Source: an uncultured Actinomycetes bacterium
GTDB taxonomy: Bacteria; Actinomycetota; Acidimicrobiia; Acidimicrobiales; RAAP-2
Length of the DNA: 64,000 nucleotides
NCBI GenBank assembly: GCA_903924205.1
Contig: CAIYAP010000001.1
Coordinates: forward strand, 1 to 64,000
Reading direction: 5' to 3'
Made by a program: the position numbers and the translations under genes. The notes beneath the pieces are model-generated. The model made no database searches. It saw nothing but the letters and a program-made list of their open reading frames with translations, and was not told the origin of the DNA. Each line of letters begins with the position of its first letter. Position 1 is the first letter of the stretch. Shown here one piece after another: positions 1 through 64,000 of this stretch.

Positions 1-160
1 CCTTCATGCCGCCGTATTGGTTGCGCCAGCGGTGCCAGGTTGACTCGGTGATCTCGAGTTGTCGACAGACTTCGGCGACATCGTTGCCGGCGTTCAACAA
101 CTTCTCGCCTTCAGCGAGCTTCCTGATCACTTGCTCGGGGGTGTGATGCCTTCTCTTCAC
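1..160 (-). CDS. IS3-family transposase OrfA, 3' part cut by window edge
   Basis: The first 53 codons run off the left edge. They start at a GTG preceded by a clear AGGAGG about 6 nt upstream. The peptide begins VKRRHHTPEQVIRKLAEG and ends with WHRWRNQYGG, the helix-turn-helix signature of IS3-family (IS407-like) OrfA proteins, which bind the element's terminal repeats. OrfB with the DDE catalytic core should lie left of the window and is not seen. The helix-turn-helix match is direct; the subgroup assignment is from memory of the family. Confidence 0.85.
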   Translation of the reverse strand, partial: MKRRHHTPEQVIRKLAEGEKLLNAGNDVAEVCRQLEITESTWHRWRNQYGGMK

Positions 161-220
161 GGGTAATCCTCCTGCCCCATTCTGGAGCATCAGGACTCTC
201 GTTAGCAGTGGCTCAGTTCA
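1..220 (-). mobile_element. End of an IS3-family insertion sequence
   Basis: Contains the orfA start (160) and a 60-bp non-coding lead. The outer boundary is a guess: reading the minus strand, TGAACTGAGCCACTGC starts at 220, and IS3 ends usually begin with TG. The other terminal repeat and any target duplication lie outside the window, so the boundary cannot be verified here. Confidence 0.55.
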
Positions 221-427
221 AAGGGATCTCCGCAGGGGGACGCTGTCGGACGAACTTGGAATTCCGTACTCCTCTGACCAGGACAAATGAACATCCATGG
301 ACAGTTGTGGATCGTCCTTACCCCCTCCCACGGTGAGTGAGATCGGAGAGGAGACATCAAAGGACTCTCGACGTTCGTGGGTACTCCCCACGGTCTTTCC
401 CATAATGCGAAGACGAGGTGTGGACAT
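218..427 (-). pseudogene. Probable 5' remnant of a DUF4097-type gene, truncated near the IS end
   Basis: A 69-codon frame opens 13 nt after the stop of the ribbon-helix-helix gene, with GAAAGG about 5 nt before its ATG. In Actinobacteria the gene after this HicB-like protein is usually a DUF4097 beta-strand protein whose N-terminus reads roughly F-D-x-P-x-P-I-S-V-T-V. Here residues 23-33 read FDVSSPISLTV, which fits. After about residue 36 the sequence no longer resembles that family, and the frame stops beside the proposed IS boundary. Read as a gene disrupted by the insertion. It could instead be an unrelated small protein. Confidence 0.4.
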
Positions 428-440
428 TATTGCCTTTCTG

Positions 441-902
441 TTATGCGCGGCCGCGGCCGCGAATGCTGGTTCCCCGAGTGGGGGGATTGTGGGGAGTTGT
501 CACGGCGGTGTGCAGAGTGCGCACCATCCACGTATTGACCGACACGCCGGCCTGCGCCGCCGCTGTTTCCACTGATGACTTGAGGTCATCGCTGAGTCGA
601 AGGGCGAAACGTGCCGTTTTCTCGCCGGCGAGCACGTCAGAAGCAGGCGGCTCTCCGGAGGGCGAGGTGGAGACGGGGGCGATCTCCAGCGCATCTGCGG
701 TGACAGTCACTGTCAGTGGCAGGTGATGATCGCGGCGTAGCTCTTCGGCCATTTCGCACACCACGTCGGAAATGACGGTGCGCACCGTGGGAGTGAGGGC
801 CAGGGCCAGTTGGGCACTGACGCGACGGGTGTCGTCGTCACCGAGCTGGCCGAGGGCGAGGATGGCGTCAGTTAGCTGGGAGATGTAGGTAGATGTCAAC
901 AT
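441..902 (-). CDS. HicB-like ribbon-helix-helix regulator
   Basis: 153 aa. Residues 1-90 are a helical, poorly conserved domain. Residues 98-132 (FALRLSDDLKSSVETAAAQA and following GVSVNTWMVRTL) are a typical ribbon-helix-helix DNA-binding motif as in HicB/Arc/CopG proteins. In Actinobacteria this architecture is commonly paired with a DUF4097 protein; only a probable remnant follows here. Two TGATATCA palindromes lie 11-29 nt upstream of the start, overlap the likely -10 (TATCAT) and are a good candidate for an autoregulatory operator. There is no strong Shine-Dalgarno. No HicA-type toxin is present, so calling it an antitoxin would be unjustified. Confidence 0.75.
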   Translation of the reverse strand: MLTSTYISQLTDAILALGQLGDDDTRRVSAQLALALTPTVRTVISDVVCEMAEELRRDHHLPLTVTVTADALEIAPVSTSPSGEPPASDVLAGEKTARFALRLSDDLKSSVETAAAQAGVSVNTWMVRTLHTAVTTPHNPPTRGTSIRGRGRA

Positions 903-912
903 GATGCTTTTA

Positions 913-931
913 TGATATCAGACTGATATCA
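913..931. promoter_or_regulatory. Twin palindromic operator, TGATATCA-GAC-TGATATCA
   Basis: Two identical self-complementary 8-mers at 913-920 and 924-931, 11 bp centre to centre (one helical turn), lie between the divergent ribbon-helix-helix gene and the gene at 1017. Ribbon-helix-helix dimers classically bind tandem palindromic half-sites spaced like this. The left copy overlaps the minus-strand -10 element. The repeat is direct observation; binding is inference. Confidence 0.6.
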
Positions 932-987
932 CCATTCGCAAATACTCGTGTCGGCACTTCTGACCCTCTATCCACGAGCGAGCGTCG

Positions 988-993
988 TAGGCT
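988..993 (+). promoter_or_regulatory. Putative -10 element for the gene at 1017
   Basis: TAGGCT, giving a predicted transcript start near 1000 and a short leader that contains AAAGG before the ATG at 1017. Confidence 0.35.
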
Positions 994-1016
994 GTATCGC
1001 GAAACGAAAGGTCACC

Positions 1017-1472
1017 ATGAGCTCTCCCCGCTACCGCAAGGCCGTTGCCGCCGCCGCACTTCGCAATTTCGAACCGGCAGAGGTCTTGGAATTGGTGGAT
1101 CAGTTAGACCTACGCGCCCAGCCCGGTCAGTCGCCGCTGGCCCTCATACCGTTTCGCAGCCTGAAGCAAAAGCGCAACATTGACGCCTTCTTGGACACCG
1201 CTCCCGCCGACGCCATCATCACCTTGCTCGAAGTCTTGGTTCACGACGCCCTCGAAGATGTCGTCGTGAAATTGGGTGACCACGCGGAGCGTCCGTCTAT
1301 CGACCAGTTACGCACCGCGGTCGACGCGTTGACGGACGAATTCTCGCCCGCCTTCTTGGCGGGCACTATGGCCGTGGCCATCGCTGGAGAATTCCCCGCG
1401 GCGCCGCACTGTCGTGACCTGCTCATCGAGCGTCCCGAGTGGGGCCTGGCCGAGGTCGCCGCGACGGCTTAG
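1017..1472 (+). CDS. Hypothetical helical protein
   Basis: 151 aa, start chosen at the ATG preceded by GAAAGG 6 nt upstream. A longer reading from 948 would run through the promoter. The protein begins MSSPRYRKAV, is mostly predicted amphipathic helix, has a single cysteine near residue 139 and no signal peptide or membrane segment. I do not recognise the family. It is divergent from the ribbon-helix-helix gene and shares the region with the twin palindromes, so the two genes may be co-regulated. Its 3' end overlaps the convergent membrane-protein gene by 4 nt. Confidence 0.65.
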   Translation: MSSPRYRKAVAAAALRNFEPAEVLELVDQLDLRAQPGQSPLALIPFRSLKQKRNIDAFLDTAPADAIITLLEVLVHDALEDVVVKLGDHAERPSIDQLRTAVDALTDEFSPAFLAGTMAVAIAGEFPAAPHCRDLLIERPEWGLAEVAATA

Positions 1473-2968
1473 CGCGCCAAGGTCTCGAGCAAATAACCCG
1501 GCACGTGCCACTCACGCGTGACGTGGTAGCCATCGTGACGCAAGGCATCCGCTAAAGGATTGCCCATTTGTGGCCAGTCATCCGCGCGCACGTACAGCAC
1601 CGTGGAGGCGTGGTGTAGGTGGCGAACGATGCGAGTGGGGTTGTAGTTGCCCTCGATTTTCGATCCCCGCATGACGATGACCTGCGGGTCGGACACCACG
1701 GGATAAAAACCAGTGTTGTAGTCGGCGGAAAATCCAATTCGCAAATTCTTCGCCTCGTAGAGTGCCCAGGGCCAACGGGCGGTACCTTCAATGAGCACCG
1801 TGCCACCCGCGCGCTGAATTTGCTGCGCCACCGTCGCGACCGGGCGAAGGTCGCCACCGGGGTACGTGAAGTGATAGAGCACGCGGTCTCCGAGCGAGAG
1901 GGTGCAAAAGACGGCCAGACCCGTAATGGCGGCGTAGCGGCCGTAGCGAGCGAGTTGAGTGATCCACCACTTGGCGCCGGCCGCGGCCAGCAGGGCGAGG
2001 GCGGGGTGCAGATAGGCATCGGTGCGTCCCGTGCCGAGGGGCGCGAGCGCCAGGGTGGACGCGACAAGGGCGAAGATCAGCGACCATCGCGCGGCCGAGA
2101 GCTGCCGCGAGGTGATGAGTCCGGTGATAATGAGCGTCGCGACGAGGATTTCGATCAAGCTCCCGAGGCCCGGGAGGTGAAGGTGGGGCGTGGTGTCAGT
2201 GAAGCCCCAGAGCACCCCTTGGCCAATGCGGTTCAGCGAGTGAAAGAGTGCACCCGGGCCTGACCAGTCCACGTAGTAGCCCGCCCACGAGTGGTGGAGG
2301 CGAGCCGTCACATCGCCACGCGCGACCCAGTAGATGCTCGCGCAGAGGACGCCGATGACCGCGAGTGGAGCGGACAACTGGCGCCAGTCACGTCGTCGAG
2401 CACGAACGAGGGCCACGAGAGAGCCGGCAATGACCGGCGCGATGGTGAACGACGTGGCGAAAGTGACTACCGACAGGGCCACGAGGGGCCAGGCAGAGCG
2501 GCCACGGCGGGCGAACTCGCCGGCGGCCAAGACGAGGATGCCGGCAATGAGGTCGTGAGCGTAGGGCTTGAGATGTGTCGCGTACATGATGTCGGAGCGA
2601 CTAATCACGATGAAAAAGCCGGCTAGCAGTGCGTAGTCCCGGCGAAGTCCCCACCAGGCCGCCACGAGCGTGACGAGGATGGGTGCCAAGGTCGCATCGA
2701 TCACAGTGGGTACGGTGAGAAGCGCGCTGTGGCTGAGGCCGACGACGCCCACCCACCAACGAACGAAGAGGCTGTAGAGCGGTGCGGTGCCAAGCATGTG
2801 GAGCGCGGTGTGCAGGGGCACGCGACTCGACAGCGCTACCCAGGCATCGTCACGAAAGAGCGTGCCCGTGGGTCTACCCCCCAGGCGCACCGCCAGGCCG
2901 AGAAGACCGAGGGTGATGAGCGCGAGATTGAATCGACGAGGGGTGAAGACGAAGCGAGGTGTGGTCAC
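1469..2968 (-). CDS. GT-C-type polyprenol-dependent glycosyltransferase-like membrane protein
   Basis: 499 aa with about ten or more hydrophobic segments spread over residues 15-400 and a soluble C-terminal tail. An acidic pair (RDDAW, about residues 39-43) lies in the first extracytoplasmic loop, as in GT-C/PMT/ArnT-like enzymes that use lipid-linked sugars. GTG start overlaps the stop of the upstream Lgt-like gene (GTGA, 4 nt), so it is the last gene of a three-gene envelope operon with the NlpC/P60 hydrolase. Substrate cannot be told. An alternative is a membrane protein of the same fold without transferase activity. Confidence 0.6.
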   Translation of the reverse strand: MTTPRFVFTPRRFNLALITLGLLGLAVRLGGRPTGTLFRDDAWVALSSRVPLHTALHMLGTAPLYSLFVRWWVGVVGLSHSALLTVPTVIDATLAPILVTLVAAWWGLRRDYALLAGFFIVISRSDIMYATHLKPYAHDLIAGILVLAAGEFARRGRSAWPLVALSVVTFATSFTIAPVIAGSLVALVRARRRDWRQLSAPLAVIGVLCASIYWVARGDVTARLHHSWAGYYVDWSGPGALFHSLNRIGQGVLWGFTDTTPHLHLPGLGSLIEILVATLIITGLITSRQLSAARWSLIFALVASTLALAPLGTGRTDAYLHPALALLAAAGAKWWITQLARYGRYAAITGLAVFCTLSLGDRVLYHFTYPGGDLRPVATVAQQIQRAGGTVLIEGTARWPWALYEAKNLRIGFSADYNTGFYPVVSDPQVIVMRGSKIEGNYNPTRIVRHLHHASTVLYVRADDWPQMGNPLADALRHDGYHVTREWHVPGYLLETLAR

Positions 2969-3723
2969 GCGCTTAGTTTCGCACGGCGTTCACTCATCAC
3001 GAGTAATACCGCACCACCGAGAACTAGGGCCAGCGAATTGATAATTACGAGAAGTGAGCCCACATTCTTTCCTCCGCCGAGTAATAACAACTCGTCCACC
3101 GCACGACATAGACCCCACGCGGCCATCGCGACCGCGGCGAGGTAGCCGGCCGGGAAGCGACGTGACGTCAGACGTACCAGAATCCATGCGAGGAGAAGGT
3201 CTTCGATTCCTTGAATCAAGGGAACGGGAACTCGACTACCGACTTGCCCGGCGTAATGCATTCCCCACCACGCGGTCGTGACGTGACCGCCGCCAGCCAC
3301 CATGAGCTGAGGTCCGAGCAATCGACCCACACCCCAACTACCCACCACGACTGGTGACAACACGTCGGCCACCCGTCGTCGGCTCGCTCCGGGCCACCAC
3401 GAGGGTGCTCGCCACAACGACAGCGGGATCGCGAAAGCGAGTCCACCGTAGCTAGAGAGTCCACCGTGCCACACCGCCACCATCTCCGCGGGCTGGTGGG
3501 CATACGACGACCAGTTAGTGGTCACGTGCGCGATCCGCGCACCAAACAACGCCACGAGAAATAGAACGGCGACGTCGCGCGAGAAGTGCGGTGCCGCAAT
3601 CTCGTGGTGAGTGAGGCGACGATCGGCCCACCACAGCGCGAACAGAGCGGTGAGGGCGAGGCCGAGGCCGTAGGTGTGGAAGGTCAACGGACCCACGTGA
3701 AAGACGACGGGAATGGGTCGCAC
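2965..3723 (-). CDS. lgt-like: Prolipoprotein diacylglyceryl transferase-like membrane protein, divergent
   Basis: 252 aa from a GTG two nt after the NlpC/P60 stop; a longer frame from 3801 would overlap that gene by 76 nt. Multi-spanning. The segment VWHGGLSSYGGL matches the Lgt loop (W-x-G-G-[ML]-x-x-H-G-G), and DVLSPVVVGSWGVGRLLG matches the region containing the essential arginine (G-R-I-G-N-F in canonical Lgt). Two hallmark residues differ: the loop histidine is tyrosine, and the asparagine after the arginine is not kept. The HPTQLYE motif is also degraded (VPLIQGIED). It may be a second, neofunctionalised Lgt homologue, not the housekeeping enzyme. Confidence 0.6.
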   Translation of the reverse strand: MRPIPVVFHVGPLTFHTYGLGLALTALFALWWADRRLTHHEIAAPHFSRDVAVLFLVALFGARIAHVTTNWSSYAHQPAEMVAVWHGGLSSYGGLAFAIPLSLWRAPSWWPGASRRRVADVLSPVVVGSWGVGRLLGPQLMVAGGGHVTTAWWGMHYAGQVGSRVPVPLIQGIEDLLLAWILVRLTSRRFPAGYLAAVAMAAWGLCRAVDELLLLGGGKNVGSLLVIINSLALVLGGAVLLVMSERRAKLSA

Positions 3724-3725
3724 TG

Positions 3726-4835
3726 TTACAGGCGAGGACGGCCGGCGCCCGCGAAGCCCCACCCCAGTCGCACGCCGGTGATGTGCACGCGCTGGCCCCA
3801 CGTCGGTGCCTCGATCATGAGACCGCGACCGAGGTACATCGAAACGTGTTCGGAGCCACCACGACCATAAAAGAGAAGGTCACCCGGCTTAAGTGCCCAC
3901 AACGGAACTCGAACGGTATCGGCCATTTGTGCGCCGGAGTAGTGGGGCAGCGAGACGCCCGCTGCTCGCCACGACAACATCGTGAGGCCCGAGCAGTCCA
4001 CGCCGTGACGCGAGGTGCCACCCCAGACGTAGGGAACGCCGATCATCGACATGGCAAAGCGAATGGCGGCCGCCGCAAAGCGATTGGGCGGGGGAGCAAC
4101 GAGACCGCCATGATTACCGTGGTGCGCCTTGGCCCACGCGGCGGCATCACGCGCCGCTTGAGCAGCCTGTTGCTGGGCGATGTAGTGGGCAATGGCGCCA
4201 CGAACCGAGGCGAGGGCGCGAGCCACCTTTGATTGCAGAGCCTGCGCTTGGCGCAGGGAGGCCGACGCAATAGCGGCCTGCGATCGGGCCGCGGCCACGC
4301 GGTGGGCCAAAATCTCCTTCTCCTGCGTTAGTTGCAAGGTGGAGAGCTGTAACTGAGACACCGAGTCTTGGATGTTGCCCTCCGCCACGTGGCTGTACAC
4401 CGACGTGGCTCCCGTGGTATTGGCATCGGAATTGAAAATGGGACTAGAGCCAATTACCGAGCCACTATTGACGTAGGCATTCACCGCCGCCTGAGACAGC
4501 AGTCGACGGTTGAGCGAGACCTGGGTGCGCTGGGCCGCCACCGTTTGGCGCAGGTGTGAAATTTCCGTGAGCAAGTTCTGGTAGGTGTTCTGCGCTTGGT
4601 CATACTTTTGACCCAGCGCGGAAATTTGCATGTTCATTGATTGCAATTGGCGGTACAGGGCCGCGGCGCGAGCACGCTCGTCGCTGATCTTGGACGCGCC
4701 GACGGGCGTCGAGATTCCCAGCAGAGCCGACAGGCTCACCGAGGTCGCCATCACCACAGCGCTAACAGACCGAAGAGTCGGGCGAACGCGAGAGCGAGGC
4801 GTCGAGTGGCGCACGAGGCGCTCGACGTCGGACAT
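3726..4835 (-). CDS. Secreted NlpC/P60 peptidoglycan endopeptidase (RipA/B-like)
   Basis: 369 aa. Signal or anchor segment about 22-47 ending near VGAS, a long coiled-coil region about 50-235, then an NlpC/P60 domain about 252-369. Catalytic cysteine C281 (GVDCSGL) and histidine H330 (EHVSMY) are visible; the third polar residue is probably E342. The family cleaves D-Glu to meso-DAP bonds in peptidoglycan stem peptides, and a coiled-coil domain usually keeps the enzyme inactive until activated by partners such as FtsEX; FtsE/FtsX are encoded at 57398-58950, but the link is inference. First gene of a minus-strand operon. A TAAAAT -10 lies 6 nt before the ATG (leaderless type). Confidence 0.88.
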   Translation of the reverse strand: MSDVERLVRHSTPRSRVRPTLRSVSAVVMATSVSLSALLGISTPVGASKISDERARAAALYRQLQSMNMQISALGQKYDQAQNTYQNLLTEISHLRQTVAAQRTQVSLNRRLLSQAAVNAYVNSGSVIGSSPIFNSDANTTGATSVYSHVAEGNIQDSVSQLQLSTLQLTQEKEILAHRVAAARSQAAIASASLRQAQALQSKVARALASVRGAIAHYIAQQQAAQAARDAAAWAKAHHGNHGGLVAPPPNRFAAAAIRFAMSMIGVPYVWGGTSRHGVDCSGLTMLSWRAAGVSLPHYSGAQMADTVRVPLWALKPGDLLFYGRGGSEHVSMYLGRGLMIEAPTWGQRVHITGVRLGWGFAGAGRPRL

Positions 4836-4953
4836 GGAGCCATTTTACCGAGGGGACCCCATGAGGGGACCGCAATTGTATTTATTTTATATATACGCCC
4901 CTTGGCTTGATGAAAGTTTCACGGAAGACTTATGCGCCGCTAGCCTTCACGGC
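4836..4953. other. Divergent intergenic region with AT-rich core
   Basis: Separates the divergent envelope operon and mcl1. Positions about 4874-4897 are a strikingly AT-rich tract (TGTATTTATTTTATATATA) in otherwise GC-rich DNA, a likely promoter core for the plus-strand lyase gene. I cannot place -35/-10 boxes with certainty. Confidence 0.35.
4842..4847 (-). promoter_or_regulatory. -10 element TAAAAT, 6 nt before the NlpC/P60 start
   Basis: TAAAAT on the minus strand with a 6-nt spacer to the ATG at 4835; no Shine-Dalgarno in between. Fits leaderless transcription. Confidence 0.5.
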
Positions 4954-5895
4954 ATGTCTCAACGCTCCCGCAATCTGCCCCGCCGTTCCTGCCTCTCGAC
5001 GCCCGGTTCCTCTGAACGCTTCTTGGCGAAGGCGCCCACCGTGACCGCCGACATGACGTTCTTGGACCTCGAGGACTCGGTCGCGCCGAACGAAAAGGTG
5101 GCTGCTCGTGCCCGTGTGGTCGAGGCCATTCGCACCCTGCCGTGGGATGATCGCGTGCTGTGCGTGCGCGTCAATGCGTGGGACACCAAGTGGACCTATG
5201 GCGACGTCATCGAGGTCGTGGGCAATGCCGGCGAGCGCCTTGACGAGATAATGCTGCCGAAGGTGCAATCCGCTGCAGAAGTTGTCGCCATGGACCTTTT
5301 GTTGACGCAGGTAGAGAAGAACTGCGGTCTACCCATCGGTCATATTGGTATTGAAGCTCAGATCGAAACGGCCCGTGGACTTATCAATGTCGACGAAATT
5401 TGCGCGGCCTCACCACGACTCGAAACGATCATCTTTGGACCGGCGGACTTTGCGGCGTCTATCGAAATGCCGGTGCTTACTGGTGGCGTCGCCATCCCCG
5501 AGTACCCGGGCGACCACTTCAACTACGTGTTTTCTCGCATTCTGATGGCGGGCCGCGCCAATGGCCTCCAGGTCATCGACGGACCATTCTTGAAGGTGCG
5601 TGACAATGACGCTCTGCGTGAATTTGCGCAGCGGACCAAGATTTTGGGGTACGACGGCAAGTGGGCCCTCACGCCTGATCAAGCGGCCGTCTTGAACGAG
5701 GTGTACAGCCCCACACAAGAGCAGTTCGACCGCGCGTGGGACATCTTGGAGACCTATCGTGTCGCGACCGAGGAAAACAACACCGGTGCTTTGATGTTTG
5801 GTGACGAAATGATCGATGAAGCCAGTCGCAAGATGGCCATCAAATTCCTCACCCGCGGTGAGCGAGCGGGACTTTCTCGCTCCACTACGGCCTAA
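4954..5895 (+). CDS. mcl1: L-malyl-CoA / beta-methylmalyl-CoA lyase (CitE/HpcH family)
   Basis: 313 aa; start at MSQRSRNLPRRSCLS, the usual N-terminus of the family, although the frame is open further upstream. HpcH/HpaI-CitE TIM barrel: RSCLSTPGSS phosphate-binding start, FLDLEDSV, RVNAWDTKWTYGDV, the metal-ligand region IGIEAQIETARG, and IIFGPADFAAS. The C-terminal GDEMIDEASRKMA is typical of the lyases in actinobacterial ethylmalonyl-CoA clusters. It splits methylmalyl-CoA to glyoxylate and propionyl-CoA (and handles malyl-CoA). A methylsuccinyl-CoA dehydrogenase and a MaoC hydratase, the two preceding steps, lie within 5 kb, which supports this over citrate-lyase-like alternatives. Confidence 0.82.
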   Translation: MSQRSRNLPRRSCLSTPGSSERFLAKAPTVTADMTFLDLEDSVAPNEKVAARARVVEAIRTLPWDDRVLCVRVNAWDTKWTYGDVIEVVGNAGERLDEIMLPKVQSAAEVVAMDLLLTQVEKNCGLPIGHIGIEAQIETARGLINVDEICAASPRLETIIFGPADFAASIEMPVLTGGVAIPEYPGDHFNYVFSRILMAGRANGLQVIDGPFLKVRDNDALREFAQRTKILGYDGKWALTPDQAAVLNEVYSPTQEQFDRAWDILETYRVATEENNTGALMFGDEMIDEASRKMAIKFLTRGERAGLSRSTTA

Positions 5896-5929
5896 TTGGG
5901 GTTGTGTCCTAATTAGGAGCTATTCCCGT

Positions 5930-5935
5930 TAAGAT
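5930..5935 (+). promoter_or_regulatory. -10 element TAAGAT, 6 nt before the Ni/Co permease start
   Basis: TAAGAT with a 6-nt spacer to GTG 5942; leaderless type. Confidence 0.5.
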
Positions 5936-5941
5936 GCGGGG

Positions 5942-7129
5942 GTGACCACACTTGCCTCCGCCACGCCCACCAAATACAAGATGGGTCTCAGCCGTTCCGA
6001 ATGGCAGCGCGTCAGCGCCATGTTCGGTTTTGTGGGATTCCTGCATCTTCTCGGGTGGGGCTTGCTCGCCTATGCCGCCGGACATCACTACAGCCTGGGT
6101 GGCGGAAAGGCGCTGGGTCTCGGCACGGGTGTCCTGGCGTACACGCTCGGTATGCGCCACGCCTTTGATGCCGACCACATCGCGGCCATTGACAACACCA
6201 CGCGAAAGATGATGGCTGAGGGCCGTCGTCCCATGAGCGTGGGCTTTTTCTTCTCTCTCGGGCACTCGAGCATCGTCTTCGTCCTCACCCTGTTCCTTGG
6301 TCTTGGCATCAAGGCACTCGGTACGCAGGTCACGAATAACAATTCGTCATTGCACCACTACGGCGGACTCGTCGGCACTCTGGTGTCCGGAAGTTTCCTG
6401 TACCTCATTGCGATCTTGAACATCGTGGTGCTCTGGGGCATCGTCAAGTTGTTCATCGAGATGCGACGCGGCACCTTTGACGACTCGACCCTGGAAAAGC
6501 ACCTCAACGCCCGCGGTTTGTTCATGCGCTTCTTCGGACCGCTGGCGCGCTCCATTGACGCACCGTGGAAGATGTATCCCTTGGGCGTACTTTTCGGTCT
6601 GGGTTTTGACACCGCGACGGAGGTTGCCTTTCTCGTTCTGGCCGGTTCCTCAGTCGCTTCCGGCTTGCCCCTCTGGGCACTACTGAGCTTGCCCATCTTG
6701 TTCGCCGCCGGCATGAGCCTGCTCGACACCTTTGACGGATCCTTTATGAACTTTGCCTATGGCTGGGCATTCGCCAAGCCCATTCGCAAGCTCTATTACA
6801 ACATCACCATCACGGGCTTGTCCGTGGTCGTGGCGGTGTACATCGGCACCTTGGAGTTGCTCCAAGTTCTCGCGCAACAGCTCAACCTCACGGGCGGTGT
6901 CTGGAATATCGCGTCGAGTTTCGACATCAACAAAGCCGGGTTCATCGTGGTGGGCCTCTTCGTTGCCATCTGGCTGGCGTCGCTCGGTATCTGGCGCTAC
7001 GGCAAAGTGGAATCCCGATGGGAGCGCGCGGCTCTGAGTGCTCAGGCGGCTCGCGGCGAGTCGCCTGACCTGCATTCAGCCGGCGTCGAACTCGGTGGCG
7101 TGCACGCGCCCTTTACTATTGACGAATAG
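5942..7129 (+). CDS. Nickel/cobalt permease, NiCoT (HoxN/HupN/NixA) family
   Basis: 395 aa integral membrane protein with about eight hydrophobic segments. The NiCoT signature HX4DH is present as RHAFDADH (residues 72-79), followed by LGHSSIVF and later LGFDTATEVAFL, both conserved in the family. It imports Co2+ or Ni2+ across the plasma membrane. No urease or NiFe hydrogenase gene is present here, while the window encodes MetH, methylmalonyl-CoA mutase and a cobalamin adenosyltransferase, so cobalt for B12 is the more likely cargo; that is inference. No cobalamin riboswitch could fit in the 46-bp gap upstream. Confidence 0.88.
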   Translation: MTTLASATPTKYKMGLSRSEWQRVSAMFGFVGFLHLLGWGLLAYAAGHHYSLGGGKALGLGTGVLAYTLGMRHAFDADHIAAIDNTTRKMMAEGRRPMSVGFFFSLGHSSIVFVLTLFLGLGIKALGTQVTNNNSSLHHYGGLVGTLVSGSFLYLIAILNIVVLWGIVKLFIEMRRGTFDDSTLEKHLNARGLFMRFFGPLARSIDAPWKMYPLGVLFGLGFDTATEVAFLVLAGSSVASGLPLWALLSLPILFAAGMSLLDTFDGSFMNFAYGWAFAKPIRKLYYNITITGLSVVVAVYIGTLELLQVLAQQLNLTGGVWNIASSFDINKAGFIVVGLFVAIWLASLGIWRYGKVESRWERAALSAQAARGESPDLHSAGVELGGVHAPFTIDE

Positions 7130-7142
7130 TAAAGGGAGGGCC

Positions 7143-8063
7143 ATGCGCCTCTTAATCGCCGGTGGATCGTCCTTTGTCGGTCGCGCCATCACCTGGTCAG
7201 CGATTCACGCGGGTCACGACGTCACCATCATTAACCGCGGCGTGACGCCGGTTGACTTTCCCGACTCCGTGACAAGGTTGGTGGGTGATCGCCACGGTGA
7301 CCTCTCCGCTCTGAATGGCGTGAGCTTTGACGCCACGATTGACACCATTGCGTATCGCCCCAGTGACGTTCGAACGCTCGCGGCCGCCCTCGCCGGTCGC
7401 GGAGGTCACCACGTACAAATTTCATCTATCTCGGCCTACGAGGAGCCGTCCACAGCCGGCGCGACCGAAAACACGACCCGCACCTACCCCGAGGGCAGCG
7501 TGGATACCTACGGTCCCCTGAAGGCGGCCTGCGAATACGAAGCGGCTCGACAATTTGGTGACTCTCTCAGCATCGTGCGTCCCACCTACGTGATCGGCGC
7601 GCACGACAAGACGCTGCGTTTCCCGTACTGGGTGGCTCGCATTGCCCGTGGCGGTCGTGTCGCGGTGCCGACCACGACCTCGGTCGCGTTGCAGTGGATT
7701 GACGCGCGAGACCTCGCCGACTTCACCGTGTCAGTGGCCCAGCGTCGGCTGAGTGGCGCGTGGCACACCGCGAGCGCTCCTCTCGCCTTTGGTGAGGTGC
7801 TGAGCGAGATAGTTCGGGTGGTCAATCCGTCCGCCGAACTGGTTGAGGTCGACGCCACGCGGGTTCCCGAGGGCACTTTTCCCTTGTGGGCCGGTCCGGA
7901 GGGCAGCCCCATCTTGGAGATGGACTCATCGGCGGCACTCGCCGAGGGTCTCGTGGTGCGTGAGCTTTCTGACTCGATTCGTGACACGCAGACGTGGGTG
8001 CAGGCTCAGCCGTGGGCACCTCACTGGCTGAGCGAGAGCGAAGAAGCCGCCCTTCTTGCCTAG
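7143..8063 (+). CDS. NAD-dependent epimerase/dehydratase (extended SDR)
   Basis: 306 aa. ATG 7143 chosen because GGGAGGG sits just upstream; the longer frame from 7038 overlaps the permease. N-terminal Rossmann motif MRLLIAGGSSFVGRAI, then SSISAYEE (catalytic serine region) and YGPLKAACE supplying the SDR Y-x-x-x-K pair. The pattern resembles reductases and epimerases such as those related to mRNA-binding/atypical SDRs; substrate unknown. It follows the permease by 13 nt, so co-transcription is likely. The 3' end overlaps the convergent mcd gene by 4 nt. Confidence 0.8.
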   Translation: MRLLIAGGSSFVGRAITWSAIHAGHDVTIINRGVTPVDFPDSVTRLVGDRHGDLSALNGVSFDATIDTIAYRPSDVRTLAAALAGRGGHHVQISSISAYEEPSTAGATENTTRTYPEGSVDTYGPLKAACEYEAARQFGDSLSIVRPTYVIGAHDKTLRFPYWVARIARGGRVAVPTTTSVALQWIDARDLADFTVSVAQRRLSGAWHTASAPLAFGEVLSEIVRVVNPSAELVEVDATRVPEGTFPLWAGPEGSPILEMDSSAALAEGLVVRELSDSIRDTQTWVQAQPWAPHWLSESEEAALLA

Positions 8064-9655
8064 GCCTGCGCGGCGAGTAGTCCGCGGGCGACCACCTTGA
8101 GACACAAGGTCTCGTCGGCACCCTCAAAGATCGAGAGCACGCGCGCGTCGACGAAGTAGCGCGACACCGCGTACTCCTCGGCGTAACCCATGCCACCGTG
8201 AATCTGCATGGCTTCACGAGTCACCCATTCGGCGGCGCGGCACACATAGGCCTTCGCCATCGAGGCTTCGAGAGATCCGCCCCCTTCCGCCATGAGGCGA
8301 GAGACGTGGAGCGAGAACTGGCGAGACACCTGGATGATGGCGGCCATCAGTCCGAGCTTGACCTTGGTCAACTGGTAGTTCGCGATGGGCTGGCCAAAGA
8401 CCACGCGGTTGTCGGCGTAGTCGCGCGCGGCCTCATACGCCGCTTGCATTAATCCCACGGCGCGGGCGGCCGTTTGGATGCGGCCGTTTTCGAATCCCGC
8501 CATCTGGAAGTAGAAACCCTTGCCGAGGCCCGCCTCGCCGCCGACCAGGTGGGTGTCGGGAACAAACCAGTTGTCGAGATTGATTTCGTAGCTGTGCATG
8601 CCGCGATAACCGAGGGTGTCGATAGGACGCCCCTCCATGCGGCCGGCACCGTGGGCTCCATCTTGGGTGAACAAGAAGCCGTGTCCATCGCCGACCGGCT
8701 TCTCGACCAGAAAGAGAGACAGGCCACGATGAGCCTTCGAACGATCAGGGTCAGTACGCGCGAGCAACATCAGCACATTCGCGCGGGCACCGAAGGTGCA
8801 CCACGTCTTCGTGCCATTGATGATCCAGCCGCCGTCGGTCTTGGTCGCGGAGGTTGTAATGCCCGCGACGTCAGAGCCATAGTCGGGTTCCGTCACGGCG
8901 ACCGCGGCCATAGTTTCGGCGGTGGCGAGGCGGGGGAGCCAATAGGTCTTTTGTTCCTCGGTACCTCCCGCGACCAACGCACGCGTCAGGATTTCGGGAC
9001 GGGTGATCAAGGACCCACCGATCCCGAGTCCACCCCAGGACAGTTCTTCCGTGGCGATGACCATGGCGAGGTAGTCGCTCTCGCCGCCGGCGGCGAAGCC
9101 ACCAAACTCCTCGGGCACGGACAGGCCAAAACCACCGATGTCCGCCAGCGCGGAAATCAACTCGTCGGGAATATCACCGTTAGTGCGGTGTATGTGCTCG
9201 GCGTGAGGGCGAACCTTCTCCGCGGCGAAACGGTGGAACATGTCGCCCACTTGGGCAAACTCATCCGCCAAGTGACGGTCGCCCGGGGTCGTGGCGAGGC
9301 TCGCGAGAAAGTCGGGATGACGGAACGTGGTGACGGTGTCGCGGAAAGGTGCGAACCAGTCGCCGCTGACCCCCCACAACTCTTCACGACCCAAGATTCG
9401 CGATGCCATGTCGTGCAATGCGTGGGCAAAGAACGCGGCGACCAGACGATTCTCCGTGTCACCCGTCGCGGCGTAGTCGACGGTGGCGCGCACCGACGCA
9501 ATGGATGCCGAGGCGTGCGCGAGGTCGTAGGCGAATTGCTGCTCGACGTCGGCACCCCCCAGGGTGGCGAGTCGACGGGTGGCAGCGTCAAGAATTTCTT
9601 GGGCGGCGTCTACGAGGCTCGCGGCGGTGGACAAGTTCAAAGTCGTGGCAGTCAC
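8060..9655 (-). CDS. mcd: (2S)-Methylsuccinyl-CoA dehydrogenase
   Basis: 531 aa, longer than ordinary acyl-CoA dehydrogenases (about 380) because of a helical N-terminal extension of about 150 residues, as in Mcd. Start set at GTG 9655, 7 nt after a TAACTT -10. The segments RPHAEHIHRTNGDIPDEL, FGLSVPEEFGG, TLGYRGMHSYEI and FENGRIQTAARAVG match Mcd closely from memory. The C-terminal IHGGMGYAEEY...DARVLSIFEGADE is the usual flavoprotein end. It oxidises methylsuccinyl-CoA to mesaconyl-CoA, passing electrons to ETF. Neighbouring lyase and hydratase support the pathway role. A generic acyl-CoA dehydrogenase is the alternative. Confidence 0.72.
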   Translation of the reverse strand: MTATTLNLSTAASLVDAAQEILDAATRRLATLGGADVEQQFAYDLAHASASIASVRATVDYAATGDTENRLVAAFFAHALHDMASRILGREELWGVSGDWFAPFRDTVTTFRHPDFLASLATTPGDRHLADEFAQVGDMFHRFAAEKVRPHAEHIHRTNGDIPDELISALADIGGFGLSVPEEFGGFAAGGESDYLAMVIATEELSWGGLGIGGSLITRPEILTRALVAGGTEEQKTYWLPRLATAETMAAVAVTEPDYGSDVAGITTSATKTDGGWIINGTKTWCTFGARANVLMLLARTDPDRSKAHRGLSLFLVEKPVGDGHGFLFTQDGAHGAGRMEGRPIDTLGYRGMHSYEINLDNWFVPDTHLVGGEAGLGKGFYFQMAGFENGRIQTAARAVGLMQAAYEAARDYADNRVVFGQPIANYQLTKVKLGLMAAIIQVSRQFSLHVSRLMAEGGGSLEASMAKAYVCRAAEWVTREAMQIHGGMGYAEEYAVSRYFVDARVLSIFEGADETLCLKVVARGLLAAQA

Positions 9656-9662
9656 GAAAGAG

Positions 9663-9668
9663 AAGTTA
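9663..9668 (-). promoter_or_regulatory. -10 element TAACTT, 7 nt before mcd
   Basis: Minus-strand hexamer with a 7-nt spacer to GTG 9655; interleaved with the plus-strand promoter at 9687-9692 in a 43-bp divergent gap. Confidence 0.45.
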
Positions 9669-9686
9669 CCGGTCACCGCCCCCACC

Positions 9687-9692
9687 TAGGCT
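9687..9692 (+). promoter_or_regulatory. -10 element TAGGCT, 6 nt before the gene at 9699
   Basis: TAGGCT with a 6-nt spacer to ATG 9699; leaderless type. Confidence 0.5.
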
Positions 9693-9698
9693 CGCAGT

Positions 9699-10124
9699 AT
9701 GAACGTGCTCATGCTCTTGGCCGACTCGGCCCAAGTTTCCGAAGGAAAGCTGTACATCTTGGGTGGTGGCTGGACGTTGACGGGCCCCTATCCCGCGCCA
9801 CAGGCCCTCGCGATCAAATTCATCGTTGATAGTCACGAGCTGAACGTGGCGCACCACTGGGAAGTGGTGCTCGAAGACGCCGATGGGCGACCCATCATCG
9901 TGGAGACCCCCGACGGCCCCCAGCCGGTCGAGGTGCGCGGTGATTTCCAGGCTGGAGAACCCGAGGGAGCGTTACCGGGAACACCGGTCGACGTTCCCAT
10001 CGCCATCAACTTTGGACCCCTGCCCTTGGCACCGGGGTCTCGATACGTGTGGCGTGCGGTGATTGATGGCGTCACCCCTCCAGGAGGCGTTAGCGCTTTC
10101 TCTACCCGCCCGCTCAGCGAATAG
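9699..10124 (+). CDS. DUF6941-like small beta protein
   Basis: 141 aa beginning MNVLMLLADSAQVSEGKLYI, followed by LGGGWTLTGPYPAPQALAI. This N-terminus is shared by a small actinobacterial family of unknown function (my recall: DUF6941). The rest is predicted beta strand with a conserved-looking GPLPLAPGSRYVWRA segment, like a C2- or Ig-type sandwich. No signal peptide or catalytic motif. It sits between mcd (divergent) and the MaoC hydratase (16 nt downstream, same strand), so it may be co-expressed with pathway genes, but no function can be assigned. Confidence 0.7.
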   Translation: MNVLMLLADSAQVSEGKLYILGGGWTLTGPYPAPQALAIKFIVDSHELNVAHHWEVVLEDADGRPIIVETPDGPQPVEVRGDFQAGEPEGALPGTPVDVPIAINFGPLPLAPGSRYVWRAVIDGVTPPGGVSAFSTRPLSE

Positions 10125-10140
10125 ACGGCAGAATAGAGAT

Positions 10141-10653
10141 ATGACTACTTTCGATCGTCCCTTTGGCCGCTACTTCGAAGACTTCGAGCCCGGCGACATC
10201 TTTCGTCACTGGCCCGGCAAGACCATTACGGAGTTTGACGACCACCTGTTTTGCATGATGACCATGAACCACCACCCGCTTCACACCAACGAGTGGTTTG
10301 CCGAAAATGAAACGGTGCAGAAGCGAAACGTCGTCGTCGGCAACTTGGTCTACTCCTTGATCTTGGGCATGAGCGTGCCAGATGTGTCGGGTGCGGCCAT
10401 TGCCAACCTCGAAATCGAAACCCTGATCCACAAGAACCCCACCTTTCATGGTGACACCATCTACGCCGAAACTCGGGTGCTGGAGAAGACGGAGTCGTCA
10501 TCGAAGAACGACCGCGGCATCGTGAAAGTGGAGACCAAGGGTTTCAACCAAGACGGTCTGGAAGTCTGCTATTTCCGACGCAAGGTCATGGTGTGGAAGC
10601 GTGAATTCGCGCCCGCTCGCCGCCGCCCCTACGCCGACGACGTCTGGTCCTGA
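10141..10653 (+). CDS. MaoC-family hydratase, probable mesaconyl-CoA hydratase
   Basis: 170 aa single hot-dog domain. Starts MTTFDRPFGRYFEDFEPGDI, with HWPGKTITEFDDHLFCMMTM-type residues and HPLHTNEWFA around the catalytic D-x4-H of MaoC enzymes, then FHGDTIYAETRVLEK. Short MaoC proteins of this type accompany the methylmalyl-CoA lyase and methylsuccinyl-CoA dehydrogenase in actinobacterial ethylmalonyl-CoA clusters, where the step is hydration of mesaconyl-CoA to methylmalyl-CoA. Function is inferred from that context. A CAGAAT element 6 nt before the ATG could be a leaderless promoter variant. Its last 53 nt overlap the start of mutY. Confidence 0.72.
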   Translation: MTTFDRPFGRYFEDFEPGDIFRHWPGKTITEFDDHLFCMMTMNHHPLHTNEWFAENETVQKRNVVVGNLVYSLILGMSVPDVSGAAIANLEIETLIHKNPTFHGDTIYAETRVLEKTESSSKNDRGIVKVETKGFNQDGLEVCYFRRKVMVWKREFAPARRRPYADDVWS

Positions 10654-11506
10654 TCTCGTCGCGTGGCGACGACGACTTCGTCAACTCGCCCCGCGCCTGA
10701 ATCGAGACCTCCCCTGGACGGGAGCGTCACCGTGGGCCGTCATGGTCAGCGAATTCATGCTGCAGCAGACCCCCGTTCATCGGGTACTGCCCTACTACGA
10801 GTTTTTCCTTCGCACGTGGCCCACGCCCACCGACTTTGCCGCCGCGGCGCCGGATGAGATTCTGCGCGCGTGGAAAGGGTTGGGCTATCCGCGTCGGGTT
10901 CAGTACCTGCAGCGGGCGGCACGCGCCATCGCGCAGCGCCATGGGGGAGAAGTGCCTCGCGGACTCGATGACTTGTTGGCCTTGCCCGGAGTCGGTCCCT
11001 ACACCGCGCGGGCAATTTCGTCCTTCGCTTTCGGCGGCCGCGTTGGCGTTCTTGATACCAATGTCGGTCGCGTCTTTGCGCGGGCCCTGTTCGGAGAGCC
11101 GATCTCAGCGGCGGTGGCGCAGCGCGTGGCCGATCAGCTCGCGGGTACGGCTCAGAGTGCCGTGCTCAATCAGGTCTTGCTCGATGTGGGTGCCACCTTT
11201 TGTCGCTCTACTCCCCGCTGTGACGACTGCCCACTTTCGAGTGCTTGTGCCTGGCAGCGTCGCGGGGGAGATGATCCGGCACCGACCTCGGCGGCGGTCT
11301 CGCGACCCCAAGCACGCTTCGTCGGCTCGGTTCGAGAACTACGGGGCAAGGTGCTGGCGCATCTTCACGAGGGGCCACGAAGCGAGGCCACCTTGGTTCG
11401 AGTGTTGAAAGATGACCGAACGCCGGAGGTCCTCGTCGCTCTCGAGCGCGAGGGCTTCATCGAAAGACATCAACGGTCATGGCGCTTAGCCACGAACCAG
11501 CGCTAG
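10601..11506 (+). CDS. mutY: A/G-specific adenine DNA glycosylase
   Basis: 301 aa. HhH-GPD fold: catalytic glutamate E51 (VSEFMLQQTPV), LPGVGPYTA hairpin (128-136), aspartate D152 (VLDTNV) and the [4Fe-4S] loop C201-C207-C210-C216 in the canonical CX6CX2CX5C spacing. Removes adenine opposite 8-oxoguanine. Instead of the NUDIX-like C-terminal domain of E. coli MutY, residues about 245-301 look like a small winged helix, as in other short actinobacterial MutY proteins. GTG 10601 is the only plausible start upstream of the catalytic glutamate, so the first 53 nt lie inside the hydratase gene. The iron-sulphur cluster would be supplied by the Suf system encoded at 15864-24616. Confidence 0.9.
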   Translation: MNSRPLAAAPTPTTSGPDLVAWRRRLRQLAPRLNRDLPWTGASPWAVMVSEFMLQQTPVHRVLPYYEFFLRTWPTPTDFAAAAPDEILRAWKGLGYPRRVQYLQRAARAIAQRHGGEVPRGLDDLLALPGVGPYTARAISSFAFGGRVGVLDTNVGRVFARALFGEPISAAVAQRVADQLAGTAQSAVLNQVLLDVGATFCRSTPRCDDCPLSSACAWQRRGGDDPAPTSAAVSRPQARFVGSVRELRGKVLAHLHEGPRSEATLVRVLKDDRTPEVLVALEREGFIERHQRSWRLATNQR

Positions 11507-11512
11507 GGAGAC

Positions 11513-12397
11513 TTAGGCCTCCGCTAGAAAGAGATCGATTTCGCGATGCACCTCTGTGGGCCGCTCGAGGTGCAGGAAATGGCCGGCCGTGGAGATCACC
11601 ACGCGTCGAGATCCGGGGGCCAACATCGTTTCGACGAGGTCGGTGCTCGCCGCGCTGATACAGCCATCGTTCTCACCATGGAGATACAAAATGGGCTGTG
11701 GGGGCACTGATGACGCGAAGGCCATGGTCTGCGCCACGCGCGCGGTAATCACAGTGTCCGCCGAGGGTCCGGCCAACGCGGCACGGTAATACGACAGGGC
11801 GGCGGTGAGATGGACGTCGCCCGCGAGAGCACCGACCACGGCCGAGACATCGAGGTCGCTCTCGTATCCCGGAGACCACGACTGCCAGAGGCGAGAGATC
11901 AACGCAAAGTTGTCGAGGGGAACGACCATGTCGGATAGCGGGTGCTGAAAAAAGAACATGTACCAACTGCGTTGTAATTGGTCAAAGGACATGAACGCGC
12001 TCATCATCGCCGCCAAGGGAGGGACAGACATGGCGACACCGCGCGACCAGCGCTGGCTGTCGCTGGCGAGTGCCGGGTAGACCGCGGCGGATCCCCAATC
12101 GTGGCCAACCAAAATTGCCCGTTCGTCGCCCCCAAAATATTCGTGCAGACGGTTGGCGTCAGTGGCGAGCGCCGCCACCGAATAGTCCTGACTCGACGCA
12201 ATGCTCGACGGTGCGTAACCGCGCATGGAGGGGACGATGACGCGATAGCCCAGGTCGGCGAGGTGCGGCGCGAGGTGTCGAAATGTCAGCGCGGTGTCGG
12301 GGAAACCGTGCAGCAAGACGGCCAGTGCACCGTCGCTCGGTCCGTGGCTGGTCACCTGCAAGGTGACATCATCAAACGCAACGACGTGCTCGCTCAT
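11513..12397 (-). CDS. Alpha/beta-hydrolase, epoxide-hydrolase-like
   Basis: 294 aa from ATG 12397; a longer GTG reading would overlap the divergent flavin-reductase gene. HGFP oxyanion motif at 30-33 and nucleophile elbow GHDWGS with D100, so the nucleophile is aspartate as in epoxide hydrolases and haloalkane dehalogenases, not serine. Later HGENDG and AGHFLHLERP supply the acid and the catalytic histidine. Cytosolic, substrate unknown. TAATGT lies 7 nt before the ATG. Stop lies 6 nt from the end of convergent mutY. Confidence 0.82.
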   Translation of the reverse strand: MSEHVVAFDDVTLQVTSHGPSDGALAVLLHGFPDTALTFRHLAPHLADLGYRVIVPSMRGYAPSSIASSQDYSVAALATDANRLHEYFGGDERAILVGHDWGSAAVYPALASDSQRWSRGVAMSVPPLAAMMSAFMSFDQLQRSWYMFFFQHPLSDMVVPLDNFALISRLWQSWSPGYESDLDVSAVVGALAGDVHLTAALSYYRAALAGPSADTVITARVAQTMAFASSVPPQPILYLHGENDGCISAASTDLVETMLAPGSRRVVISTAGHFLHLERPTEVHREIDLFLAEA

Positions 12398-12404
12398 GCC
12401 GTCG

Positions 12405-12426
12405 ACATTACAGACGCCGGTAGTGT
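12405..12426. promoter_or_regulatory. Overlapping divergent -10 elements
   Basis: Minus-strand TAATGT (about 12405-12410) is 7 nt before the hydrolase ATG 12397. Plus-strand TAGTGT (12421-12426) is 7 nt before the flavin-reductase ATG 12434. Only 36 bp separate the two start codons, so both promoters share the same helix turns. Confidence 0.45.
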
Positions 12427-12433
12427 CACGACT

Positions 12434-12904
12434 ATGTCCCGCGTGTCTCCCGACGACTTTCGCCGCGCCGCGGGATCTTTCCCGACGGGCGTCGTTGTGG
12501 TCACGGGGGTCGACGCTCACGGTCCGGTCGGACTGACCTGCCAGAGTTTCGTGTCGTTATCCCTCGAACCTCTCTTGGTCTCATTTTCGGTAGGTAACGC
12601 CGGTCGTAGTTGGCCGCGTTTGTCGACGGTGTCGTCGGTGGCTATCAGCGTGCTGGCCGCCGATCAAGAAGACGTGGCTCGGAGTTTTTCGATTAGCGAC
12701 CATGACAAGTTTGCGGGTGCGGAACTCACGTGGACGAATGATCTGCCCTTGATTACCGGTGCCCTGGCGCACCTCACGGGGTCTATCGTCTCCACCGTCG
12801 AAGCGGGGGACCACCACGTGGTCATCGTCGCGGTGGAGACGGCTAGCTCGCGAGACGGAGACGCTCTCACCTACTTCCGCGGTCGCTTTGGCGTTCTGTC
12901 GTAG
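12434..12904 (+). CDS. Flavin reductase-like FMN-binding split-barrel protein
   Basis: 156 aa. N-terminal FRRAAGSFPTGVVVVTG and LTCQSFVSLSLEPLLVSFSV are the classic start of the flavin reductase/HpaC-like split barrel, which binds FMN and reduces it with NAD(P)H for a partner monooxygenase. DHDKFAG (89-95) is a conserved position. Full length for the family. The start is fixed by the downstream family N-terminus and a TAGTGT hexamer 7 nt upstream. No partner oxygenase is adjacent; the divergent neighbour is an epoxide-hydrolase-like protein, so a shared xenobiotic or aromatic pathway is possible but unproven. Confidence 0.82.
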   Translation: MSRVSPDDFRRAAGSFPTGVVVVTGVDAHGPVGLTCQSFVSLSLEPLLVSFSVGNAGRSWPRLSTVSSVAISVLAADQEDVARSFSISDHDKFAGAELTWTNDLPLITGALAHLTGSIVSTVEAGDHHVVIVAVETASSRDGDALTYFRGRFGVLS

Positions 12905-12931
12905 TGACGCCCGCTTACTACGATGACGCCC

Positions 12932-13357
12932 ATGGTGATCGTCATCGTGTTGACCGTGGCGATGCTGGTCGTGGCGAGTGCCTTTTCTCTTCGCCGGCAG
13001 CGTGAACGACGTCATCGCTCAATGGTGGCGCCGTCACCACATTTAACGTTGACCCCTCGCGCCGAGCGAGATGCGGGATCGGCACTGCGCCTGCTCAGCG
13101 ACGACGGATTGCACAGTGCCCCTCGGCATGTGGTGCCGGCACGACTGCCGCACGAGCCCGCACGCGTCATCGGTGACGAGATGGAAAATGACAACTGGGT
13201 ACTGCCGGCTGGGCGACACAACTCTCAGTGGGCCCTCCAGCGATCCCTGTCGCGAAGTCGAGTCACGTGGCCCGTCATAACCGTCGTGGTCAGCGTGGGA
13301 GTGGTCATCGCCATTCTCATCGTCGCGGGCCTCATCATGGGTCACCACGCTCAGTAG
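12932..13357 (+). CDS. Hypothetical protein with two membrane segments
   Basis: 141 aa. N-terminal membrane helix (about 1-19, MVIVIVLTVAMLVVA), an Arg-rich stop-transfer, a polar and probably disordered middle (about 25-110), and a second helix near the C-terminus (TVVVSVGVVIAILIVAGLI). Start taken at the second ATG because TACGAT (12919-12924) lies 7 nt before it and overlaps the first ATG (12923). No family recognised. Both termini are probably on the same side with the middle exported or cytoplasmic; topology is uncertain. Confidence 0.6.
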   Translation: MVIVIVLTVAMLVVASAFSLRRQRERRHRSMVAPSPHLTLTPRAERDAGSALRLLSDDGLHSAPRHVVPARLPHEPARVIGDEMENDNWVLPAGRHNSQWALQRSLSRSRVTWPVITVVVSVGVVIAILIVAGLIMGHHAQ

Positions 13358-13617
13358 GGTTCCTCGCCCTCTGGCTGATTTTCTTTGATCGACGCTCAGT
13401 GCATTGCGTATGGATTTTCTCACGCAAAGATATGCAAATAAACTTGCTTAAGAACTTGGGAAGAGCGTGATGCGCCGTATCCAGCGCCACACATGAATTG
13501 GACTCCGGTGGCCGACGAAGAGCTGGTCATCAATCATGGATGTGATCGAGATGGAGGGATCGGTTCTCGGCAAGGTCACGCCGTCGGCGGATTTAACATT
13601 GAGTGCCTGTCGTTTCC
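13358..13617. other. Convergent intergenic gap, relatively AT-rich
   Basis: 260 bp between two convergent genes, with an AT-rich stretch about 13376-13460. No tRNA fold, clear terminator or repeat seen. A 42-codon frame (13493-13621) begins MNWTPVADEELVINHG but has no ribosome-binding site, so it is not called as a gene. Confidence 0.4.
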
Positions 13618-15780
13618 CTAACGTCGAGTAATTCGCGAGACAATGAAGGCGGCCGTCGCCGCTTCATCGTGCCACGCGTCGTATCGACCCGAGGGACCGC
13701 CGTGACCTGCACCCATCTCCACCTTGACAAAGACGCGGTTATCGGGATTGACATCACGAATTTTCTGAGCAAATTTCACGGCTTCCCAGTAACCCACCCG
13801 AGTGTCGTTGAGTCCCGAAGTGAGGTACATATCGGGGTACACGCGTGGCGAACCATCGTCATTGGTGGCGCGAACATTGTCGTAGGGGGCGTAGCCCTTC
13901 ATGATGGAGTAGATGGACGCGCTCTCGATGGGATTGCCCCATTCTTCCCACTCGGTCACCGTCAGCGGCAAGCTGGGGTCCAAGATGGTGGTGAGCGCAT
14001 CGACGAAGGGCACCTCGGCCACGATGGCCCGAAAGAGTTCGGGCGCCAAATTGGCAACGGCACCCATGAGGAGGCCTCCCGCTGATCCGCCGCGAGCCGC
14101 TAATTGCGACGACGTTGTCCAGCCCTGCTCGCAGAGGTGACGTGACACGGCGACAAAGTCGGAAAACGTGGTGGCCTTCTGCGCCAGTCGGCCTTCCTCG
14201 TACCAGCGACGACCCATTTCGCCACCACCACGAATGTGTGCGATACCAAAGATGATGCCGCGGTCGAGTAACGAGAGTCGAAAGACGGAAAAGCCCGGGT
14301 CAATGGACGCTTCGTACGAGCCGTAGCCGTAGAGCAGGAACGGTGAGGGGTCGGCGGGTGCCAACGTGCCGTCATCGAGCTCGATCACCAGATCGCGACG
14401 AGCGACGATGGACACGGGGATGCGGGTGCCGTCGCTGGCGGAGACCCACACACGGCCGGTGCGGTAGCGCTCGGGGTCAAAGTCGCCCTTCACGATCTGT
14501 TGCTTGCGCACCAGGTTGTCGCCCGTCGCAACGACCACGTCGCTGACGGTGCGGGGAGTGATGAGCGAGGTTGTCACGACTCGGTAGGTGGTCGCGTCGT
14601 AGCTCGGCGTGCCGCCGGCCACGATGGTGCTCGGATCCACGTCACCGGTTACGAGATAACTCACGGCCTCGATGTCCACATCGGCGGCGGCGGCGCCGTG
14701 GTGGGGGACGAGGCGCACGCAGGCCAGACCGTTGAATCGCTCGCTAATCGCGAAGAAGGTGCCGTAGGCATCGATACCTTCGAGTCGAACACCACTTCGC
14801 TCTGGGAGCGCCACCGTCCACTCGCCGTCGGTGTCATCGGCCCGCACCCATAGCGCAAAGTCGGTAGCGTTTTCATTAGAGGTCTTCAGCCACCAGCCGC
14901 GACCCGAGGCGTCGCGATAGTGCTCAACGTCGTAGTCGATACCGTCACGACGAGGGTCGAGAATGACGAACTCGCCGAGAGGATTGCGGGCGTCCAGTGA
15001 GCGCGCTTCACTCGACATCTTGGAGCTGGAGGTGATGACAATCTTCTCGTCATCACGCGTTCGGGCCACATCGACCCAAAACATCTCGTCATCTTCTTGG
15101 AATACCAAGACGTCAGCCCTTTGCTCCGTGCCGAGCTGGTGGCGCCACACTTGCCATGGTCGGGCGGCCTCGTCGATCATCGTGTACCAGACGTAGGCAT
15201 TGTCCATCGACCAGGTCAACGAGTAGTGCAGGGGGCTGAGGTGGTCATCGGCGACGACACCATCAGCGAGGCGGCGAAACGTCACGTCGTGCTCTTCGTT
15301 GCCATCTCGGTCGATACCGACGGCCACCCATTCGTCATTGGGGGAAATAGCCAAGATGCCGACCGACAGGAAGTCTCCGTCGCCGGCCTCATGGTTTTCA
15401 TCCAAGATCACTTGTTCGCCGGGCAGTGACGTGAGCGGGTCGATGACGGGCGGGGTCTCACGGTCATCGCCCACCGGCACGCGGCAGTTCACCGCGTAAT
15501 TCAGGCCCTCGCGCGTCCGCTCGAAATACCACCACTCGTCCATTCGCACCGGCACCGACGTATCGGTCTCTTCGATTCGACTCTTGACCTCATTGAAAAT
15601 CTCGGCTTCCAGCGGTGCGAGGTCGGCGAGGGACTCCTTGCGAAACGCGTTCTCATCGCCGAGGAGTTGAAGGACCTGCGGGCTCTCGCGATCCATAATC
15701 CAGTAGTACGGATCGTTGCGGGTATCACCATGGAAGGTGATGAGGTGGTCGTGACGTTCGGCGCGAGGCGGAGTGGACAT
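13618..15780 (-). CDS. ptrB: Oligopeptidase B (S9A prolyl oligopeptidase family)
   Basis: 720 aa, normal length. N-terminal beta-propeller (about 1-430, opening with GDTRNDPYYWIMDR) and C-terminal alpha/beta-hydrolase domain. Catalytic serine in GGSAGGLLMGA, aspartate in LTSGLNDTRVGYWE, histidine in MGAGHGGPSGRYD; the sequence GYGSYEASIDPGFS is conserved in oligopeptidase B. Cleaves short peptides after basic residues in the cytosol. Divergent from sufB with an 83-bp shared promoter region. Single gene. Confidence 0.9.
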   Translation of the reverse strand: MSTPPRAERHDHLITFHGDTRNDPYYWIMDRESPQVLQLLGDENAFRKESLADLAPLEAEIFNEVKSRIEETDTSVPVRMDEWWYFERTREGLNYAVNCRVPVGDDRETPPVIDPLTSLPGEQVILDENHEAGDGDFLSVGILAISPNDEWVAVGIDRDGNEEHDVTFRRLADGVVADDHLSPLHYSLTWSMDNAYVWYTMIDEAARPWQVWRHQLGTEQRADVLVFQEDDEMFWVDVARTRDDEKIVITSSSKMSSEARSLDARNPLGEFVILDPRRDGIDYDVEHYRDASGRGWWLKTSNENATDFALWVRADDTDGEWTVALPERSGVRLEGIDAYGTFFAISERFNGLACVRLVPHHGAAAADVDIEAVSYLVTGDVDPSTIVAGGTPSYDATTYRVVTTSLITPRTVSDVVVATGDNLVRKQQIVKGDFDPERYRTGRVWVSASDGTRIPVSIVARRDLVIELDDGTLAPADPSPFLLYGYGSYEASIDPGFSVFRLSLLDRGIIFGIAHIRGGGEMGRRWYEEGRLAQKATTFSDFVAVSRHLCEQGWTTSSQLAARGGSAGGLLMGAVANLAPELFRAIVAEVPFVDALTTILDPSLPLTVTEWEEWGNPIESASIYSIMKGYAPYDNVRATNDDGSPRVYPDMYLTSGLNDTRVGYWEAVKFAQKIRDVNPDNRVFVKVEMGAGHGGPSGRYDAWHDEAATAAFIVSRITRR

Positions 15781-15806
15781 GGGGACACTTTGCCAGTTTT
15801 TTCTGC

Positions 15807-15834
15807 TTCAACAATCAATGGCAGTTACTACAAT
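15807..15834 (+). promoter_or_regulatory. Putative sigma-70-type promoter of sufB
   Basis: TTCAAC (15807-15812) and TACAAT (15829-15834) with a 16-bp spacer. Predicted transcript start near 15841, giving a leader of about 20 nt that contains GAGGTGA before the ATG. Unlike most genes here, sufB therefore has a leader and a Shine-Dalgarno sequence. Confidence 0.45.
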
Positions 15835-15863
15835 CGCCATAGGAAGAACTAGCCGAGGTGAGC

Positions 15864-17264
15864 ATGAGCGTCGAAAACCTGGATTTCAGTCGTTACCAGC
15901 TGGGCTGGTCAGACGAACTCGACGTCGTGTTCAAGCCGAAGAAGGGCCTCAATGAGGCCATCGTTCGTGAGATGTCTGACATCAAGAGTGAGCCCCAATG
16001 GATGCGCGACTTTCGCCTGAAGTCCCTCACCCGCTTTGAAAAGAAGCCGATGCTGCCCTGGTTCGCCCAGAAGATGCCGGACCTCGACTTCAACGACATC
16101 TACTACTACATCAAGCCCACCGAGAATCAGGTGCAGGACTGGGAAGACCTTCCTGACGCCATCAAGCAGACCTACGAGAAGTTGGGCATCCCGGAGGCCG
16201 AGCGCAAGTACCTGGCCGGGGTCACCGCGCAGTACGAATCGGAAGTGGTTTTTCACCGCAACCGCGCCGACCTCGAAGCTCTCGGCGTGATTTTCTGCGA
16301 CATGGACACCGCGGTGCGTGAGTACCCAGAACTGGTTCAGAAGTACTTCGGTTCGGTCATTCCGCCTAACGACAACAAGTTCGCCGCCCTCAACAGCGCC
16401 GTGTGGTCGGGTGGATCTTTCATTTACGTGCCGCCGGGCGTGAACGTCGACCAGCCACTACAGGCCTACTTCCGTATCAACACGGAAAACATGGGTCAGT
16501 TCGAGCGCACCTTGATTATCGCCGATGAGGGTAGTCAGGTTCACTACGTCGAGGGCTGTTCGGCACCGGTGTATTCGACCGACTCGCTGCACTCGGCCGT
16601 GGTGGAGCTCGTCGCCCTACCGGGATCGCGTATCACCTACACCACGATTCAGAACTGGTCGAACAACGTCTACAACTTGGTCACCAAGCGCGCCCGCGCC
16701 GAGGCGGAGGCTCACGTGGAGTGGATTGACGGCAACATCGGTTCGCGTCTCACGATGAAGTACCCCGCGGTCTACCTCATGGGCCCCAAGGCCTCGGGTG
16801 AGGTGCTCTCCGTGGCCTACGCCGGCGCCGGTCAAAACCAAGACACGGGCGCCAAGATGGTGCACGCCGCTCCGGAAACCACGTCCACCATCGTCAGCAA
16901 GTCGATTTCCAAGGATGGTGGTCACTCGACGTATCGTGGACTCGTCAAGGTAGAAGAAGGCGCGACGGGTGCGAAGAGCTTCGTACGTTGCGACGCCCTG
17001 CTGCTTGACCAGCAGTCCATCAGCGAGACCAAGCCCTATATGGAAGTCGGGGAGCGTGACGCGTCCATCGGCCACGAAGCCACCGTCTCCAAGATCGGTG
17101 ACGACCAGTTGTTCTACCTCATGAGCCGCGGGCTGAACGAGTCCCAAGCCATGGGCATGATCGTGAACGGATTCATCGAGCCCGTGACGCGGACTTTGCC
17201 GATGGAGTACGCCGTCGAGTGGAGCCGACTCATTGAACTCCAGATGGAAGGATCCATCGGTTAG
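15864..17264 (+). CDS. sufB: Fe-S cluster scaffold protein SufB
   Basis: 466 aa, full length. ATG 15864 chosen because GAGG is 5 nt upstream; a GTG 6 nt earlier is possible. Conserved SufB core: [58 protein letters not shown] (conserved cysteine) and the C-terminal [20 protein letters not shown]. With SufC and SufD it forms the complex on which [4Fe-4S] clusters are built from sulphide delivered by SufS-SufU. In most actinobacteria sufD follows directly; here a small Cys-rich gene and an antiparallel crotonase gene intervene. Confidence 0.96.
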
Positions 17265-17266
17265 GA

Positions 17267-17283
17267 CCGAGGTTCGCCCTCGG
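17267..17283 (+). terminator. Hairpin after sufB, no U-tract
   Basis: CCGAGG-TTCGC-CCTCGG forms a 6-bp stem immediately after the sufB stop. There is no T-run behind it, so it may be a weak terminator, an mRNA-stabilising hairpin or chance. Confidence 0.3.
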
Positions 17284-17331
17284 GCCCCACGTTGCGCGGT
17301 CTCGTCGCCATGGACATGGCACGATAGGGAC

Positions 17332-17694
17332 ATGGGAATGCGTGAAGAGTGCAAACATTTTCAGAGTCGCACCTACTCGTCGGGAGACGTAGCGCGCTTT
17401 TGCTCGTTGGGTAATGCCCCCGATCAGCCCTTTAGCTGTCCGAGTGACTGCATGACCTACGAACCCCGCATGGCTGATGTGGGGTGGAGTCACGGCTCCT
17501 TGGTGTCGCCGCCACCGGTAGCCACGCCCGACTCGAGCCGCGAAGATCGCGAAGCTGTCTTGGCCGCCGCCGCGGAGATCGTGGATGGCATCGCCGCCAC
17601 CGCTTTTGCGGACCGTCGTCGAGAGCTCGAGGAGCAGGCGGCGCGAGACGAGTCGGATCGCTCCCGCCGTGGCTGGCGCTTTTGGCGCCGTTAA
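17332..17694 (+). CDS. Four-cysteine hypothetical protein next to sufB
   Basis: 120 aa. Cysteines at 7, 24, 36 and 40 (pattern C-X16-C-X11-C-X3-C) make a compact N-terminal module that could bind an Fe-S cluster or zinc; EECKHFQSR and FSCPSDCMTYEPR flank the ligands. Residues 66-112 are a charged helix ending RRGWRFWRR. No membrane segment. Lies 67 nt after sufB on the same strand, with CACGAT 6 nt before its ATG (variant leaderless promoter). Position suggests a role in Fe-S assembly or sensing, but that is inference; I do not recognise a named family. Confidence 0.7.
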   Translation: MGMREECKHFQSRTYSSGDVARFCSLGNAPDQPFSCPSDCMTYEPRMADVGWSHGSLVSPPPVATPDSSREDREAVLAAAAEIVDGIAATAFADRRRELEEQAARDESDRSRRGWRFWRR

Positions 17695-18531
17695 CTACTG
17701 GCCGGTGTAGCGCGGCTCACGGTGTTCGAGGAAACTCATCATGGCTTCCACGAGGTCGTCGGTGAATAAGTACATGGAGTTCCATCGCGCGACGTAATCG
17801 AGGCCCTCGGCCACGGTGCGACCATCATTGGCGCGCAGCACTGACTTGGTTCCGGTCACGGCCAATGGTGGATTAGCCGCAATCGCACGAGCGACGTCGA
17901 CCGCGGCGGCGTAGACCTCGTCGGCCGATCCGTCCACGACGCGGTTGACGAGGTGAATCTGCTCCGCACGCTGCGCGCCAAAGTCCGCACCGGTGTAGGC
18001 GAGTTCGGCCACATGACCAGCGGGCACGATGCGCGGTAAGCGCTGCAAGGTGCCGAGGTCGGCCACGATGCCCACCTTGGCTTCTCGCACCGAGAAAATG
18101 GCATCAGACGACGCCAGTCGAAAATCGGCCGCGGTGACGAGGTCAATGCCACCGCCAATGCAGTAGCCGTGAATGGCCGCGATGACGGGAACCTCCAGCT
18201 CGTCAAAGCAGGTGATGGCTTGCTGAATCTCCTGGATGCGGTCAAAAAGCTTGCGAGTCGTCATGGCCTTCGAGTCGGTCCCCGACGAGTTGCCCCCCGT
18301 CATGAACATCGCGCCCATTTCCTTGAGGTCCAGCCCGACCGTGAAGTGAGGTCCGCGCGCCGCAATGACCACGCAACGCACCTCACGATTCTCCGCAATG
18401 GCCGCAGCGGCGAGAGGCAAATCGCGCCAGAGGTCTGAACCCATGGCGTTTCGCGCCTCGGCGCGCGACAGCCACAGGGTCGCGATGTGGTCGGCAATCT
18501 CTAGTTCCAGAACAGTTGACGTGAACGCCAC
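17695..18531 (-). CDS. Crotonase-family enoyl-CoA isomerase/hydratase (dienoyl-CoA isomerase-like)
   Basis: 278 aa. GTG 18531 is chosen over a TTG 15 nt upstream because GAGGAGG lies about 6 nt before it. Crotonase fold: oxyanion-hole segments PHFTVGLDL and HGYCIGGGIDLVTAADFRLA, then REAKVGIVADLGTLQRLP. The acidic residue in AxxGIVADLGTLQRLP is characteristic of delta(3,5)-delta(2,4)-dienoyl-CoA isomerases (ECH1-like), which shift double bonds during unsaturated fatty-acid beta-oxidation. The gene lies antiparallel inside the suf region, with its stop touching the stop of the four-Cys gene. An ordinary enoyl-CoA hydratase cannot be fully excluded. Confidence 0.82.
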   Translation of the reverse strand: MAFTSTVLELEIADHIATLWLSRAEARNAMGSDLWRDLPLAAAAIAENREVRCVVIAARGPHFTVGLDLKEMGAMFMTGGNSSGTDSKAMTTRKLFDRIQEIQQAITCFDELEVPVIAAIHGYCIGGGIDLVTAADFRLASSDAIFSVREAKVGIVADLGTLQRLPRIVPAGHVAELAYTGADFGAQRAEQIHLVNRVVDGSADEVYAAAVDVARAIAANPPLAVTGTKSVLRANDGRTVAEGLDYVARWNSMYLFTDDLVEAMMSFLEHREPRYTGQ

Positions 18532-18585
18532 GGCAAGCCTCCTCAAGTCACGCCGAGCCTAGGTCGCTCTTACCACGCACGCCGT

Positions 18586-18591
18586 TACACT
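18586..18591 (+). promoter_or_regulatory. Putative -10 element of sufD
   Basis: TACACT about 14 nt before ATG 18606; implies a leader of about 8 nt without Shine-Dalgarno. A minus-strand TAGGCT (18556-18561) probably serves the crotonase gene. Confidence 0.4.
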
Positions 18592-18605
18592 GCCCACGCC
18601 CCACT

Positions 18606-19763
18606 ATGAGCACTTTCTGGACTTCCCTTCGCCATGCTGCACCCGCCGATCGTGCTGAGTGGGTCGACGCTGTTCGCGATGCCGGCCTGCCGACCACCAG
18701 CGACGAAGTGTGGCGATACGCCCCCTTGAATGAACTGGACACCACGTCTTTCGTCGGGGGCAGCGAGACTGTTAGCCCCATGGCACACGCACTGGTGTTG
18801 GTGAACGGCGAACTGCTGAGCAGCACCACTCCCGCGGGAATAACCATTACGAGCGAGCGCCGTGTTGCATTGCCCGAATCTGAAGGCGACGGCTTTGAGT
18901 CGTTGGCGCACCTCCTCGCCCCCCAGATGTACCGCATCGAGATCGCGACCACCCTCACCGAGCCCCTGATCATCGACCAGCAGTTCACGGCAGCCTTTGC
19001 GGGCGTCGATATCACCGTGGCGGTCGCCGCCGGTGCGTCGGCGACCGTGGTGGAGCGCATTCGCGGGGGAGCAGACAGCTTCATTTCGACGACCACTCGG
19101 ATTGAACTCGCAGAGCGGGCCCACGCGGTCTGGTCGACGTATCAGTCGCTGTCGGACAGCGCATGGTTCATTGCCCGTAGCCGCGGCATCTTGGCGCGAG
19201 ACGCTCACCTCACTCAGAACTACGCCGGCGTGGGTGCCCGCTATGACCGCGCTCGTCAGGACTGCGAGCTGCGCGAGACCGGCGCAGAAAACCGCCTCAT
19301 GACGACCTACGTCGGTCACGGCAATCAGATCCATGACCTCCGCACTCACCAGCTTCACCTCGCCCCGCGGACGACGGCAACCTTGGTCAGCAAGGGCGCC
19401 GTGGGCGACTCGTCGCGTTCGATTTACACCGGTTTGATTGAAATGGAAAAGGGCGCGCGTCGCGCCGACGCCCGCCAAAGCAACCACAACCTCTTACTCT
19501 CCAACGTTGCCCACGCCGACACCGTGCCGAACCTCGACATTCGCGAGAACGACGTCACCTGCGCGCACGCGTCGTCGGTGGGACCGCTCGATGAAATGAC
19601 CCGTTGGTACCTCGAGAGCCGCGGCGTCCCGCGGGCCGTCGCGGAACGTCTCATGGTGCTCGGCTTCTTCAATGAAATGCTGGCGGCCTGGCCGGCGGAG
19701 TTGGCGCAGACCGTGTCTGACGACATCGCCGCCATCATCGACGACATGGTGGTGTTCGCGTGA
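18606..19763 (+). CDS. sufD: Fe-S cluster assembly protein SufD
   Basis: 385 aa. Diverged N-terminal half (helical, with DEVWRYAPLNELD as in SufD) and conserved C-terminal beta-helix: LTTYVGHGNQIHDLRTHQL-like segment, SKGAVGDSSRSIYTGLIEM, RRADARQSNHNLLLS, ENDVTCAHASSVGPLDEMTRWYLESRG. Partner of SufB and SufC in the scaffold complex. Has its own putative promoter. GTG of the Rieske gene overlaps its stop by 4 nt. Confidence 0.93.
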   Translation: MSTFWTSLRHAAPADRAEWVDAVRDAGLPTTSDEVWRYAPLNELDTTSFVGGSETVSPMAHALVLVNGELLSSTTPAGITITSERRVALPESEGDGFESLAHLLAPQMYRIEIATTLTEPLIIDQQFTAAFAGVDITVAVAAGASATVVERIRGGADSFISTTTRIELAERAHAVWSTYQSLSDSAWFIARSRGILARDAHLTQNYAGVGARYDRARQDCELRETGAENRLMTTYVGHGNQIHDLRTHQLHLAPRTTATLVSKGAVGDSSRSIYTGLIEMEKGARRADARQSNHNLLLSNVAHADTVPNLDIRENDVTCAHASSVGPLDEMTRWYLESRGVPRAVAERLMVLGFFNEMLAAWPAELAQTVSDDIAAIIDDMVVFA

Positions 19764-20077
19764 GCATCGCCCTCGGAGAGCTTGCCACCTTTGCCGACGG
19801 AGCCGCCACCGCGGTCACTGTCGCCAATCGCCGATTGGCGCTGGTGCGCCTCGGTGATGACGTGTACGTTTTGAGTGATCGCTGTTCACATGAGGACTTC
19901 GCCTTGTCAACCGGTGACGTCGAAGCGGTGGATTGCACCATTGAGTGCGACCGTCACGGCGCCATCTTCGACATCTCCACCGGCGAGGCCTTATCCTTGC
20001 CGGCGACCGAGCCCGTCGCCACCTTCGGCGTCTCCATCGTCAACGGCGTGGTGTATCTGGATGAGGAGTGGTCATGA
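19760..20077 (+). CDS. Rieske-type [2Fe-2S] ferredoxin of the suf operon
   Basis: 105 aa. Rieske ligands C42-S-H44 and C63-x2-H66 with 18 residues between the pairs. Small soluble protein of the type annotated as non-haem iron oxygenase ferredoxin subunit. A Rieske gene between sufD and sufC is a known actinobacterial suf arrangement, suggesting electron supply to cluster assembly; its exact role is not established. Translationally coupled on both sides (GTGA with sufD, ATGA with sufC). Confidence 0.92.
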   Translation: MSIALGELATFADGAATAVTVANRRLALVRLGDDVYVLSDRCSHEDFALSTGDVEAVDCTIECDRHGAIFDISTGEALSLPATEPVATFGVSIVNGVVYLDEEWS

Positions 20078-20790
20078 GCACGCTCGAGATTCGCGATCTG
20101 CACGTCACCGTCGGCGAGCGAGAAATCGTCAAAGGTCTGTCATTGACCTTGGACGCCGGAACTGTCGCGGCCATCATGGGCCCGAACGGATGTGGCAAGT
20201 CAACGTTGGCGAACGCGATTGCGGGTCGACCGGGTTATCAGATCACCGGCGGCAGCGTCATGATCAACGGCGAATCTCTCCTCGAATTGCCCTCTGACGA
20301 GCGCGCGCGACATGGCTTGTTCTTAGCCCTGCAGCAGCCCCTCGACGTGCCTGGCGTTCGTCCCCTCGACATGCTGACTGCCGCGGGAGCCACAGGTGAC
20401 GTCGCGTCGGTCATGAATGTCGAAGCGCAGCGCCTTGGACTTCGCCCCGAACTGTTGCAGCGTTTTGTCAATGTCGACCTCTCCGGAGGCGAGCGCAAGC
20501 GCGCCGAGATTGTTCAATTGGCTGCCCTTCGTCCCGCCGTCGCCATCCTCGATGAAATTGATTCGGGCCTTGACGTGGATGCCCTTGGCGCCGTCGCTCG
20601 GCGCGTGCACGAAGCGACTCGCGAGTGGAACTGCGCCGTCTTGGCGATTACCCACTTCCGTCGACTGCTCAACGAATTGACGCCGGACATTGTGTACGTG
20701 ATGACCGATGGCGCGATTGTTGCGAGCGGTGGCATGGAGCTCGTAGACGAGCTCGAAGCCAATGGTTACGAGAAGTTCCGCACCCGCTGA
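20074..20790 (+). CDS. sufC: Fe-S assembly ATPase SufC, first copy (SufC1)
   Basis: 238 aa from ATG 20074, which overlaps the Rieske stop. Walker A GPNGCGKST, Q-loop in FLALQQPLD, ABC signature with SufC-type context DLSGGERKRAEI, Walker B AILDEIDSGLDVDA, H-switch THFRR. It is about 13 residues shorter than the second copy (23861-24616), mainly between the Q-loop and the signature (after VPGVRP). The Q-loop reads QQP where the other copy has the usual QYP. Grouped with sufD and the Rieske gene, it should power the SufBCD scaffold. Confidence 0.92.
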   Translation: MSTLEIRDLHVTVGEREIVKGLSLTLDAGTVAAIMGPNGCGKSTLANAIAGRPGYQITGGSVMINGESLLELPSDERARHGLFLALQQPLDVPGVRPLDMLTAAGATGDVASVMNVEAQRLGLRPELLQRFVNVDLSGGERKRAEIVQLAALRPAVAILDEIDSGLDVDALGAVARRVHEATREWNCAVLAITHFRRLLNELTPDIVYVMTDGAIVASGGMELVDELEANGYEKFRTR

Positions 20791-20814
20791 CCCCGAGAAA
20801 AGAAGCTTCGCCGG

Positions 20815-20820
20815 TAGGAT
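20815..20820 (+). promoter_or_regulatory. -10 element TAGGAT, 6 nt before the LCP gene
   Basis: TAGGAT with a 6-nt spacer to ATG 20827; leaderless type. Confidence 0.5.
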
Positions 20821-20826
20821 GAACGC

Positions 20827-22146
20827 ATGTCTTCTCGCCCGTCTGGGCCCCGTAAGGGCCAGCGCCCCTCCCCGTCGGGTCGCATCGCTAACGAACAACG
20901 CCTCTTAGCGCTCGGCGACGCCGTTGACCGCCGTCACGGTGGCAGCCCGAAGGGCAAGGCTCCCGCTCGCGGTAGAAAAAAATCTGCGGGTGCGCGCAAG
21001 GCGAGGAATCGACGCCGCCTCGTCATTGCGGGCCTCGTCCTCGTTCTTCTCGCCGTGTCCGCCATGCCCATCGCCCGACTCGTGGCGAACTGGGAATTGG
21101 GTCACTTCCAAAAAATCAAGGTGAATGCGTTGAAGTCGGTGGACCCGTCGCAACCGTTCAACGTATTGGTGGTCGGTTCTGACTCTCGTGTCGGACTGAC
21201 GGGATCTTTGGCCAACGCCGCGGGCAGCGCCTCGGGACAGCGCTCTGACGTGGTCAAGATTGTTCACATCGACCCCATCAAGAACACGATTAGTTCGATT
21301 TCCATCCCTCGCGACACGATGGTGGCGTTGCTGAAGAACCAGGGCCTGTGGACGAATTACAACCGCATCAACGTCAACTTGGATCCCGAATTCGGCGGTG
21401 GCCCCGACCTCATGGTGAAGACCATTGAGGCGAACTTTGGTATTCCCATCAACCACGTGGTGGAAGTGTCCTTCGTGGGCGTCATCAACGCCGCCGGGTC
21501 TATTGGGGGCGTCAACATGTACTTCCCGACACCGCTTCGGGATTACATGTCCGGTACGTATATCAAGACGGCGGGATGTCACAACATTCAAGGCCCGATG
21601 GCTCTGTCATTGATGCGTGGCCGCCACACCTACTACCTCAGCCATGGCCAGTGGCTCTACGACGGCACCAGCGACTATGGCCGCATCATTCGCCAAGATC
21701 TCTTTATCAAGGGGATGCTACAAAAAGCCAAGTCAAAGGCGTACGACCCGCTCGCTCTCAACAGCCTTATTTCCGCATTGCCGCAGGGCATTGTCCTCGA
21801 CAGCAGTTGGTCGGGTGCGGAGCTATTGGGCCTGGGGCTTCACTTCCGCCACTTCAATACGTCGCACCTCTACTCGTACACCTTGCCGGTGGTCTCCGCC
21901 GGAAATGTGCACCCCTACGGCGACGTGTTAGTGGTTCAGCAACCGCAGGCGCAGCAACTGTTCACGACAGTATTTGGCAATGAACTCACCCATCCGACCA
22001 ACCCACCGCCGAACGCGCAAATGCACCCGAACCCACCGCCGGTGATTTCGACCACCACCACGGTGCCGAGTACGTCGGTGACGGGCGGCACGACGGTGTC
22101 GACGCCGGCACGCGATGTCCCCTGGTGGGACCCGCACCTCTGCTAG
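20827..22146 (+). CDS. LytR-CpsA-Psr (LCP) family cell-wall glycopolymer ligase
   Basis: 439 aa. Basic cytoplasmic N-terminus (1-63, rich in Lys, Arg and Pro), one membrane helix about 64-85, then the extracytoplasmic LCP domain: NVLVVGSDSRVG, the Asp/Arg pyrophosphate-lipid ligands in GQRSDVVKIVHID, ISIPRDTMV, YNRINVNLDPEFGGG and GRIIRQDLFIKGM. C-terminal tail (about 385-439) is Pro/Thr/Ser-rich. LCP enzymes move undecaprenyl-linked glycopolymers onto peptidoglycan. Together with the sugar-nucleotide genes at 49231-53221 it supports a decorated cell wall. Unrelated to its suf neighbours. Confidence 0.9.
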   Translation: MSSRPSGPRKGQRPSPSGRIANEQRLLALGDAVDRRHGGSPKGKAPARGRKKSAGARKARNRRRLVIAGLVLVLLAVSAMPIARLVANWELGHFQKIKVNALKSVDPSQPFNVLVVGSDSRVGLTGSLANAAGSASGQRSDVVKIVHIDPIKNTISSISIPRDTMVALLKNQGLWTNYNRINVNLDPEFGGGPDLMVKTIEANFGIPINHVVEVSFVGVINAAGSIGGVNMYFPTPLRDYMSGTYIKTAGCHNIQGPMALSLMRGRHTYYLSHGQWLYDGTSDYGRIIRQDLFIKGMLQKAKSKAYDPLALNSLISALPQGIVLDSSWSGAELLGLGLHFRHFNTSHLYSYTLPVVSAGNVHPYGDVLVVQQPQAQQLFTTVFGNELTHPTNPPPNAQMHPNPPPVISTTTTVPSTSVTGGTTVSTPARDVPWWDPHLC

Positions 22147-22172
22147 GTCTCTATGGAGACGGCCATGTGCCG
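22147..22172. terminator. Two small hairpins in a convergent gap
   Basis: GTCTC-tatg-GAGAC (22147-22160) and CGGC-catgt-GCCG (22160-22172) occupy most of the 30 bp between the LCP stop and the sufU stop. Could act as a bidirectional attenuator; no U-tract. Confidence 0.3.
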
Positions 22173-22176
22173 ACGG

Positions 22177-22629
22177 CTACTGAGGTGAAGCGTGGGTGGA
22201 TAACACCTGGTCGAGAGTGTTCCACGCCAAAATGGCGCACTTAATGCGTGCCGGGAATTGCACCACGCCTTGGAGGGCCGCCATCTCGCCCAGTTCGCGC
22301 ACATTCACCGGCTCACCGGGAGTGTCGTCAATCGTCATGAGTCGCTTGAACACTGCCAATCGGTCGTAGGCGAAGGACGTGGTCTTACCCTTGACCGCGG
22401 CGGACATCAGCGAGGAAGATGCCTGGGAGATGGAACAGCCCGTTCCTGTGATCTTGATGTCAGAAATGGTGTCACCATCGAGCGTGACGTACACCGTGAC
22501 CTGATCGCCACACAGTGGGTTAAAGCCTTCAGCCGACATGGCCGGCGGCACCGGCAACTCGCCACGATTTCGCGGTGAGCGGTAGTGGTCGAGGATGATG
22601 TCTTTGTAGAGGTCGTCGAGCCCGTCCAT
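22177..22629 (-). CDS. sufU: Sulfur-transfer / Fe-S assembly protein SufU
   Basis: 150 aa. Zinc ligands and sulphur acceptor: C40 and D42 (NPLCGD), C65 (TGCSISQASSS) and C131 (RIKCAIL). The about 20-residue insertion between the second and third Cys region relative to IscU is typical of SufU. Accepts persulfide sulphur from SufS. Starts 2 nt after the sufS stop, so co-translated. The frequent downstream SufT-like gene is absent: the next gene is the convergent LCP gene. Confidence 0.94.
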   Translation of the reverse strand: MDGLDDLYKDIILDHYRSPRNRGELPVPPAMSAEGFNPLCGDQVTVYVTLDGDTISDIKITGTGCSISQASSSLMSAAVKGKTTSFAYDRLAVFKRLMTIDDTPGEPVNVRELGEMAALQGVVQFPARIKCAILAWNTLDQVLSTHASPQ

Positions 22630-22631
22630 GA

Positions 22632-23864
22632 TTATCGAAACATCGCATCCGCAGCGGTGAGGGCATCGATCAATACGTCGATGTCGCTACTGGTGTTGTA
22701 GGGACCAAAGGACACGCGCACTGTGGCGGATAGTCCGAAACGCTTCATCAAGGGCTTGGCGCAGTGGTGCCCCGGCCGCACGCAGACACCGTGTTGGTCG
22801 AGAACTTGAGCAATGTCGTGCGGGTGAACGCCGTCGAGGTCGAGGCTGATGACCCCCGCACGCTGATCTAACGTCGGGGGGCCAATGATGCGTAGCCGAC
22901 CGGGAGCCACATCCGCGAGGCGACGCAGCGCCTCGGCGGTGAGAGTGTCCTCGTGGGCTTGCAGCGCCGCCATGTCCCATCCGCGGAGGTAACGAATCGC
23001 GGCGGCAAAGCCCACCGCTTCTGCAATTGGGGGGGTGCCGGCCTCAAATCGTCGGTTGTCGGGTGCGGGGACATAACCATCCAGACTGACGTCGGCGATC
23101 ATCGCGCCACCACCCATGAAGGGGTCCATCTCGGCCCACATATCGCGCTTGGCCCATACCGCACCGATGCCCGTGGGTCCCATCATTTTGTGGGCACCAA
23201 AACAAATGGCGTCGATACCGAGAGCTTCGACGTCCACCGGATGGTGCGCCACCAGCTGGGCGCCGTCGACGACGACGCGCACCCCGACGGCGTGCGCCCG
23301 CTTGGCAATCTCGGCGACGGGATTGACCGTTCCGAGAACGTTGCTGATACCGGTGAAGGAGATGAGCGACGCGCCGTGCAGGAGTTCATCGAGGTTGGAA
23401 AGGTCGAGACGAAAATCATCGGTGACCGTGAGGAAGCGAATCTCAAAGCCGAGTCGTTCGCGTAACTGGAACCACGGCACCAAGTTCGCGTGATGCTCCA
23501 TTTCCGTGAGCACGATGGCGGAATCCGGTCCGAGGTGACGGGCCCCCCAGCCGTGGGCGATGAGGTTGAACGATTCGGTCGTGCCGTGTGTGAAGACCAC
23601 CTCTTCGGCCCCACCGGGCGCGCTGATGAACGAGGCGATGTCGGCGCGCGCGCCTTCAAAGGCGGCGGTTGCTTCCTCGGCGGTGAGATACACGGCTCGA
23701 TGGACGTTGGAGTGGTGGCGCTCGTAGTACTGGTCCATGGCCTCGATCACGCTGCGCGGCGTGAGGGAGGTAGCGGCTGAATCGAGGTACACCAGTCGAC
23801 GTCCGTGAACCTCACGCGTCAGCTGGGGGATATCGCTACGCAGTGAGGAGAAATCGCCGCTCAC
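22632..23864 (-). CDS. sufS: Cysteine desulfurase SufS
   Basis: 410 aa. GTG 23864 overlaps the stop of the second sufC (GTGA), preferred over a reading starting 18 nt upstream. Fold-type I PLP enzyme: PLP-binding THGTTESFN, aspartate in VDGAQ, lysine K226 (GAHKMMGP) and the active-site loop cysteine C368 (RPGHHCAKP). Class II desulfurase: frees sulphur from cysteine as a persulfide and passes it to SufU. Confidence 0.95.
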   Translation of the reverse strand: MSGDFSSLRSDIPQLTREVHGRRLVYLDSAATSLTPRSVIEAMDQYYERHHSNVHRAVYLTAEEATAAFEGARADIASFISAPGGAEEVVFTHGTTESFNLIAHGWGARHLGPDSAIVLTEMEHHANLVPWFQLRERLGFEIRFLTVTDDFRLDLSNLDELLHGASLISFTGISNVLGTVNPVAEIAKRAHAVGVRVVVDGAQLVAHHPVDVEALGIDAICFGAHKMMGPTGIGAVWAKRDMWAEMDPFMGGGAMIADVSLDGYVPAPDNRRFEAGTPPIAEAVGFAAAIRYLRGWDMAALQAHEDTLTAEALRRLADVAPGRLRIIGPPTLDQRAGVISLDLDGVHPHDIAQVLDQHGVCVRPGHHCAKPLMKRFGLSATVRVSFGPYNTSSDIDVLIDALTAADAMFR

Positions 23865-24616
23865 GCCACGACCTCTCGCCATTGGTCATACCCGGCGGTT
23901 TCAATCGCCGTCGCCACGTCAACGCCACCACTGTGAACGATTTTGCCGTCCACCAAGATGTGCACGAAGTCCGGGACGAGTTCTTCGAGCAACTTGACGT
24001 AGTGGGTCACGACAATGGCGGCCATGTTCGGGCGTTGCTCGCGCACGAGGCGCACACCGTTTGCCACAATGCGCAGCGCATCAATGTCGAGTCCCGAGTC
24101 GGTTTCGTCCAAGATGGCGAGTTCGGGCTCGAGGAGGGCCATTTGCAACACCTCATTGCGCTTACGTTCGCCGCCGGAAAAACCGTCATTGAGGTGGCGC
24201 GACGCGAAGGCCGGATCCATCTCCAACTTGGCCATCCATTCTTGGAGGTCGAGGCGAACTTCCAGCACCGATAACTCGTCCAGGTTCTTGCGCGCGGCAA
24301 TCGCCTGACGCAGGAACTGCACTACGGAGACACCAGAAATTGCCTCGGGATATTGAAAGGCGAGAAAGATGCCCGCGCGAGCGCGCTCGTCGGCGCTCCA
24401 CGTAGTGATGTCCTCGCCGCGAAAAATTATGCGACCACTGGTGATGTCGTAACCGGGATGACCCATGATGACGTTGCCCAAGGTGGACTTGCCCGCACCG
24501 TTTGGTCCCATGAGGGCGTGCACTTCGCCCTCGGCCACGCGAAGGCTCACGCCCGCCAAGATTTCGACGCCATCGGCGGAGGCGTGTAAGTCGTCCAGAA
24601 CAAGAAGGTCAGTCAC
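23861..24616 (-). CDS. sufC: Fe-S assembly ATPase SufC, second copy (SufC2)
   Basis: 251 aa. Walker A GPNGAGKST, Q-loop FLAFQYPEAISGVSVVQFL (the canonical SufC form), signature GFSGGERKRNEV, Walker B AILDETDSGLDIDA, H-switch THYVK. Closer to textbook SufC length than the copy at 20074. Heads a minus-strand unit sufC2-sufS-sufU with a TAGGGT -10 6 nt before the GTG. Two sufC genes of different type within 5 kb on opposite strands is unusual. It probably works with SufB, but a separate target cannot be excluded. Confidence 0.92.
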   Translation of the reverse strand: MTDLLVLDDLHASADGVEILAGVSLRVAEGEVHALMGPNGAGKSTLGNVIMGHPGYDITSGRIIFRGEDITTWSADERARAGIFLAFQYPEAISGVSVVQFLRQAIAARKNLDELSVLEVRLDLQEWMAKLEMDPAFASRHLNDGFSGGERKRNEVLQMALLEPELAILDETDSGLDIDALRIVANGVRLVREQRPNMAAIVVTHYVKLLEELVPDFVHILVDGKIVHSGGVDVATAIETAGYDQWREVVA

Positions 24617-24622
24617 GAAATC

Positions 24623-24628
24623 ACCCTA
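24623..24628 (-). promoter_or_regulatory. -10 element TAGGGT, 6 nt before sufC2
   Basis: Minus-strand TAGGGT with a 6-nt spacer to GTG 24616; leaderless type. Suggests sufC2-sufS-sufU is transcribed independently of the MBL gene upstream. Confidence 0.5.
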
Positions 24629-24653
24629 ACGGTGGGCATCGTGGGCGTCACCC

Positions 24654-25271
24654 CTACCAACCGCGAGCGACCCACTCGTCAAAATGGGGCGACTCGGCCC
24701 CGAGGGTGCTGGGCGCACCGTGTCCCGGCCAGATAAGGGTGTCACCGGAAAAGGGTCTCAAAAGTCGTTCGTCGATGGAACGGATAATGGTCGGGAAATC
24801 GCCCCCATCAAAGTGCGTGGCGCCCGGACCACCGGGAAACAGGGTGTCGCCAGTGAAGAGGAGGGGGGTGTTGTCGACCGACAGGCAGATGGAGCCGCCC
24901 GTGTGTCCGGGTGTATGGATGACCCGTACGCGAAGATCGCCCACCTCGAGAACCTGTTCATCGTCGAGTAGTTGGTCATATGACGGCAGGAGGTGAGCGT
25001 CCTCGTGCCGGACGTATACCGAAAGTCCGGCCTCGCGCACCTGCTCGACAGCCCCAATGTGATCCCAGTGACCGTGGGTTTCAACGACGTGCGAGACCGC
25101 CAGTGACGTGGCCAGCGCCAGGAGTCGTTCATGCTCGTTGGCCGCGTCTATCAGGAGCCCCGTGCCACTGCGCCGGCATCGCAGCACGTACACGTTGTTG
25201 GCCACCGGTCCGACGACGATGCGATGCACCTCCACAGCAGCAGACGACCAGACAATTTCGTTTTCTGACAT
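24654..25271 (-). CDS. MBL-fold hydrolase (glyoxalase II-like)
   Basis: 205 aa, complete single domain. Zinc-binding motif THGHWDH (H-x-H-x-D-H), then HTPGHTGGS, LLFTGDTLFPGG and the C-terminal PGHGAPSTLGAES. Hydrolyses thioesters such as S-lactoylglutathione analogues; in an actinobacterium the thiol is unknown and probably not glutathione. Same strand as sufC2, 37 nt upstream of it. CAGGCT lies 6 nt before the ATG (variant leaderless promoter). Confidence 0.85.
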   Translation of the reverse strand: MSENEIVWSSAAVEVHRIVVGPVANNVYVLRCRRSGTGLLIDAANEHERLLALATSLAVSHVVETHGHWDHIGAVEQVREAGLSVYVRHEDAHLLPSYDQLLDDEQVLEVGDLRVRVIHTPGHTGGSICLSVDNTPLLFTGDTLFPGGPGATHFDGGDFPTIIRSIDERLLRPFSGDTLIWPGHGAPSTLGAESPHFDEWVARGW

Positions 25272-25362
25272 GGGGTCAGCCTGTCACGCCGCCGCGCCCA
25301 TCAGGTTCGCTAGTCTCAATCACGCAGAGGTGGCGTCGTGGCCACCACATGAAGGAGTCGAG

Positions 25363-26475
25363 ATGAATTTCGGGTTCAGCCAAGATCAAGAAGAGCTGCG
25401 CAGCATGGTCAAGCGCTTCCTGGACGACAAGTCGCCGGAGACCGAAGTTCGCCGTTTGATGGCGACCGACGAGGGCTACGACCCCGCCGTGTGGGCACAG
25501 ATGGGGGCCGAAATGGGCCTACAGGGTCTCGGCATTCCGGAAGAATTTGGCGGCCAGGGCTTCGGTCCCGTGGAGCTCTACGTCGTCTTCGAGGAAATGG
25601 GTGCGGCTTTGTACTGCGGTCCGTACTTCTCCACCGTCGCGCTCGCGGCGGGCACCTTGCTCGAGTCCGGGGATGACGCCGCGAAGCAGGCCTACCTCCC
25701 CGGTATTGCCGCCGGTGAGACCATCGCCACCCTCGCCATCTTGGACGACCGTGGCAATTGGGACCTGTCCACCACCACGACCGCGTCCGCGTCGGGTGAT
25801 GGATTCACAATTTCCGGGGAGAAGAACTACGTCACCGACGGATCATTGGCGTCGTTGATTTTGGTGACCGCCACCACCGAGAAGGGTCTCAGTCTCTTCG
25901 CCGTCGAGAAGGGTGCCGCGGGCCTCACCGCCACGGCGTTACCGACGATGGACCAGACGCGTAAGCAGAGCCGCCTCGAGTTCGCCAACACCCCCGCTCG
26001 TCTCATCGGTACGGAAGGCGGCGCTCTCGCCATCGTTACCGTCGCCTTGCAGAAGGCCGCGGCATTCTTGGCCGCCGAGCAGGTCGGTGGCGCCCAGCGC
26101 GTCTTGACGAACGCCGTGGACTACGCCAAGAACCGACTTCAGTTCGGCCGTCCCATTGGGTCGTTCCAGGCCATCAAGCACAAGTGCGCCGACATGTTGC
26201 TCGACGTGGAGTCGGCGAAGTCGGCGGCGTATTACGCCGCTTACGCCGCGCAAGAGAACAGCGACGAACTTCCCATCGCCGCGAGCTTGGCCAAGAGCTT
26301 CTGCTCGGAGGCCTACTTCCACTGCGCCGCGGAGAACATTCAGATTCACGGCGGTATTGGATTCACGTGGGAGCACCACGCGCACCTGTACTTCAAGCGC
26401 GCCAAGTCGTCCGAGATCTTCCTCGGCGACCCGACGTTCCACCGCGAGCTGCTCGCGGACCGTCTCGGCATCTAA
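25363..26475 (+). CDS. Acyl-CoA dehydrogenase
   Basis: 370 aa from ATG 25363, fixed by GAAGGAG 5 nt upstream; the frame is open for 85 more codons but overlaps the divergent MBL gene. FAD fold: MNFGFSQDQEELRSMVKRFL, GIPEEFGGQGFG, the substrate-binding middle, LQFGRPIGSFQAIKHKCADM and ENIQIHGGIGFTWEHHAHLYF. The end KRAKSSEIFLGDPTFHR resembles the FadE subfamily used for CoA thioesters of sterol side chains or branched acids. Some subunits of that type work as heteromers and lack the catalytic glutamate; I could not place the base with confidence. Followed after 3 nt by an alpha/beta-hydrolase-like gene. Confidence 0.85.
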   Translation: MNFGFSQDQEELRSMVKRFLDDKSPETEVRRLMATDEGYDPAVWAQMGAEMGLQGLGIPEEFGGQGFGPVELYVVFEEMGAALYCGPYFSTVALAAGTLLESGDDAAKQAYLPGIAAGETIATLAILDDRGNWDLSTTTTASASGDGFTISGEKNYVTDGSLASLILVTATTEKGLSLFAVEKGAAGLTATALPTMDQTRKQSRLEFANTPARLIGTEGGALAIVTVALQKAAAFLAAEQVGGAQRVLTNAVDYAKNRLQFGRPIGSFQAIKHKCADMLLDVESAKSAAYYAAYAAQENSDELPIAASLAKSFCSEAYFHCAAENIQIHGGIGFTWEHHAHLYFKRAKSSEIFLGDPTFHRELLADRLGI

Positions 26476-26478
26476 GAC

Positions 26479-27216
26479 GTGTTAACGCGAGAGTCGCTCT
26501 CGAGCGGCGACTCGGTATTAGATCTCGCCACGGCCACTCCGGCCACGCGCGTGAGTGATCGTGTCCTTCTCATCTTGCACGGGCTGCCCAAGGCGCCCGG
26601 CATGGGTCGCCACGCCGCGGGCATGTTGCCGGAATTAGCCGACGCACTCGCTCAAGAGTCCGGGTGGACAGTCGCGACCGCCACCTTGTCCGGCGTGGGC
26701 TCGTCCACGGGATCGTTCAGCGCCCCTACCTGGCGCCGCGACATCGACGACGTCATTGCTACTTTCGGCGACCAACGCGTCTCACTGGCGGGTTTTGGGC
26801 TGGGTGGCGCGTTGGCGCTTCGAGTAGCTGCCGACAACCCCGCCATCTTCGGCGTGGCCACCTTTGCGACGCCTGCGTATCTCGACGCGTGGATGGGCGC
26901 GCCGAGTGATCTCGCCCGCGTGTTGCGCGCGTCGGGTGTCATCGACAGCCACGCCCCCGAGTTCGATATTAATCCCTTCGTCGCCGACATCCTGGCGTGG
27001 GACCCCTTAGCGGCGGCCGCGAGCATTCCGCCGCGACGCTTGCTCGTTATCCACGGCGCCGACGATAGAGAAGTGCCTTCGACGGACGCGCGCGCGCTCG
27101 TTGATGCGGCGGATGGTCACGGCGAGATTCGCATCATTCAGTCGGCGGGACACGTTCTGCGGGCCGACCCTCGAGTAGTTGCCACCTTGCTCGGCTGGCT
27201 GGAGCGTCACCGTTAA
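26479..27216 (+). CDS. Alpha/beta-hydrolase-fold protein lacking the nucleophile serine
   Basis: 245 aa from a GTG 3 nt after the dehydrogenase stop. Hydrolase fold: HGLP near 34-37, nucleophile elbow at 105-110, HGADDREVP (acid loop) and SAGHVLRADP (histidine). The elbow reads GFGLGG where GFSLGG is expected: residue 107 is glycine (codon GGG), so the usual nucleophile is missing while the acid and histidine remain. It may be a pseudoenzyme, bind acyl-CoA-related ligands or use another mechanism. Tight spacing suggests co-expression with the acyl-CoA dehydrogenase. Overlaps convergent thiE by 4 nt. Confidence 0.75.
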   Translation: MLTRESLSSGDSVLDLATATPATRVSDRVLLILHGLPKAPGMGRHAAGMLPELADALAQESGWTVATATLSGVGSSTGSFSAPTWRRDIDDVIATFGDQRVSLAGFGLGGALALRVAADNPAIFGVATFATPAYLDAWMGAPSDLARVLRASGVIDSHAPEFDINPFVADILAWDPLAAAASIPPRRLLVIHGADDREVPSTDARALVDAADGHGEIRIIQSAGHVLRADPRVVATLLGWLERHR

Positions 27217-27833
27217 GCGAGGGCGGCCTCGTAGGCGTCGACCAGAGCGCGAGCGCTGCGCTGCGGGTCGGGCGATTCGGTGATGGCCCGCACCACCACG
27301 AAGTGACGAAGGCCGGCCCGTACCAACTCGCCCACATTGCGCTCGTTCACGCCGCCGGTGACAAACACGGGTCGATCACTTTCGGCCTGTGCCCACGTGG
27401 CGTACTGACGACCCGTGCCCTCCCGGCCGGGTTTGGTGGGTGTCGCCTCGATGGGACCCGCGGAGAGATATGTGGCTGAGGTGTCGAGGCCCGCAGTGAA
27501 TTCCGAGGGGGCATGGGTGGAGAGCCCCACGATGGCGGCGCTACCTAGCAACAGTCGGCACCGCTCAATGGAGACATCGTCTTGGCCCACATGTACGCCA
27601 TCGGCGTCAAGGTCAACCGCTAGTTCGGGTCTGTCGTTCACGATGAAGGGGACATCGAGATCGCGACACAGCGCACGCAAATCTCTTCCCTGCCGATGAA
27701 GTGCGGCGAGATTGTCCGTTTTATCGCGCAGCTGGACGATGTCAATGCCGCCCCGTACTGCGTGTTCAACTCGAGTGAGTAGGTCATCCACGAGGCCGAT
27801 GCAGAGATACCAACGAGCGTCAGAGATGTTCAC
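27213..27833 (-). CDS. thiE: Thiamine-phosphate synthase
   Basis: 206 aa. TIM-barrel motifs of ThiE: IVQLRDK, FIVNDRPELAVDLDADGVH, VGQDDVS, GLSTH, YLSAGPIEATPTKPG, VFVTGGVNERN. Joins hydroxymethylpyrimidine diphosphate with the thiazole phosphate carboxylate to make thiamine phosphate. Full length. GTG start with TAGGGT 8 nt upstream; the 59-bp gap to the divergent Rrf2 gene is too short for a TPP riboswitch. No other thiamine gene nearby. Confidence 0.92.
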   Translation of the reverse strand: MNISDARWYLCIGLVDDLLTRVEHAVRGGIDIVQLRDKTDNLAALHRQGRDLRALCRDLDVPFIVNDRPELAVDLDADGVHVGQDDVSIERCRLLLGSAAIVGLSTHAPSEFTAGLDTSATYLSAGPIEATPTKPGREGTGRQYATWAQAESDRPVFVTGGVNERNVGELVRAGLRHFVVVRAITESPDPQRSARALVDAYEAALA

Positions 27834-27892
27834 GACGCTTGACCCTAGGCGGGGTGCGTCTCGGTGACGCGCCAGTCGGGCAGAATAGGTAG

Positions 27893-28351
27893 GTGCAAAT
27901 TCCCGCCAAAGCCGACTACGCGATTCGGTCGCTGCTCACCTTGGCGGACTGTCAGGGCGCCATGAGTGCGGAGCGCTTGGCGCGCGAACAGAATCTCCCG
28001 CCGAAATTTCTGGGCGCGATCATGAGCGACCTTCGCCGCGAAGAAATCGTTCGCTCACGGCGCGGTGCCGAAGGAGGCTTCGAGCTCAATCGACCGGCCA
28101 ATCAGATAACCGTGGCGGACGTGCTGCGCGCCCTGTCGGGCCCCATGGCCGGAGTGCGCGGACAGCGTCCCGAAACCCTCGAATACGAGGGACTGGCTCA
28201 GCCCCTGCGTGACGTGTGGGTGGCAGTGCGCGCCAGTTTGCGCGACGTGCTCGAGCATGTCACCATCGCCGATATCGCCACGAACAATTTGCCGGAAGCC
28301 GTGACGCGTTACACGTCAGATCCCGACGCGTGGACCACCCACACCTCGTGA
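27893..28351 (+). CDS. Rrf2-family transcriptional regulator without Fe-S cysteines
   Basis: 152 aa. Starts MQIPAKADYAIRSLLTLA, with winged-helix LAREQNLPPKFLGAIMSDLRREEIVRSRRGAEGGFEL and VADVLRALSG, all typical of Rrf2. The only cysteine is C20; the three-cysteine cluster motif of IscR/NsrR-type sensors is missing, so it either senses something else or uses other ligands (as RsrR-like members do). CAGAAT lies 6 nt before the GTG. Its stop overlaps the rnhA start by 4 nt. Confidence 0.87.
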   Translation: MQIPAKADYAIRSLLTLADCQGAMSAERLAREQNLPPKFLGAIMSDLRREEIVRSRRGAEGGFELNRPANQITVADVLRALSGPMAGVRGQRPETLEYEGLAQPLRDVWVAVRASLRDVLEHVTIADIATNNLPEAVTRYTSDPDAWTTHTS

Positions 28352-28797
28352 GAACCGTCATCTACACCGACGGCTCGTGTCGCGGCAATCCGGGACCGGG
28401 CGGCTGGGCCTGGGCGGTGGGCGAGCACCTGTACGCCTCGGGCGTGGACAGTCCGACAACCAATCAGCGCATGGAGCTCACCGCCGCACTCGAAGCTGTT
28501 CGCGCCTTTCCCAACGGTCCGCTCGAGATTGTCAGTGATTCCACCTACGTGGTGAAGTGTTTCAACGACAAGTGGCACGCCGGCTGGCGCCGCCGCGGGT
28601 GGAAGAACTCGCAGGGCCAAGCGGTGGCGAATCGCGACCTGTGGGAGGCCATCTTCGCGGTGACGATTGATTGTGGCCGTGACGTGACCTTTCGGTGGGT
28701 GAAGGGTCATTCGGGGGAGCCCATGAACGAGTTCGTCGACACCCTGGCGACCTTGGCCGCCGATGAGGGCCGTGGTCGATCCACGCCGACTCAGTAG
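28348..28797 (+). CDS. rnhA: Ribonuclease HI
   Basis: 149 aa from GTG 28348, overlapping the Rrf2 stop. Catalytic carboxylates in YTDGSCRGNPGPGGW (D8), RMELTAALEA (E), VSDSTYVV (D) and FVDTLA (D), and the conserved histidine in WVKGHSGE. Degrades the RNA strand of RNA-DNA hybrids. Normal length for the family. Confidence 0.93.
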   Translation: MRTVIYTDGSCRGNPGPGGWAWAVGEHLYASGVDSPTTNQRMELTAALEAVRAFPNGPLEIVSDSTYVVKCFNDKWHAGWRRRGWKNSQGQAVANRDLWEAIFAVTIDCGRDVTFRWVKGHSGEPMNEFVDTLATLAADEGRGRSTPTQ

Positions 28798-28811
28798 CCA
28801 GCGCACCTCGG

Positions 28812-28817
28812 TAGGAT
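28812..28817 (+). promoter_or_regulatory. Putative -10 element of the lpd operon
   Basis: TAGGAT about 38 nt before the lpd start, giving a leader with GCGC-caaa-GCGC-like pairing and GGAAAGG. A leadered promoter, unlike most here. Confidence 0.4.
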
Positions 28818-28854
28818 AGGAAGCGCGCAAAGCGCCCCCGTGGAAAGGATGCTC

Positions 28855-30273
28855 GTGGCCCCCGAATCCCAGAACTTTGATGTTGTCGTCATCGGTGGAG
28901 GACCTGGCGGTTACGCCACCGCCCTGTACGGAGCGGCCGCCGGCCTCAATATCGCCCTCGTCGAACGCGACACGGTGGGCGGTACCTGCCTCCAGCGTGG
29001 CTGCATTCCCGCGAAGGAGTTTCTCGAGACCGCTCACGTGAAGCGCACCATCGAAGCGGGCGCCGAATTTGGACTCTCGACCTCGAACCTCAGCATTGAT
29101 TTCTCCGTCTCTCAAGCCCGAAAGAACGACGTCGTCAGCACCTTGACGACGGGTCTGACCGGTCTGCTCAAGGGCCGCAAGGTCACCGTCTTTTCCGGCA
29201 CCGCGCAACTGCAGGCCGGCAACCAGGTCGCCATTCTCGATGGTGCCGATGCGGGCACCACACTGAGCGGCGCCAACGTCGTGCTGGCCGCGGGCTCGGT
29301 GCCGCGCACCATTCCCCACTTTGAGATCGATGGCACCACCATCGTGACATCGGATGAATTCCTGTCGCTCACCTCCTTGCCCGCCACCGCCGCGGTCATC
29401 GGCGGCGGCGCAATTGGCTGCGAATTCGCGTCCATGCTGGTCGACATGGGCTCCACCGTCACCGTGCTGGAGGGACTCCCCAACATTTTGAACGGCTGTG
29501 ACACCGACGTAGTCGCCGTCGCTCAGCGCGCCTTCAAGAAGCGCGGCATGAACATCCGCACCGGCGTCACTATCACCGGCCACACCCCGAAGAAGTCGGG
29601 TGGCACCACGGTGCACATCGACGGCGGCGACGACGTTGAAGTTGACATGGTGATCGTGTCGGTGGGTCGTCGCGCCCGCACGGAAGGCCTCGTCGCTGAC
29701 GGCGTGGGCGTCGTGATCGACGAGCGTGGTTTTGTGGTGGCCGACCGCAGCATGAAGACGGCCGTCGCCAACGTGTACGCCGTGGGCGACATCGTCGCCG
29801 GTACCCCGCAGCTGGCCCACGTGGCCTTTGCGGAAGCGGTCGTCACCGTCAAGACCATCCTCGGCGAACCGGTGCAGCCGGTGGACTACACCCGCGTCCC
29901 CTGGGCGATCTACTCGAACCCGGAAGTGGCTTTCGTCGGACTGACGGAAGCAGCCGCTAAGGAAAAGGGCATCCCCGTCGTCGTGAAGAAGGACCCCTTC
30001 GCCGGTAACGGTCGCGCCCGCATCATTGGGGAAACTGATGGTGTCGTCAAGATCATCGCGGAGAAGCGCCCCGACGGCAGTGCCGGACAGCTCCTCGGCG
30101 TGCACATGGCGGGCCCGTGGGTCACCGAACAGCTCGGTGCCGGCTACTACGCCGTGAACTGGGAGGCCACGGCCGAGGAGGCCGCCGCGCTGATTCAGCC
30201 GCACCCCAGTCTGTCGGAAGTCTTTGGCGAAACCTTGCTCGCCCTAGCCGGACGAGGCATCCACGTTGGCTGA
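28855..30273 (+). CDS. lpd: Dihydrolipoyl dehydrogenase (E3)
   Basis: 472 aa. GTG 28855 chosen because GGAAAGG ends 6 nt before it; GTG 28840 and ATG 28849 are in frame but badly placed. FAD motif VVVIGGGPGGYATALYGA, redox disulfide GGTCLQRGCIPAK, NAD motif AAVIGGGAIGCEFASM, FAD contact VYAVGDIV and the dimer-interface HPSLSEVFGE with catalytic His-Glu. Reoxidises dihydrolipoyl groups of 2-oxo acid dehydrogenase complexes. First gene of lpd-E2-lipBA; its stop overlaps the E2 start by 8 nt. Confidence 0.94.
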   Translation: MAPESQNFDVVVIGGGPGGYATALYGAAAGLNIALVERDTVGGTCLQRGCIPAKEFLETAHVKRTIEAGAEFGLSTSNLSIDFSVSQARKNDVVSTLTTGLTGLLKGRKVTVFSGTAQLQAGNQVAILDGADAGTTLSGANVVLAAGSVPRTIPHFEIDGTTIVTSDEFLSLTSLPATAAVIGGGAIGCEFASMLVDMGSTVTVLEGLPNILNGCDTDVVAVAQRAFKKRGMNIRTGVTITGHTPKKSGGTTVHIDGGDDVEVDMVIVSVGRRARTEGLVADGVGVVIDERGFVVADRSMKTAVANVYAVGDIVAGTPQLAHVAFAEAVVTVKTILGEPVQPVDYTRVPWAIYSNPEVAFVGLTEAAAKEKGIPVVVKKDPFAGNGRARIIGETDGVVKIIAEKRPDGSAGQLLGVHMAGPWVTEQLGAGYYAVNWEATAEEAAALIQPHPSLSEVFGETLLALAGRGIHVG

Positions 30274-31405
30274 CGTCACCCTTCCCTCGCTCGGTGAATC
30301 TGTCACTGAAGGCATTGTCACTCGCTGGCTGAAGAACGTCGGTGACGTCGTGCTTCGCGACGAACCCTTGCTCGAAATCTCGACCGACAAGGTCGACTCC
30401 GAAATGCCGTCACCGGCTGCGGGCGTGTTGCTCAAGATCGTTGTGCCCGAAGGTGACACGGCGGCCGTCGGTGCCGTCGTGGCCGTCATCGGCGAACTCG
30501 ACGGTGACGCACTGGCTGCCGCGCAAGCCGCGCCCACGGCGCCGGCCACGGCACCCATCGCCACCTCGGCGCCTGACGCTGGCGCCACCGCCGGTCTGGT
30601 CACGTCGCCGGTCGTTCGCCGGATTTTGGTCGACGGCCAGGTAGACCCTCGCTCGGTGACGGGCACTGGCCCCAACGGTTCGATCACCCGCCGCGATGCC
30701 GAGCGCGCCGTGGCGCAAGGTCCGTCCGAGGAGATTCGCGTTCCCTTTACCGCGGGCGTGAAGCGCATGGCCGAGCACATGGTCCAAACCGTGCGCACCA
30801 GCCCCGTGGGCTTCGTTGCGGCCGAACTCGACGCGTCCGTCCTCGCCTCGCTGCCCGCAACGACGTCAGATGGCATCACGCTTCGACCCGAAGTTGTGGT
30901 GGCGGTAGCCGCCATCCGCGCACTCGCCGACTTTGACACGTTGAACGCTGAAGTTACTGGTGACGAACTTGTCATCCGCCGCAGCATCAATGTCGGCATC
31001 ATGAAGAGTCTCCACCCTGACGGCATGCTCGTGCCGGTCGTGCACGCCGCGGGCAAACTGTCCGTGCGCGCCTTCGCGCGTTGCTTGGCGGATCTCGACG
31101 AACGCGTCGCCACGCGCCAGTTGATGACCGATGACCTCATTGGTGGCTCCATCTCCTTCCTGCTCGCCCCGTCGATCCACACCACGTATGCGGTGCCCCT
31201 GCTCATTCAGCCTCAGGTGGCCGCGTTGGCCATCGGTGCGGTGCGCGAGGTTCCGGTCGTTCGAGACGGCGCACTGGTCGCTGGTCGCACGGTGACGGTG
31301 GGGCTGAGCTTTGACCATCGCGTCATTGAGCCCGTGCGCGCCGCCGCCTTCGTGGATCGCGTCGGCGCTGTGCTGAGCGAACTCGACATCGCCGCGGAGT
31401 GCTGA
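30266..31405 (+). CDS. 2-Oxo acid dehydrogenase E2 with one lipoyl domain and altered active site
   Basis: 379 aa from a TTG (MADVTLPSLGESVTEG). One lipoyl domain (1-78, lysine K42 in TDKVDSEMP), an Ala/Pro linker, a peripheral-subunit-binding domain (about 112-150, VTSPVVRRILVDG...GSITRRDAERAV) and a catalytic domain. Actinobacterial SucB/DlaT usually have two or three lipoyl domains and about 550-600 aa. The catalytic H-x-x-x-D-G motif is changed: DHRVIEP, with H351 kept, Asp replaced by E355 and Gly by P356. The residue region 195-205 (SLPATTSDG) is also short. Adjacent lpd and lipBA genes fit lipoylation and reoxidation. Substrate specificity is uncertain. Confidence 0.82.
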   Translation: MADVTLPSLGESVTEGIVTRWLKNVGDVVLRDEPLLEISTDKVDSEMPSPAAGVLLKIVVPEGDTAAVGAVVAVIGELDGDALAAAQAAPTAPATAPIATSAPDAGATAGLVTSPVVRRILVDGQVDPRSVTGTGPNGSITRRDAERAVAQGPSEEIRVPFTAGVKRMAEHMVQTVRTSPVGFVAAELDASVLASLPATTSDGITLRPEVVVAVAAIRALADFDTLNAEVTGDELVIRRSINVGIMKSLHPDGMLVPVVHAAGKLSVRAFARCLADLDERVATRQLMTDDLIGGSISFLLAPSIHTTYAVPLLIQPQVAALAIGAVREVPVVRDGALVAGRTVTVGLSFDHRVIEPVRAAAFVDRVGAVLSELDIAAEC

Positions 31406-31406
31406 C

Positions 31407-33032
31407 GTGGTTCGCCTTCGGTACCTGGGACGAATCACGTTTCCGGAGGCGAACGATCTGCAACATGCCTTGCTGGATGCGGTTGACGACTACGTCTTAG
31501 TTTTCGAACACCCCGCCACATACACCCGTGGGGTTCGCACGAAGGACGAGAATCTCCTTGTCCCTCCGGGCGAACTGCCGGGCCCACTTTTTGATGCCGA
31601 TCGTGGGGGTGACTTCACCTATCACGGACCGGGCCAAGTCGTGGCCTGGGCGATTGCGACCGTGGCGGACGACCCCTCGGCAGGACGACTGCACGTCGAG
31701 AAACTCGAAAATGCGGTGTCGGCCGTCATCCGCCAGTTCGATACCGAGGGACGTTTGGGTCTTGTTGGCACCAAGGGTGAGTTTCCCGGCATTTGGGCTC
31801 ACCTCGATACTCATCCGGTCAAAATCGGTCAAATTGGAGTGCGCACTGAACGAGACCGTCAGGGTCGCCGCCGCACCCTGCACGGTATTGCGCTGAATAT
31901 CAATCCGGATCTCAGCCACTTCGCGGCGATCGTGCCCTGCGGCATTCCCGAGTTTCCCGTGGGGTCACTGACCTCACTCGGCCTCGATGTTGACGCCGTC
32001 GAGTTCACGCGTGAGGTGGGAATCGCCATCGCGTCGTCATTGGGAGACGACGTCACGGTGCAGTCGGTGGACCTTCAGGGAGCAACGGGTGGTACTGAGC
32101 GCCCGCTGATTCGTCGACTTCGCGCCGCGGGCGTCGTGCCCGAAGATGGTCTTGCCATCAGCCAGCGCAAGCCCGAGTGGCTGCGCATCCCCGCCACTAT
32201 GGGGGAGAACTACGCCAGTCTTCGCAAGATGACGGAGGACCTACGCCTCGTCACGGTGTGCGAAGAAGCCGGGTGCCCCAACATCTTCGAGTGCTGGAAT
32301 GACGGCACTGCCACGTTCATGGTCAATGGAGAACGCTGCACTCGTGCCTGTGGCTTCTGCTTGGTCGATACTCGTAAGCCCCTCGCGCTTGACCCCACCG
32401 AGCCTGAACGCGTGGCCGAAGCGGTAGTGCGACTTAATTTGCAGCACGCCGTGATTACCTGCGTCGCTCGCGACGATTTGAGCGACGGGGGAGCGGGTGC
32501 CATTGGCGACACCATCCGCGCGATTCGCGCTCGTCGACCCGAAACTCAAATTGAGGTCCTCGTCAGTGATTGCAAGGGTGATCACGCTAGTCAGCGATTA
32601 ATTTTCGACGCCCGGCCGGACGTGATGAACCACAACATGGAGACGGTGGCGCGTCTGCAACGAGCTGTTCGGCCGAGCGCCGGTTACGCCCGGTCCCTCA
32701 CCATTTTGGCCCGCTCGAAGGCCGACGGACTGGTCACAAAGTCAGGATTCATGGTCGGTCTCGGTGAGACCATGAATGAAGTTCGCGAACTGCTCATCGA
32801 CATGCGCGCCGCGGGTGTCGATATTGCCACCGTGGGCCAGTACCTTCGACCGACTAACCGTCATCTACCGGTCGCTCGCTGGTGGACGCCGGAAGAATTC
32901 GCCGACATCGAAGCCTTCGGGATGTCCCTGGGTTTCGCCCACGTGCAAAGTTCGCCGCTCACGCGGTCGAGCTATCACGCCAAAGGTGCCGCCAACGCCG
33001 CCCAAGCCGTCACCTTGACCGGTCGTCGTTAG
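31407..33032 (+). CDS. lipB-lipA: Octanoyltransferase-lipoyl synthase fusion, LipB-LipA
   Basis: 541 aa in one uninterrupted frame. Residues 1-225 are LipB: RGGDFTYHGPGQVV, the lysine of KIGQIGVR (K139) and nucleophile C178 (VPCGIPE). Residues about 252-541 are LipA: auxiliary-cluster cysteines C285, C290, C296 (CEEAGCPNIFEC), radical-SAM cysteines C311, C315, C318 (CTRACGFC), MNHNMETV, and the C-terminal RSSYHA serine ligand. It would transfer octanoate from ACP to the lipoyl lysine and insert two sulphurs. Usually these are two genes. Linker about 226-251. Starts at GTG 1 nt after the E2 stop. LipA's auxiliary cluster needs Fe-S supply. Confidence 0.94.
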   Translation: MVRLRYLGRITFPEANDLQHALLDAVDDYVLVFEHPATYTRGVRTKDENLLVPPGELPGPLFDADRGGDFTYHGPGQVVAWAIATVADDPSAGRLHVEKLENAVSAVIRQFDTEGRLGLVGTKGEFPGIWAHLDTHPVKIGQIGVRTERDRQGRRRTLHGIALNINPDLSHFAAIVPCGIPEFPVGSLTSLGLDVDAVEFTREVGIAIASSLGDDVTVQSVDLQGATGGTERPLIRRLRAAGVVPEDGLAISQRKPEWLRIPATMGENYASLRKMTEDLRLVTVCEEAGCPNIFECWNDGTATFMVNGERCTRACGFCLVDTRKPLALDPTEPERVAEAVVRLNLQHAVITCVARDDLSDGGAGAIGDTIRAIRARRPETQIEVLVSDCKGDHASQRLIFDARPDVMNHNMETVARLQRAVRPSAGYARSLTILARSKADGLVTKSGFMVGLGETMNEVRELLIDMRAAGVDIATVGQYLRPTNRHLPVARWWTPEEFADIEAFGMSLGFAHVQSSPLTRSSYHAKGAANAAQAVTLTGRR

Positions 33033-33036
33033 CCCC

Positions 33037-33042
33037 TACGAT
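33037..33042 (+). promoter_or_regulatory. -10 element TACGAT, 7 nt before the gene at 33050
   Basis: TACGAT overlaps an upstream in-frame ATG (33041), which argues for ATG 33050 as the start; leaderless type. Confidence 0.45.
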
Positions 33043-33049
33043 GACCGCC

Positions 33050-33763
33050 ATGCGTCGTTACTTTCCTCACCTCGCCGTCGCGTTCATTTTGGTGATGGGC
33101 GCCGTGGTGGCTCTCGTCGTAACGTCCTCGTCGAACCCTGGCCCCTCCACGGTCTCATCGGTCCCGGTCTTGCCCCTCACCGGCAGCACGGTAACTCTGG
33201 ATGTCAAGGGCTGCGGTCACAGTTCACCGACCTTCACGACCTTTACGACACAGGTTGCCGCCTCCGAGGTTGGCCACGTCGTGGCATTCCAACTACCCAA
33301 GACCACGGCCGTGGTACTCGCCCCGGTGGGCTACCGCTGCAAGGGCGGCGCGGCCCCCATCAAGGCTCTGGCGGCCGCGGGGCAAGTGAACATCTCGGGC
33401 CCCTCGAGCGCCGATCCGTTGACGGAACAGGTCATTTATGCCGTGGTGGCCGACCACGTCAAAATTCCCTTCCCTTACAGCTGTATGTGGCCCGACATTA
33501 AGTCGAGCAACTGCGACCAGTGGACCCATTTGCCGGGATCGTCGTTCACCGCATGGGGCAAGAGCCACGCCACCTTCATTGCAGGAGATGCGTCAAATTT
33601 GGCGTGGGGATCATTCGGTATGGGTGTCAATCAGGGCAGCAATATGCTCTATCAGTACGTCTGTGTCCTGAAAACGGCCACGTCGCCGAAATACCCCACC
33701 TCGGCGGGCGCACTGAGTTGTCGGAATAATCCCGACATCTTGGCGTCGCAGCTCGGAAACTAA
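33050..33763 (+). CDS. Exported protein of unknown function, paralogue A
   Basis: 237 aa. N-terminal hydrophobic segment about 6-26 (signal peptide or anchor, no lipobox), then a Ser/Thr/Pro linker and a beta-rich domain. It shares with the next protein the blocks TVTLDVKGCG, ASEVGHVVAFQLP, CMWPDIKSSNC, WGKSHATF and SFGMGV, and several cysteines likely to form disulfides outside the cell. No known family recognised. Confidence 0.7.
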   Translation: MRRYFPHLAVAFILVMGAVVALVVTSSSNPGPSTVSSVPVLPLTGSTVTLDVKGCGHSSPTFTTFTTQVAASEVGHVVAFQLPKTTAVVLAPVGYRCKGGAAPIKALAAAGQVNISGPSSADPLTEQVIYAVVADHVKIPFPYSCMWPDIKSSNCDQWTHLPGSSFTAWGKSHATFIAGDASNLAWGSFGMGVNQGSNMLYQYVCVLKTATSPKYPTSAGALSCRNNPDILASQLGN

Positions 33764-33785
33764 CTACCACCTGACGAAGGACATC

Positions 33786-34445
33786 ATGCGCCGACTTATT
33801 CCACACCTTCTGCTCGCCACCTTGACCGTGGGGGCCGCCGCCGCCGCCGTACTGCCGTCGGTGATACGAAACGCCGCCTTGACCACGGTGACGCTCGACG
33901 TCAAGCAGTGTGGCCCTAAGTCTTATCCCATCACGAACAAAACTTTGACCGTGCGCGTACCGTCCAGCGAAGTGGGCCATATCACCGCCTACGGTTTGCC
34001 CTACACGTCGCAAGCCATTATTTCGCCCTCGTCGGCGGCCTGTGCCGTCAACCTCTATCCGCTGTCCGCGTTGACCGACGGTGCCGTCATGCAGACGCAG
34101 ACCGCCACAGGGGAGTCCGTGCAAGGACTCACCTACGTGGTCGTGAAGGCAGGCGGGACCATCCCGTCACGCCTCGCTTGTTACTGGCCGTCGATCCAGT
34201 CCGATGCCTGCGCCGCCACTTTGACCTCCCTCATCCCCCACATCAGCGAATGGGGCGCCTCGCACGCGCTCTACGCGGGATCGAAGGGCCACGCGTTTGC
34301 CAAGTTGCAGTTCGGTGCCGGCAAGATCGCTGGCGCTCACGTCACCTACCTCGCTCAGTGTGAGGAGAATACGGCACCGGTGGGCGGCAATCAGGCCTGT
34401 GAGACCAATCTTGACGTGTTGGCGCAGCAGTTCGTTAACAGTTAA
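33786..34445 (+). CDS. Exported protein of unknown function, paralogue B
   Basis: 219 aa. ATG has GAAGGA about 5 nt upstream, so it is translated from the same mRNA as paralogue A, 22 nt away. N-terminal hydrophobic segment about 5-25, then TVTLDVKQCG, SSEVGHITAYGLP, CYWPSIQSDAC, WGASHALY and QFGAGKIAG, matching paralogue A block by block at low overall identity. This looks like an old tandem duplication. Conserved cysteines and an export signal suggest a secreted, disulfide-bonded protein. Overlaps the end of convergent metH by 4 nt. Confidence 0.7.
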   Translation: MRRLIPHLLLATLTVGAAAAAVLPSVIRNAALTTVTLDVKQCGPKSYPITNKTLTVRVPSSEVGHITAYGLPYTSQAIISPSSAACAVNLYPLSALTDGAVMQTQTATGESVQGLTYVVVKAGGTIPSRLACYWPSIQSDACAATLTSLIPHISEWGASHALYAGSKGHAFAKLQFGAGKIAGAHVTYLAQCEENTAPVGGNQACETNLDVLAQQFVNS

Positions 34446-37400
34446 ACAACGAAGTATTTCGCCTGCGGGTGATGGCAGATAATCGCGTCGGTGGTCTGTT
34501 CGGGGTACAACTGGAATCCCTCGGAGACCGACACGCCAATGCGTCCGGCATCGAGTAAATCGACCACCTTGGCATTGTCTTCCAAGTTCGGGCAGGCGGG
34601 GTAGCCCCAGGAGTAGCGACCACCTCGGTATTGCTGACGGAAGAGTCCAAAGAGTGTCGGGCCATCTTCGTCGGCGTAACCCAGTTCTTCGCGAATACGA
34701 CGGTGCCACATTTCGGCCAAGGCCTCGGCCATTTCTACGCCGAGTCCGTGCAGATGCAGGTAGTCCTGATACGCGTTGGCCTCAAAGAGCTCACTCGTGC
34801 GCTCCGACACCCGAGGGCCCATGGTGACGAGCATGAAGGCCGCGTAATCCTGTTCGCTACCCGCGGGGCGAAAGAAGTCGCTGATGCAATAGAAGGGTTC
34901 CTTGGCCTGACGAGGGAAGCTGAAGCGCATGCGCTCGCTTTGACGCGTGTCGTCGGTGTAGAGCACGAGGTCGTCGCCGTCAGCGGCGGCGGGCCAATAG
35001 CCCCACACCACTTGAGGGATCAGCAGGTCGCCCGCCTTGGCTGAGGCCAGCTGGTCACGCAAGACTGTGCGGATGCGGTCCTTGAAGGCGGCGTCATCTT
35101 CGCCCTCGTTCGGTCGATAACCCCATTGATTACGAAACAGCGCGGTGAGGTTGAGGTAGTCGGAAATGTCGTCCAGACTCATGCCCTTGGCGACCCGAGA
35201 TCCGATGAACGGAGGTGTGAACAACTGTGGCGCATCAATGACGTCGGGGCTGCGTGAGGGCAAGCCCTCGGGGCGAAGGGTGCTGTGCGGTCGTAGACGA
35301 CTGGGAACGGTGCTGACAGAAATCGTCCGACCAAATTCGTCATCACTCGTCGCCCCGGCGCGGATTTCACCCAGGCGATTGAGCACGCTCAAGCCTTCGA
35401 AGGCATCCTTGCCGTAAAAAAGGCGACCGTTGAATACTTGGCGAAGGTCGCGCTCGACGTAGGAGCGAGTGAGTGCCGCGCCACCCAAGATGACGGGAAG
35501 ATCGCCGTAGCCGAGCTCGTTCATCACTTCCAGGTTCTCGCGCATGATGAGGGTGGACTTCACGAGTAGGCCGCTCATGCCGAGCGCGTCCGCGGAGTGC
35601 TCGTCGACCGCGGCCAGCATTTCGTTGATTCCGATCTTGATGCCGAGGTTGATGACCTTGTACCCGTTATTGGTGAGAATGATGTCGACCAAGTTCTTGC
35701 CAATGTCGTGGACATCACCCTTCACCGTGGCGAGCACGACGGTGCCTCGACCGGCATCTCCAGATTTTTCCATGTGCGGTTCGAGATAGGCGACGGCGGT
35801 CTTCATGGTTTCCGCGCTTTGCAGCACAAAGGGTAACTGCATTTCACCAGAGCCAAAAAGATCGCCGACGATCTTCATTCCCTCGAGAAGGTGATCGTTG
35901 ACGATGGTCAGGGGAGCAATCCCCGCCACCATCGCCTCGTCGAGGTCCCCTTCGAGTCCCGGGCGAATCCCATCAATGATCCGCTGGCGAAGGCGCTCGA
36001 CCAGAGGGAGATCGGCCAACGCGTCCGCGTTGCCTGAGGACAGCTTCACGCCGTCAAAGAGCTCGATCAGTGTGCTGAGAGGGTCGTAGCCCTCGACGCG
36101 ACGGTCGTAAATGAGGTCGAGACAGGCCTGGCGAACATCGTCACTGATCTTGGTCAGGGGCAAGATCTTGCTCGCGTGCACGATGGCGGCATCGAGTCCG
36201 GCCGTGACGGCCTCGTGGAGGAAAACGGAGTTCAGCGCCTGGCGCGCGGCGGGGTTGAGCCCAAAGGAAATGTTGGAGAGACCGAGCAGGGTGTTAACGC
36301 CCGGCAGCTCGCTTTTGATGCGGCGAATCGCCTCCAGCGTTTCGATTCCGTCGCGGCGTGACTCTTCCATGCCCGTGGATAGGGGCAACGCCAGGGTATC
36401 GATGAAAATGTCGTGAGCGGCAATGCCGTAAGTCTCGGTGGCCAACGTCACCATCCGGCGGGCGATATCAAACTTCCACTGAGCGGAGCGTGCCTGACCC
36501 TCTTCGTCGATGCAGGTGGCTACCAGAGCCGATCCGAAGTCGCGCGCCAGTTCCATGAAGCCATTGAGGCGGGTTCCGGGCCCTTCGCCTTCTTCGAAGT
36601 TGACCGAGTTGAGCATGGCCTTGCCACCGAGCCAGGTCAATGCGGCACGGGCAACTTTGGTCTCAGTGGTGTCCACCATGACGGGGACGGATGATTGGGT
36701 GCACAGACGGCTCATGAGGTCATCCATGTCACGCACGCCGTCCGCACCGGTGTAGTCAACACAGACGTCCAAGATGTGGGCGCCTTCAGCGATTTGCTCG
36801 CGGGCCATCGCGACGCAGGTATCCCAGTCGCCCGCCAGCATCGCTTCGCGGAACTTTTTCGATCCGTTCGCGTTCGTGCGCTCGCCGATGAGCAGGGCAC
36901 TGCGGTCCTGGCGGTAGGCGGTCGACGAGTAAATCGATGAAGCGGCGGGCTCGAGAATGGGCTGACGCACCGCGGGCGTGAGATCGCGCACGGCGCTGAC
37001 CACGGCGGCCAGGTGCTCGGGGGTCGTCCCACAGCACCCACCGACCGCGGTCACTCCAAAGTCGGCGACAAAGCGTGACAAATGGTGCGCGAGTTCGTCG
37101 GGGGTGAGGTCGTAATGCATCTTGCCGTCGACGACCGACGGCAGGCCGGCATTCGGCAAGCAACTGAGGGGGAGGGGGCACGAATCTGACAGTTGGCGCA
37201 GCGGTTCGTACATTTCAACCGGGCCAGTCGCGCAGTTGAGCCCCATGACGTCGATACCGAGGGGCTGAAGGGCGGTAATCGCGGCGCCGATTTCCGTTCC
37301 GGGCAACATGCGACCGGTGAGTTCAATGGTCACCTGAGTCTGAATGGGGACCTCTCGACCGTGACGAGCCATCGCTCGACGGCACGCCGCGACTGCGGAC

Positions 37401-37915
37401 TTGACCGATAACACGTCAAACATGGTCTCGATGAGGAGGAGGTCAACCCCACCTTCGAGGAGGGCGAAGGCGAGTTCTTCGTAGCTCGCCGCGAGGTCGT
37501 CGTATGTGATCTGACCCAGTGAGGGGAACTTGGTGCCCGGTCCAATCGAGCCCGCGACCCACTTGGGATTACCGGGAGACGCGTACTCGTCGGCGGTGCG
37601 TCGCGCAATCTGCGCCGCGGCGTAACCCAGCTCGTGCGCCTTCTCGGGAATCCCGTATTCGTTGAGGACTACCGAAAACGAGCCGAAAGAGTTGGTCTCG
37701 ATGACGTCGACACCGACATCGAGGAAGGAACGGTGAAGATTCGCAATCGCGTCAGGTCGCGTCAGCACCAATATTTCATTGCATCCCTCGAGCGCAGCAC
37801 CACCGAAGTCGTCCGCCGTCAGGTGCTGCGTCTGCAGGTTCGTTCCGGTCGCTCCGTCAAAGATGACGGCCCGACGGGCGAGGGCGGCAAGGTAGGGGTC
37901 GCTCGTGGCGTTCAT
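34442..37915 (-). CDS. metH: Cobalamin-dependent methionine synthase
   Basis: 1157 aa, full modular length. Order: homocysteine/zinc domain (about 1-310; zinc cysteines in MGLNCATG and GGCCGTTPEH), methyltetrahydrofolate domain (about 335-600; LIGERTNANGSKKF, ILDVCVDYTGADG), cobalamin cap and Rossmann domain (about 630-860; KGDVHDIGKNLV supplies the Co-ligating histidine) and the C-terminal activation domain (about 900-1157; RFSFPRQ, ACPNLEDNAK). Transfers methyl from methyl-THF to homocysteine through methylcobalamin. Divergent from the cobalamin adenosyltransferase by 62 bp. No cobalamin riboswitch fits there. TAGCCT 9 nt before the ATG could be its -10. Confidence 0.96.
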   Translation of the reverse strand: MNATSDPYLAALARRAVIFDGATGTNLQTQHLTADDFGGAALEGCNEILVLTRPDAIANLHRSFLDVGVDVIETNSFGSFSVVLNEYGIPEKAHELGYAAAQIARRTADEYASPGNPKWVAGSIGPGTKFPSLGQITYDDLAASYEELAFALLEGGVDLLLIETMFDVLSVKSAVAACRRAMARHGREVPIQTQVTIELTGRMLPGTEIGAAITALQPLGIDVMGLNCATGPVEMYEPLRQLSDSCPLPLSCLPNAGLPSVVDGKMHYDLTPDELAHHLSRFVADFGVTAVGGCCGTTPEHLAAVVSAVRDLTPAVRQPILEPAASSIYSSTAYRQDRSALLIGERTNANGSKKFREAMLAGDWDTCVAMAREQIAEGAHILDVCVDYTGADGVRDMDDLMSRLCTQSSVPVMVDTTETKVARAALTWLGGKAMLNSVNFEEGEGPGTRLNGFMELARDFGSALVATCIDEEGQARSAQWKFDIARRMVTLATETYGIAAHDIFIDTLALPLSTGMEESRRDGIETLEAIRRIKSELPGVNTLLGLSNISFGLNPAARQALNSVFLHEAVTAGLDAAIVHASKILPLTKISDDVRQACLDLIYDRRVEGYDPLSTLIELFDGVKLSSGNADALADLPLVERLRQRIIDGIRPGLEGDLDEAMVAGIAPLTIVNDHLLEGMKIVGDLFGSGEMQLPFVLQSAETMKTAVAYLEPHMEKSGDAGRGTVVLATVKGDVHDIGKNLVDIILTNNGYKVINLGIKIGINEMLAAVDEHSADALGMSGLLVKSTLIMRENLEVMNELGYGDLPVILGGAALTRSYVERDLRQVFNGRLFYGKDAFEGLSVLNRLGEIRAGATSDDEFGRTISVSTVPSRLRPHSTLRPEGLPSRSPDVIDAPQLFTPPFIGSRVAKGMSLDDISDYLNLTALFRNQWGYRPNEGEDDAAFKDRIRTVLRDQLASAKAGDLLIPQVVWGYWPAAADGDDLVLYTDDTRQSERMRFSFPRQAKEPFYCISDFFRPAGSEQDYAAFMLVTMGPRVSERTSELFEANAYQDYLHLHGLGVEMAEALAEMWHRRIREELGYADEDGPTLFGLFRQQYRGGRYSWGYPACPNLEDNAKVVDLLDAGRIGVSVSEGFQLYPEQTTDAIICHHPQAKYFVV

Positions 37916-37965
37916 TGCTCGCGAAGGCTACCGCAGTCCCATGGAGTGGCGAGCAGGGATGCCGC

Positions 37966-37971
37966 TACTCT
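37966..37971 (+). promoter_or_regulatory. -10 element TACTCT, 6 nt before the adenosyltransferase gene
   Basis: TACTCT with a 6-nt spacer to GTG 37978; leaderless type. This independently fixes the start, because the conserved family N-terminus VKIYSRHGDDGTTGL begins exactly there. Confidence 0.55.
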
Positions 37972-37977
37972 CCCCAT

Positions 37978-38520
37978 GTGAAGATTTACTCGCGCCATGG
38001 AGACGACGGTACGACGGGACTGCTCTTCGGTGGGCGAGTCCTGAAGTCGGCCGAACCTATCGAAGTCAACGGTGCCGTTGACGAGGCGCAAGCCTCACTC
38101 GGATGGGCGCGAGCGGTGGCCGGTCCCGAACATGGCCTGGCCGATCTCACCATTCATCTCGAGCGCGACTTGTGGGTTCTTATGGCCGAAGTCGCCACCT
38201 TGCCGGAGAACCGCGAAAAACTCACGCCCAACGCCACTTTGGTCACCCAAGACATGGTGGATAGCCTCGAGGTCCACATCGACCGTCTGTCGGCCGACAT
38301 CGTTATCCCGCGGGATTTTGTCGTTCCCGGAGAAAATCAGATCTCGGCGGCCTATGACGTCGCTCGCACGGTTATTCGCCGAGCGGAAAGAATTGCCACC
38401 CAATACCCGCTACCGGACTCGTTGGTTGTTCCATACTTGAATCGCTTAAGTGACCTCGTGTGGACGATGGCGCGTTGGGCCGATGGTCCCTCGTCACGTG
38501 TTACGCGCAGTGTGCAGTAA
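37978..38520 (+). CDS. Cob(I)alamin adenosyltransferase, PduO/ATR type
   Basis: 180 aa. ATP-binding N-terminus KIYSRHGDDGTTGLLFGGRV (P-loop-like), middle NGAVDEAQASLGWARA, and C-terminal RRAERIA with LNRLSDLVWTMARWA. Makes adenosylcobalamin, the cofactor of methylmalonyl-CoA mutase (43651) and of ethylmalonyl-CoA mutase if present. Start at GTG 37978; the frame extends 63 nt upstream into the metH promoter. Followed 17 nt later by pepA. Confidence 0.93.
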   Translation: MKIYSRHGDDGTTGLLFGGRVLKSAEPIEVNGAVDEAQASLGWARAVAGPEHGLADLTIHLERDLWVLMAEVATLPENREKLTPNATLVTQDMVDSLEVHIDRLSADIVIPRDFVVPGENQISAAYDVARTVIRRAERIATQYPLPDSLVVPYLNRLSDLVWTMARWADGPSSRVTRSVQ

Positions 38521-38537
38521 CAGATAGGAGACAGATC

Positions 38538-40022
38538 ATGGCCCGTTTCGTTCGATTGGGAACCGAGTCGGAGCGCGACTCCGCGCCCGTCGTGGCCGTG
38601 GTGGCCCACCTCACCGATGATGGTGGCGCCATCGCGCGCGACGTGCAGCGTCCTATTCATGGTTGCGAGCTCGCGACCACAGTGACCGGAGAGTGGGCGA
38701 AGTCCGTGGGTCTGAGCGCGAAGCCGCACAGCACCGCCAGCTTCGTGCAGGCTGACGGCACGAAGGTCATCGTCATCAACGTCCCCGCCACGGCGACGGC
38801 TGACGACTGGCGCAAAGTCGCCGCCGCGGCCGTTCGTCTGGCTGATGACCGCAACGTATCTCTCGAAATCTCCTGGTCCCTCATAACTGATGCGGCCGCC
38901 GTCGCCCAGGCGCTGGCGGAAGGTGCCGTGCTGGCGTCGTATAACTACAAGAAGCAAAACATCGTGGCTGACGTGCTGATCACTCCCGTGGGCGAGCGCC
39001 CCTCGGTGGCCGTCTTTGACGCATTTGTGCAAGGACTTCAGACCGGCCGCGCCATTGCTGAGTCGGTGAACTGGGCGAAGTACCTAGTCGACCTCCCGGC
39101 GGGCGACCTGTCACCGAAGGCTTTCGCGTCGCGCACTGTCGCGCAAGCGGAAGGCCTAGAGAATCTCACCGTCGAAGTGTGGGGCAGTTCACGAATCGAA
39201 GACGAGCGGCTGGGCGGCCTCCTCGGCGTCAACCTCGGGTCGGGTCGCCCCCCGCGCGTGGTGTATGCCACCTATGAGCCACCGGTGAGTAGCGCCCCGC
39301 ACGTCGCGCTCGTCGGTAAGGGCATCACCTTTGACAGTGGTGGTTTGTCCATCAAGTCCGCGACCGGAATGATGACCATGAAGACCGACATGAGTGGTGC
39401 GGCCATCGTCATGGCGACCACGTTGGTGGCCGCGCGCCTGAAGCTACCCATTCGCATTACGGCGATCGCCATGTTGACGGAGAACATGACGGGCGACAAC
39501 GCCATGCGTCCCGGGGACGTCGTGACGATTCGAAACGGCATGACCATCGAGGTGTTGAACACTGACGCGGAAGGCCGTCTTGTGCTTGCCGATGGACTCG
39601 TCCTGGCGGCCGAAGCCAAGCCCAACGTGATTATTGACGTTGCCACCTTGACGGGGGCGCAAGTCGTCGCTCTCGGTGACGAAGTGGCGGGACTATTTGC
39701 CACCACCGACGAGTTGGCCGACGCCCTCATCAGTGCGGGCGAGGCCGCAGGGGAGCCTCACTGGCGCTTGCCCCTGGTTGACGCCTACGAGTCGCACATC
39801 GAATCCAGCGTTGCCGACATGAAGAACATTGGCAAGGCGGGCGTGGCGGGCTCCATCAGTGCTGCGCTGCTGATGCGCAAATTCACCAACGGCGTGCCGT
39901 GGGCTCACCTCGACATTGCGGGTCCGAGCAACGCCGACTCCGCGAAGGGCTACATCACCAAGGGTGGAACGGCCTTTTCGGCACGCACCTTGATCGAGTA
40001 CTTGTCGCGTTTATCGCGCTAG
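38538..40022 (+). CDS. pepA: Leucyl aminopeptidase (M17)
   Basis: 494 aa. ATG 38538 has AGGAGA about 7 nt upstream. Two-metal M17 motifs: GKGITFDSGGLSIKS (lysine and Asp ligands), MKTDMSGAA, and NTDAEGRLVLADGL with the catalytic arginine. Removes N-terminal residues from peptides in the cytosol. N-terminal macro-like domain about 1-170. Its last 12 nt overlap the convergent nitroreductase gene. Confidence 0.93.
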   Translation: MARFVRLGTESERDSAPVVAVVAHLTDDGGAIARDVQRPIHGCELATTVTGEWAKSVGLSAKPHSTASFVQADGTKVIVINVPATATADDWRKVAAAAVRLADDRNVSLEISWSLITDAAAVAQALAEGAVLASYNYKKQNIVADVLITPVGERPSVAVFDAFVQGLQTGRAIAESVNWAKYLVDLPAGDLSPKAFASRTVAQAEGLENLTVEVWGSSRIEDERLGGLLGVNLGSGRPPRVVYATYEPPVSSAPHVALVGKGITFDSGGLSIKSATGMMTMKTDMSGAAIVMATTLVAARLKLPIRITAIAMLTENMTGDNAMRPGDVVTIRNGMTIEVLNTDAEGRLVLADGLVLAAEAKPNVIIDVATLTGAQVVALGDEVAGLFATTDELADALISAGEAAGEPHWRLPLVDAYESHIESSVADMKNIGKAGVAGSISAALLMRKFTNGVPWAHLDIAGPSNADSAKGYITKGGTAFSARTLIEYLSRLSR

Positions 40023-40601
40023 TCGGCGCACCCGCTGCGCTCGCGTCAGACCCTCGCGGGACAAGGACGCGCTGGGCGTGTCGGGAGCCCCATGGCCAAT
40101 GAGGACGTAGCCGTAGATGATCTCGTCAGCGGGTACGTCGGCGAACTGGCGAACTCGGTCATCATGGCGAAAGGCTCCCCAAAAGGTGGCGTGAAGCGCC
40201 GCTTCCTCAACGAGCAAGAGTAGGGCCATGGTCGCCATTCCGGCATCGCCGATCCAGTAGGGGACGGGCCAGGTATCGGGATTCGTGAGGCGCTCATCGC
40301 TCTTGTCGGCAGCTTGATAGCGCTCGGCATAGATGGTGGGGGAGCAGGTCACCACGACAATCGCGCCAGCGCCGGCAAGGTCACGAAATCGACGTGACGT
40401 CTCGCGCCAGTGGCTATCGGTGGCGGCTTCGAAAAAACCTGACACGTCGTTGGTGACGGTGAGAAACACTCCTCGCGAGTGTCCGGCCGTGGGCGCGCGC
40501 AAAGCCTCGGTGCAGAGTTCGGTCACCGCACCAGCGTCAACCAACTCACCGGAAAATGCTCGCCGCATCCGACGGTAAGACAAGGCTTGACGAAGTTCCA
40601 C
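40011..40601 (-). CDS. Nitroreductase-family FMN oxidoreductase
   Basis: 196 aa. N-terminal RQALSYRRMRRAFSGELVD provides the FMN-phosphate arginines in the usual R-R-S/M-x-R arrangement, APTAGHSRGV and the C-terminal GHGAPDTPSAS match the nitroreductase fold. Likely NAD(P)H-dependent, dimeric, substrate unknown. GTG start. Monocistronic. Confidence 0.83.
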   Translation of the reverse strand: MELRQALSYRRMRRAFSGELVDAGAVTELCTEALRAPTAGHSRGVFLTVTNDVSGFFEAATDSHWRETSRRFRDLAGAGAIVVVTCSPTIYAERYQAADKSDERLTNPDTWPVPYWIGDAGMATMALLLLVEEAALHATFWGAFRHDDRVRQFADVPADEIIYGYVLIGHGAPDTPSASLSREGLTRAQRVRRLAR

Positions 40602-40886
40602 CTCGCCGTTCTAGCGGACGCGCGAGTCCTCGTCGCTTCTTTTCGGCGTTTCGCGCGTTACCCGAAGTTTCGGGCAGTAATCCGTTCTGAAGTCCGGTAC
40701 GGAGATTTGGAGCGAGGCAAGTTCCGTGATGGGCAACGCGACAACTCGCGATAGGTCACATTCTCTCAGCGGGTGCCACCTTAAGTCTGGGTAGTCTTAA
40801 GTTCGCTTCTCTCAAGGCGAAACTTCGGTCGAGCGAAGGGGCTTAGAGCACTAACCTGAACCTCCAGTCGCCGGTAGGTTGAATGA
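40602..40886. other. Intergenic region with inverted repeats
   Basis: 285 bp without a gene. Holds CCCGAA-gt-TTCGGG (40661-40674), two CTTAAG sites in a row around 40791-40812, and a GC content that looks lower than the neighbours. TAGGTT (40875-40880) lies 6 nt before GTG 40887. No tRNA or riboswitch fold recognised. Confidence 0.4.
40875..40880 (+). promoter_or_regulatory. -10 element TAGGTT, 6 nt before the rhodanese-ThiF gene
   Basis: TAGGTT with a 6-nt spacer to GTG 40887; leaderless type. Confidence 0.5.
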
Positions 40887-41984
40887 GTGACCGAAATCGA
40901 TGCCCTCAAAGCGATTCTGGCTCGCGCCGCAGACTCCGTGTCCCTGTGGCCCGTTGAGGAGTTGCTGCTGCGTCGAGATGCCGTGACCATCGTCGATGTG
41001 CGTGAATCGGCGGAGTGCGTCGACGGTGTCATCGAGGGCGCTGTGCGCATCCCTCGTGGGCAGCTGGAATTTGTCATCTCACGCCATGAGGCCGATCTCG
41101 ATGCTGAGATTGTCCTCGTGTGCGCAAGTGGAAAGCGGTCACTCCTAGCCGCACACTCACTCCAGAACTTGGGTTATCGACGGGTGCGCTCGCTGGCAGG
41201 TGGGTTTGAAGCGTGGAAGCAGGCAGGTGCCCCGTGGGTGGCGGAGACGTCGGCGTCACCCATCGATGAGCGTCGCTATCAACGCCATCTCATCCTTCCG
41301 GACATTGGCTATGAGGGCCAAGGGCACTTGAGTCGAGCTCACGTTGCGATAGTTGGTGCGGGAGGACTGGGATCTGCAGCAGCGATCTACCTTGCAGCCG
41401 CTGGAGTGGGGACCTTGACCCTGATTGACGATGACGTGGTGTCTGTCTCGAACTTGCAGCGACAAGTCGCTCACTACACGTCCGACGTTGGCGTCGCCAA
41501 GGTTGAATCTGCTGCCGACACCGTCACGTCAATAAATCCTGACGTCGAGGTTCATGTTCATCGCGCGAGGCTAGATAGCACGAACGCCGCTGAATTCCTA
41601 GACAATGTGGATGTTGTCATCGATGGTTCGGACAATTTTGAAACCACCTTTGCGATCAATGATTTTGCCGTGGCGATGCACACACCTGCTGTCTTGGCCT
41701 CGGTGTTGCGATTCGATGCCCAACTCACCACGGTTATCCCGGGCGGTCCGTGCTATCGCTGCTTGATGCCGTCAGGACCGGCTGATGCGCCCTCATGCGC
41801 TGAGGCCGGAGTGCTGGGTGCCATGGTGGGGGTCGTCGGGTCGTGGCAAGCCCTCGAGGCCATCAAGGTGATTACGAACGCCGGTGAACTTTTGAGTGGT
41901 CGACTGCTAATTCTTGATGGCTTGACGTCACGAAGTCGCGAGATTCGCTTCGACCGCGATGAGGCCTGCCCCGCGGGTCACTAA
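40887..41984 (+). CDS. Rhodanese-ThiF/MoeB fusion (sulfur-carrier adenylyltransferase)
   Basis: 365 aa. Residues 1-115 are a rhodanese domain with active cysteine C79 (CASGKRS). Residues about 130-365 are a ThiF/MoeB E1-like domain: RYQRHLILPDIGYEGQ, GAGGLGSAAAIYLAAAGVG, DDDVVSVSNLQRQ, IDGSDNFETTFAIND. It should adenylate and thiolate a ubiquitin-like sulfur carrier (MoaD/ThiS type). The rhodanese comes first, reversed from MOCS3-like proteins; N-terminal versions exist (PRK08762-like). The zinc CYRC pair is present, but the second CxxC is reduced to ECPAGH-like residues. No carrier gene is adjacent. Codon use looks less GC-biased than neighbours, hinting at acquisition. Confidence 0.87.
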   Translation: MTEIDALKAILARAADSVSLWPVEELLLRRDAVTIVDVRESAECVDGVIEGAVRIPRGQLEFVISRHEADLDAEIVLVCASGKRSLLAAHSLQNLGYRRVRSLAGGFEAWKQAGAPWVAETSASPIDERRYQRHLILPDIGYEGQGHLSRAHVAIVGAGGLGSAAAIYLAAAGVGTLTLIDDDVVSVSNLQRQVAHYTSDVGVAKVESAADTVTSINPDVEVHVHRARLDSTNAAEFLDNVDVVIDGSDNFETTFAINDFAVAMHTPAVLASVLRFDAQLTTVIPGGPCYRCLMPSGPADAPSCAEAGVLGAMVGVVGSWQALEAIKVITNAGELLSGRLLILDGLTSRSREIRFDRDEACPAGH

Positions 41985-42565
41985 ACGTCAGTGCGACGCA
42001 GCAAGGTTCTACACAGCATGTCGTGCAGCGTTTGGCGCTGCGCCGTTACGAGGACGGCCGCGTAGTCGAGGAGTTGGGCGATAGTCGCGACGTAGACGAG
42101 CGGGGGAAGATGAAGCGACTGAGGATGATTCAATACCTCTTGAACCGTCGGAATCTGGTTATGAAGGGCACACCAGATAAGGGCAATGTCACCGACTCGA
42201 CACAGCAAGGCTCGCGCAGCGGCTCTCGGTAACGACAGGTGAGCTCCGCTCAGCGTCGTCACTTGGGTCTTTGCCACTCGATTACCCAGCGTCCCCGACC
42301 CCCAGGTGGTCATAACGGTGATGTACAGAACCATGACAATGCTGGAGAGCACTTGAAAGACATTGTTGGTCAGATTCATCGACGAGGTCAGAACGCTGAG
42401 ACCAAACGCGACCACGAGGTAATCGAGCAGTGTCGCGCCCACCCGTCGCAGGGGCCCCGCCAGGGTGATGCAAGGTCCAGCCGGTTGAGATGACGAGCCA
42501 CACACCGCACATACCGAGGACGACAGTGGCGATCCGCAGTGGCGGCAATACGGCGAGATGCTCAT
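41981..42565 (-). CDS. RDD-family membrane protein with N-terminal zinc ribbon
   Basis: 194 aa from ATG 42565, which overlaps the glycosyltransferase stop (ATGA). Cysteines 7, 10, 19 and 22 (CRHCG, CAVCG) form a zinc ribbon, followed by an RDD domain with about three membrane helices: LAGPLRRVGATLLDYLVVAFG (conserved R-x4-D), GSGTLGNRVAKTQVTTLSG, ALLCRVGD and the terminal ALLVTAQRQTLHDMLCRT-like motif. RDD proteins are poorly understood; some act in ion exchange. Translationally coupled to the glycosyltransferase. Confidence 0.8.
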   Translation of the reverse strand: MSISPYCRHCGSPLSSSVCAVCGSSSQPAGPCITLAGPLRRVGATLLDYLVVAFGLSVLTSSMNLTNNVFQVLSSIVMVLYITVMTTWGSGTLGNRVAKTQVTTLSGAHLSLPRAAARALLCRVGDIALIWCALHNQIPTVQEVLNHPQSLHLPPLVYVATIAQLLDYAAVLVTAQRQTLHDMLCRTLLRRTDV

Positions 42566-43596
42566 AGCTCTACACCGTAGACACGAGATAAGTCCCGTGC
42601 GACCTCTTCGGCCCCATGACGGGCGAGCAGGCCTCGGCGAACGTTCTCGTCGTGAGGTTGACGCCGAGGGTCGTCCAGCCACTGGCGAAGGATCTCCGCG
42701 GCGTCATGGATGTCCGCCGCTCGCATGCCCGTTCCCTCGACGACCACGTCTTCGTCACCGAGCAGGGTGAGCGACACGATGGGCAGACCGGCACCTAGCG
42801 CTTCGAGACCGACGGTGGGCTGACCCTCCCACCACGACGGCATGATGAAGAGATCGCTGCCCGCGAGCCACTGACCGGCCATGGTGGAGTAGTCGCCACA
42901 GATGATGCGATCTGACATTCCTCGCCGGGCAATGTCCGCCTCGACGTCATGACGCAATGGCCCGTCGCCAACACAGATAACCGCCAATCGTGGGTCGTCG
43001 AGTATCGAAATGAGGTCGACGAGCCGTGAATGACCCTTCTGTTCGCTAAAGCGCGCGGGCCAGATCGCGATGCGAGTGTCGGCGGATATTGGGAAATCAC
43101 GACGCGGATCGCGCGCCACCGGAGAGTCGGGGAGGAGGTTGTTGATGACGTAGACATCACCGAGTTCGCTCGCGAGCAAGCTGGCGGGGCCACTGCCGCA
43201 GGCCGCAACGCGAACCCCGGCACGCACTGCAGCGCGCAACGACCTCCACGCTGCGGCGGGTTCACCTCGTGGATCGAGGCCGTGGCACTCGAGTACTCGG
43301 GTGCGACCGATGCCAGCGAGGACGAGGGCGGGGGCGAGGCGAAGCCCGTGGGCGTGGACCACGTCGGGCTGTAGGCGATGAACGAGCGTGGCGAGTTGGC
43401 GGATAAAAGACAGCGACCGGGGAGAAAAGGTGGGTAAATCGTGGGACGTCACGCCAGCATCACCGTTCCCACTGCCCCCACCCACCGCCACGTGCACCTC
43501 GTGTCCGCGAGCCGCTAACAGGCGCGCCTGCAGTGACACTTGGGCCTGCATGCCACCGGTGCCGCCGTTTGCCACCACCATGAGAACCCGTGCCAT
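42562..43596 (-). CDS. GT4-family glycosyltransferase
   Basis: 344 aa GT-B fold. N-terminal [20 protein letters not shown] (acceptor side), [12 protein letters not shown], and C-terminal donor-binding [28 protein letters not shown] and the E-x7-E motif region [18 protein letters not shown]. Peripheral to the membrane, probably adds a sugar to a lipid-linked or surface glycan; donor unknown. CACGAT 6 nt before the ATG is a variant leaderless promoter, in a short divergent gap with the mutase gene. Confidence 0.87.
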
Positions 43597-43637
43597 CTCT
43601 CTATCGTGGCACGACGAGACCGCGCAGCCGTAACGCC

Positions 43638-43643
43638 TAACCT
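43638..43643 (+). promoter_or_regulatory. -10 element TAACCT, 7 nt before the mutase gene
   Basis: TAACCT with a 7-nt spacer to GTG 43651; leaderless type. Confidence 0.45.
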
Positions 43644-43650
43644 CACGGGT

Positions 43651-45231
43651 GTGAGTAGTTCAGACCCTCGTAGCACTGACTCGGGCATCGATATCAAGCC
43701 CGTGTACGGCCCCGCCGACCTTCCCGCCGACCTCGACCAGCGTCTCGGCGAGCCGGGGGAGTACCCCTTCACCCGCGGCGTGCATCCCACGATGTATCGC
43801 GGACGCCTGTGGACCATGCGCCAGTACGCCGGCTTTGGCACCGCCGAGGCCACCAACGAACGCTTCAAGTTCCTCTTAGCGGCAGGACAAACCGGTTTGT
43901 CCTGCGCCTTTGACTTGCCCACGCAGATGGGTTACGACGCCGACCACCCGCGTGCCGAAGGCGAAGTGGGGAAAGTGGGCGTGGCCATAAGCTCCCTCGA
44001 CGACATGCGCCTCTTGTTGAGCGGACTGCCGCTGGATGAAGTGACGACGTCGATGACCATCAACTCCACCGCGAGCACCTTGCTGTTGCTCTACCAGCTG
44101 GTCGCGGAAGAGCAGGGAGTCCGCGGCGACCAGCTGCGCGGCACCATCCAAAACGACATTTTGAAGGAGTACGTCGCTCGCGGCACCTACATCTATCCGC
44201 CACGGCCGTCCATGCGACTCATTGTGGATACCTTCGCGTATTGCCGCGAAGAAATGCCGAATTGGAACACCATTTCGATTTCCGGTTATCACATTCGTGA
44301 AGCGGGATCGACGGCGGTGCAAGAAGTCGCCTTCACCTTGGCGAATGGCATTGCCTACGTCGAGGCGGCGCTTGCGGCCGGACTGCCGCTCGACGAATTC
44401 GCCCCGCGCTTGTCCTTCTTCTTTAACTCCCATAACAACCTGTTTGAAGAGGCCGCCAAGTTCCGTGCGGCGCGTCGCCTCTGGGCCTCGATCATGAAGG
44501 AGCGTTTCGGCTCCACCGATCCCAAGTCCATGATGCTGCGCTTCCACACCCAAACGGGCGGCTCCACCTTGACCGCGCAACAGCCCGTCAACAACGTGGT
44601 GCGCGTCACCCTCCAAGCCCTGGCGGCAGCCCTCGGCGGCACGCAAAGTCTGCACACCAACGGCTTCGACGAAGCTCTGGGACTACCGACCGAGTCCGCC
44701 GCTCGTCTAGCGCTGCGTACGCAGCAAATTGTGGGGTACGAATCGGGCGTGGCGGACACCGTCGATCCGCTCGCGGGAAGTTATTTCGTCGAATCGCTCA
44801 CCGACCAGATTGAGGCGGCGGCGCGAGAATATCTCGGACGTATCGACGAACTCGGGGGCGCCGTCTCGGCCATTGAGCAGCGTTACATGCAAGACGAAAT
44901 TGAATCGGCGGCGTACGACTACGCCCGTGGAGTGGATGCGGGTCGCATCGTGGTGGTCGGCGTCAATAAGTTTGCCGAGAACTCCGATGGCAGCCCTGAT
45001 GTCTTCCCCATCGATATCGAGCAGCAGCGCGCCCAGACGCAGCGCGTCAAGGATCTCAAGCTCACGAGGAACAACGAGGAAGTTAACGCTCGCTTGGCTG
45101 ACCTCGAGACCGCGGCGCGTGGGTCAGCCAACGTTCTCTACCCGATGAAAGACGCCCTCAAGGCGAAGGCAACCTTGGGTGAAGTGGCCGACGTGCTACG
45201 CGACGTCTTCGGGGTCTACCAACCGCTGTAG
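43651..45231 (+). CDS. Methylmalonyl-CoA mutase, catalytic (large) subunit without B12 domain
   Basis: 526 aa from GTG 43651; the frame extends 111 nt upstream across the promoter. TIM-barrel part only: [20 protein letters not shown] with Y59 (methylmalonyl-CoA mutases have Tyr here; isobutyryl- and 2-hydroxyisobutyryl-CoA mutases have Phe or Ile), [29 protein letters not shown] and [14 protein letters not shown]. There is no D-x-H-x-x-G cobalamin domain, so a separate small subunit must exist elsewhere. Interconverts methylmalonyl-CoA and succinyl-CoA. Fits with the biotin carboxylase at 46665 for propionyl-CoA use. Confidence 0.9.
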
Positions 45232-45232
45232 G

Positions 45233-45526
45233 TCAGATGTCGAGGGCGTCGAGGTGGTGCATGAACACCGGTGCCGACAGGTGCGGACGCGTCAGCGACC
45301 TCCAGGTCTCAAATTCGGGCGCCTCACGAAAACCTTCGAGGTGATCGGGGATTGAGGCCCACGACACGAGCAAGACGAATTGCGTGGGAGTCTCCACGCT
45401 GCGGTGCAAGGTGGCGCCGTGACATCCGCGCGCCGCGCGAATCAGCGGAAGGGCGGCGGCAAAGCCGGCGATGAACTCATCAATTTGGTCCGCGTGAACC
45501 TCGTATCGCGCTTCTTCGGTAATCAC
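45233..45526 (-). CDS. Antibiotic-biosynthesis-monooxygenase (ABM) domain protein
   Basis: 97 aa dimeric alpha-beta barrel type. EARYEVHADQIDEFIAGFAA and GCHGATLHRSVETPTQFVLLVSW fit the ABM/DUF family fold (cofactor-independent oxygenases, haem-degrading enzymes and EthD-like proteins). Its GTG overlaps the stop of the M20 hydrolase by 4 nt, so it is the third gene of a carboxylase operon. Catalytic role unknown. Confidence 0.75.
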   Translation of the reverse strand: MITEEARYEVHADQIDEFIAGFAAALPLIRAARGCHGATLHRSVETPTQFVLLVSWASIPDHLEGFREAPEFETWRSLTRPHLSAPVFMHHLDALDI

Positions 45527-46668
45527 GCGCGCGTCTCCAGGCGGTGACGCAGGGCGTCGTCACCGGCGACGCGGGCCACCGTTTCTGCCATGATGCCGGC
45601 ACCGTTGATCACCGCTCGGTCCGCGCTGTCGTTGATGCACGACGCCGTGAACTCGGGCTGGTGATTTACCGCACCGTGGGTGTCGATGCCGATCAAGGGG
45701 TGAATGGCGGGCACCACGAGTGACACGTTCGCCATGTCCGTGGAGATTGTGGGAATGGGCTCGCCGGCATCATCAGCGGCGAAGCTGCGTCCTGTCGCTT
45801 CGGCCGCGACACGATAGTGGGCCAGAATGTCGAGATCGTCAACCATGTGACTAAAGGGGTGACCCAGTGTCTCGATGGAAAGTTCGGTGTCGGTCGCCAG
45901 TGCGCCAGCCTGAAAACACTTTTCGACGCGACCACGCAGAACGTCCAGGCGCTCGTAGGTGACGGAGCGGCACATGTAACGCCCGACGGCCTTTGACGGG
46001 ATGATGTTGGCCGCGGCGCCCCCTTCGGTAGTGATGCCGTGGACTTGGTCGCCGGGCCGAAGCTGTTGACGCAACAGTCCCACCGCAACCTGCGAAATGG
46101 TCAGGGCGTCAAGAGCGTTTCGGCCTTCCCACGGGGCCGCGGACGCGTGGGCGTTCTTCCCGGTAAAGGTGGCGTCGAAGTGGTCGACCGCGAGGCACAT
46201 GGCGCGCAGGCGGTCATTCGGCCACGGGTGGACCATGAGTGAGAAGTGCACGTCGTCGAAGTAGCCGGCGTTAATCAGGTCGATCTTGCCGCCGCCGCCT
46301 TCTTCGCTGGGGGTGCCGAGGACGACCACGGTGATGCCCAGCTCGTCAGCCTTCTCGGCCAACACGAGACCGGCCCCTACGGACGCAGCCGCGATGATGT
46401 TGTGACCGCAGGCGTGGCCGACATCGGGCAAGGCGTCAAATTCGACGCACATGGCCACCACGAGCGATCCGTTGCCGGCCACCGCACGAAACGCGGTCGC
46501 GAGACCCGCGGCGTTTTCCTCGATGGCAAAGCCGTGCGCGGCGAGAACGCGACGACAGGCGGCGGAGCTTTCGAACTCCTCATAACCAAGTTCCGGGTGC
46601 GCGTGAATGAAGTGGGAGAGCTCGAGTAGCTCGCTGCGAAATGGCTCGGCAGCGGTGACGAGGCTCAT
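45523..46668 (-). CDS. M20D-family amidohydrolase
   Basis: 381 aa. N-terminal LSHFIHAHPELGYEEFESSA, metal-site HACGHNI and TPSEEGGGGKIDL (Glu-Glu pair), a lid domain AVDHFDATFTGKNAHASA, and late IGIDTHGAVNHQPEF with a metal His. Resembles AbgB-like aminobenzoyl-glutamate or N-acyl amino acid hydrolases. Soluble. Starts 4 nt inside the biotin-carboxylase gene end and ends 4 nt inside the ABM gene, so tightly co-translated. Confidence 0.87.
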   Translation of the reverse strand: MSLVTAAEPFRSELLELSHFIHAHPELGYEEFESSAACRRVLAAHGFAIEENAAGLATAFRAVAGNGSLVVAMCVEFDALPDVGHACGHNIIAAASVGAGLVLAEKADELGITVVVLGTPSEEGGGGKIDLINAGYFDDVHFSLMVHPWPNDRLRAMCLAVDHFDATFTGKNAHASAAPWEGRNALDALTISQVAVGLLRQQLRPGDQVHGITTEGGAAANIIPSKAVGRYMCRSVTYERLDVLRGRVEKCFQAGALATDTELSIETLGHPFSHMVDDLDILAHYRVAAEATGRSFAADDAGEPIPTISTDMANVSLVVPAIHPLIGIDTHGAVNHQPEFTASCINDSADRAVINGAGIMAETVARVAGDDALRHRLETRA

Positions 46669-48419
46669 GCCACGACCACCACAACGTCGCCGGCCGACAC
46701 GGAGTCGCCCGAGGCGACCTTGACCTCGGTCACGGTGCCCGCGGCGCTGCTCACCACGGCGTTTTCCATCTTCATCGCTTCGAGAATGACCACCGTCGCC
46801 CCCGCTTCCACTTCATCGCCCACGGCGACGAGCACCTTCACGATGGTGCCCTGCATGGGAACAGTGATCGAGCCACCATCGGACGCGACGGCGCCACTGG
46901 AATGCGAGCGACGTGAACTACGCGGTGCGGCGGTCGCGGGTGCCGCGGGCGCACCACTGCTCTCGGGCAGCCACAAGGTGACGGCCACACGCTTGCCCGC
47001 GACTTCGGCCGTGACCTCGTGACGACTGAGGCCATCGGCCCCGTTCGCGCCGGGGTTCGCCGGTGAGGAGACGCCCGAGAGGTCGAGGCGCTCTTCCACC
47101 CACTTGGTCGAGTGCACGCCGGCAGCAAAGTCCGGGTGTTCCAAAATTGCGACGTCGGCCGGCAAGGTGGTGGCCACGCCCTCGATGTGGGTTTCGGCGA
47201 TGGCGCGCAGCATGCGGTGTCGGGCCTTCTCGCGGTCCGAACCCCACACCACCAGCTTGGCGATGAGGTTGTCGTAGTACTGACTGACGGTGTCACCGGC
47301 GCGGTAGCCCGCATCGAGGCGAACACCGGGGCCCGACGGCTCGTCAAAGCGGGTCAAAGTGCCTGGCGAGGGCAAGAAGCGACCACCGGCGGGGTCCTCG
47401 GCATTGATACGCACTTCGATGGCGTGGCCATCGCGGCGAATCTCGTCCTGGCTGAACGGCAGGGCTTCTCCCGCGGCAATGCGGATCTGCCACTCGACGA
47501 GGTCGAGGCCCGTCACGAGTTCGGTGACCGGGTGCTCGACCTGGAGGCGAGTGTTCATCTCGAGGAAGAAGAACTCGCCGTCCTGGTAGAGGAACTCGAC
47601 GGTGCCGGCGTTGACGTAGCCGCAGGCCTTCGAGACCTTGACGGCCGCTTCACCCATGGCGCGGCGCACCTCGTCGGGGAAGTTCGCGGCCGGGGACTCC
47701 TCGACCAACTTTTGGTGGCGACGCTGTGCGGAGCAGTCGCGCTCACCGAGCCACAGACAGTTGCCATGGGTATCCGCCACGATCTGCATTTCGATGTGGC
47801 GAGGCCACGTGAGGTATCGCTCGACGTAGCACTCGCTACGGCCAAAGTACGACAGCGCCTCGCGCTGCGCGCTTTCGAGGGCGGGGGCGGCTTCCTCCGC
47901 CGAGTGCACCACCTTCATGCCGCGTCCCCCACCACCGAAAGCCGCCTTAATGGCGACGGGCCAACCGACCGAATTTCCGAACTCGATGATTTCATCTGCG
48001 CTCTCGAGGGTCTGCGAACGACCGGGCACGCCCGAGACGCCGGCCTTTTCGGCCGCGAGGCGAGAGGAAATCTTGTCACCCATGACTTCAATGGCGGAGG
48101 GGGGAGGCCCGATGAAAGTCACGCCGCGCTCGGTGATGGCGCGCGCGAAGTCAGTGTTCTCGGAGAAGAATCCGTAGCCGGGGTGGACGGCGTCGGCGCC
48201 ACTGCGGGCGATGATGTCCAAGATTGCCTCCGTGTTGAGGTAGCTCTCGGCGGCGGTCTGGCCGCCGAGAGCGTAGGCCTCGTCCGCGAGTCGCACGTGC
48301 AGGGCGTCGCGGTCTAATTCGGAGTACACCGCCACAGTGGCGATGCCCATTTCTCGGCACGTGCGAATGACGCGGACGGCAATCTCTCCGCGGTTAGCGA
48401 TCAAAACCTTGGTAATCAC
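46665..48419 (-). CDS. accA3-like: Acetyl-/propionyl-CoA carboxylase alpha subunit (biotin carboxylase plus BCCP)
   Basis: 584 aa. Biotin carboxylase about 1-450: KVLIANRGEIAVRVIR, ATP-grasp FGGGGRGMKVV, ERDCSAQRRHQKLVEE, EMNTRLQVEHPVTE. Ala/Pro linker, then the BCCP domain about 510-584 with biotin lysine K550 (LEAMKMEN). Produces carboxybiotin for a carboxyltransferase beta subunit encoded elsewhere. GTG start with AGGAG about 6 nt upstream. Divergent birA (65 bp away) would biotinylate it. With the mutase it fits propionyl-CoA to succinyl-CoA. Confidence 0.94.
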   Translation of the reverse strand: MITKVLIANRGEIAVRVIRTCREMGIATVAVYSELDRDALHVRLADEAYALGGQTAAESYLNTEAILDIIARSGADAVHPGYGFFSENTDFARAITERGVTFIGPPPSAIEVMGDKISSRLAAEKAGVSGVPGRSQTLESADEIIEFGNSVGWPVAIKAAFGGGGRGMKVVHSAEEAAPALESAQREALSYFGRSECYVERYLTWPRHIEMQIVADTHGNCLWLGERDCSAQRRHQKLVEESPAANFPDEVRRAMGEAAVKVSKACGYVNAGTVEFLYQDGEFFFLEMNTRLQVEHPVTELVTGLDLVEWQIRIAAGEALPFSQDEIRRDGHAIEVRINAEDPAGGRFLPSPGTLTRFDEPSGPGVRLDAGYRAGDTVSQYYDNLIAKLVVWGSDREKARHRMLRAIAETHIEGVATTLPADVAILEHPDFAAGVHSTKWVEERLDLSGVSSPANPGANGADGLSRHEVTAEVAGKRVAVTLWLPESSGAPAAPATAAPRSSRRSHSSGAVASDGGSITVPMQGTIVKVLVAVGDEVEAGATVVILEAMKMENAVVSSAAGTVTEVKVASGDSVSAGDVVVVVA

Positions 48420-48472
48420 GTTGACTCCTGTAAGCGGGTGCAGGCTTTTCTAGCACCGCAACCTTCAAACTC

Positions 48473-48478
48473 TAAGGT
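48473..48478 (+). promoter_or_regulatory. -10 element TAAGGT, 6 nt before birA
   Basis: TAAGGT with a 6-nt spacer to GTG 48485; leaderless type. Confidence 0.5.
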
Positions 48479-48484
48479 GGCGGC

Positions 48485-49234
48485 GTGAACATCCCTATCT
48501 GGCGCATTAATCACCTGTCGGAGGTGGATTCCACTAACCGTTGGCTGGCCGACGCGGCGCGCGAAGGGGCTCCAGCGGGCACTGTCTGTTACGCCGATTT
48601 CCAAACGGCGGGCCGTGGGCGAAATGACCGTTCCTGGGAAGCGCCGGCCCGATCGGGACTGCTCTGTTCTCTACTCCTTGAACAACCCGGGCAGGGTCCC
48701 GGCCCACAATGGGCCTCGGTCGCCGTGGCCCTCGCCGCACGATTCGCGCTGGCGCGCCTTGCGGGGATCAAGGTAGACCTCAAGTGGCCGAATGACCTCT
48801 TGGTGGGCCACGAGAAACTCGGCGGCCTGCTCGCCGAACGCGTCAGTGATGTGGACGGACGTTGGCGAGTGGTGGTCGGTATCGGGGTGAATCTCACCAC
48901 GGACGGCCCTCCGAGCGCGACGGGCATCAGCGTGCGTCGCGCGGCGGGCGTCACCGTGTCAGCTGAAGCTCTCCTCGACGACATGCTGGGCTACCTCGAG
49001 CGGGGCTGGGTCAACCCGACCTGGTGGGCGGATGAGTTGCGCGACGAGTATCGACGCGTCTGCGTAACGATCGGCCAGGACATGGTGGCCACGACGTCGT
49101 CGGGCGACATCGCGGGGGTCGCCACATCGATCACTGATGATGGTTCCTTGGTGGTCGACAGTGGGTCGGGCGAGATCGTGGTGACGGCGGGTGACGTGCG
49201 TCACGTCCGACGTCCGACGGGGGAGCGCGCGTGA
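48485..49234 (+). CDS. birA: Biotin-protein ligase, no DNA-binding domain
   Basis: 249 aa. EVDSTNRWL, ATP/biotin-binding GRGRNDRSW (43-51), KWPNDLLVGHEKLGGLL and VVGIGVNLTT, then a C-terminal SH3-like domain (about 200-245). The N-terminal helix-turn-helix of E. coli BirA is missing, so it is a ligase only (BirA group I). Joins biotin to the BCCP lysine of the carboxylase encoded divergently next door. Overlaps the rmlD start by 4 nt. Confidence 0.93.
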   Translation: MNIPIWRINHLSEVDSTNRWLADAAREGAPAGTVCYADFQTAGRGRNDRSWEAPARSGLLCSLLLEQPGQGPGPQWASVAVALAARFALARLAGIKVDLKWPNDLLVGHEKLGGLLAERVSDVDGRWRVVVGIGVNLTTDGPPSATGISVRRAAGVTVSAEALLDDMLGYLERGWVNPTWWADELRDEYRRVCVTIGQDMVATTSSGDIAGVATSITDDGSLVVDSGSGEIVVTAGDVRHVRRPTGERA

Positions 49235-50118
49235 CCACTCGAGTTCTCATTACCGGTGCCTACGGCCAGGTCGGCGTGGACTGCGTCGACACGTTCAACG
49301 GCCTCATCCCGCCGGGTGGCTCCTCTTTCTTGCCCCCAGTGTCAGCGGGCGAATTCGACGTCATTGGCGTCTCGCATCACGACCTCGACGTGTCGAACGA
49401 GTCCATGGTGACTCGCGTGGTGGAGATGATTCGACCCGACGCCATCGTGCACCTCGCCGCGTACACCGCCGTCGACAAGGCGGAGACCGATGAGGGGACC
49501 TGTCGAGCGGTCAACGTCGACGGCACCCGCTTCCTCGCAGAGGCGGGAGAGCGCGTTGGCGCCCACGTCATCGCCATTTCCAGCGACTACGTCTTTGACG
49601 GTCGCAGTGCACGGGCATACGTCGAAGGCGATGAGCGCAACCCCCTCGGTGCGTATGGCCGGTCGAAGCGAGATGGTGAAGATGCGGTCTCGGCGTCCGT
49701 GTCCATGATTCGCGCGTCGTGGGTGATGGGTTCACGTGGAAAAAATGTGGTGCGCGCCGTCCGTGATCGTTTGGCCAGCGGGGGAGAAGTCCGCTTCGTC
49801 ACTGATCAAGTCGGCACACCCACCATGGCCGCTGACCTGTCGCGTGTGCTGGTGGAATTTGTTCGCCATCGACCCGGTGGCATCTGGCACGTGGCGAACA
49901 CGGGAGAAGCGTCGTGGTGTGACGTCATTAGCGCCGAAGCGGAAATACTGGGCGCGGGCAGCGTGCTGCCTATCACCACCCACGAACTCAATCCCGCGCC
50001 GCTGGCGACTCGTCCCGCGCACAGCGCGCTTGATACGGGCAAGTTGCATCGCGACATGGGGATCTCGATGCCCCACTGGCGCGATGGACTCCAGAGGCTT
50101 CTTGAGGGTGCCGAGTAG
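49231..50118 (+). CDS. rmlD: RmlD-like dTDP-4-dehydrorhamnose reductase
   Basis: 295 aa SDR. VLITGAYGQVGVDC nucleotide site, DLDVSNESMV, VHLAAYTAVDKAETD (diagnostic of RmlD), NVDGTRFLAE, SSDYVFDG, and catalytic YGRSKRDGE. Last step of dTDP-L-rhamnose synthesis. The other Rml genes are not in the window. Coupled to birA (GTGA) and followed after 9 nt by ugd, which has its own -10. Confidence 0.88.
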   Translation: MTTRVLITGAYGQVGVDCVDTFNGLIPPGGSSFLPPVSAGEFDVIGVSHHDLDVSNESMVTRVVEMIRPDAIVHLAAYTAVDKAETDEGTCRAVNVDGTRFLAEAGERVGAHVIAISSDYVFDGRSARAYVEGDERNPLGAYGRSKRDGEDAVSASVSMIRASWVMGSRGKNVVRAVRDRLASGGEVRFVTDQVGTPTMAADLSRVLVEFVRHRPGGIWHVANTGEASWCDVISAEAEILGAGSVLPITTHELNPAPLATRPAHSALDTGKLHRDMGISMPHWRDGLQRLLEGAE

Positions 50119-50121
50119 GCT
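50116..50121 (+). promoter_or_regulatory. -10 element TAGGCT, 6 nt before ugd
   Basis: TAGGCT overlaps the rmlD stop (TAG) and sits 6 nt before GTG 50128: an internal leaderless-type promoter inside a gene cluster. Confidence 0.5.
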
Positions 50122-50127
50122 CTTCGC

Positions 50128-51453
50128 GTGCCTAACCCGTCAGAAATCCTCGGGGTCATTGCCTCGCCCCGTCGAGTCGCCGTCATTGGTGCGGGCTACG
50201 TGGGCATTCCTACTGCCGTCGTCTTGGCGCATCTGGGACACCAGGTCACGTTGGCCGAGCGCGACGGGTTGCGCCGAAATTCTTTGCTGGCGGGACAATC
50301 GCCCATCATGGAGGAGGGTTTAGACGACCTCCTGGTCCCCACCTTGCAATCAGGACGCCTGCACATTGTCGAGAAGGCCGCGGAGGCGGCGAGTAACGCG
50401 GACATCGTGTTTCTGTGTGTGGCCACCCCTCAGGGTGATGACGGCCATAGCGACCTGACCTTCATCGACGTCGTGTCTCGAGAAATCGCCGATGTGCTGC
50501 CGGTAAACGCCATTGTCGTGAATAAGTCCACCGTGCCCGTCGGCACCGCACAGCGCGTTGCCGAACTCATCGGACGCGCGGACGTGACCGTGGTCTCGAA
50601 CCCAGAGTTCCTCCGCGAAGGCCTCGCGGTGTACGACTCCTTTAACCCCGAGCGCATCGTGGTGGGGGCACCGTCGAGTGCCATTGGTCACCAGGTCGCC
50701 GATCTCTTCTCGCCGCTGCGCGCCCAGGTAGTCATGACTGATGAGACCACCAGCGAATTGACGAAGTACGCGGCGAACGCTTTTCTCGCGGCGAAGTTGT
50801 CATTCGCAAACACGATGTCGCGCCTGTGTGACGCCCTCGGCGGCAACGTCGACGACTTATCACTCGGCATGGGTCTCGACTCACGGATCGGTCGCAGTTT
50901 TCTTCGTCCCGGCCCGGGCTGGGGTGGGTCGTGCCTGCCGAAGGACACGGCGGCCCTCGTGGCTATCGCGAATGACGCGAATGTGGATATTTCCATTGTT
51001 GAGGCGTCCATTTCCTCCAACCACGCCCAGCAGACTCACTTGGTGAACGCCGTGCGAGAGACCATCGGAGGCAACCTCCAGGGCGCCGTTGTCAGTGTCT
51101 GGGGTCTCACCTTCAAGGCGGGAACCTCGGACCGCCGCGACTCGCCGGCTCTCGAAATCGTGGAATTGTTACTGGCCGCTGGTGCCCGCGTTCAAGCCTT
51201 TGATCCCACCGTAGACGCGGGGGCGATCGACGCGGACCTCCACGGCATCGCCACCTTCAGCTCGGTCGACGACGCGGCTCGTGGCAGTGAGGTGATTTTG
51301 GTGCTGACCGAATGGCCGCAGTTTGCCCTGGTGAATTTCGACGAATTGGCCGACGTGGTGCGTCAGCGCCACGTCGTTGATGCTCGCAACTTGCTCTCCA
51401 TGCGCGATGTGCGTGCGGCAGGCTTTAGCTACCGCGGATTGGGCCGTCGATGA
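50128..51453 (+). CDS. ugd: UDP-glucose 6-dehydrogenase
   Basis: 441 aa. RVAVIGAGYVGIPTAVVLAHLG, STVPVGTAQRV, NPEFLREGLAVYDS, TKYAANAFLAAKLSFANT, catalytic cysteine in PGPGWGGSCLPKDTAA, and WGLTFKAGTSDRRDSPA. Oxidises UDP-glucose to UDP-glucuronate with two NAD+. ATG of the decarboxylase gene overlaps its stop, so the product can be passed straight to UDP-xylose synthesis. Confidence 0.93.
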   Translation: MPNPSEILGVIASPRRVAVIGAGYVGIPTAVVLAHLGHQVTLAERDGLRRNSLLAGQSPIMEEGLDDLLVPTLQSGRLHIVEKAAEAASNADIVFLCVATPQGDDGHSDLTFIDVVSREIADVLPVNAIVVNKSTVPVGTAQRVAELIGRADVTVVSNPEFLREGLAVYDSFNPERIVVGAPSSAIGHQVADLFSPLRAQVVMTDETTSELTKYAANAFLAAKLSFANTMSRLCDALGGNVDDLSLGMGLDSRIGRSFLRPGPGWGGSCLPKDTAALVAIANDANVDISIVEASISSNHAQQTHLVNAVRETIGGNLQGAVVSVWGLTFKAGTSDRRDSPALEIVELLLAAGARVQAFDPTVDAGAIDADLHGIATFSSVDDAARGSEVILVLTEWPQFALVNFDELADVVRQRHVVDARNLLSMRDVRAAGFSYRGLGRR

Positions 51454-52388
51454 GAATCCTCGTCACGGGGGGCGCGGGTTTCGTTGGCTCACACTTGGTT
51501 GACGCTTTAGTGGCGGCCTCGCATGACGTTGTCGTGGTCGATGACCTCTCGACTGGCGCCCGCAGCAACCTTGAGGCCGCGATCGCGACTGGTCGAGTGC
51601 AGTTGCTCGTCGGCGATGTCTCTCACAACATTGACGTTGACGGTCAGTTCGATGTCGTCTATCACTTGGCGTCACCCGCATCGCCGCCGGCCTACCTCGC
51701 GCGCCCCTTCGCCACGTTGGCTGTGGGCAGTGAAGGCACCCGCCGGGCCCTCGATGTCGCGTTGGCCTCTGGCGCCACCTTCGTCATGGCGTCCACGTCG
51801 GAGGTCTATGGCGATCCGCTCGTTCACCCTCAAACCGAGGACTATTGGGGCAACGTCAATCCCACCGGTCCACGCTCGGTCTATGACGAGGCGAAGCGCT
51901 TCAGCGAGGCCATCACCTACGCCTATCACCGCTACCACGAGCTCCCGGTGAGCGTGGTGCGTATCTTTAATACCTATGGCCCGCGCCTCGCGGCGGGCGA
52001 CGGGCGAGTGGTCTCGAACTTCATCGTGCAAGCCCTCCGCGGCGAGCCCCTCACCGTCTACGGCGACGGGTCGCAAACGCGCAGTCTGTGTTACGTGGCG
52101 GACCTCGTTCGCGGACTCATCCTCGCAGGGCAAACCCCGACGGAGCACCCGGTGAACTTGGGCAATCCCCAGGAGATCACCGTGCTGGAGTTGGCCCACC
52201 TCATTCGTGAGCTGACGGGATCGACATCCCCGATCGAGCACTACGGCCTGCCGGCTGACGACCCCACTCGCCGTCGACCCGACATCATGCGAGCCCACGA
52301 CGTCTTTGGCTGGGAGCCGCACATTGACATGCGTGATGGTCTCGTGCGCACCATCAATGCGTTTCGAGACGAACTCGCCGGTCACTAA
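51450..52388 (+). CDS. uxs: UDP-glucuronate decarboxylase (UDP-xylose synthase)
   Basis: 312 aa extended SDR. ILVTGGAGFVGSHLVDAL, VYHLASPASPPAYLARP (the ASPASP block is diagnostic of Uxs), MASTSEVYGDPLVHPQTEDY, WGNVNPTGPRSVYDEAKRF (catalytic Tyr and Lys), RIFNTYGPRLAAGDGRVV. Converts UDP-glucuronate to UDP-xylose. Translationally coupled to ugd. Confidence 0.92.
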   Translation: MRILVTGGAGFVGSHLVDALVAASHDVVVVDDLSTGARSNLEAAIATGRVQLLVGDVSHNIDVDGQFDVVYHLASPASPPAYLARPFATLAVGSEGTRRALDVALASGATFVMASTSEVYGDPLVHPQTEDYWGNVNPTGPRSVYDEAKRFSEAITYAYHRYHELPVSVVRIFNTYGPRLAAGDGRVVSNFIVQALRGEPLTVYGDGSQTRSLCYVADLVRGLILAGQTPTEHPVNLGNPQEITVLELAHLIRELTGSTSPIEHYGLPADDPTRRRPDIMRAHDVFGWEPHIDMRDGLVRTINAFRDELAGH

Positions 52389-52393
52389 CACTC

Positions 52394-53221
52394 GTGTCGC
52401 TCGTCACTGCCGTCATTGTCGATTTTTATTCCGGCAACCACCTCGACGCCTGCGTCGCCTCGCTTCGTGCTGCGGGAGTTACCGACATTGTGGTCGTGGA
52501 TAACAGTGCGGTGGGGGCGAGTCACCACCTGGCGGATGTGACGCTGGTCGACCCACGTTTCAACTTGGGGTATGGCCGCGCGGTGAATCGCGGTGTGGCC
52601 GCCTCACCGTCCGCGACTCCCTATGTGCTGGTGACCAATCCCGACGTCGTGGTGGACGCCAGTGCTGTTGACGAATTGGTGGCGATCGCAACGAGCAGCG
52701 GGGCGGCACTCGTCGGCCCCGAGATACGTCGACCTGACGGCAGCATCTATCCGGCGTGGCGCATTTTCCCGGGACCGATGGTGTCAGTGGGACACGCGCT
52801 CGTCGGACTGGTGTGGAAGAACAATCCGTGGACGCGCGCTTATCGCTCGCCGGGTCGTGACGGTCACGTGGATTGGGTGAGTGGAGCCTGTTTCCTGATT
52901 CGTCGCGACGTCTTCGAACAGGTCGGTGGATTCGACGAGAGGTATTTCATGTTCGCCGAGGACATGGATCTGTGCTGGCGAGTAGGTCGAACCGGCGGGC
53001 AGATCGTGCCCGCACCCCTCGCGCGCGTGATGCACGTGGAAGGTGTCTCGCGAGAGCGCAATGTTCGCCCCATGATTTCCGCTCATCACCGATCGGCTAT
53101 CCGCTTCGCCTGGACTACGGGGCGCGGCTGGCGACGCGTGCGCGTGCCGGCCGCGGTGGCCGTCCTGGGCCTCCGCTGGCTGGTGGCGGTGGCACGGCCG
53201 TCGCGCTCCGTTCGTAATTGA
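52394..53221 (+). CDS. GT2-family glycosyltransferase (WbbL-like)
   Basis: 275 aa GT-A fold. VTAVIVDFYSGNHLDACVASL, VVVDNSAVG, FNLGYGRAVNRGVA, VTNPDVVVDASAV (the DxD-equivalent region), WVSGACFLIRRDVFEQVGGFDERYFMFAEDMDLCWR (E-D-x-D-x-x-x-R end). Resembles rhamnosyltransferases. Five nt after uxs. Plausible acceptor is a lipid-linked wall glycan; the donor may be dTDP-rhamnose or UDP-xylose from the genes next door (inference). Confidence 0.87.
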   Translation: MSLVTAVIVDFYSGNHLDACVASLRAAGVTDIVVVDNSAVGASHHLADVTLVDPRFNLGYGRAVNRGVAASPSATPYVLVTNPDVVVDASAVDELVAIATSSGAALVGPEIRRPDGSIYPAWRIFPGPMVSVGHALVGLVWKNNPWTRAYRSPGRDGHVDWVSGACFLIRRDVFEQVGGFDERYFMFAEDMDLCWRVGRTGGQIVPAPLARVMHVEGVSRERNVRPMISAHHRSAIRFAWTTGRGWRRVRVPAAVAVLGLRWLVAVARPSRSVRN

Positions 53222-53505
53222 CCTAGGCTTTGAGCGGGCTGCGGGCGGGCTGTGGTTGCAAGTCGATGCCAGCCGCGGGCAAAACGACCCACGTAAGTCG
53301 TGCATGGCACGATGAGCATGGCGCGGTTTAGAAGTAAGTCCTGCCGGCGCACACCGATGGTCGGTGTGAGCCGAGACGGAGGCGGGTTGGAGATCACGAA
53401 AGTGGCTCTTTGGCACAAGAACGCCGCAGGCGAGTGTGGGGTCAAAGACCAGGTCAGCCGCCCGCAGCCCCTTTACTCCCGCCTCCGGTAGGGTGAGGAC
53501 GTTCT
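53222..53505. other. Intergenic region upstream of secA with two hairpins
   Basis: 284 bp. TCGTGC-atg-GCACGA (53298-53312) and CACACCGA-tgg-TCGGTGTG (53350-53368) are perfect inverted repeats with 3-nt loops. A TAGGGT (about 53489-53494) probably drives secA. A 63-codon frame (53300-53491, GTG start) ends 14 nt before secA but lacks a Shine-Dalgarno and a signal sequence. A direct repeat GCGGGCTG occurs at about 53235. Function unknown. Confidence 0.45.
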
Positions 53506-56181
53506 ATGAGCGTTTTTAGCAAAATTCTGCGCGCCGGCGAAGGTAAGCGTGTTCGTCAACTAGAGGAACTGGTTGGCCCGATCAACGCTCTCGAAGACGA
53601 GATGCGTTCGTTGAGCGACGCCCAACTACAGTCCAAAACTGCAGAATTCCGTGCTCGACTCGCCGATGGCGAAACCTTGGATGATCTTCTCATTGAGGCG
53701 TTTGCCGTCGTGCGCGAAGCCTCCTCGCGTGTTCTGGGCCAGCGCCATTACGACGTCCAGCTCATGGGTGGCATGGCGTTGCACTTCGGGTGGATTGCCG
53801 AAATGCGCACGGGTGAAGGAAAGACTTTGGTCTCCACCTTGCCGGTGTACCTGAATGCCCTCGCGGGCGACGGGGTGCACGTCGTGACGGTGAACGACTA
53901 CCTGGCGACGCGTGACGTCGAGTGGATGGGTCGTCTGCACCGCTGGCTGGGCATCACCATCGGCCGTGTCGGCCCGGACATCCAGGACCCGGCACTCAAG
54001 CGTCAGGCCTACGCCTGTGACGTGACGTACGGAACCAACACGGAACTGGGCTTCGATTACCTCCGCGACAACATGGCGCGCTCGGTGGCCGACCGCGTGC
54101 AGCGTGGCCACCACTACGCCATCGTTGACGAAGTCGACTCCATCTTGATTGACGAAGCGCGTACCCCACTCATCATTTCGGGACCCTCATCGGAAACGAC
54201 CAAGCTCTACTACCAATTCTCCTCCATTGCCCGCACCTTGACTAAGGACACGGATTACGAAGTGGACGAAGAAAAGCGCACGGTCGTCATTACCGAAGCG
54301 GGCATCGAAAAGGTGGAGCGCGCTCTTGGCGTCACCAATCTGTACGACTCGGTGGCCGTGAATTATGTGCACCAGTTGTCCAAGGCACTCGAGGCCAAGG
54401 AACTGTGGCACCGCGACAAGCACTACCTCGTCGCCGACGGGGAAGTGAAAATCATCGATGAATTCACCGGACGTACCTTGGATGGTCGTCGCTGGAGTGA
54501 TGGTCTTCATCAGGCGGTCGAAGCCAAGGAACGCGTTCGTATCCAAGACGAAAACCACACCTGGGCGACGGTGACGCTGCAGAACTACTTCCGCATGTAC
54601 CACAAGTTGGCCGGTATGACCGGAACGGCCGAGACTGAAGCGGCGGAGTTTTCCAACACCTACGGCCTCACCGTTATCCCTATTCCGACAAACCTCCCGC
54701 CGCAGCGCCTCGACCGCGCCGACGTGATCTTCAAGACTGAGCGGGAGAAGTTTGCCGCAATCATTGAGGATGTCTCGGCTCGCTGGGCCGCGGGGCAGCC
54801 CGTGCTCCTCGGTACCGCGTCGGTAGAAAAATCTGAACTGCTGTCGCGCGAACTGTCGAAGCACGGCATTACCCACGAAGTTCTCAACGCTAAGCAGCAT
54901 TTCCGCGAGGCGGAAATCGTCGCGCAGGCCGGTCGACTGGCCGCCGTCACCGTCGCGACCAACATGGCCGGTCGAGGTGTGGACATTTCTCTCGGCGGAA
55001 GTCCCGAGGGTCTCGCGAAGCGCGAGCTCGCCGGTCGTGGTGTCACCGTGGACGATCCGGACTACGAGAGACAACTTGCCGATCTCGCCGCCAGCTATGA
55101 ACCGGCCTGTCGCGCGGAAGGCGAGCAAGTGCGCGCTCTGGGCGGTCTGTACGTGCTCGGGACGGAACGCCACGAATCACGCCGTATTGACAACCAGTTG
55201 CGCGGTCGCGCCGGTCGCCAAGGCGACCCCGGTGAGAGCCGCTTCTACCTCTCGCTCGAAGACGATCTCATGCGTATTTTTGCGACGGGTGCCGTGAGCT
55301 GGGTTATGGATCGCACCATGACCGAGGGCGAGCCCATTGAAGCGAAGATGGTTTCCAAAGCCATCGAGCGCGCACAGACCACGGTGGAAGGTCGCAATGC
55401 CGAAATCCGCAAGGATGTACTTAAGTACGACGAAGTAATGAACGAGCAGCGCAAGGTCGTGTACGGTCGCCGCGCCCAAATCCTCGAGGGTGACGACATC
55501 CACGAAGAAACTCGCGAGATCATCGCCCAGCGAGTGGCTGACGTGGCCACCGAGGCGGCGGGTAGTGAGTACTCCGAAGAGTGGGATGTGGAGCTCTTGC
55601 GTCTCACGATGGACAATCTCTACCCGGTGAGCGTGTCGGCGGAGCAGCTAGCGGGCGTGACCGATATTGATGAACTGCTCACCCTGTTTGTCGATGACGC
55701 CTTGGAAGGCTACGACCAGAAGTGCGAGTCATTCCCCGAGGGCTTGGTGACCGCCATGGCCATCGAGCGTGACGTGATGTTGCAGATCATTGACCAAAAG
55801 TGGCGTGACCACCTGGATGAGATGGAGCGCCTGCGTGAGGGCGTTCACCTTCGTTCCGTCGCGCAGATTGACCCCTTGGTGGCGTGGAAGCGTGATGGTT
55901 TCGCGATGTTTGAAGTACTGCTCGGCGCGATCGAACTTGACTTCGTTCGATTCGTGACCCACATCGATGCGCAAGCCCTGGCGGCACCAGCGCCATCAGC
56001 GACCGGCATCACCAACGCTGCGGACGTCGAAGGGTCCGAGGTTGAGCCCCTACCGTCGGCTCCCTCACCGTTTGGACGTCTGAGCCCGTCACCCGCAGCG
56101 GAGAACAAGAAGCTCGGTCGCAATGACCCGTGCTACTGCGGTTCGGGTCGCAAGTTCAAGCAGTGCCATGGCCGACCTTAA
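53506..56181 (+). CDS. secA: Preprotein translocase ATPase SecA
   Basis: 891 aa, full length. DEAD motor: EMRTGEGKTLVSTLPVYLNAL (Walker A), VDEVDSILIDEARTPLIISG (Walker B), second motor GRAGRQGDPGESRFYLSLEDDLMRIF. C-terminal zinc SEC-C motif NDPCYCGSGRKFKQCHGRP. Drives proteins through SecYEG. ATG with GAGG about 8 nt upstream. Its last 14 nt overlap prfB. Confidence 0.97.
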   Translation: MSVFSKILRAGEGKRVRQLEELVGPINALEDEMRSLSDAQLQSKTAEFRARLADGETLDDLLIEAFAVVREASSRVLGQRHYDVQLMGGMALHFGWIAEMRTGEGKTLVSTLPVYLNALAGDGVHVVTVNDYLATRDVEWMGRLHRWLGITIGRVGPDIQDPALKRQAYACDVTYGTNTELGFDYLRDNMARSVADRVQRGHHYAIVDEVDSILIDEARTPLIISGPSSETTKLYYQFSSIARTLTKDTDYEVDEEKRTVVITEAGIEKVERALGVTNLYDSVAVNYVHQLSKALEAKELWHRDKHYLVADGEVKIIDEFTGRTLDGRRWSDGLHQAVEAKERVRIQDENHTWATVTLQNYFRMYHKLAGMTGTAETEAAEFSNTYGLTVIPIPTNLPPQRLDRADVIFKTEREKFAAIIEDVSARWAAGQPVLLGTASVEKSELLSRELSKHGITHEVLNAKQHFREAEIVAQAGRLAAVTVATNMAGRGVDISLGGSPEGLAKRELAGRGVTVDDPDYERQLADLAASYEPACRAEGEQVRALGGLYVLGTERHESRRIDNQLRGRAGRQGDPGESRFYLSLEDDLMRIFATGAVSWVMDRTMTEGEPIEAKMVSKAIERAQTTVEGRNAEIRKDVLKYDEVMNEQRKVVYGRRAQILEGDDIHEETREIIAQRVADVATEAAGSEYSEEWDVELLRLTMDNLYPVSVSAEQLAGVTDIDELLTLFVDDALEGYDQKCESFPEGLVTAMAIERDVMLQIIDQKWRDHLDEMERLREGVHLRSVAQIDPLVAWKRDGFAMFEVLLGAIELDFVRFVTHIDAQALAAPAPSATGITNAADVEGSEVEPLPSAPSPFGRLSPSPAAENKKLGRNDPCYCGSGRKFKQCHGRP

Positions 56182-57313
56182 GACGGAACACCTTCTTCGC
56201 GACACCACCGCGGCCCTCGGCGAACTGAACGGTCGCTGGGAAGCGGCTCGTGAGTATCTCAAGATGGACGACCTACGCGTTCGACGCGCCGAACTCGACG
56301 AACGTGCAGCTGATCCCCATCTGTGGGATGACCAAGATGTTGCGCGTGACGTCACGACGGAACTCGGTCGCATTTCGGCCGACGTTGATTCTTTCGACGC
56401 CCTCCGGTCGCGCCTCGATGATGTCGAAGTTCTCGTCGAGCTGGTTACCGAATCGATGGACGGTGGGGACGCCGACGCGGGACTCGTGGGAGAGCTCCGC
56501 ACGTCCGTGGAGTCCCTCTCGAAAGACATCGACCAACTGGAGTTGCAGAGCCTTCTGTCGGGTCAGTATGACGCGTCGGATGCCATCGTGGAACTGCACG
56601 CGGGGGCAGGTGGAACTGACGCTCAGGACTGGGCAGAAATGCTGGTGCGAATGTATAGCCGCTGGGCTGAACGCCGCGGCTTCGCCGTCGAGATCGACGA
56701 AATCACCGAGGGTCAAGAGGCGGGCATTTTGTCGGCAACCTTGATGGTGAAGGGGCGTTTTGCCTACGGCTGGATGTCGGCCGAGCGCGGTGTGCATCGT
56801 TTGGTGCGCATCAGCCCCTTCGACTCGCAGGCACGCCGTCAGACCTCGTTCGCCAGCGTGGACGTCACGCCTTTTGTCGTTGACTCATCGAGCGACGTGG
56901 AGATCGATGAAAAGGACTTGCGCGTTGACACCTATCGCTCATCGGGTGCGGGTGGTCAGCACGTGAACAAGACCGACTCGGCCATTCGTCTCACCCATTT
57001 GCCGACGGGCATCGTGGTCAGCTGTCAGAACGAGCGCAGCCAGCATCAAAACCGTGCGAGGGCGATGCAAATTCTCCAGGCCAAGTTGGCCGAGCGCGCC
57101 CGCGAAATGCAGCGCGCCGAATTGAATGCGTTATCTGGTGACCGTGGCGATAATGCGTGGGGAAATCAAATTCGTAGTTATGTGCAGGCGCCCTACCAGT
57201 TAGTCAAAGATCACCGCAGTGATTTTGAGACCGGCAACGTGGAATCAGTCCTGGATGGCGATTTAGACGGCTTTATGGAAGCCGAACTACGCCGACTTCG
57301 CTCATCGCAGTGA
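56168..57313 (+). CDS. prfB: Peptide chain release factor 2
   Basis: 381 aa from ATG 56168 (MADLKTEHLLRD), nested in the secA end. Stop-codon-reading motif SPF (RISPFDSQARRQTSFASV) identifies RF2 (UGA/UAA) and not RF1; catalytic GGQ in SSGAGGQHVNKTDSA. One continuous frame: the programmed +1 frameshift with in-frame UGA used by many bacteria is absent, so autoregulation by frameshifting does not occur here. Confidence 0.95.
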   Translation: MADLKTEHLLRDTTAALGELNGRWEAAREYLKMDDLRVRRAELDERAADPHLWDDQDVARDVTTELGRISADVDSFDALRSRLDDVEVLVELVTESMDGGDADAGLVGELRTSVESLSKDIDQLELQSLLSGQYDASDAIVELHAGAGGTDAQDWAEMLVRMYSRWAERRGFAVEIDEITEGQEAGILSATLMVKGRFAYGWMSAERGVHRLVRISPFDSQARRQTSFASVDVTPFVVDSSSDVEIDEKDLRVDTYRSSGAGGQHVNKTDSAIRLTHLPTGIVVSCQNERSQHQNRARAMQILQAKLAERAREMQRAELNALSGDRGDNAWGNQIRSYVQAPYQLVKDHRSDFETGNVESVLDGDLDGFMEAELRRLRSSQ

Positions 57314-57340
57314 CCGCGGTGTCGACCCCTTCACGGGTAG

Positions 57341-57379
57341 AGTGGGGCTGTTGGTTTATTCACTCGAGCGCCCGCTCGA
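57341..57379 (+). promoter_or_regulatory. Putative ftsE promoter and leader hairpin
   Basis: TAGAGT (about 57341-57346) as -10, then TCGAGC-gccc-GCTCGA (57364-57379) in the leader, 9 nt before the GGAGG of ftsE. The hairpin could modulate ribosome access. Confidence 0.35.
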
Positions 57380-57397
57380 TGCGCCGCGGAGGTGCCC

Positions 57398-58096
57398 GTG
57401 ATTCGCTTTGAGAACGTCTCTAAGACGTATAAGAACGGCACACCAGCCCTGAAGAACATTTCGGTCAACATCGAAAAGGGCGAATTTGTCTTCTTGGTAG
57501 GTTCCTCGGGTTCCGGCAAGACGACCTTTTTACGTTTGCTGCTTCGTGAGGAGACCCCCGACGAGGGCCGCATCTTGGAAGCGGGCCGCGACGTGCTCAA
57601 GATCAAGAAGTGGCGTGTGCCGTATCTGCGCCGCAACATTGGTTGCGTCTTTCAGGACTTCCGCCTACTGCCGAACAAGACCGTGTTCGAAAATGTCTCG
57701 TTCGCCCTGGAAGTCATTGGCCGTCCCCGCGAAACGATTGATACCCAGGTGCCGCAGATTCTGGAGCTGGTGGGCTTGTCCGACAAGGCCAACAATCTGC
57801 CCAGTGAACTCTCCGGTGGTGAACAGCAGCGCGTGGCCGTCGCCCGTGCTTTCGTGAACCGCCCCTTGATTCTGCTCGCGGACGAACCGACCGGAAATCT
57901 CGACCCCGCGAACTCCGAAGCCATCATGGCCCTGCTCGAGCGAATTAATCGTGCCGGGACCACCGTCGTCATGGCAACTCACGACCAGGCGCTGGTCGAC
58001 CGTATGCGCCGTCGCGTCATAGAGCTTGACAGGGGTGAAATGGTCCGCGACCAAGCTCGTGGCGTCTACGGAACCGACTCGGGGGAGACCCTCTAA
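57398..58096 (+). CDS. ftsE: Cell-division ABC transporter ATPase FtsE
   Basis: 232 aa. GTG 57398 chosen over GTG 57392 because GGAGG (57388-57392) is 5 nt upstream and the family starts [11 protein letters not shown]. Walker [10 protein letters not shown], FtsE-type [23 protein letters not shown], signature [14 protein letters not shown], Walker [14 protein letters not shown]-switch THDQ. With FtsX it couples divisome activity to peptidoglycan hydrolases. Stop and ftsX start share one base (TAATG). Confidence 0.95.
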
Positions 58097-58950
58097 TGCT
58101 GGTATTCCTTCGCTACACCATTCGCGAGACGGCCACCAACCTATGGCGCAATCGCATGATGACCATTGCTGCCATCCTCACGGTGGCGGTCTCGCTCTTC
58201 CTCGTGGGAGCGGCGCTGATCTTGAAGCAGAGCGCGGCGCAGGCCTCTGCGCACTGGCAGGGCGGCACGCGCGTCACGGTGTGGATGGATGCGTCGGCCA
58301 GCCAGAGCGAAATTTCCACCATCAAGAGCACGCTCAACAGTTCACCCTTCGTCTCGAGTTGCGTGTATCACACTCAGGTGGAGGACTGGCACGAGGCGCA
58401 GCAGTTGCTCCCGCCGAATGAGGCGTCCGTTCTGACCGTGAATGAGGTGCCGTCCAAGTTCGTGTGCGTGCCGCGCGTGCCCACCGACGCGGCCCAACTC
58501 GCGAGTGCGCTCCAGGGTCAGCCCGGTATTTACCAAGTCACTGCGCCATATCAACAGATTCGCGCCATGCAACACATGATTCGCATCGTGCAGTACGTCT
58601 TCTTAGCCTTGGCCCTCGTTCTTCTCATCTCGGCGACGGTCCTCATCTTGAACACCATCAGAATGGCCATTTTCGCGCGACGTCGCGAGGTGGCAGTGAT
58701 GAAGCTCGTGGGTGCCACCAACTGGTTCATCCGCGTGCCCTTTGTCACCGAAGGCTTCATCGAAGGACTGATTGGTTCGGCAATTGCCGTCGTGGGAATG
58801 ACGGCATTGCACACGTGGTACCCGCTGCACGGCGTCTATCAGTTATCGACCTCAGACCTCTTGGGAACTGACATTGCCGTGGTGGCGGTCGGCGTGTTCA
58901 TCGGATCGGCGGGATCAGCGATGGCGATCCGCCGCTTCCTCGACGTCTAA
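58096..58950 (+). CDS. ftsX: Cell-division protein FtsX
   Basis: 284 aa. Cytoplasmic N-terminus FLRYTIRETATNLWRNRMMT, first helix about 20-43, extracellular domain about 45-165 (with CVYHTQVEDW and CVPRVP cysteines), then three helices about 170-280 around ILNTIRMAIFARRREVAVMKLVGATNWFIRVPF, the FtsX core loop. The actinobacterial extracellular domain activates NlpC/P60 hydrolases such as RipC; an NlpC/P60 gene with a coiled coil is at 3726-4835. Convergent with msrB (4-nt overlap). Confidence 0.95.
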   Translation: MLVFLRYTIRETATNLWRNRMMTIAAILTVAVSLFLVGAALILKQSAAQASAHWQGGTRVTVWMDASASQSEISTIKSTLNSSPFVSSCVYHTQVEDWHEAQQLLPPNEASVLTVNEVPSKFVCVPRVPTDAAQLASALQGQPGIYQVTAPYQQIRAMQHMIRIVQYVFLALALVLLISATVLILNTIRMAIFARRREVAVMKLVGATNWFIRVPFVTEGFIEGLIGSAIAVVGMTALHTWYPLHGVYQLSTSDLLGTDIAVVAVGVFIGSAGSAMAIRRFLDV

Positions 58951-59342
58951 CTTTCGGCTTCGAAGTCGACAGCGAGAGAGTTCACGCAGTAGCGAAGACC
59001 CGTCGTTGCTGGACCATCGGGGAAGACGTGCCCGAGGTGACCGCCACACTTCGAGCAGATGATTTCCGTGCGCACCATGTTGTAGGTGTGGTCGGGACGT
59101 TCGATAATGGAACCGGGTTCGCAGGCATCAAAGCTTGGCCAGCCGCAGCCGGAGTCGTACTTGTGCTCGGCGGTAAAGAGGACTTGGTCGCAACCACCGC
59201 AGGTGAAGACACCGTTGCCGTCGACGTGCAGGAGCGATCCGGTAAAGGGTGGTTCGGTCGCGGCTTCGCGAAGGACCGCGTAACGATCGCTTCCGAGCTC
59301 AGCCTTCCACTCTTCTGCTGATTTGATGACGGGAAATTCCAC
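58947..59342 (-). CDS. msrB: Peptide-methionine (R)-S-oxide reductase
   Basis: 131 aa. Two zinc CxxC pairs (CGGC, CSKC), YDSGCGWPSF, HLGHVFPDGP and catalytic C119 in RYCVNSLAVDF. Repairs oxidised methionine. GTG start with TAATCT 6 nt upstream (leaderless type). Confidence 0.94.
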   Translation of the reverse strand: MEFPVIKSAEEWKAELGSDRYAVLREAATEPPFTGSLLHVDGNGVFTCGGCDQVLFTAEHKYDSGCGWPSFDACEPGSIIERPDHTYNMVRTEIICSKCGGHLGHVFPDGPATTGLRYCVNSLAVDFEAES

Positions 59343-59348
59343 GTCGGC

Positions 59349-59354
59349 AGATTA
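59349..59354 (-). promoter_or_regulatory. -10 element TAATCT, 6 nt before msrB
   Basis: Minus strand, 6-nt spacer to GTG 59342; it lies just before the end of dxs, which is transcribed in the same direction. Confidence 0.5.
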
Positions 59355-59358
59355 CGGG

Positions 59359-61281
59359 TCAGTCGAGAAATCCCGCTCGGGGCGCCAGGGGAAGCACGCG
59401 TGGCTCCTCCGGCTCGTCCCGAAGATGGCGCCCGATGGCCGCCACGATTCCTTCGGCATCGAGTCCCAGCATGTGCAGCAGGTGGTCGGGCTTGTCGTGC
59501 TCGAGGTAGGCGCGGGGTACGCCCAAGATGCGCGTCTTCGGGAAGGCGACGGCGGCTTGTTGGGCGGCGAGACGCACGGCTGAGACCATGAGGGCACCGG
59601 CACCACCGTGGCGCACGCCGTCTTCGATAGTGAGCACACGCTCGTGGGTGAGAGCGTCGGCGATCATGCCCGGGTCGGGTGGCAGAACTCGCACGTCATA
59701 GAGCGTGACGTCGCGACGGTCAATGCCGAGCTGGTCGAGCGCGGCGTAGGCCGAGCCCGCCATCTTGCCAACAGCGAGCACGCATATCTTGCCGTTGCCC
59801 TGCTGCAACTTTCGCGCAGTCAGACCCGAGCCCGTCTGTCCGTCGAGCGGCACGGGGCGAGTCTTGGGCATACGAATGGCACACGGTCCCGGAATCTGCA
59901 GCGCCTCGGCCAACATCACCGGAACCTCATCGATGCACGAGGGTGCGAAGATCGTCACGCCCGGGATTTGAAGGCAGAGGGCCATATCGAGCACGCCGTG
60001 GTGGCTCGGTCCGTCATCGCCGGTGATGCCCGCACGATCGAACACCCACACCACGGGAAGCCCTAAGAGACCGACATCGAGGTTCGCCTGGTCAAAGGCG
60101 CGGGCGAAAAAGGTGGAATACACGCAGACCACGGGCTTGAGGCCACCCATTGCCATGCCGGCCGCCGCCGTCATCTGGTGCTGTTCGGCGATGCCGACGT
60201 CAAAGAACCGTTGGGGGAACTTCTCTTGGAAAGGCAGCAGTCCCGTGGGCCCCGCCATCGCGGCGGTGAGGGCCACGATGCGATCGTCGCGCTCCGCTTC
60301 GTGCAGCAGTGCACGGCTAAAAGTCTCGGTGTAGGTCAGCGAGATCTCCGCCTTGTTGGCGGCAGGCAACTTGTAGTCGTGCATTTTTAGTTCGTCCGCC
60401 ACCGCGGGCTGGTAGCCATGGCCCTTTTCGGTAATGGCGTGAATCACGATCGGGCCATCCCACTCGGCCGCACTGTGAAGAGCGACCTCGAGGGCCTCAA
60501 TGCTGTGACCGTTGATGGGGCCGACATAGCGAACACCGAGATTCTCAAAAAAGGTGTGCGGCGTGACCATTTCTCTCACCATCTTGGTGACGCCATGAAA
60601 GCCGAGGTAGGCGAGTCGACGCATACCGCCGTTGCCCGACAGCTGAGAGCGCAGGCGGTGACGTGTTTTGACGTAACGCGGGTCGAGGCGAAGTTGCGTC
60701 AACGACTCCGACAGTTTCGACACGGTAGGGGCGTAGCTTCGGCCGTTGTCGTTGAGCACGATCACCACTCGCTGATTGGAGTGTCCGAGGTTGTTGAGCG
60801 CCTCAAAGGCCATGCCTCCGGTGAGCGATCCGTCGCCCACCACCGCCACGATGTGACGATGTCCACCATGTCCCACGAGCTCACCACGATGCTGCAGTGC
60901 GACGGATAGACCGTGGGCGTAGCTGAGAGCCGTCGAGGCGTGCGACGATTCAATCCAGTCGTGTACCGACTCGGTACGGCTGGGGTAGCCCGACAGGCCC
61001 CCGTATTGGCGAAGGTGGTCGAACTGGTCGGCGCGGCCGGTCAAGATTTTGTGGGCGTACGCCTGATGACCCGTGTCAAACAGCACGATGTCGTTGGGCG
61101 ACTCGAAGACGCGGTGAATGGCCATGGTGATTTCCACGGCGCCCAAATTGGACCCCAGGTGACCCCCGTGCGTTTGGACCGAGTCAACGATAAGGCCACG
61201 TATGTGGGCGGCAAGGTCGTCGAGTTCTCGGTAACTGAGCCCTTTCAAATCGGCGGGCGAACGAAGGTCGCGAACATCCAT
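59359..61281 (-). CDS. dxs: 1-Deoxy-D-xylulose-5-phosphate synthase
   Basis: 640 aa, full length. ThDP enzyme: DTGHQAYAHKILTGR, GDGSLTGGMAFEALN (ThDP GDG motif), VIVLNDNGRSY, YVGPINGHSIEAL, then the transketolase pyrimidine domain FFDVGIAEQHQMTAAAGMAMG and a C-terminal domain. First committed step of the MEP isoprenoid pathway (pyruvate plus glyceraldehyde 3-phosphate). TAGGGT lies 6 nt before the ATG. Confidence 0.96.
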   Translation of the reverse strand: MDVRDLRSPADLKGLSYRELDDLAAHIRGLIVDSVQTHGGHLGSNLGAVEITMAIHRVFESPNDIVLFDTGHQAYAHKILTGRADQFDHLRQYGGLSGYPSRTESVHDWIESSHASTALSYAHGLSVALQHRGELVGHGGHRHIVAVVGDGSLTGGMAFEALNNLGHSNQRVVIVLNDNGRSYAPTVSKLSESLTQLRLDPRYVKTRHRLRSQLSGNGGMRRLAYLGFHGVTKMVREMVTPHTFFENLGVRYVGPINGHSIEALEVALHSAAEWDGPIVIHAITEKGHGYQPAVADELKMHDYKLPAANKAEISLTYTETFSRALLHEAERDDRIVALTAAMAGPTGLLPFQEKFPQRFFDVGIAEQHQMTAAAGMAMGGLKPVVCVYSTFFARAFDQANLDVGLLGLPVVWVFDRAGITGDDGPSHHGVLDMALCLQIPGVTIFAPSCIDEVPVMLAEALQIPGPCAIRMPKTRPVPLDGQTGSGLTARKLQQGNGKICVLAVGKMAGSAYAALDQLGIDRRDVTLYDVRVLPPDPGMIADALTHERVLTIEDGVRHGGAGALMVSAVRLAAQQAAVAFPKTRILGVPRAYLEHDKPDHLLHMLGLDAEGIVAAIGRHLRDEPEEPRVLPLAPRAGFLD

Positions 61282-61287
61282 GCATCT

Positions 61288-61330
61288 ACCCTAACGGCAC
61301 CCTGATGTCACTCGAGAGCCGTATTAAGGT
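61288..61330. promoter_or_regulatory. Divergent leaderless-type promoters of dxs and tldD
   Basis: Minus-strand TAGGGT (61288-61293) is 6 nt before the dxs ATG 61281. Plus-strand TAAGGT (61325-61330) is 6 nt before the tldD ATG 61337. The two genes share this 55-bp gap. Confidence 0.5.
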
Positions 61331-61336
61331 GACCAC

Positions 61337-62737
61337 ATGGCGACCGACTTATTACTTGATCCTGACGTTATCGATGCGGTCCTCGCAGTCGCGCTGGCGC
61401 AGGGGGCAGATTTCGCAGAAATTTTTGTCGAGGACACTCGGTCGACGACGACCACCATGGATCAACGACGAGTCGAGGATTTGATGTCGAATCGCTCGCG
61501 TGGCGCCGGCGTACGAATCATTGTGGGATCAACGACGGGATACGCACACACCGCTGATTTGTCTCTGTCGGGACTGATCGCGGCAGCTGAAGCCGCGCGT
61601 TCAGTGGCGCAGCGCGCGTCGGGCGGTGCGACGGTAGTGGCCGTGGGTGCTCCGCAGGTACACGCCATGCGTGCGCTGATCGAGCCGTCCGGTGTCGACC
61701 GCTCTCAACGCATCGACATCCTTCGCACCGCCGATGACATTGCGCGTTCGCACGGTGGCGCCATCAGCCAAGTGCAACTGTCCATTGCGGACAATTCGCG
61801 CCGCATCCTGGTGGCCAATTCGCGGGGGCTTCTCACTACCGACCATCAGGTACGTAGCCGTCTCAACGTGTCGTGTGTGGCGTCTGGCGATACCGGCATG
61901 CAGACGGGTCGCGCCACGTTGGCTGCCACCGCGGGCTTCGAGCTCTTCGCGCCGGAACGTGTGGCGCAGACCGCCGCCAACGCCGCGCGTCAAGCCATCA
62001 CCAAGATGTCCGCTCGGCCGGCGCCCAGTGGCGATTTTCCCATCGTCCTCGCTAATGGTTTTGGTGGGGTGCTGTTCCACGAGGCATGCGGGCACGGTCT
62101 CGAAGCTGACGCCATCGTGAAGAAGACTTCCATCTACACCGATCGGGTGGGTGAGCTGGTGGCTAGCGAACTCGTCACCTTGGTGGACGATGGAACCTGT
62201 GACGGTGAGTGGGGCGCCATCGCGATCGATGATGAAGGAGCGCCGGCATCACGCAACGTCCTCATTGAAAATGGGGTCCTCACGGATTACATGTGGGACT
62301 ACGTGCGCGCCTCGCAGGAGGGCCGTGAGTCGTCAGGAAACGGACGTCGGCAGACGTATCAGGACCTTCCCATGGTTCGCATGACGAACACTTTCCTCGA
62401 GACTCGCGACGCCACGCCCGACCAGATCATCGCGGACACTCCCTATGGCGTTTATGTCGCCGCCCTCGGTGGGGGCCAAGTTGACACCTCAACGGGAGAC
62501 TTCGTCTTTGGTATGACGGAGGCCTATCTCATCGAAAATGGCGAAATAACTGCGCCACTTCGTGAAGCCAACCTGGTGGGCAACGGACCGGACGTGTTGG
62601 CACGCGTGGACGCGGTGGCCAACGACTTCGCCATGGCCCCAGGTACCTGCGGCAAATGGGGACAACAGGTCCCCGTGGGTTCCGGCCAGCCCACGATGCG
62701 CCTGACCGGTATGACGGTGGGAGGCACGGCGGCATGA
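61337..62737 (+). CDS. tldD: TldD-family metalloprotease
   Basis: 466 aa. Zinc motif H-E-x-x-x-H in LFHEACGHGLEAD. Other family blocks: NRSRGAGVRIIVG, DDGTCDGEWGAIAIDDEGAP, GRRQTYQDLPMVRMTNTF and the C-terminal GNGPDVLARVDAVANDFAM. Forms a heterodimer with TldE/PmbA that degrades or matures small peptides. Its stop overlaps the tldE start (ATGA). Confidence 0.93.
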   Translation: MATDLLLDPDVIDAVLAVALAQGADFAEIFVEDTRSTTTTMDQRRVEDLMSNRSRGAGVRIIVGSTTGYAHTADLSLSGLIAAAEAARSVAQRASGGATVVAVGAPQVHAMRALIEPSGVDRSQRIDILRTADDIARSHGGAISQVQLSIADNSRRILVANSRGLLTTDHQVRSRLNVSCVASGDTGMQTGRATLAATAGFELFAPERVAQTAANAARQAITKMSARPAPSGDFPIVLANGFGGVLFHEACGHGLEADAIVKKTSIYTDRVGELVASELVTLVDDGTCDGEWGAIAIDDEGAPASRNVLIENGVLTDYMWDYVRASQEGRESSGNGRRQTYQDLPMVRMTNTFLETRDATPDQIIADTPYGVYVAALGGGQVDTSTGDFVFGMTEAYLIENGEITAPLREANLVGNGPDVLARVDAVANDFAMAPGTCGKWGQQVPVGSGQPTMRLTGMTVGGTAA

Positions 62738-64000
62738 GCGACATTCGCGAACTCGCCCGACGCATCGCCGGTGACGCCACTGGCAATGAGCAGATCGAAG
62801 TGGTGGTGGTGTCCGGTACCGATACCAACGTCACGGCGTATCACGGCAGTGTCGAGAAATTCACTTCGGCCATGTCAGCTGGCTTTTCCATTCGAGTTCT
62901 GCTCGATGGCCCCAGTGGAGCCCGGATTGGCACCGCGTCAACGGGGGCTCTCGATGACGCGGCAGTCAGCGAGGCTCTCGCTCAGGCGCGCGATAACGCG
63001 CGATTCGCCACGGAAGATGAGTTCTTAGCCTTTGCCCGACCTGACGGCGTGCCGGCACCCGCCATTGACCTCGTGAGTTCTCATTTTGATGACCTCTCGA
63101 CAGCCAACAAGATAGAAATGGCTCTCGAACTCGAGCGTGCCACCCGTGCCGGCGACGACCGCATTCGACAGGTGCAGGCCGCGACGTACGTCGACTATCG
63201 ATCGTCGTCAGTCATCGTGTCCTCATTGGGCATCGATGTGGAGACGACCGAAACGGGGGCGTACCTCTCGGTGGCCGCGATCGCTCACCATGATGGCGAG
63301 AATCAGTCCGGCTACGGCCTCTCGGTAGGGCGGGCGGGTAGTGAATTATCGGTGGAGACGGCCGCACGTGACGCGATTCGGCGCTCCACGGAAATGCTGG
63401 GCGCCGTCAAAGCCCCCTCGACTCGCACCACGGCCGTTTTCGATTCCCGAACGGCGTCCGAATTACTCGCCATTATCTCGACGGCATTGAGTGGCGACAT
63501 GGTGGTTCGCGGTCGCAGTTTCTTCGCCGGCCGAGTCGGTGAAAAGGTGGCGGCGGACGCTTTTACCTTGGTGGACGACCCCACGGATATCCGCCACTTC
63601 GCGGCCAGCCCCGTCGATGGAGAAGGCTTGGCGAGCCGTCGAAACGCCCTGATTACCGGGGGAACCCTGAACGGTTTTGTCTACGACACAGTTTCGGCTC
63701 GCCGCGCGGGCACGTCCTCAACCGGAAATGCGCTTCGCGGGGGAGTGGCCGGATGTCGCGCGCTGCAGTTGTTGCCGGGAACCGAGGACTTCGACGCCAT
63801 TATTCGCCAAATAGGCGACGGCATCGTGGTGCGATCTCTACGTGGGGTGCACTCCGGCGTCAATCCGATTTCGGGCGATTTCTCGGTGGGCATTACGGGC
63901 CGCATGATTCGACATGGCCAACTGGCTGAACCGGTGCGAGAGGTGACCATTGCCTCAAGTCTGCAAAAGATGTTGCTCGATGTGGTGGCCATCGGCAATG
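62734..64000 (+). CDS. pmbA: TldE/PmbA-family protein, 3' end cut by window edge
   Basis: 422 codons are visible from ATG 62734 with no stop before the window end; the family is about 450 aa. No HExxxH, as expected for the non-catalytic partner. Blocks AGFSIRVLLDGPSGARIGTAS, SYGLS-like GYGLSVG, NALITGGTLNGFVYDT, GNALRGGVAGCRALQL and SGVNPISGDFSVGITG identify it. Partner of TldD, translationally coupled to it. Confidence 0.92.
   Translation, partial: MSDIRELARRIAGDATGNEQIEVVVVSGTDTNVTAYHGSVEKFTSAMSAGFSIRVLLDGPSGARIGTASTGALDDAAVSEALAQARDNARFATEDEFLAFARPDGVPAPAIDLVSSHFDDLSTANKIEMALELERATRAGDDRIRQVQAATYVDYRSSSVIVSSLGIDVETTETGAYLSVAAIAHHDGENQSGYGLSVGRAGSELSVETAARDAIRRSTEMLGAVKAPSTRTTAVFDSRTASELLAIISTALSGDMVVRGRSFFAGRVGEKVAADAFTLVDDPTDIRHFAASPVDGEGLASRRNALITGGTLNGFVYDTVSARRAGTSSTGNALRGGVAGCRALQLLPGTEDFDAIIRQIGDGIVVRSLRGVHSGVNPISGDFSVGITGRMIRHGQLAEPVREVTIASSLQKMLLDVVAIGN

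Follow-up and report, generated by a model that had tools for sequence, protein, structure and literature searches.

LipBA, a fusion of LipB and LipA in one open frame, is the rule in the class Acidimicrobiia

The window analysed here, a stretch of DNA of 64,000 nucleotides, contains at 31407-33032 on the forward strand a single open frame of 541 amino acids with a GTG start (open reading frame list and translation). From N to C terminus this frame encodes LipB (octanoyltransferase), a linker and LipA (lipoyl synthase). Fusion of the two is the rule in the whole class Acidimicrobiia. We consider it highly probable that LipBA is a bifunctional lipoyl-assembly enzyme, with one likely origin near the base of Acidimicrobiia and a separate origin in the unrelated Desulfocapsa family. 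The parts of the frame, and the genes before it, are as follows (coordinates are those of the window).

27893..28351, + strand: Rrf2-family regulator, first gene of a same-strand run (PF02082)
28345..28797, + strand: rnhA, ribonuclease HI, start approximate (PF00075)
28840..30273, + strand: lpd, dihydrolipoyl dehydrogenase, E3 (TIGR01350, 466.2 bits, cut-off 408.8)
30266..31405, + strand: E2, dihydrolipoyl acyltransferase with one lipoyl domain (PF00364, PF02817, PF00198)
31407..32009, + strand: LipB half of LipBA, residues 1-201 (PF21948, TIGR00214, fold match 1w66)
32010..32165, + strand: linker, residues 202-253 (helix predicted at 233-240)
32166..33029, + strand: LipA half of LipBA, residues 254-541 (TIGR00510, PF04055, PF16881, fold match 5exk)
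33030..33032, + strand: stop codon of lipBA

Pfam matches to the window protein are LplA-B_cat (PF21948) at residues 17-201, LIAS_N at 253-290 and Radical_SAM at 309-463. Two NCBIfam models are matched above their curated cut-offs: TIGR00214 (lipB; cut-off 83.55) with 92.2 bits and TIGR00510 (lipA; cut-off 310.25) with 332.2 bits. The 541-residue frame, the Pfam domains and both curated cut-offs thus bear out the preliminary description of this DNA, which had read LipB and LipA as fused in one frame. The protein scores under the cut-offs of the longer PRK-derived LipB models of NCBIfam, and its LipB half is diverged (92 bits to TIGR00214 vs 142 to 165 bits in three other fusions); this divergence counts against the bifunctional reading. 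Every residue that had been named as catalytic is found at its position: K139 (codon 31821-31823) and C178 (codon 31938-31940) in LipB; C285/C290/C296, C311/C315/C318 and the motif RSS (520-522) in LipA. The two cysteine triads presumably hold two iron-sulfur clusters, and the C-terminal RSS we take to be a further feature of LipA. The cysteine and lysine of LipB form a catalytic dyad, according to the part of PMC9307952 at hand.

An alignment of 98 distinct fused proteins (111 minus 13 duplicates, with L099 from Desulfocapsa included, and with L174 and L177 being pieces of one genome) shows how firmly these residues are held. K139, C178 and C285 are kept in 98/98, the other five cysteines of LipA in all 97 proteins that reach them, and RSS in all 93 that cover that stretch. 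Mean pairwise identity is 51% for LipB and 63% for LipA, and 24% and 33% for the two parts of the linker. What stands of the earlier claim of a working bifunctional enzyme is the conserved fusion and the complete sets of catalytic residues; the activities themselves are predictions. Judged by sequence, the bifunctionality of LipBA is well supported, but no activity of any LipB-LipA fusion is reported in the literature found, and this too counts against it.

The genome to which the window belongs (1.66 Mb, 7 contigs) contains a single LplA-B_cat match and a single lipA match that exceeds the cut-off, both in lipBA; a second lipA match, at 17.6 bits, lies far under it. The expectation that no separate lipA or lipB would be present agrees with the search: none was found in this genome, which is 97.48% complete. 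A single base separates the stop codon of E2 from the GTG start of lipBA, and the order lpd, E2, lipBA given in the preliminary description is correct (28840-30273, 30266-31405, 31407-33032). The longer order Rrf2, rnhA, lpd, E2, lipBA is kept in 6/6 loci of the same genus and in one locus of the same family (L198); no Rrf2 match was found in four others of the 12 loci examined for gene order. At a further locus of the same family (L199:6416-8423, genome G104) lipBA lies directly after lpd, with no E2 match between them. The Rrf2 regulator (27893-28351), which by eye contains one cysteine only, could make lipoate synthesis respond to cysteine or iron-sulfur status. Downstream, at 32882-34445, are two adjacent small proteins, alike by eye, with signal-like N termini.

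The adjacent E2 is a presumed substrate of LipBA; against the NCBIfam models for particular 2-oxoacid complexes all its scores are under cut-off. Two further candidate lipoyl acceptors are encoded elsewhere: contig C2 carries a second E2, located after an E1-beta-like gene, and contig C7 carries GcvH. The remaining Biotin_lipoyl match is a biotin carboxylase. With three candidate acceptors in the genome, LipBA presumably serves all three – adjacent E2, second E2 and GcvH – and so more than its neighbor. In two loci of other Actinomycetota (L069 and L108) Lpd, E2, LipB and LipA also lie together, the lip genes being separate, and an E2 match is present within ~2.1 kb upstream in 13 of 18 loci outside the class. 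Because the lpd-E2-lipB-lipA order also occurs in actinobacteria with separate genes, it is likely to be older than the fusion. The suggestion that placement next to the substrate is special to the fused gene is therefore not upheld: the same cluster exists in L069 and L108, and the other acceptors are elsewhere in the genome.

Matches were found in 59 of the 61 genomes of relatives, and in all 59 LipB runs in frame into LipA, several (among them G003, G022, G037 and G057) being cut at contig ends. Nine relatives have two matches in one frame: eight were read by base and G044 was assigned from the shared 613-residue frame. The class sample comprised 197 genomes that are at least 90% complete, 189 of them with a match, and LipB continues in frame into LipA in 187 of these 189. 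For 145 of the 187 (hand count: 126 + 5 + 14) one match begins in the LipB half and continues into LipA; 12 of these 145 contain a stop, and in none of the 12, all of which were read, does it fall between the halves. The loci of 42 of the 187 were also read, and each is one open frame. Included in the 187 are G099, G147 and G125, cut at contig ends; G198, broken within LipA and spread over two contigs; and G149, with a stop near the end of LipA. Counting matches with stops inside as separate genes was rejected, since the stop lies at or near the end of LipA in the class loci read; counting two matches per genome as two genes was rejected, since both lie in one open frame.

The remaining two of the 189, G152 and G208, have their halves on different contigs. 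In G152 the LipA contig opens with an in-frame stretch resembling the C terminus of LipB. Another contig of that assembly (L241, G152:C255; assembly contamination 6%) carries a LipB that ends without LipA, and G152 may be an exception to the rule. In G208 an in-frame PurD-like N-terminal piece (GARS_N) precedes LipA at a contig end (L240, G208:C113); this join is probably an assembly chimera. No lipA over cut-off was found in the 10 genomes without a match (8 of the class sample, plus G004 and G046), which means either that lipoate synthesis was lost or that the assemblies have gaps. G138 and G004, for which neither lipA nor LipBA was found, belong to the genus of the window itself, and one of them is 96% complete. 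Six fused genomes (G065, G069, G107, G108, G132 and G202) have one further match each beyond those listed, and an extra separate copy is possible in them. The best named matching loci are largely MAGs of Acidimicrobiia or Acidimicrobiaceae, and in the LipA tree the window LipA groups with that of Acidimicrobiaceae bacterium Jr-7aug17-95; we infer that the sampled class is Acidimicrobiia, Actinomycetota.

That two genes are the norm elsewhere is confirmed for the loci read in other Actinomycetota. The phylum sample comprised 296 genomes, 243 of them with a match, and outside the class the matches listed are to the LipA half, plus G393 and G496, where both halves are spanned with stops. Thirty-eight loci were read (18, and 20 taken from the phylum sample for the length of their open frames). 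Of these, 34 contain both genes, which are separate in every case (34/34), and the other four have no LipB nearby. A contig scan, which required one of two peptide patterns and may thus miss further fusions, gave at least 17 fused loci among its best 80: 16 Acidimicrobiia-like and one from Desulfocapsa sp. MC-05 (L099:4995-6503), the sole match in that genome. The Desulfocapsa sp. MC-05 fusion lies downstream of two genes for the glycine cleavage P-protein, and here too a lipoate-dependent system is adjacent.

Matches are present in 35 of 60 genomes of the Desulfocapsa family, and eight of the 60 are fused (L099:4995-6503, L243-L248 and L250), seven at full length and one (G514) cut by its contig; G543 is probably fused as well. 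At L249 (G536) lipB and lipA share a frame and one stop is all that divides the halves, a state that is either an intermediate or a reversal; at L251 (G545) the two genes are separate.

In a tree of LipA domains, ten Desulfocapsa-family rows, fused and separate together, fall on one side of a branch with support of 99.6. With these ten rows the hypothesis that the fusions of Acidimicrobiia and Desulfocapsa go back to one origin is rejected (p-AU 0.0086, from quick trees and one model); with one Desulfocapsa row it had stood (p-AU 0.286). As the joint grouping of all fused rows is rejected, we conclude from these trees that the fusion arose separately in Acidimicrobiia and in the Desulfocapsa family. 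A single origin within Acidimicrobiia is present in the best tree, and the SH-aLRT of the class branch varies with the rows chosen: 88, 68 and 32.6 in three trees. The branch with 88 holds 68 rows, including L091, whose contig begins inside the gene and which was left out of the two later trees; for the tree with 32.6 the grouped table gives 99, ungrouped rows not being counted. The first tree omits duplicates, contig-cut rows and the majority of both the alphaproteobacterial and the same-genus rows. Because support changes with the rows chosen, a single origin within Acidimicrobiia is only likely.

Between alignment positions 200 and 254 the linker stretch of the 98 fusions ranges from 24 (L099) to 183 residues (L162), the shortest within Acidimicrobiia being 38. 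Its content of order-promoting residues is 0.259, vs 0.345 and 0.323 in the halves, and its codon-position GC resembles that of coding DNA. A pattern L..AGV occurs shortly N-terminal of LipA in 54 of 94 fusions; in the structure model of the window protein it sits in a predicted helix. The linker of L162 (G136) includes a charged, repeat-rich stretch.

AlphaFold models were made from 26-row alignments for the window protein (pLDDT 90.2, pTM 0.90, with pLDDT <50 at residues 226-228) and for L081, which has a longer linker (pTM 0.88, with pLDDT <50 over 220-255). The two pTM values point to a confident relative placement and suggest that the halves dock, since a clearly lower pTM would be expected if their relative orientation were free. 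Among the best 50 Foldseek matches of the window model are M. tuberculosis LipB (1w66, rank 19, TMt 0.82) and M. tuberculosis LipA (5exk_G, TMt 0.93, 47% identity). Sequence matches in the PDB include the same two enzymes (1w66 for LipB, 5exi for LipA), one half each, and none of the nine matching PDB sequences spans both halves.

In the mechanism that we propose, C178 of the LipB half, with K139 helping, would accept octanoyl from octanoyl-ACP and transfer it to a lipoyl-domain lysine. Two sulfurs would then be inserted into the bound octanoyl chain by the LipA half, which belongs to the radical SAM enzymes and carries two iron-sulfur clusters. That LipB and then LipA act on the lipoyl lysine is knowledge of the families (PMC9307952 and PMC12246082, in the sections at hand). 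The fusion would have originated at the base of Acidimicrobiia, or close to it, when a cluster already ordered lpd-E2-lipB-lipA lost the stop between lipB and lipA. The tether would fix a 1:1 ratio and keep the LipA site close to the domain just octanoylated: as both sites act on the same side chain, it should raise the chance that LipA meets a fresh octanoyl domain. We infer both activities, their physical coupling and a benefit of fusion.

How much the tether does beyond this can be read in more than one way. LipBA might be a compact unit with channelling, the octanoylated domain reaching the LipA site from that of LipB without diffusing freely. Such a docked hand-off is conceivable, though we hold it only tentatively: the pTM values of the two models (0.90 and 0.88) would fit docked halves, and the LipB-then-LipA order was fused in two separate groups, but linkers of 24-183 residues with identities of 24% and 33% fit a simple tether, and with or without channelling the lipoyl domain should have to dissociate from LipB and then bind LipA. 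That selection for hand-off fixed a docked LipBA through Acidimicrobiia, and drew a second fusion in the Desulfocapsa family, we regard as less likely than not. Alternatively, fusion may have secured no more than the stoichiometry and co-expression of enzymes already clustered, with no hand-off and near neutrality, a reading to which we give serious weight while stopping short of favoring it. Separate lipB and lipA adjoin in other Actinomycetota; the linkers are variable and poorly conserved, that of L162 being repeat-rich and 183 residues long; and in G536 (L249) the fusion is one substitution away, since the genes share a frame with one stop between them. Against this, no return to separate genes is demonstrated in the 189 matched class genomes, G152 being a possible exception, and as no reversal is demonstrated the fusion seems to have persisted longer than a neutral join suggests.

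LipBA could also resolve into two ordinary enzymes, were the chain cut or were translation to begin inside the linker as well and yield free LipA. In-frame start codons occur inside 91 of 94 linkers, 47 of them with an SD-like 4-mer upstream (raw counts), and the window linker has a GTG at 32058 preceded by GGAG; such codons are, however, expected by chance in GC-rich coding DNA, and ATG is present in just 52 of 94 linkers, so that we judge this improbable. An assembly or sequencing error joining two frames, for which the preliminary description had pointed to an indel near the linker, can be set aside with near certainty: the same in-frame fusion recurs in many independent genomes, the single-contig G042 and G038 among them. 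Our preferred reading is that of a bifunctional LipBA. Retention of the fusion through nearly the whole class, and its having been made twice, suggest that LipB and LipA profit from proximity. Being one chain, LipBA could allow hand-off to be caught by structural methods, and a natural comparison exists in the Desulfocapsa family, where fused and separate forms occur together.

Lipoate assembly is known as the work of separate enzymes that meet a moving lipoyl domain. No report of a LipB-LipA fusion was found in the open-access literature, and no LipB-LipA fusion model was matched in the NCBIfam release searched; automatic naming may consequently record one half only. The proviso that such fusions might already be catalogued in this lineage is thus right in that the fusion is common throughout the class, but no family model or open-access paper was found. 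The portions at hand of PMC3543383, PMC3322544, PMC3917532, PMC3904984 and PMC12246082 do not describe it. PMC10332631, a large survey of lipoate assembly, discusses ligase fusions; the text of it at hand has no passage on a LipB-LipA fusion and no match for Acidimicrob. The fused ligases Lpl(AB) and Lpl(BA) (PMC10332631, same excerpts) are likewise fusions within lipoate assembly, but there two parts of one ligase are joined, whereas LipBA joins two successive enzymes. NF053790 (LplA_LipA_fuse, lipoate--protein ligase/lipoyl synthase) also joins an attachment enzyme to lipoyl synthase, but its N-terminal half is by name a ligase, not LipB. The window LipA half aligns to its positions 331-604 and the LipB half is unaligned; membership was rejected at 345.7 bits vs a cut-off of 800. 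Set beside LipB (TIGR00214; 1w66), the N-terminal half has the same fold and the same cysteine and lysine positions and passes the curated cut-off, but runs on into a longer chain instead of ending at its own stop. Set beside LipA (TIGR00510; 5exi/5exj/5exk), the C-terminal half has the same fold, both cysteine triads and the C-terminal RSS, and again passes the cut-off, but is preceded by LipB and a linker. LipBA thus consists of ordinary enzymes in an unusual and durable arrangement: the fusion is interesting, though not categorically new.
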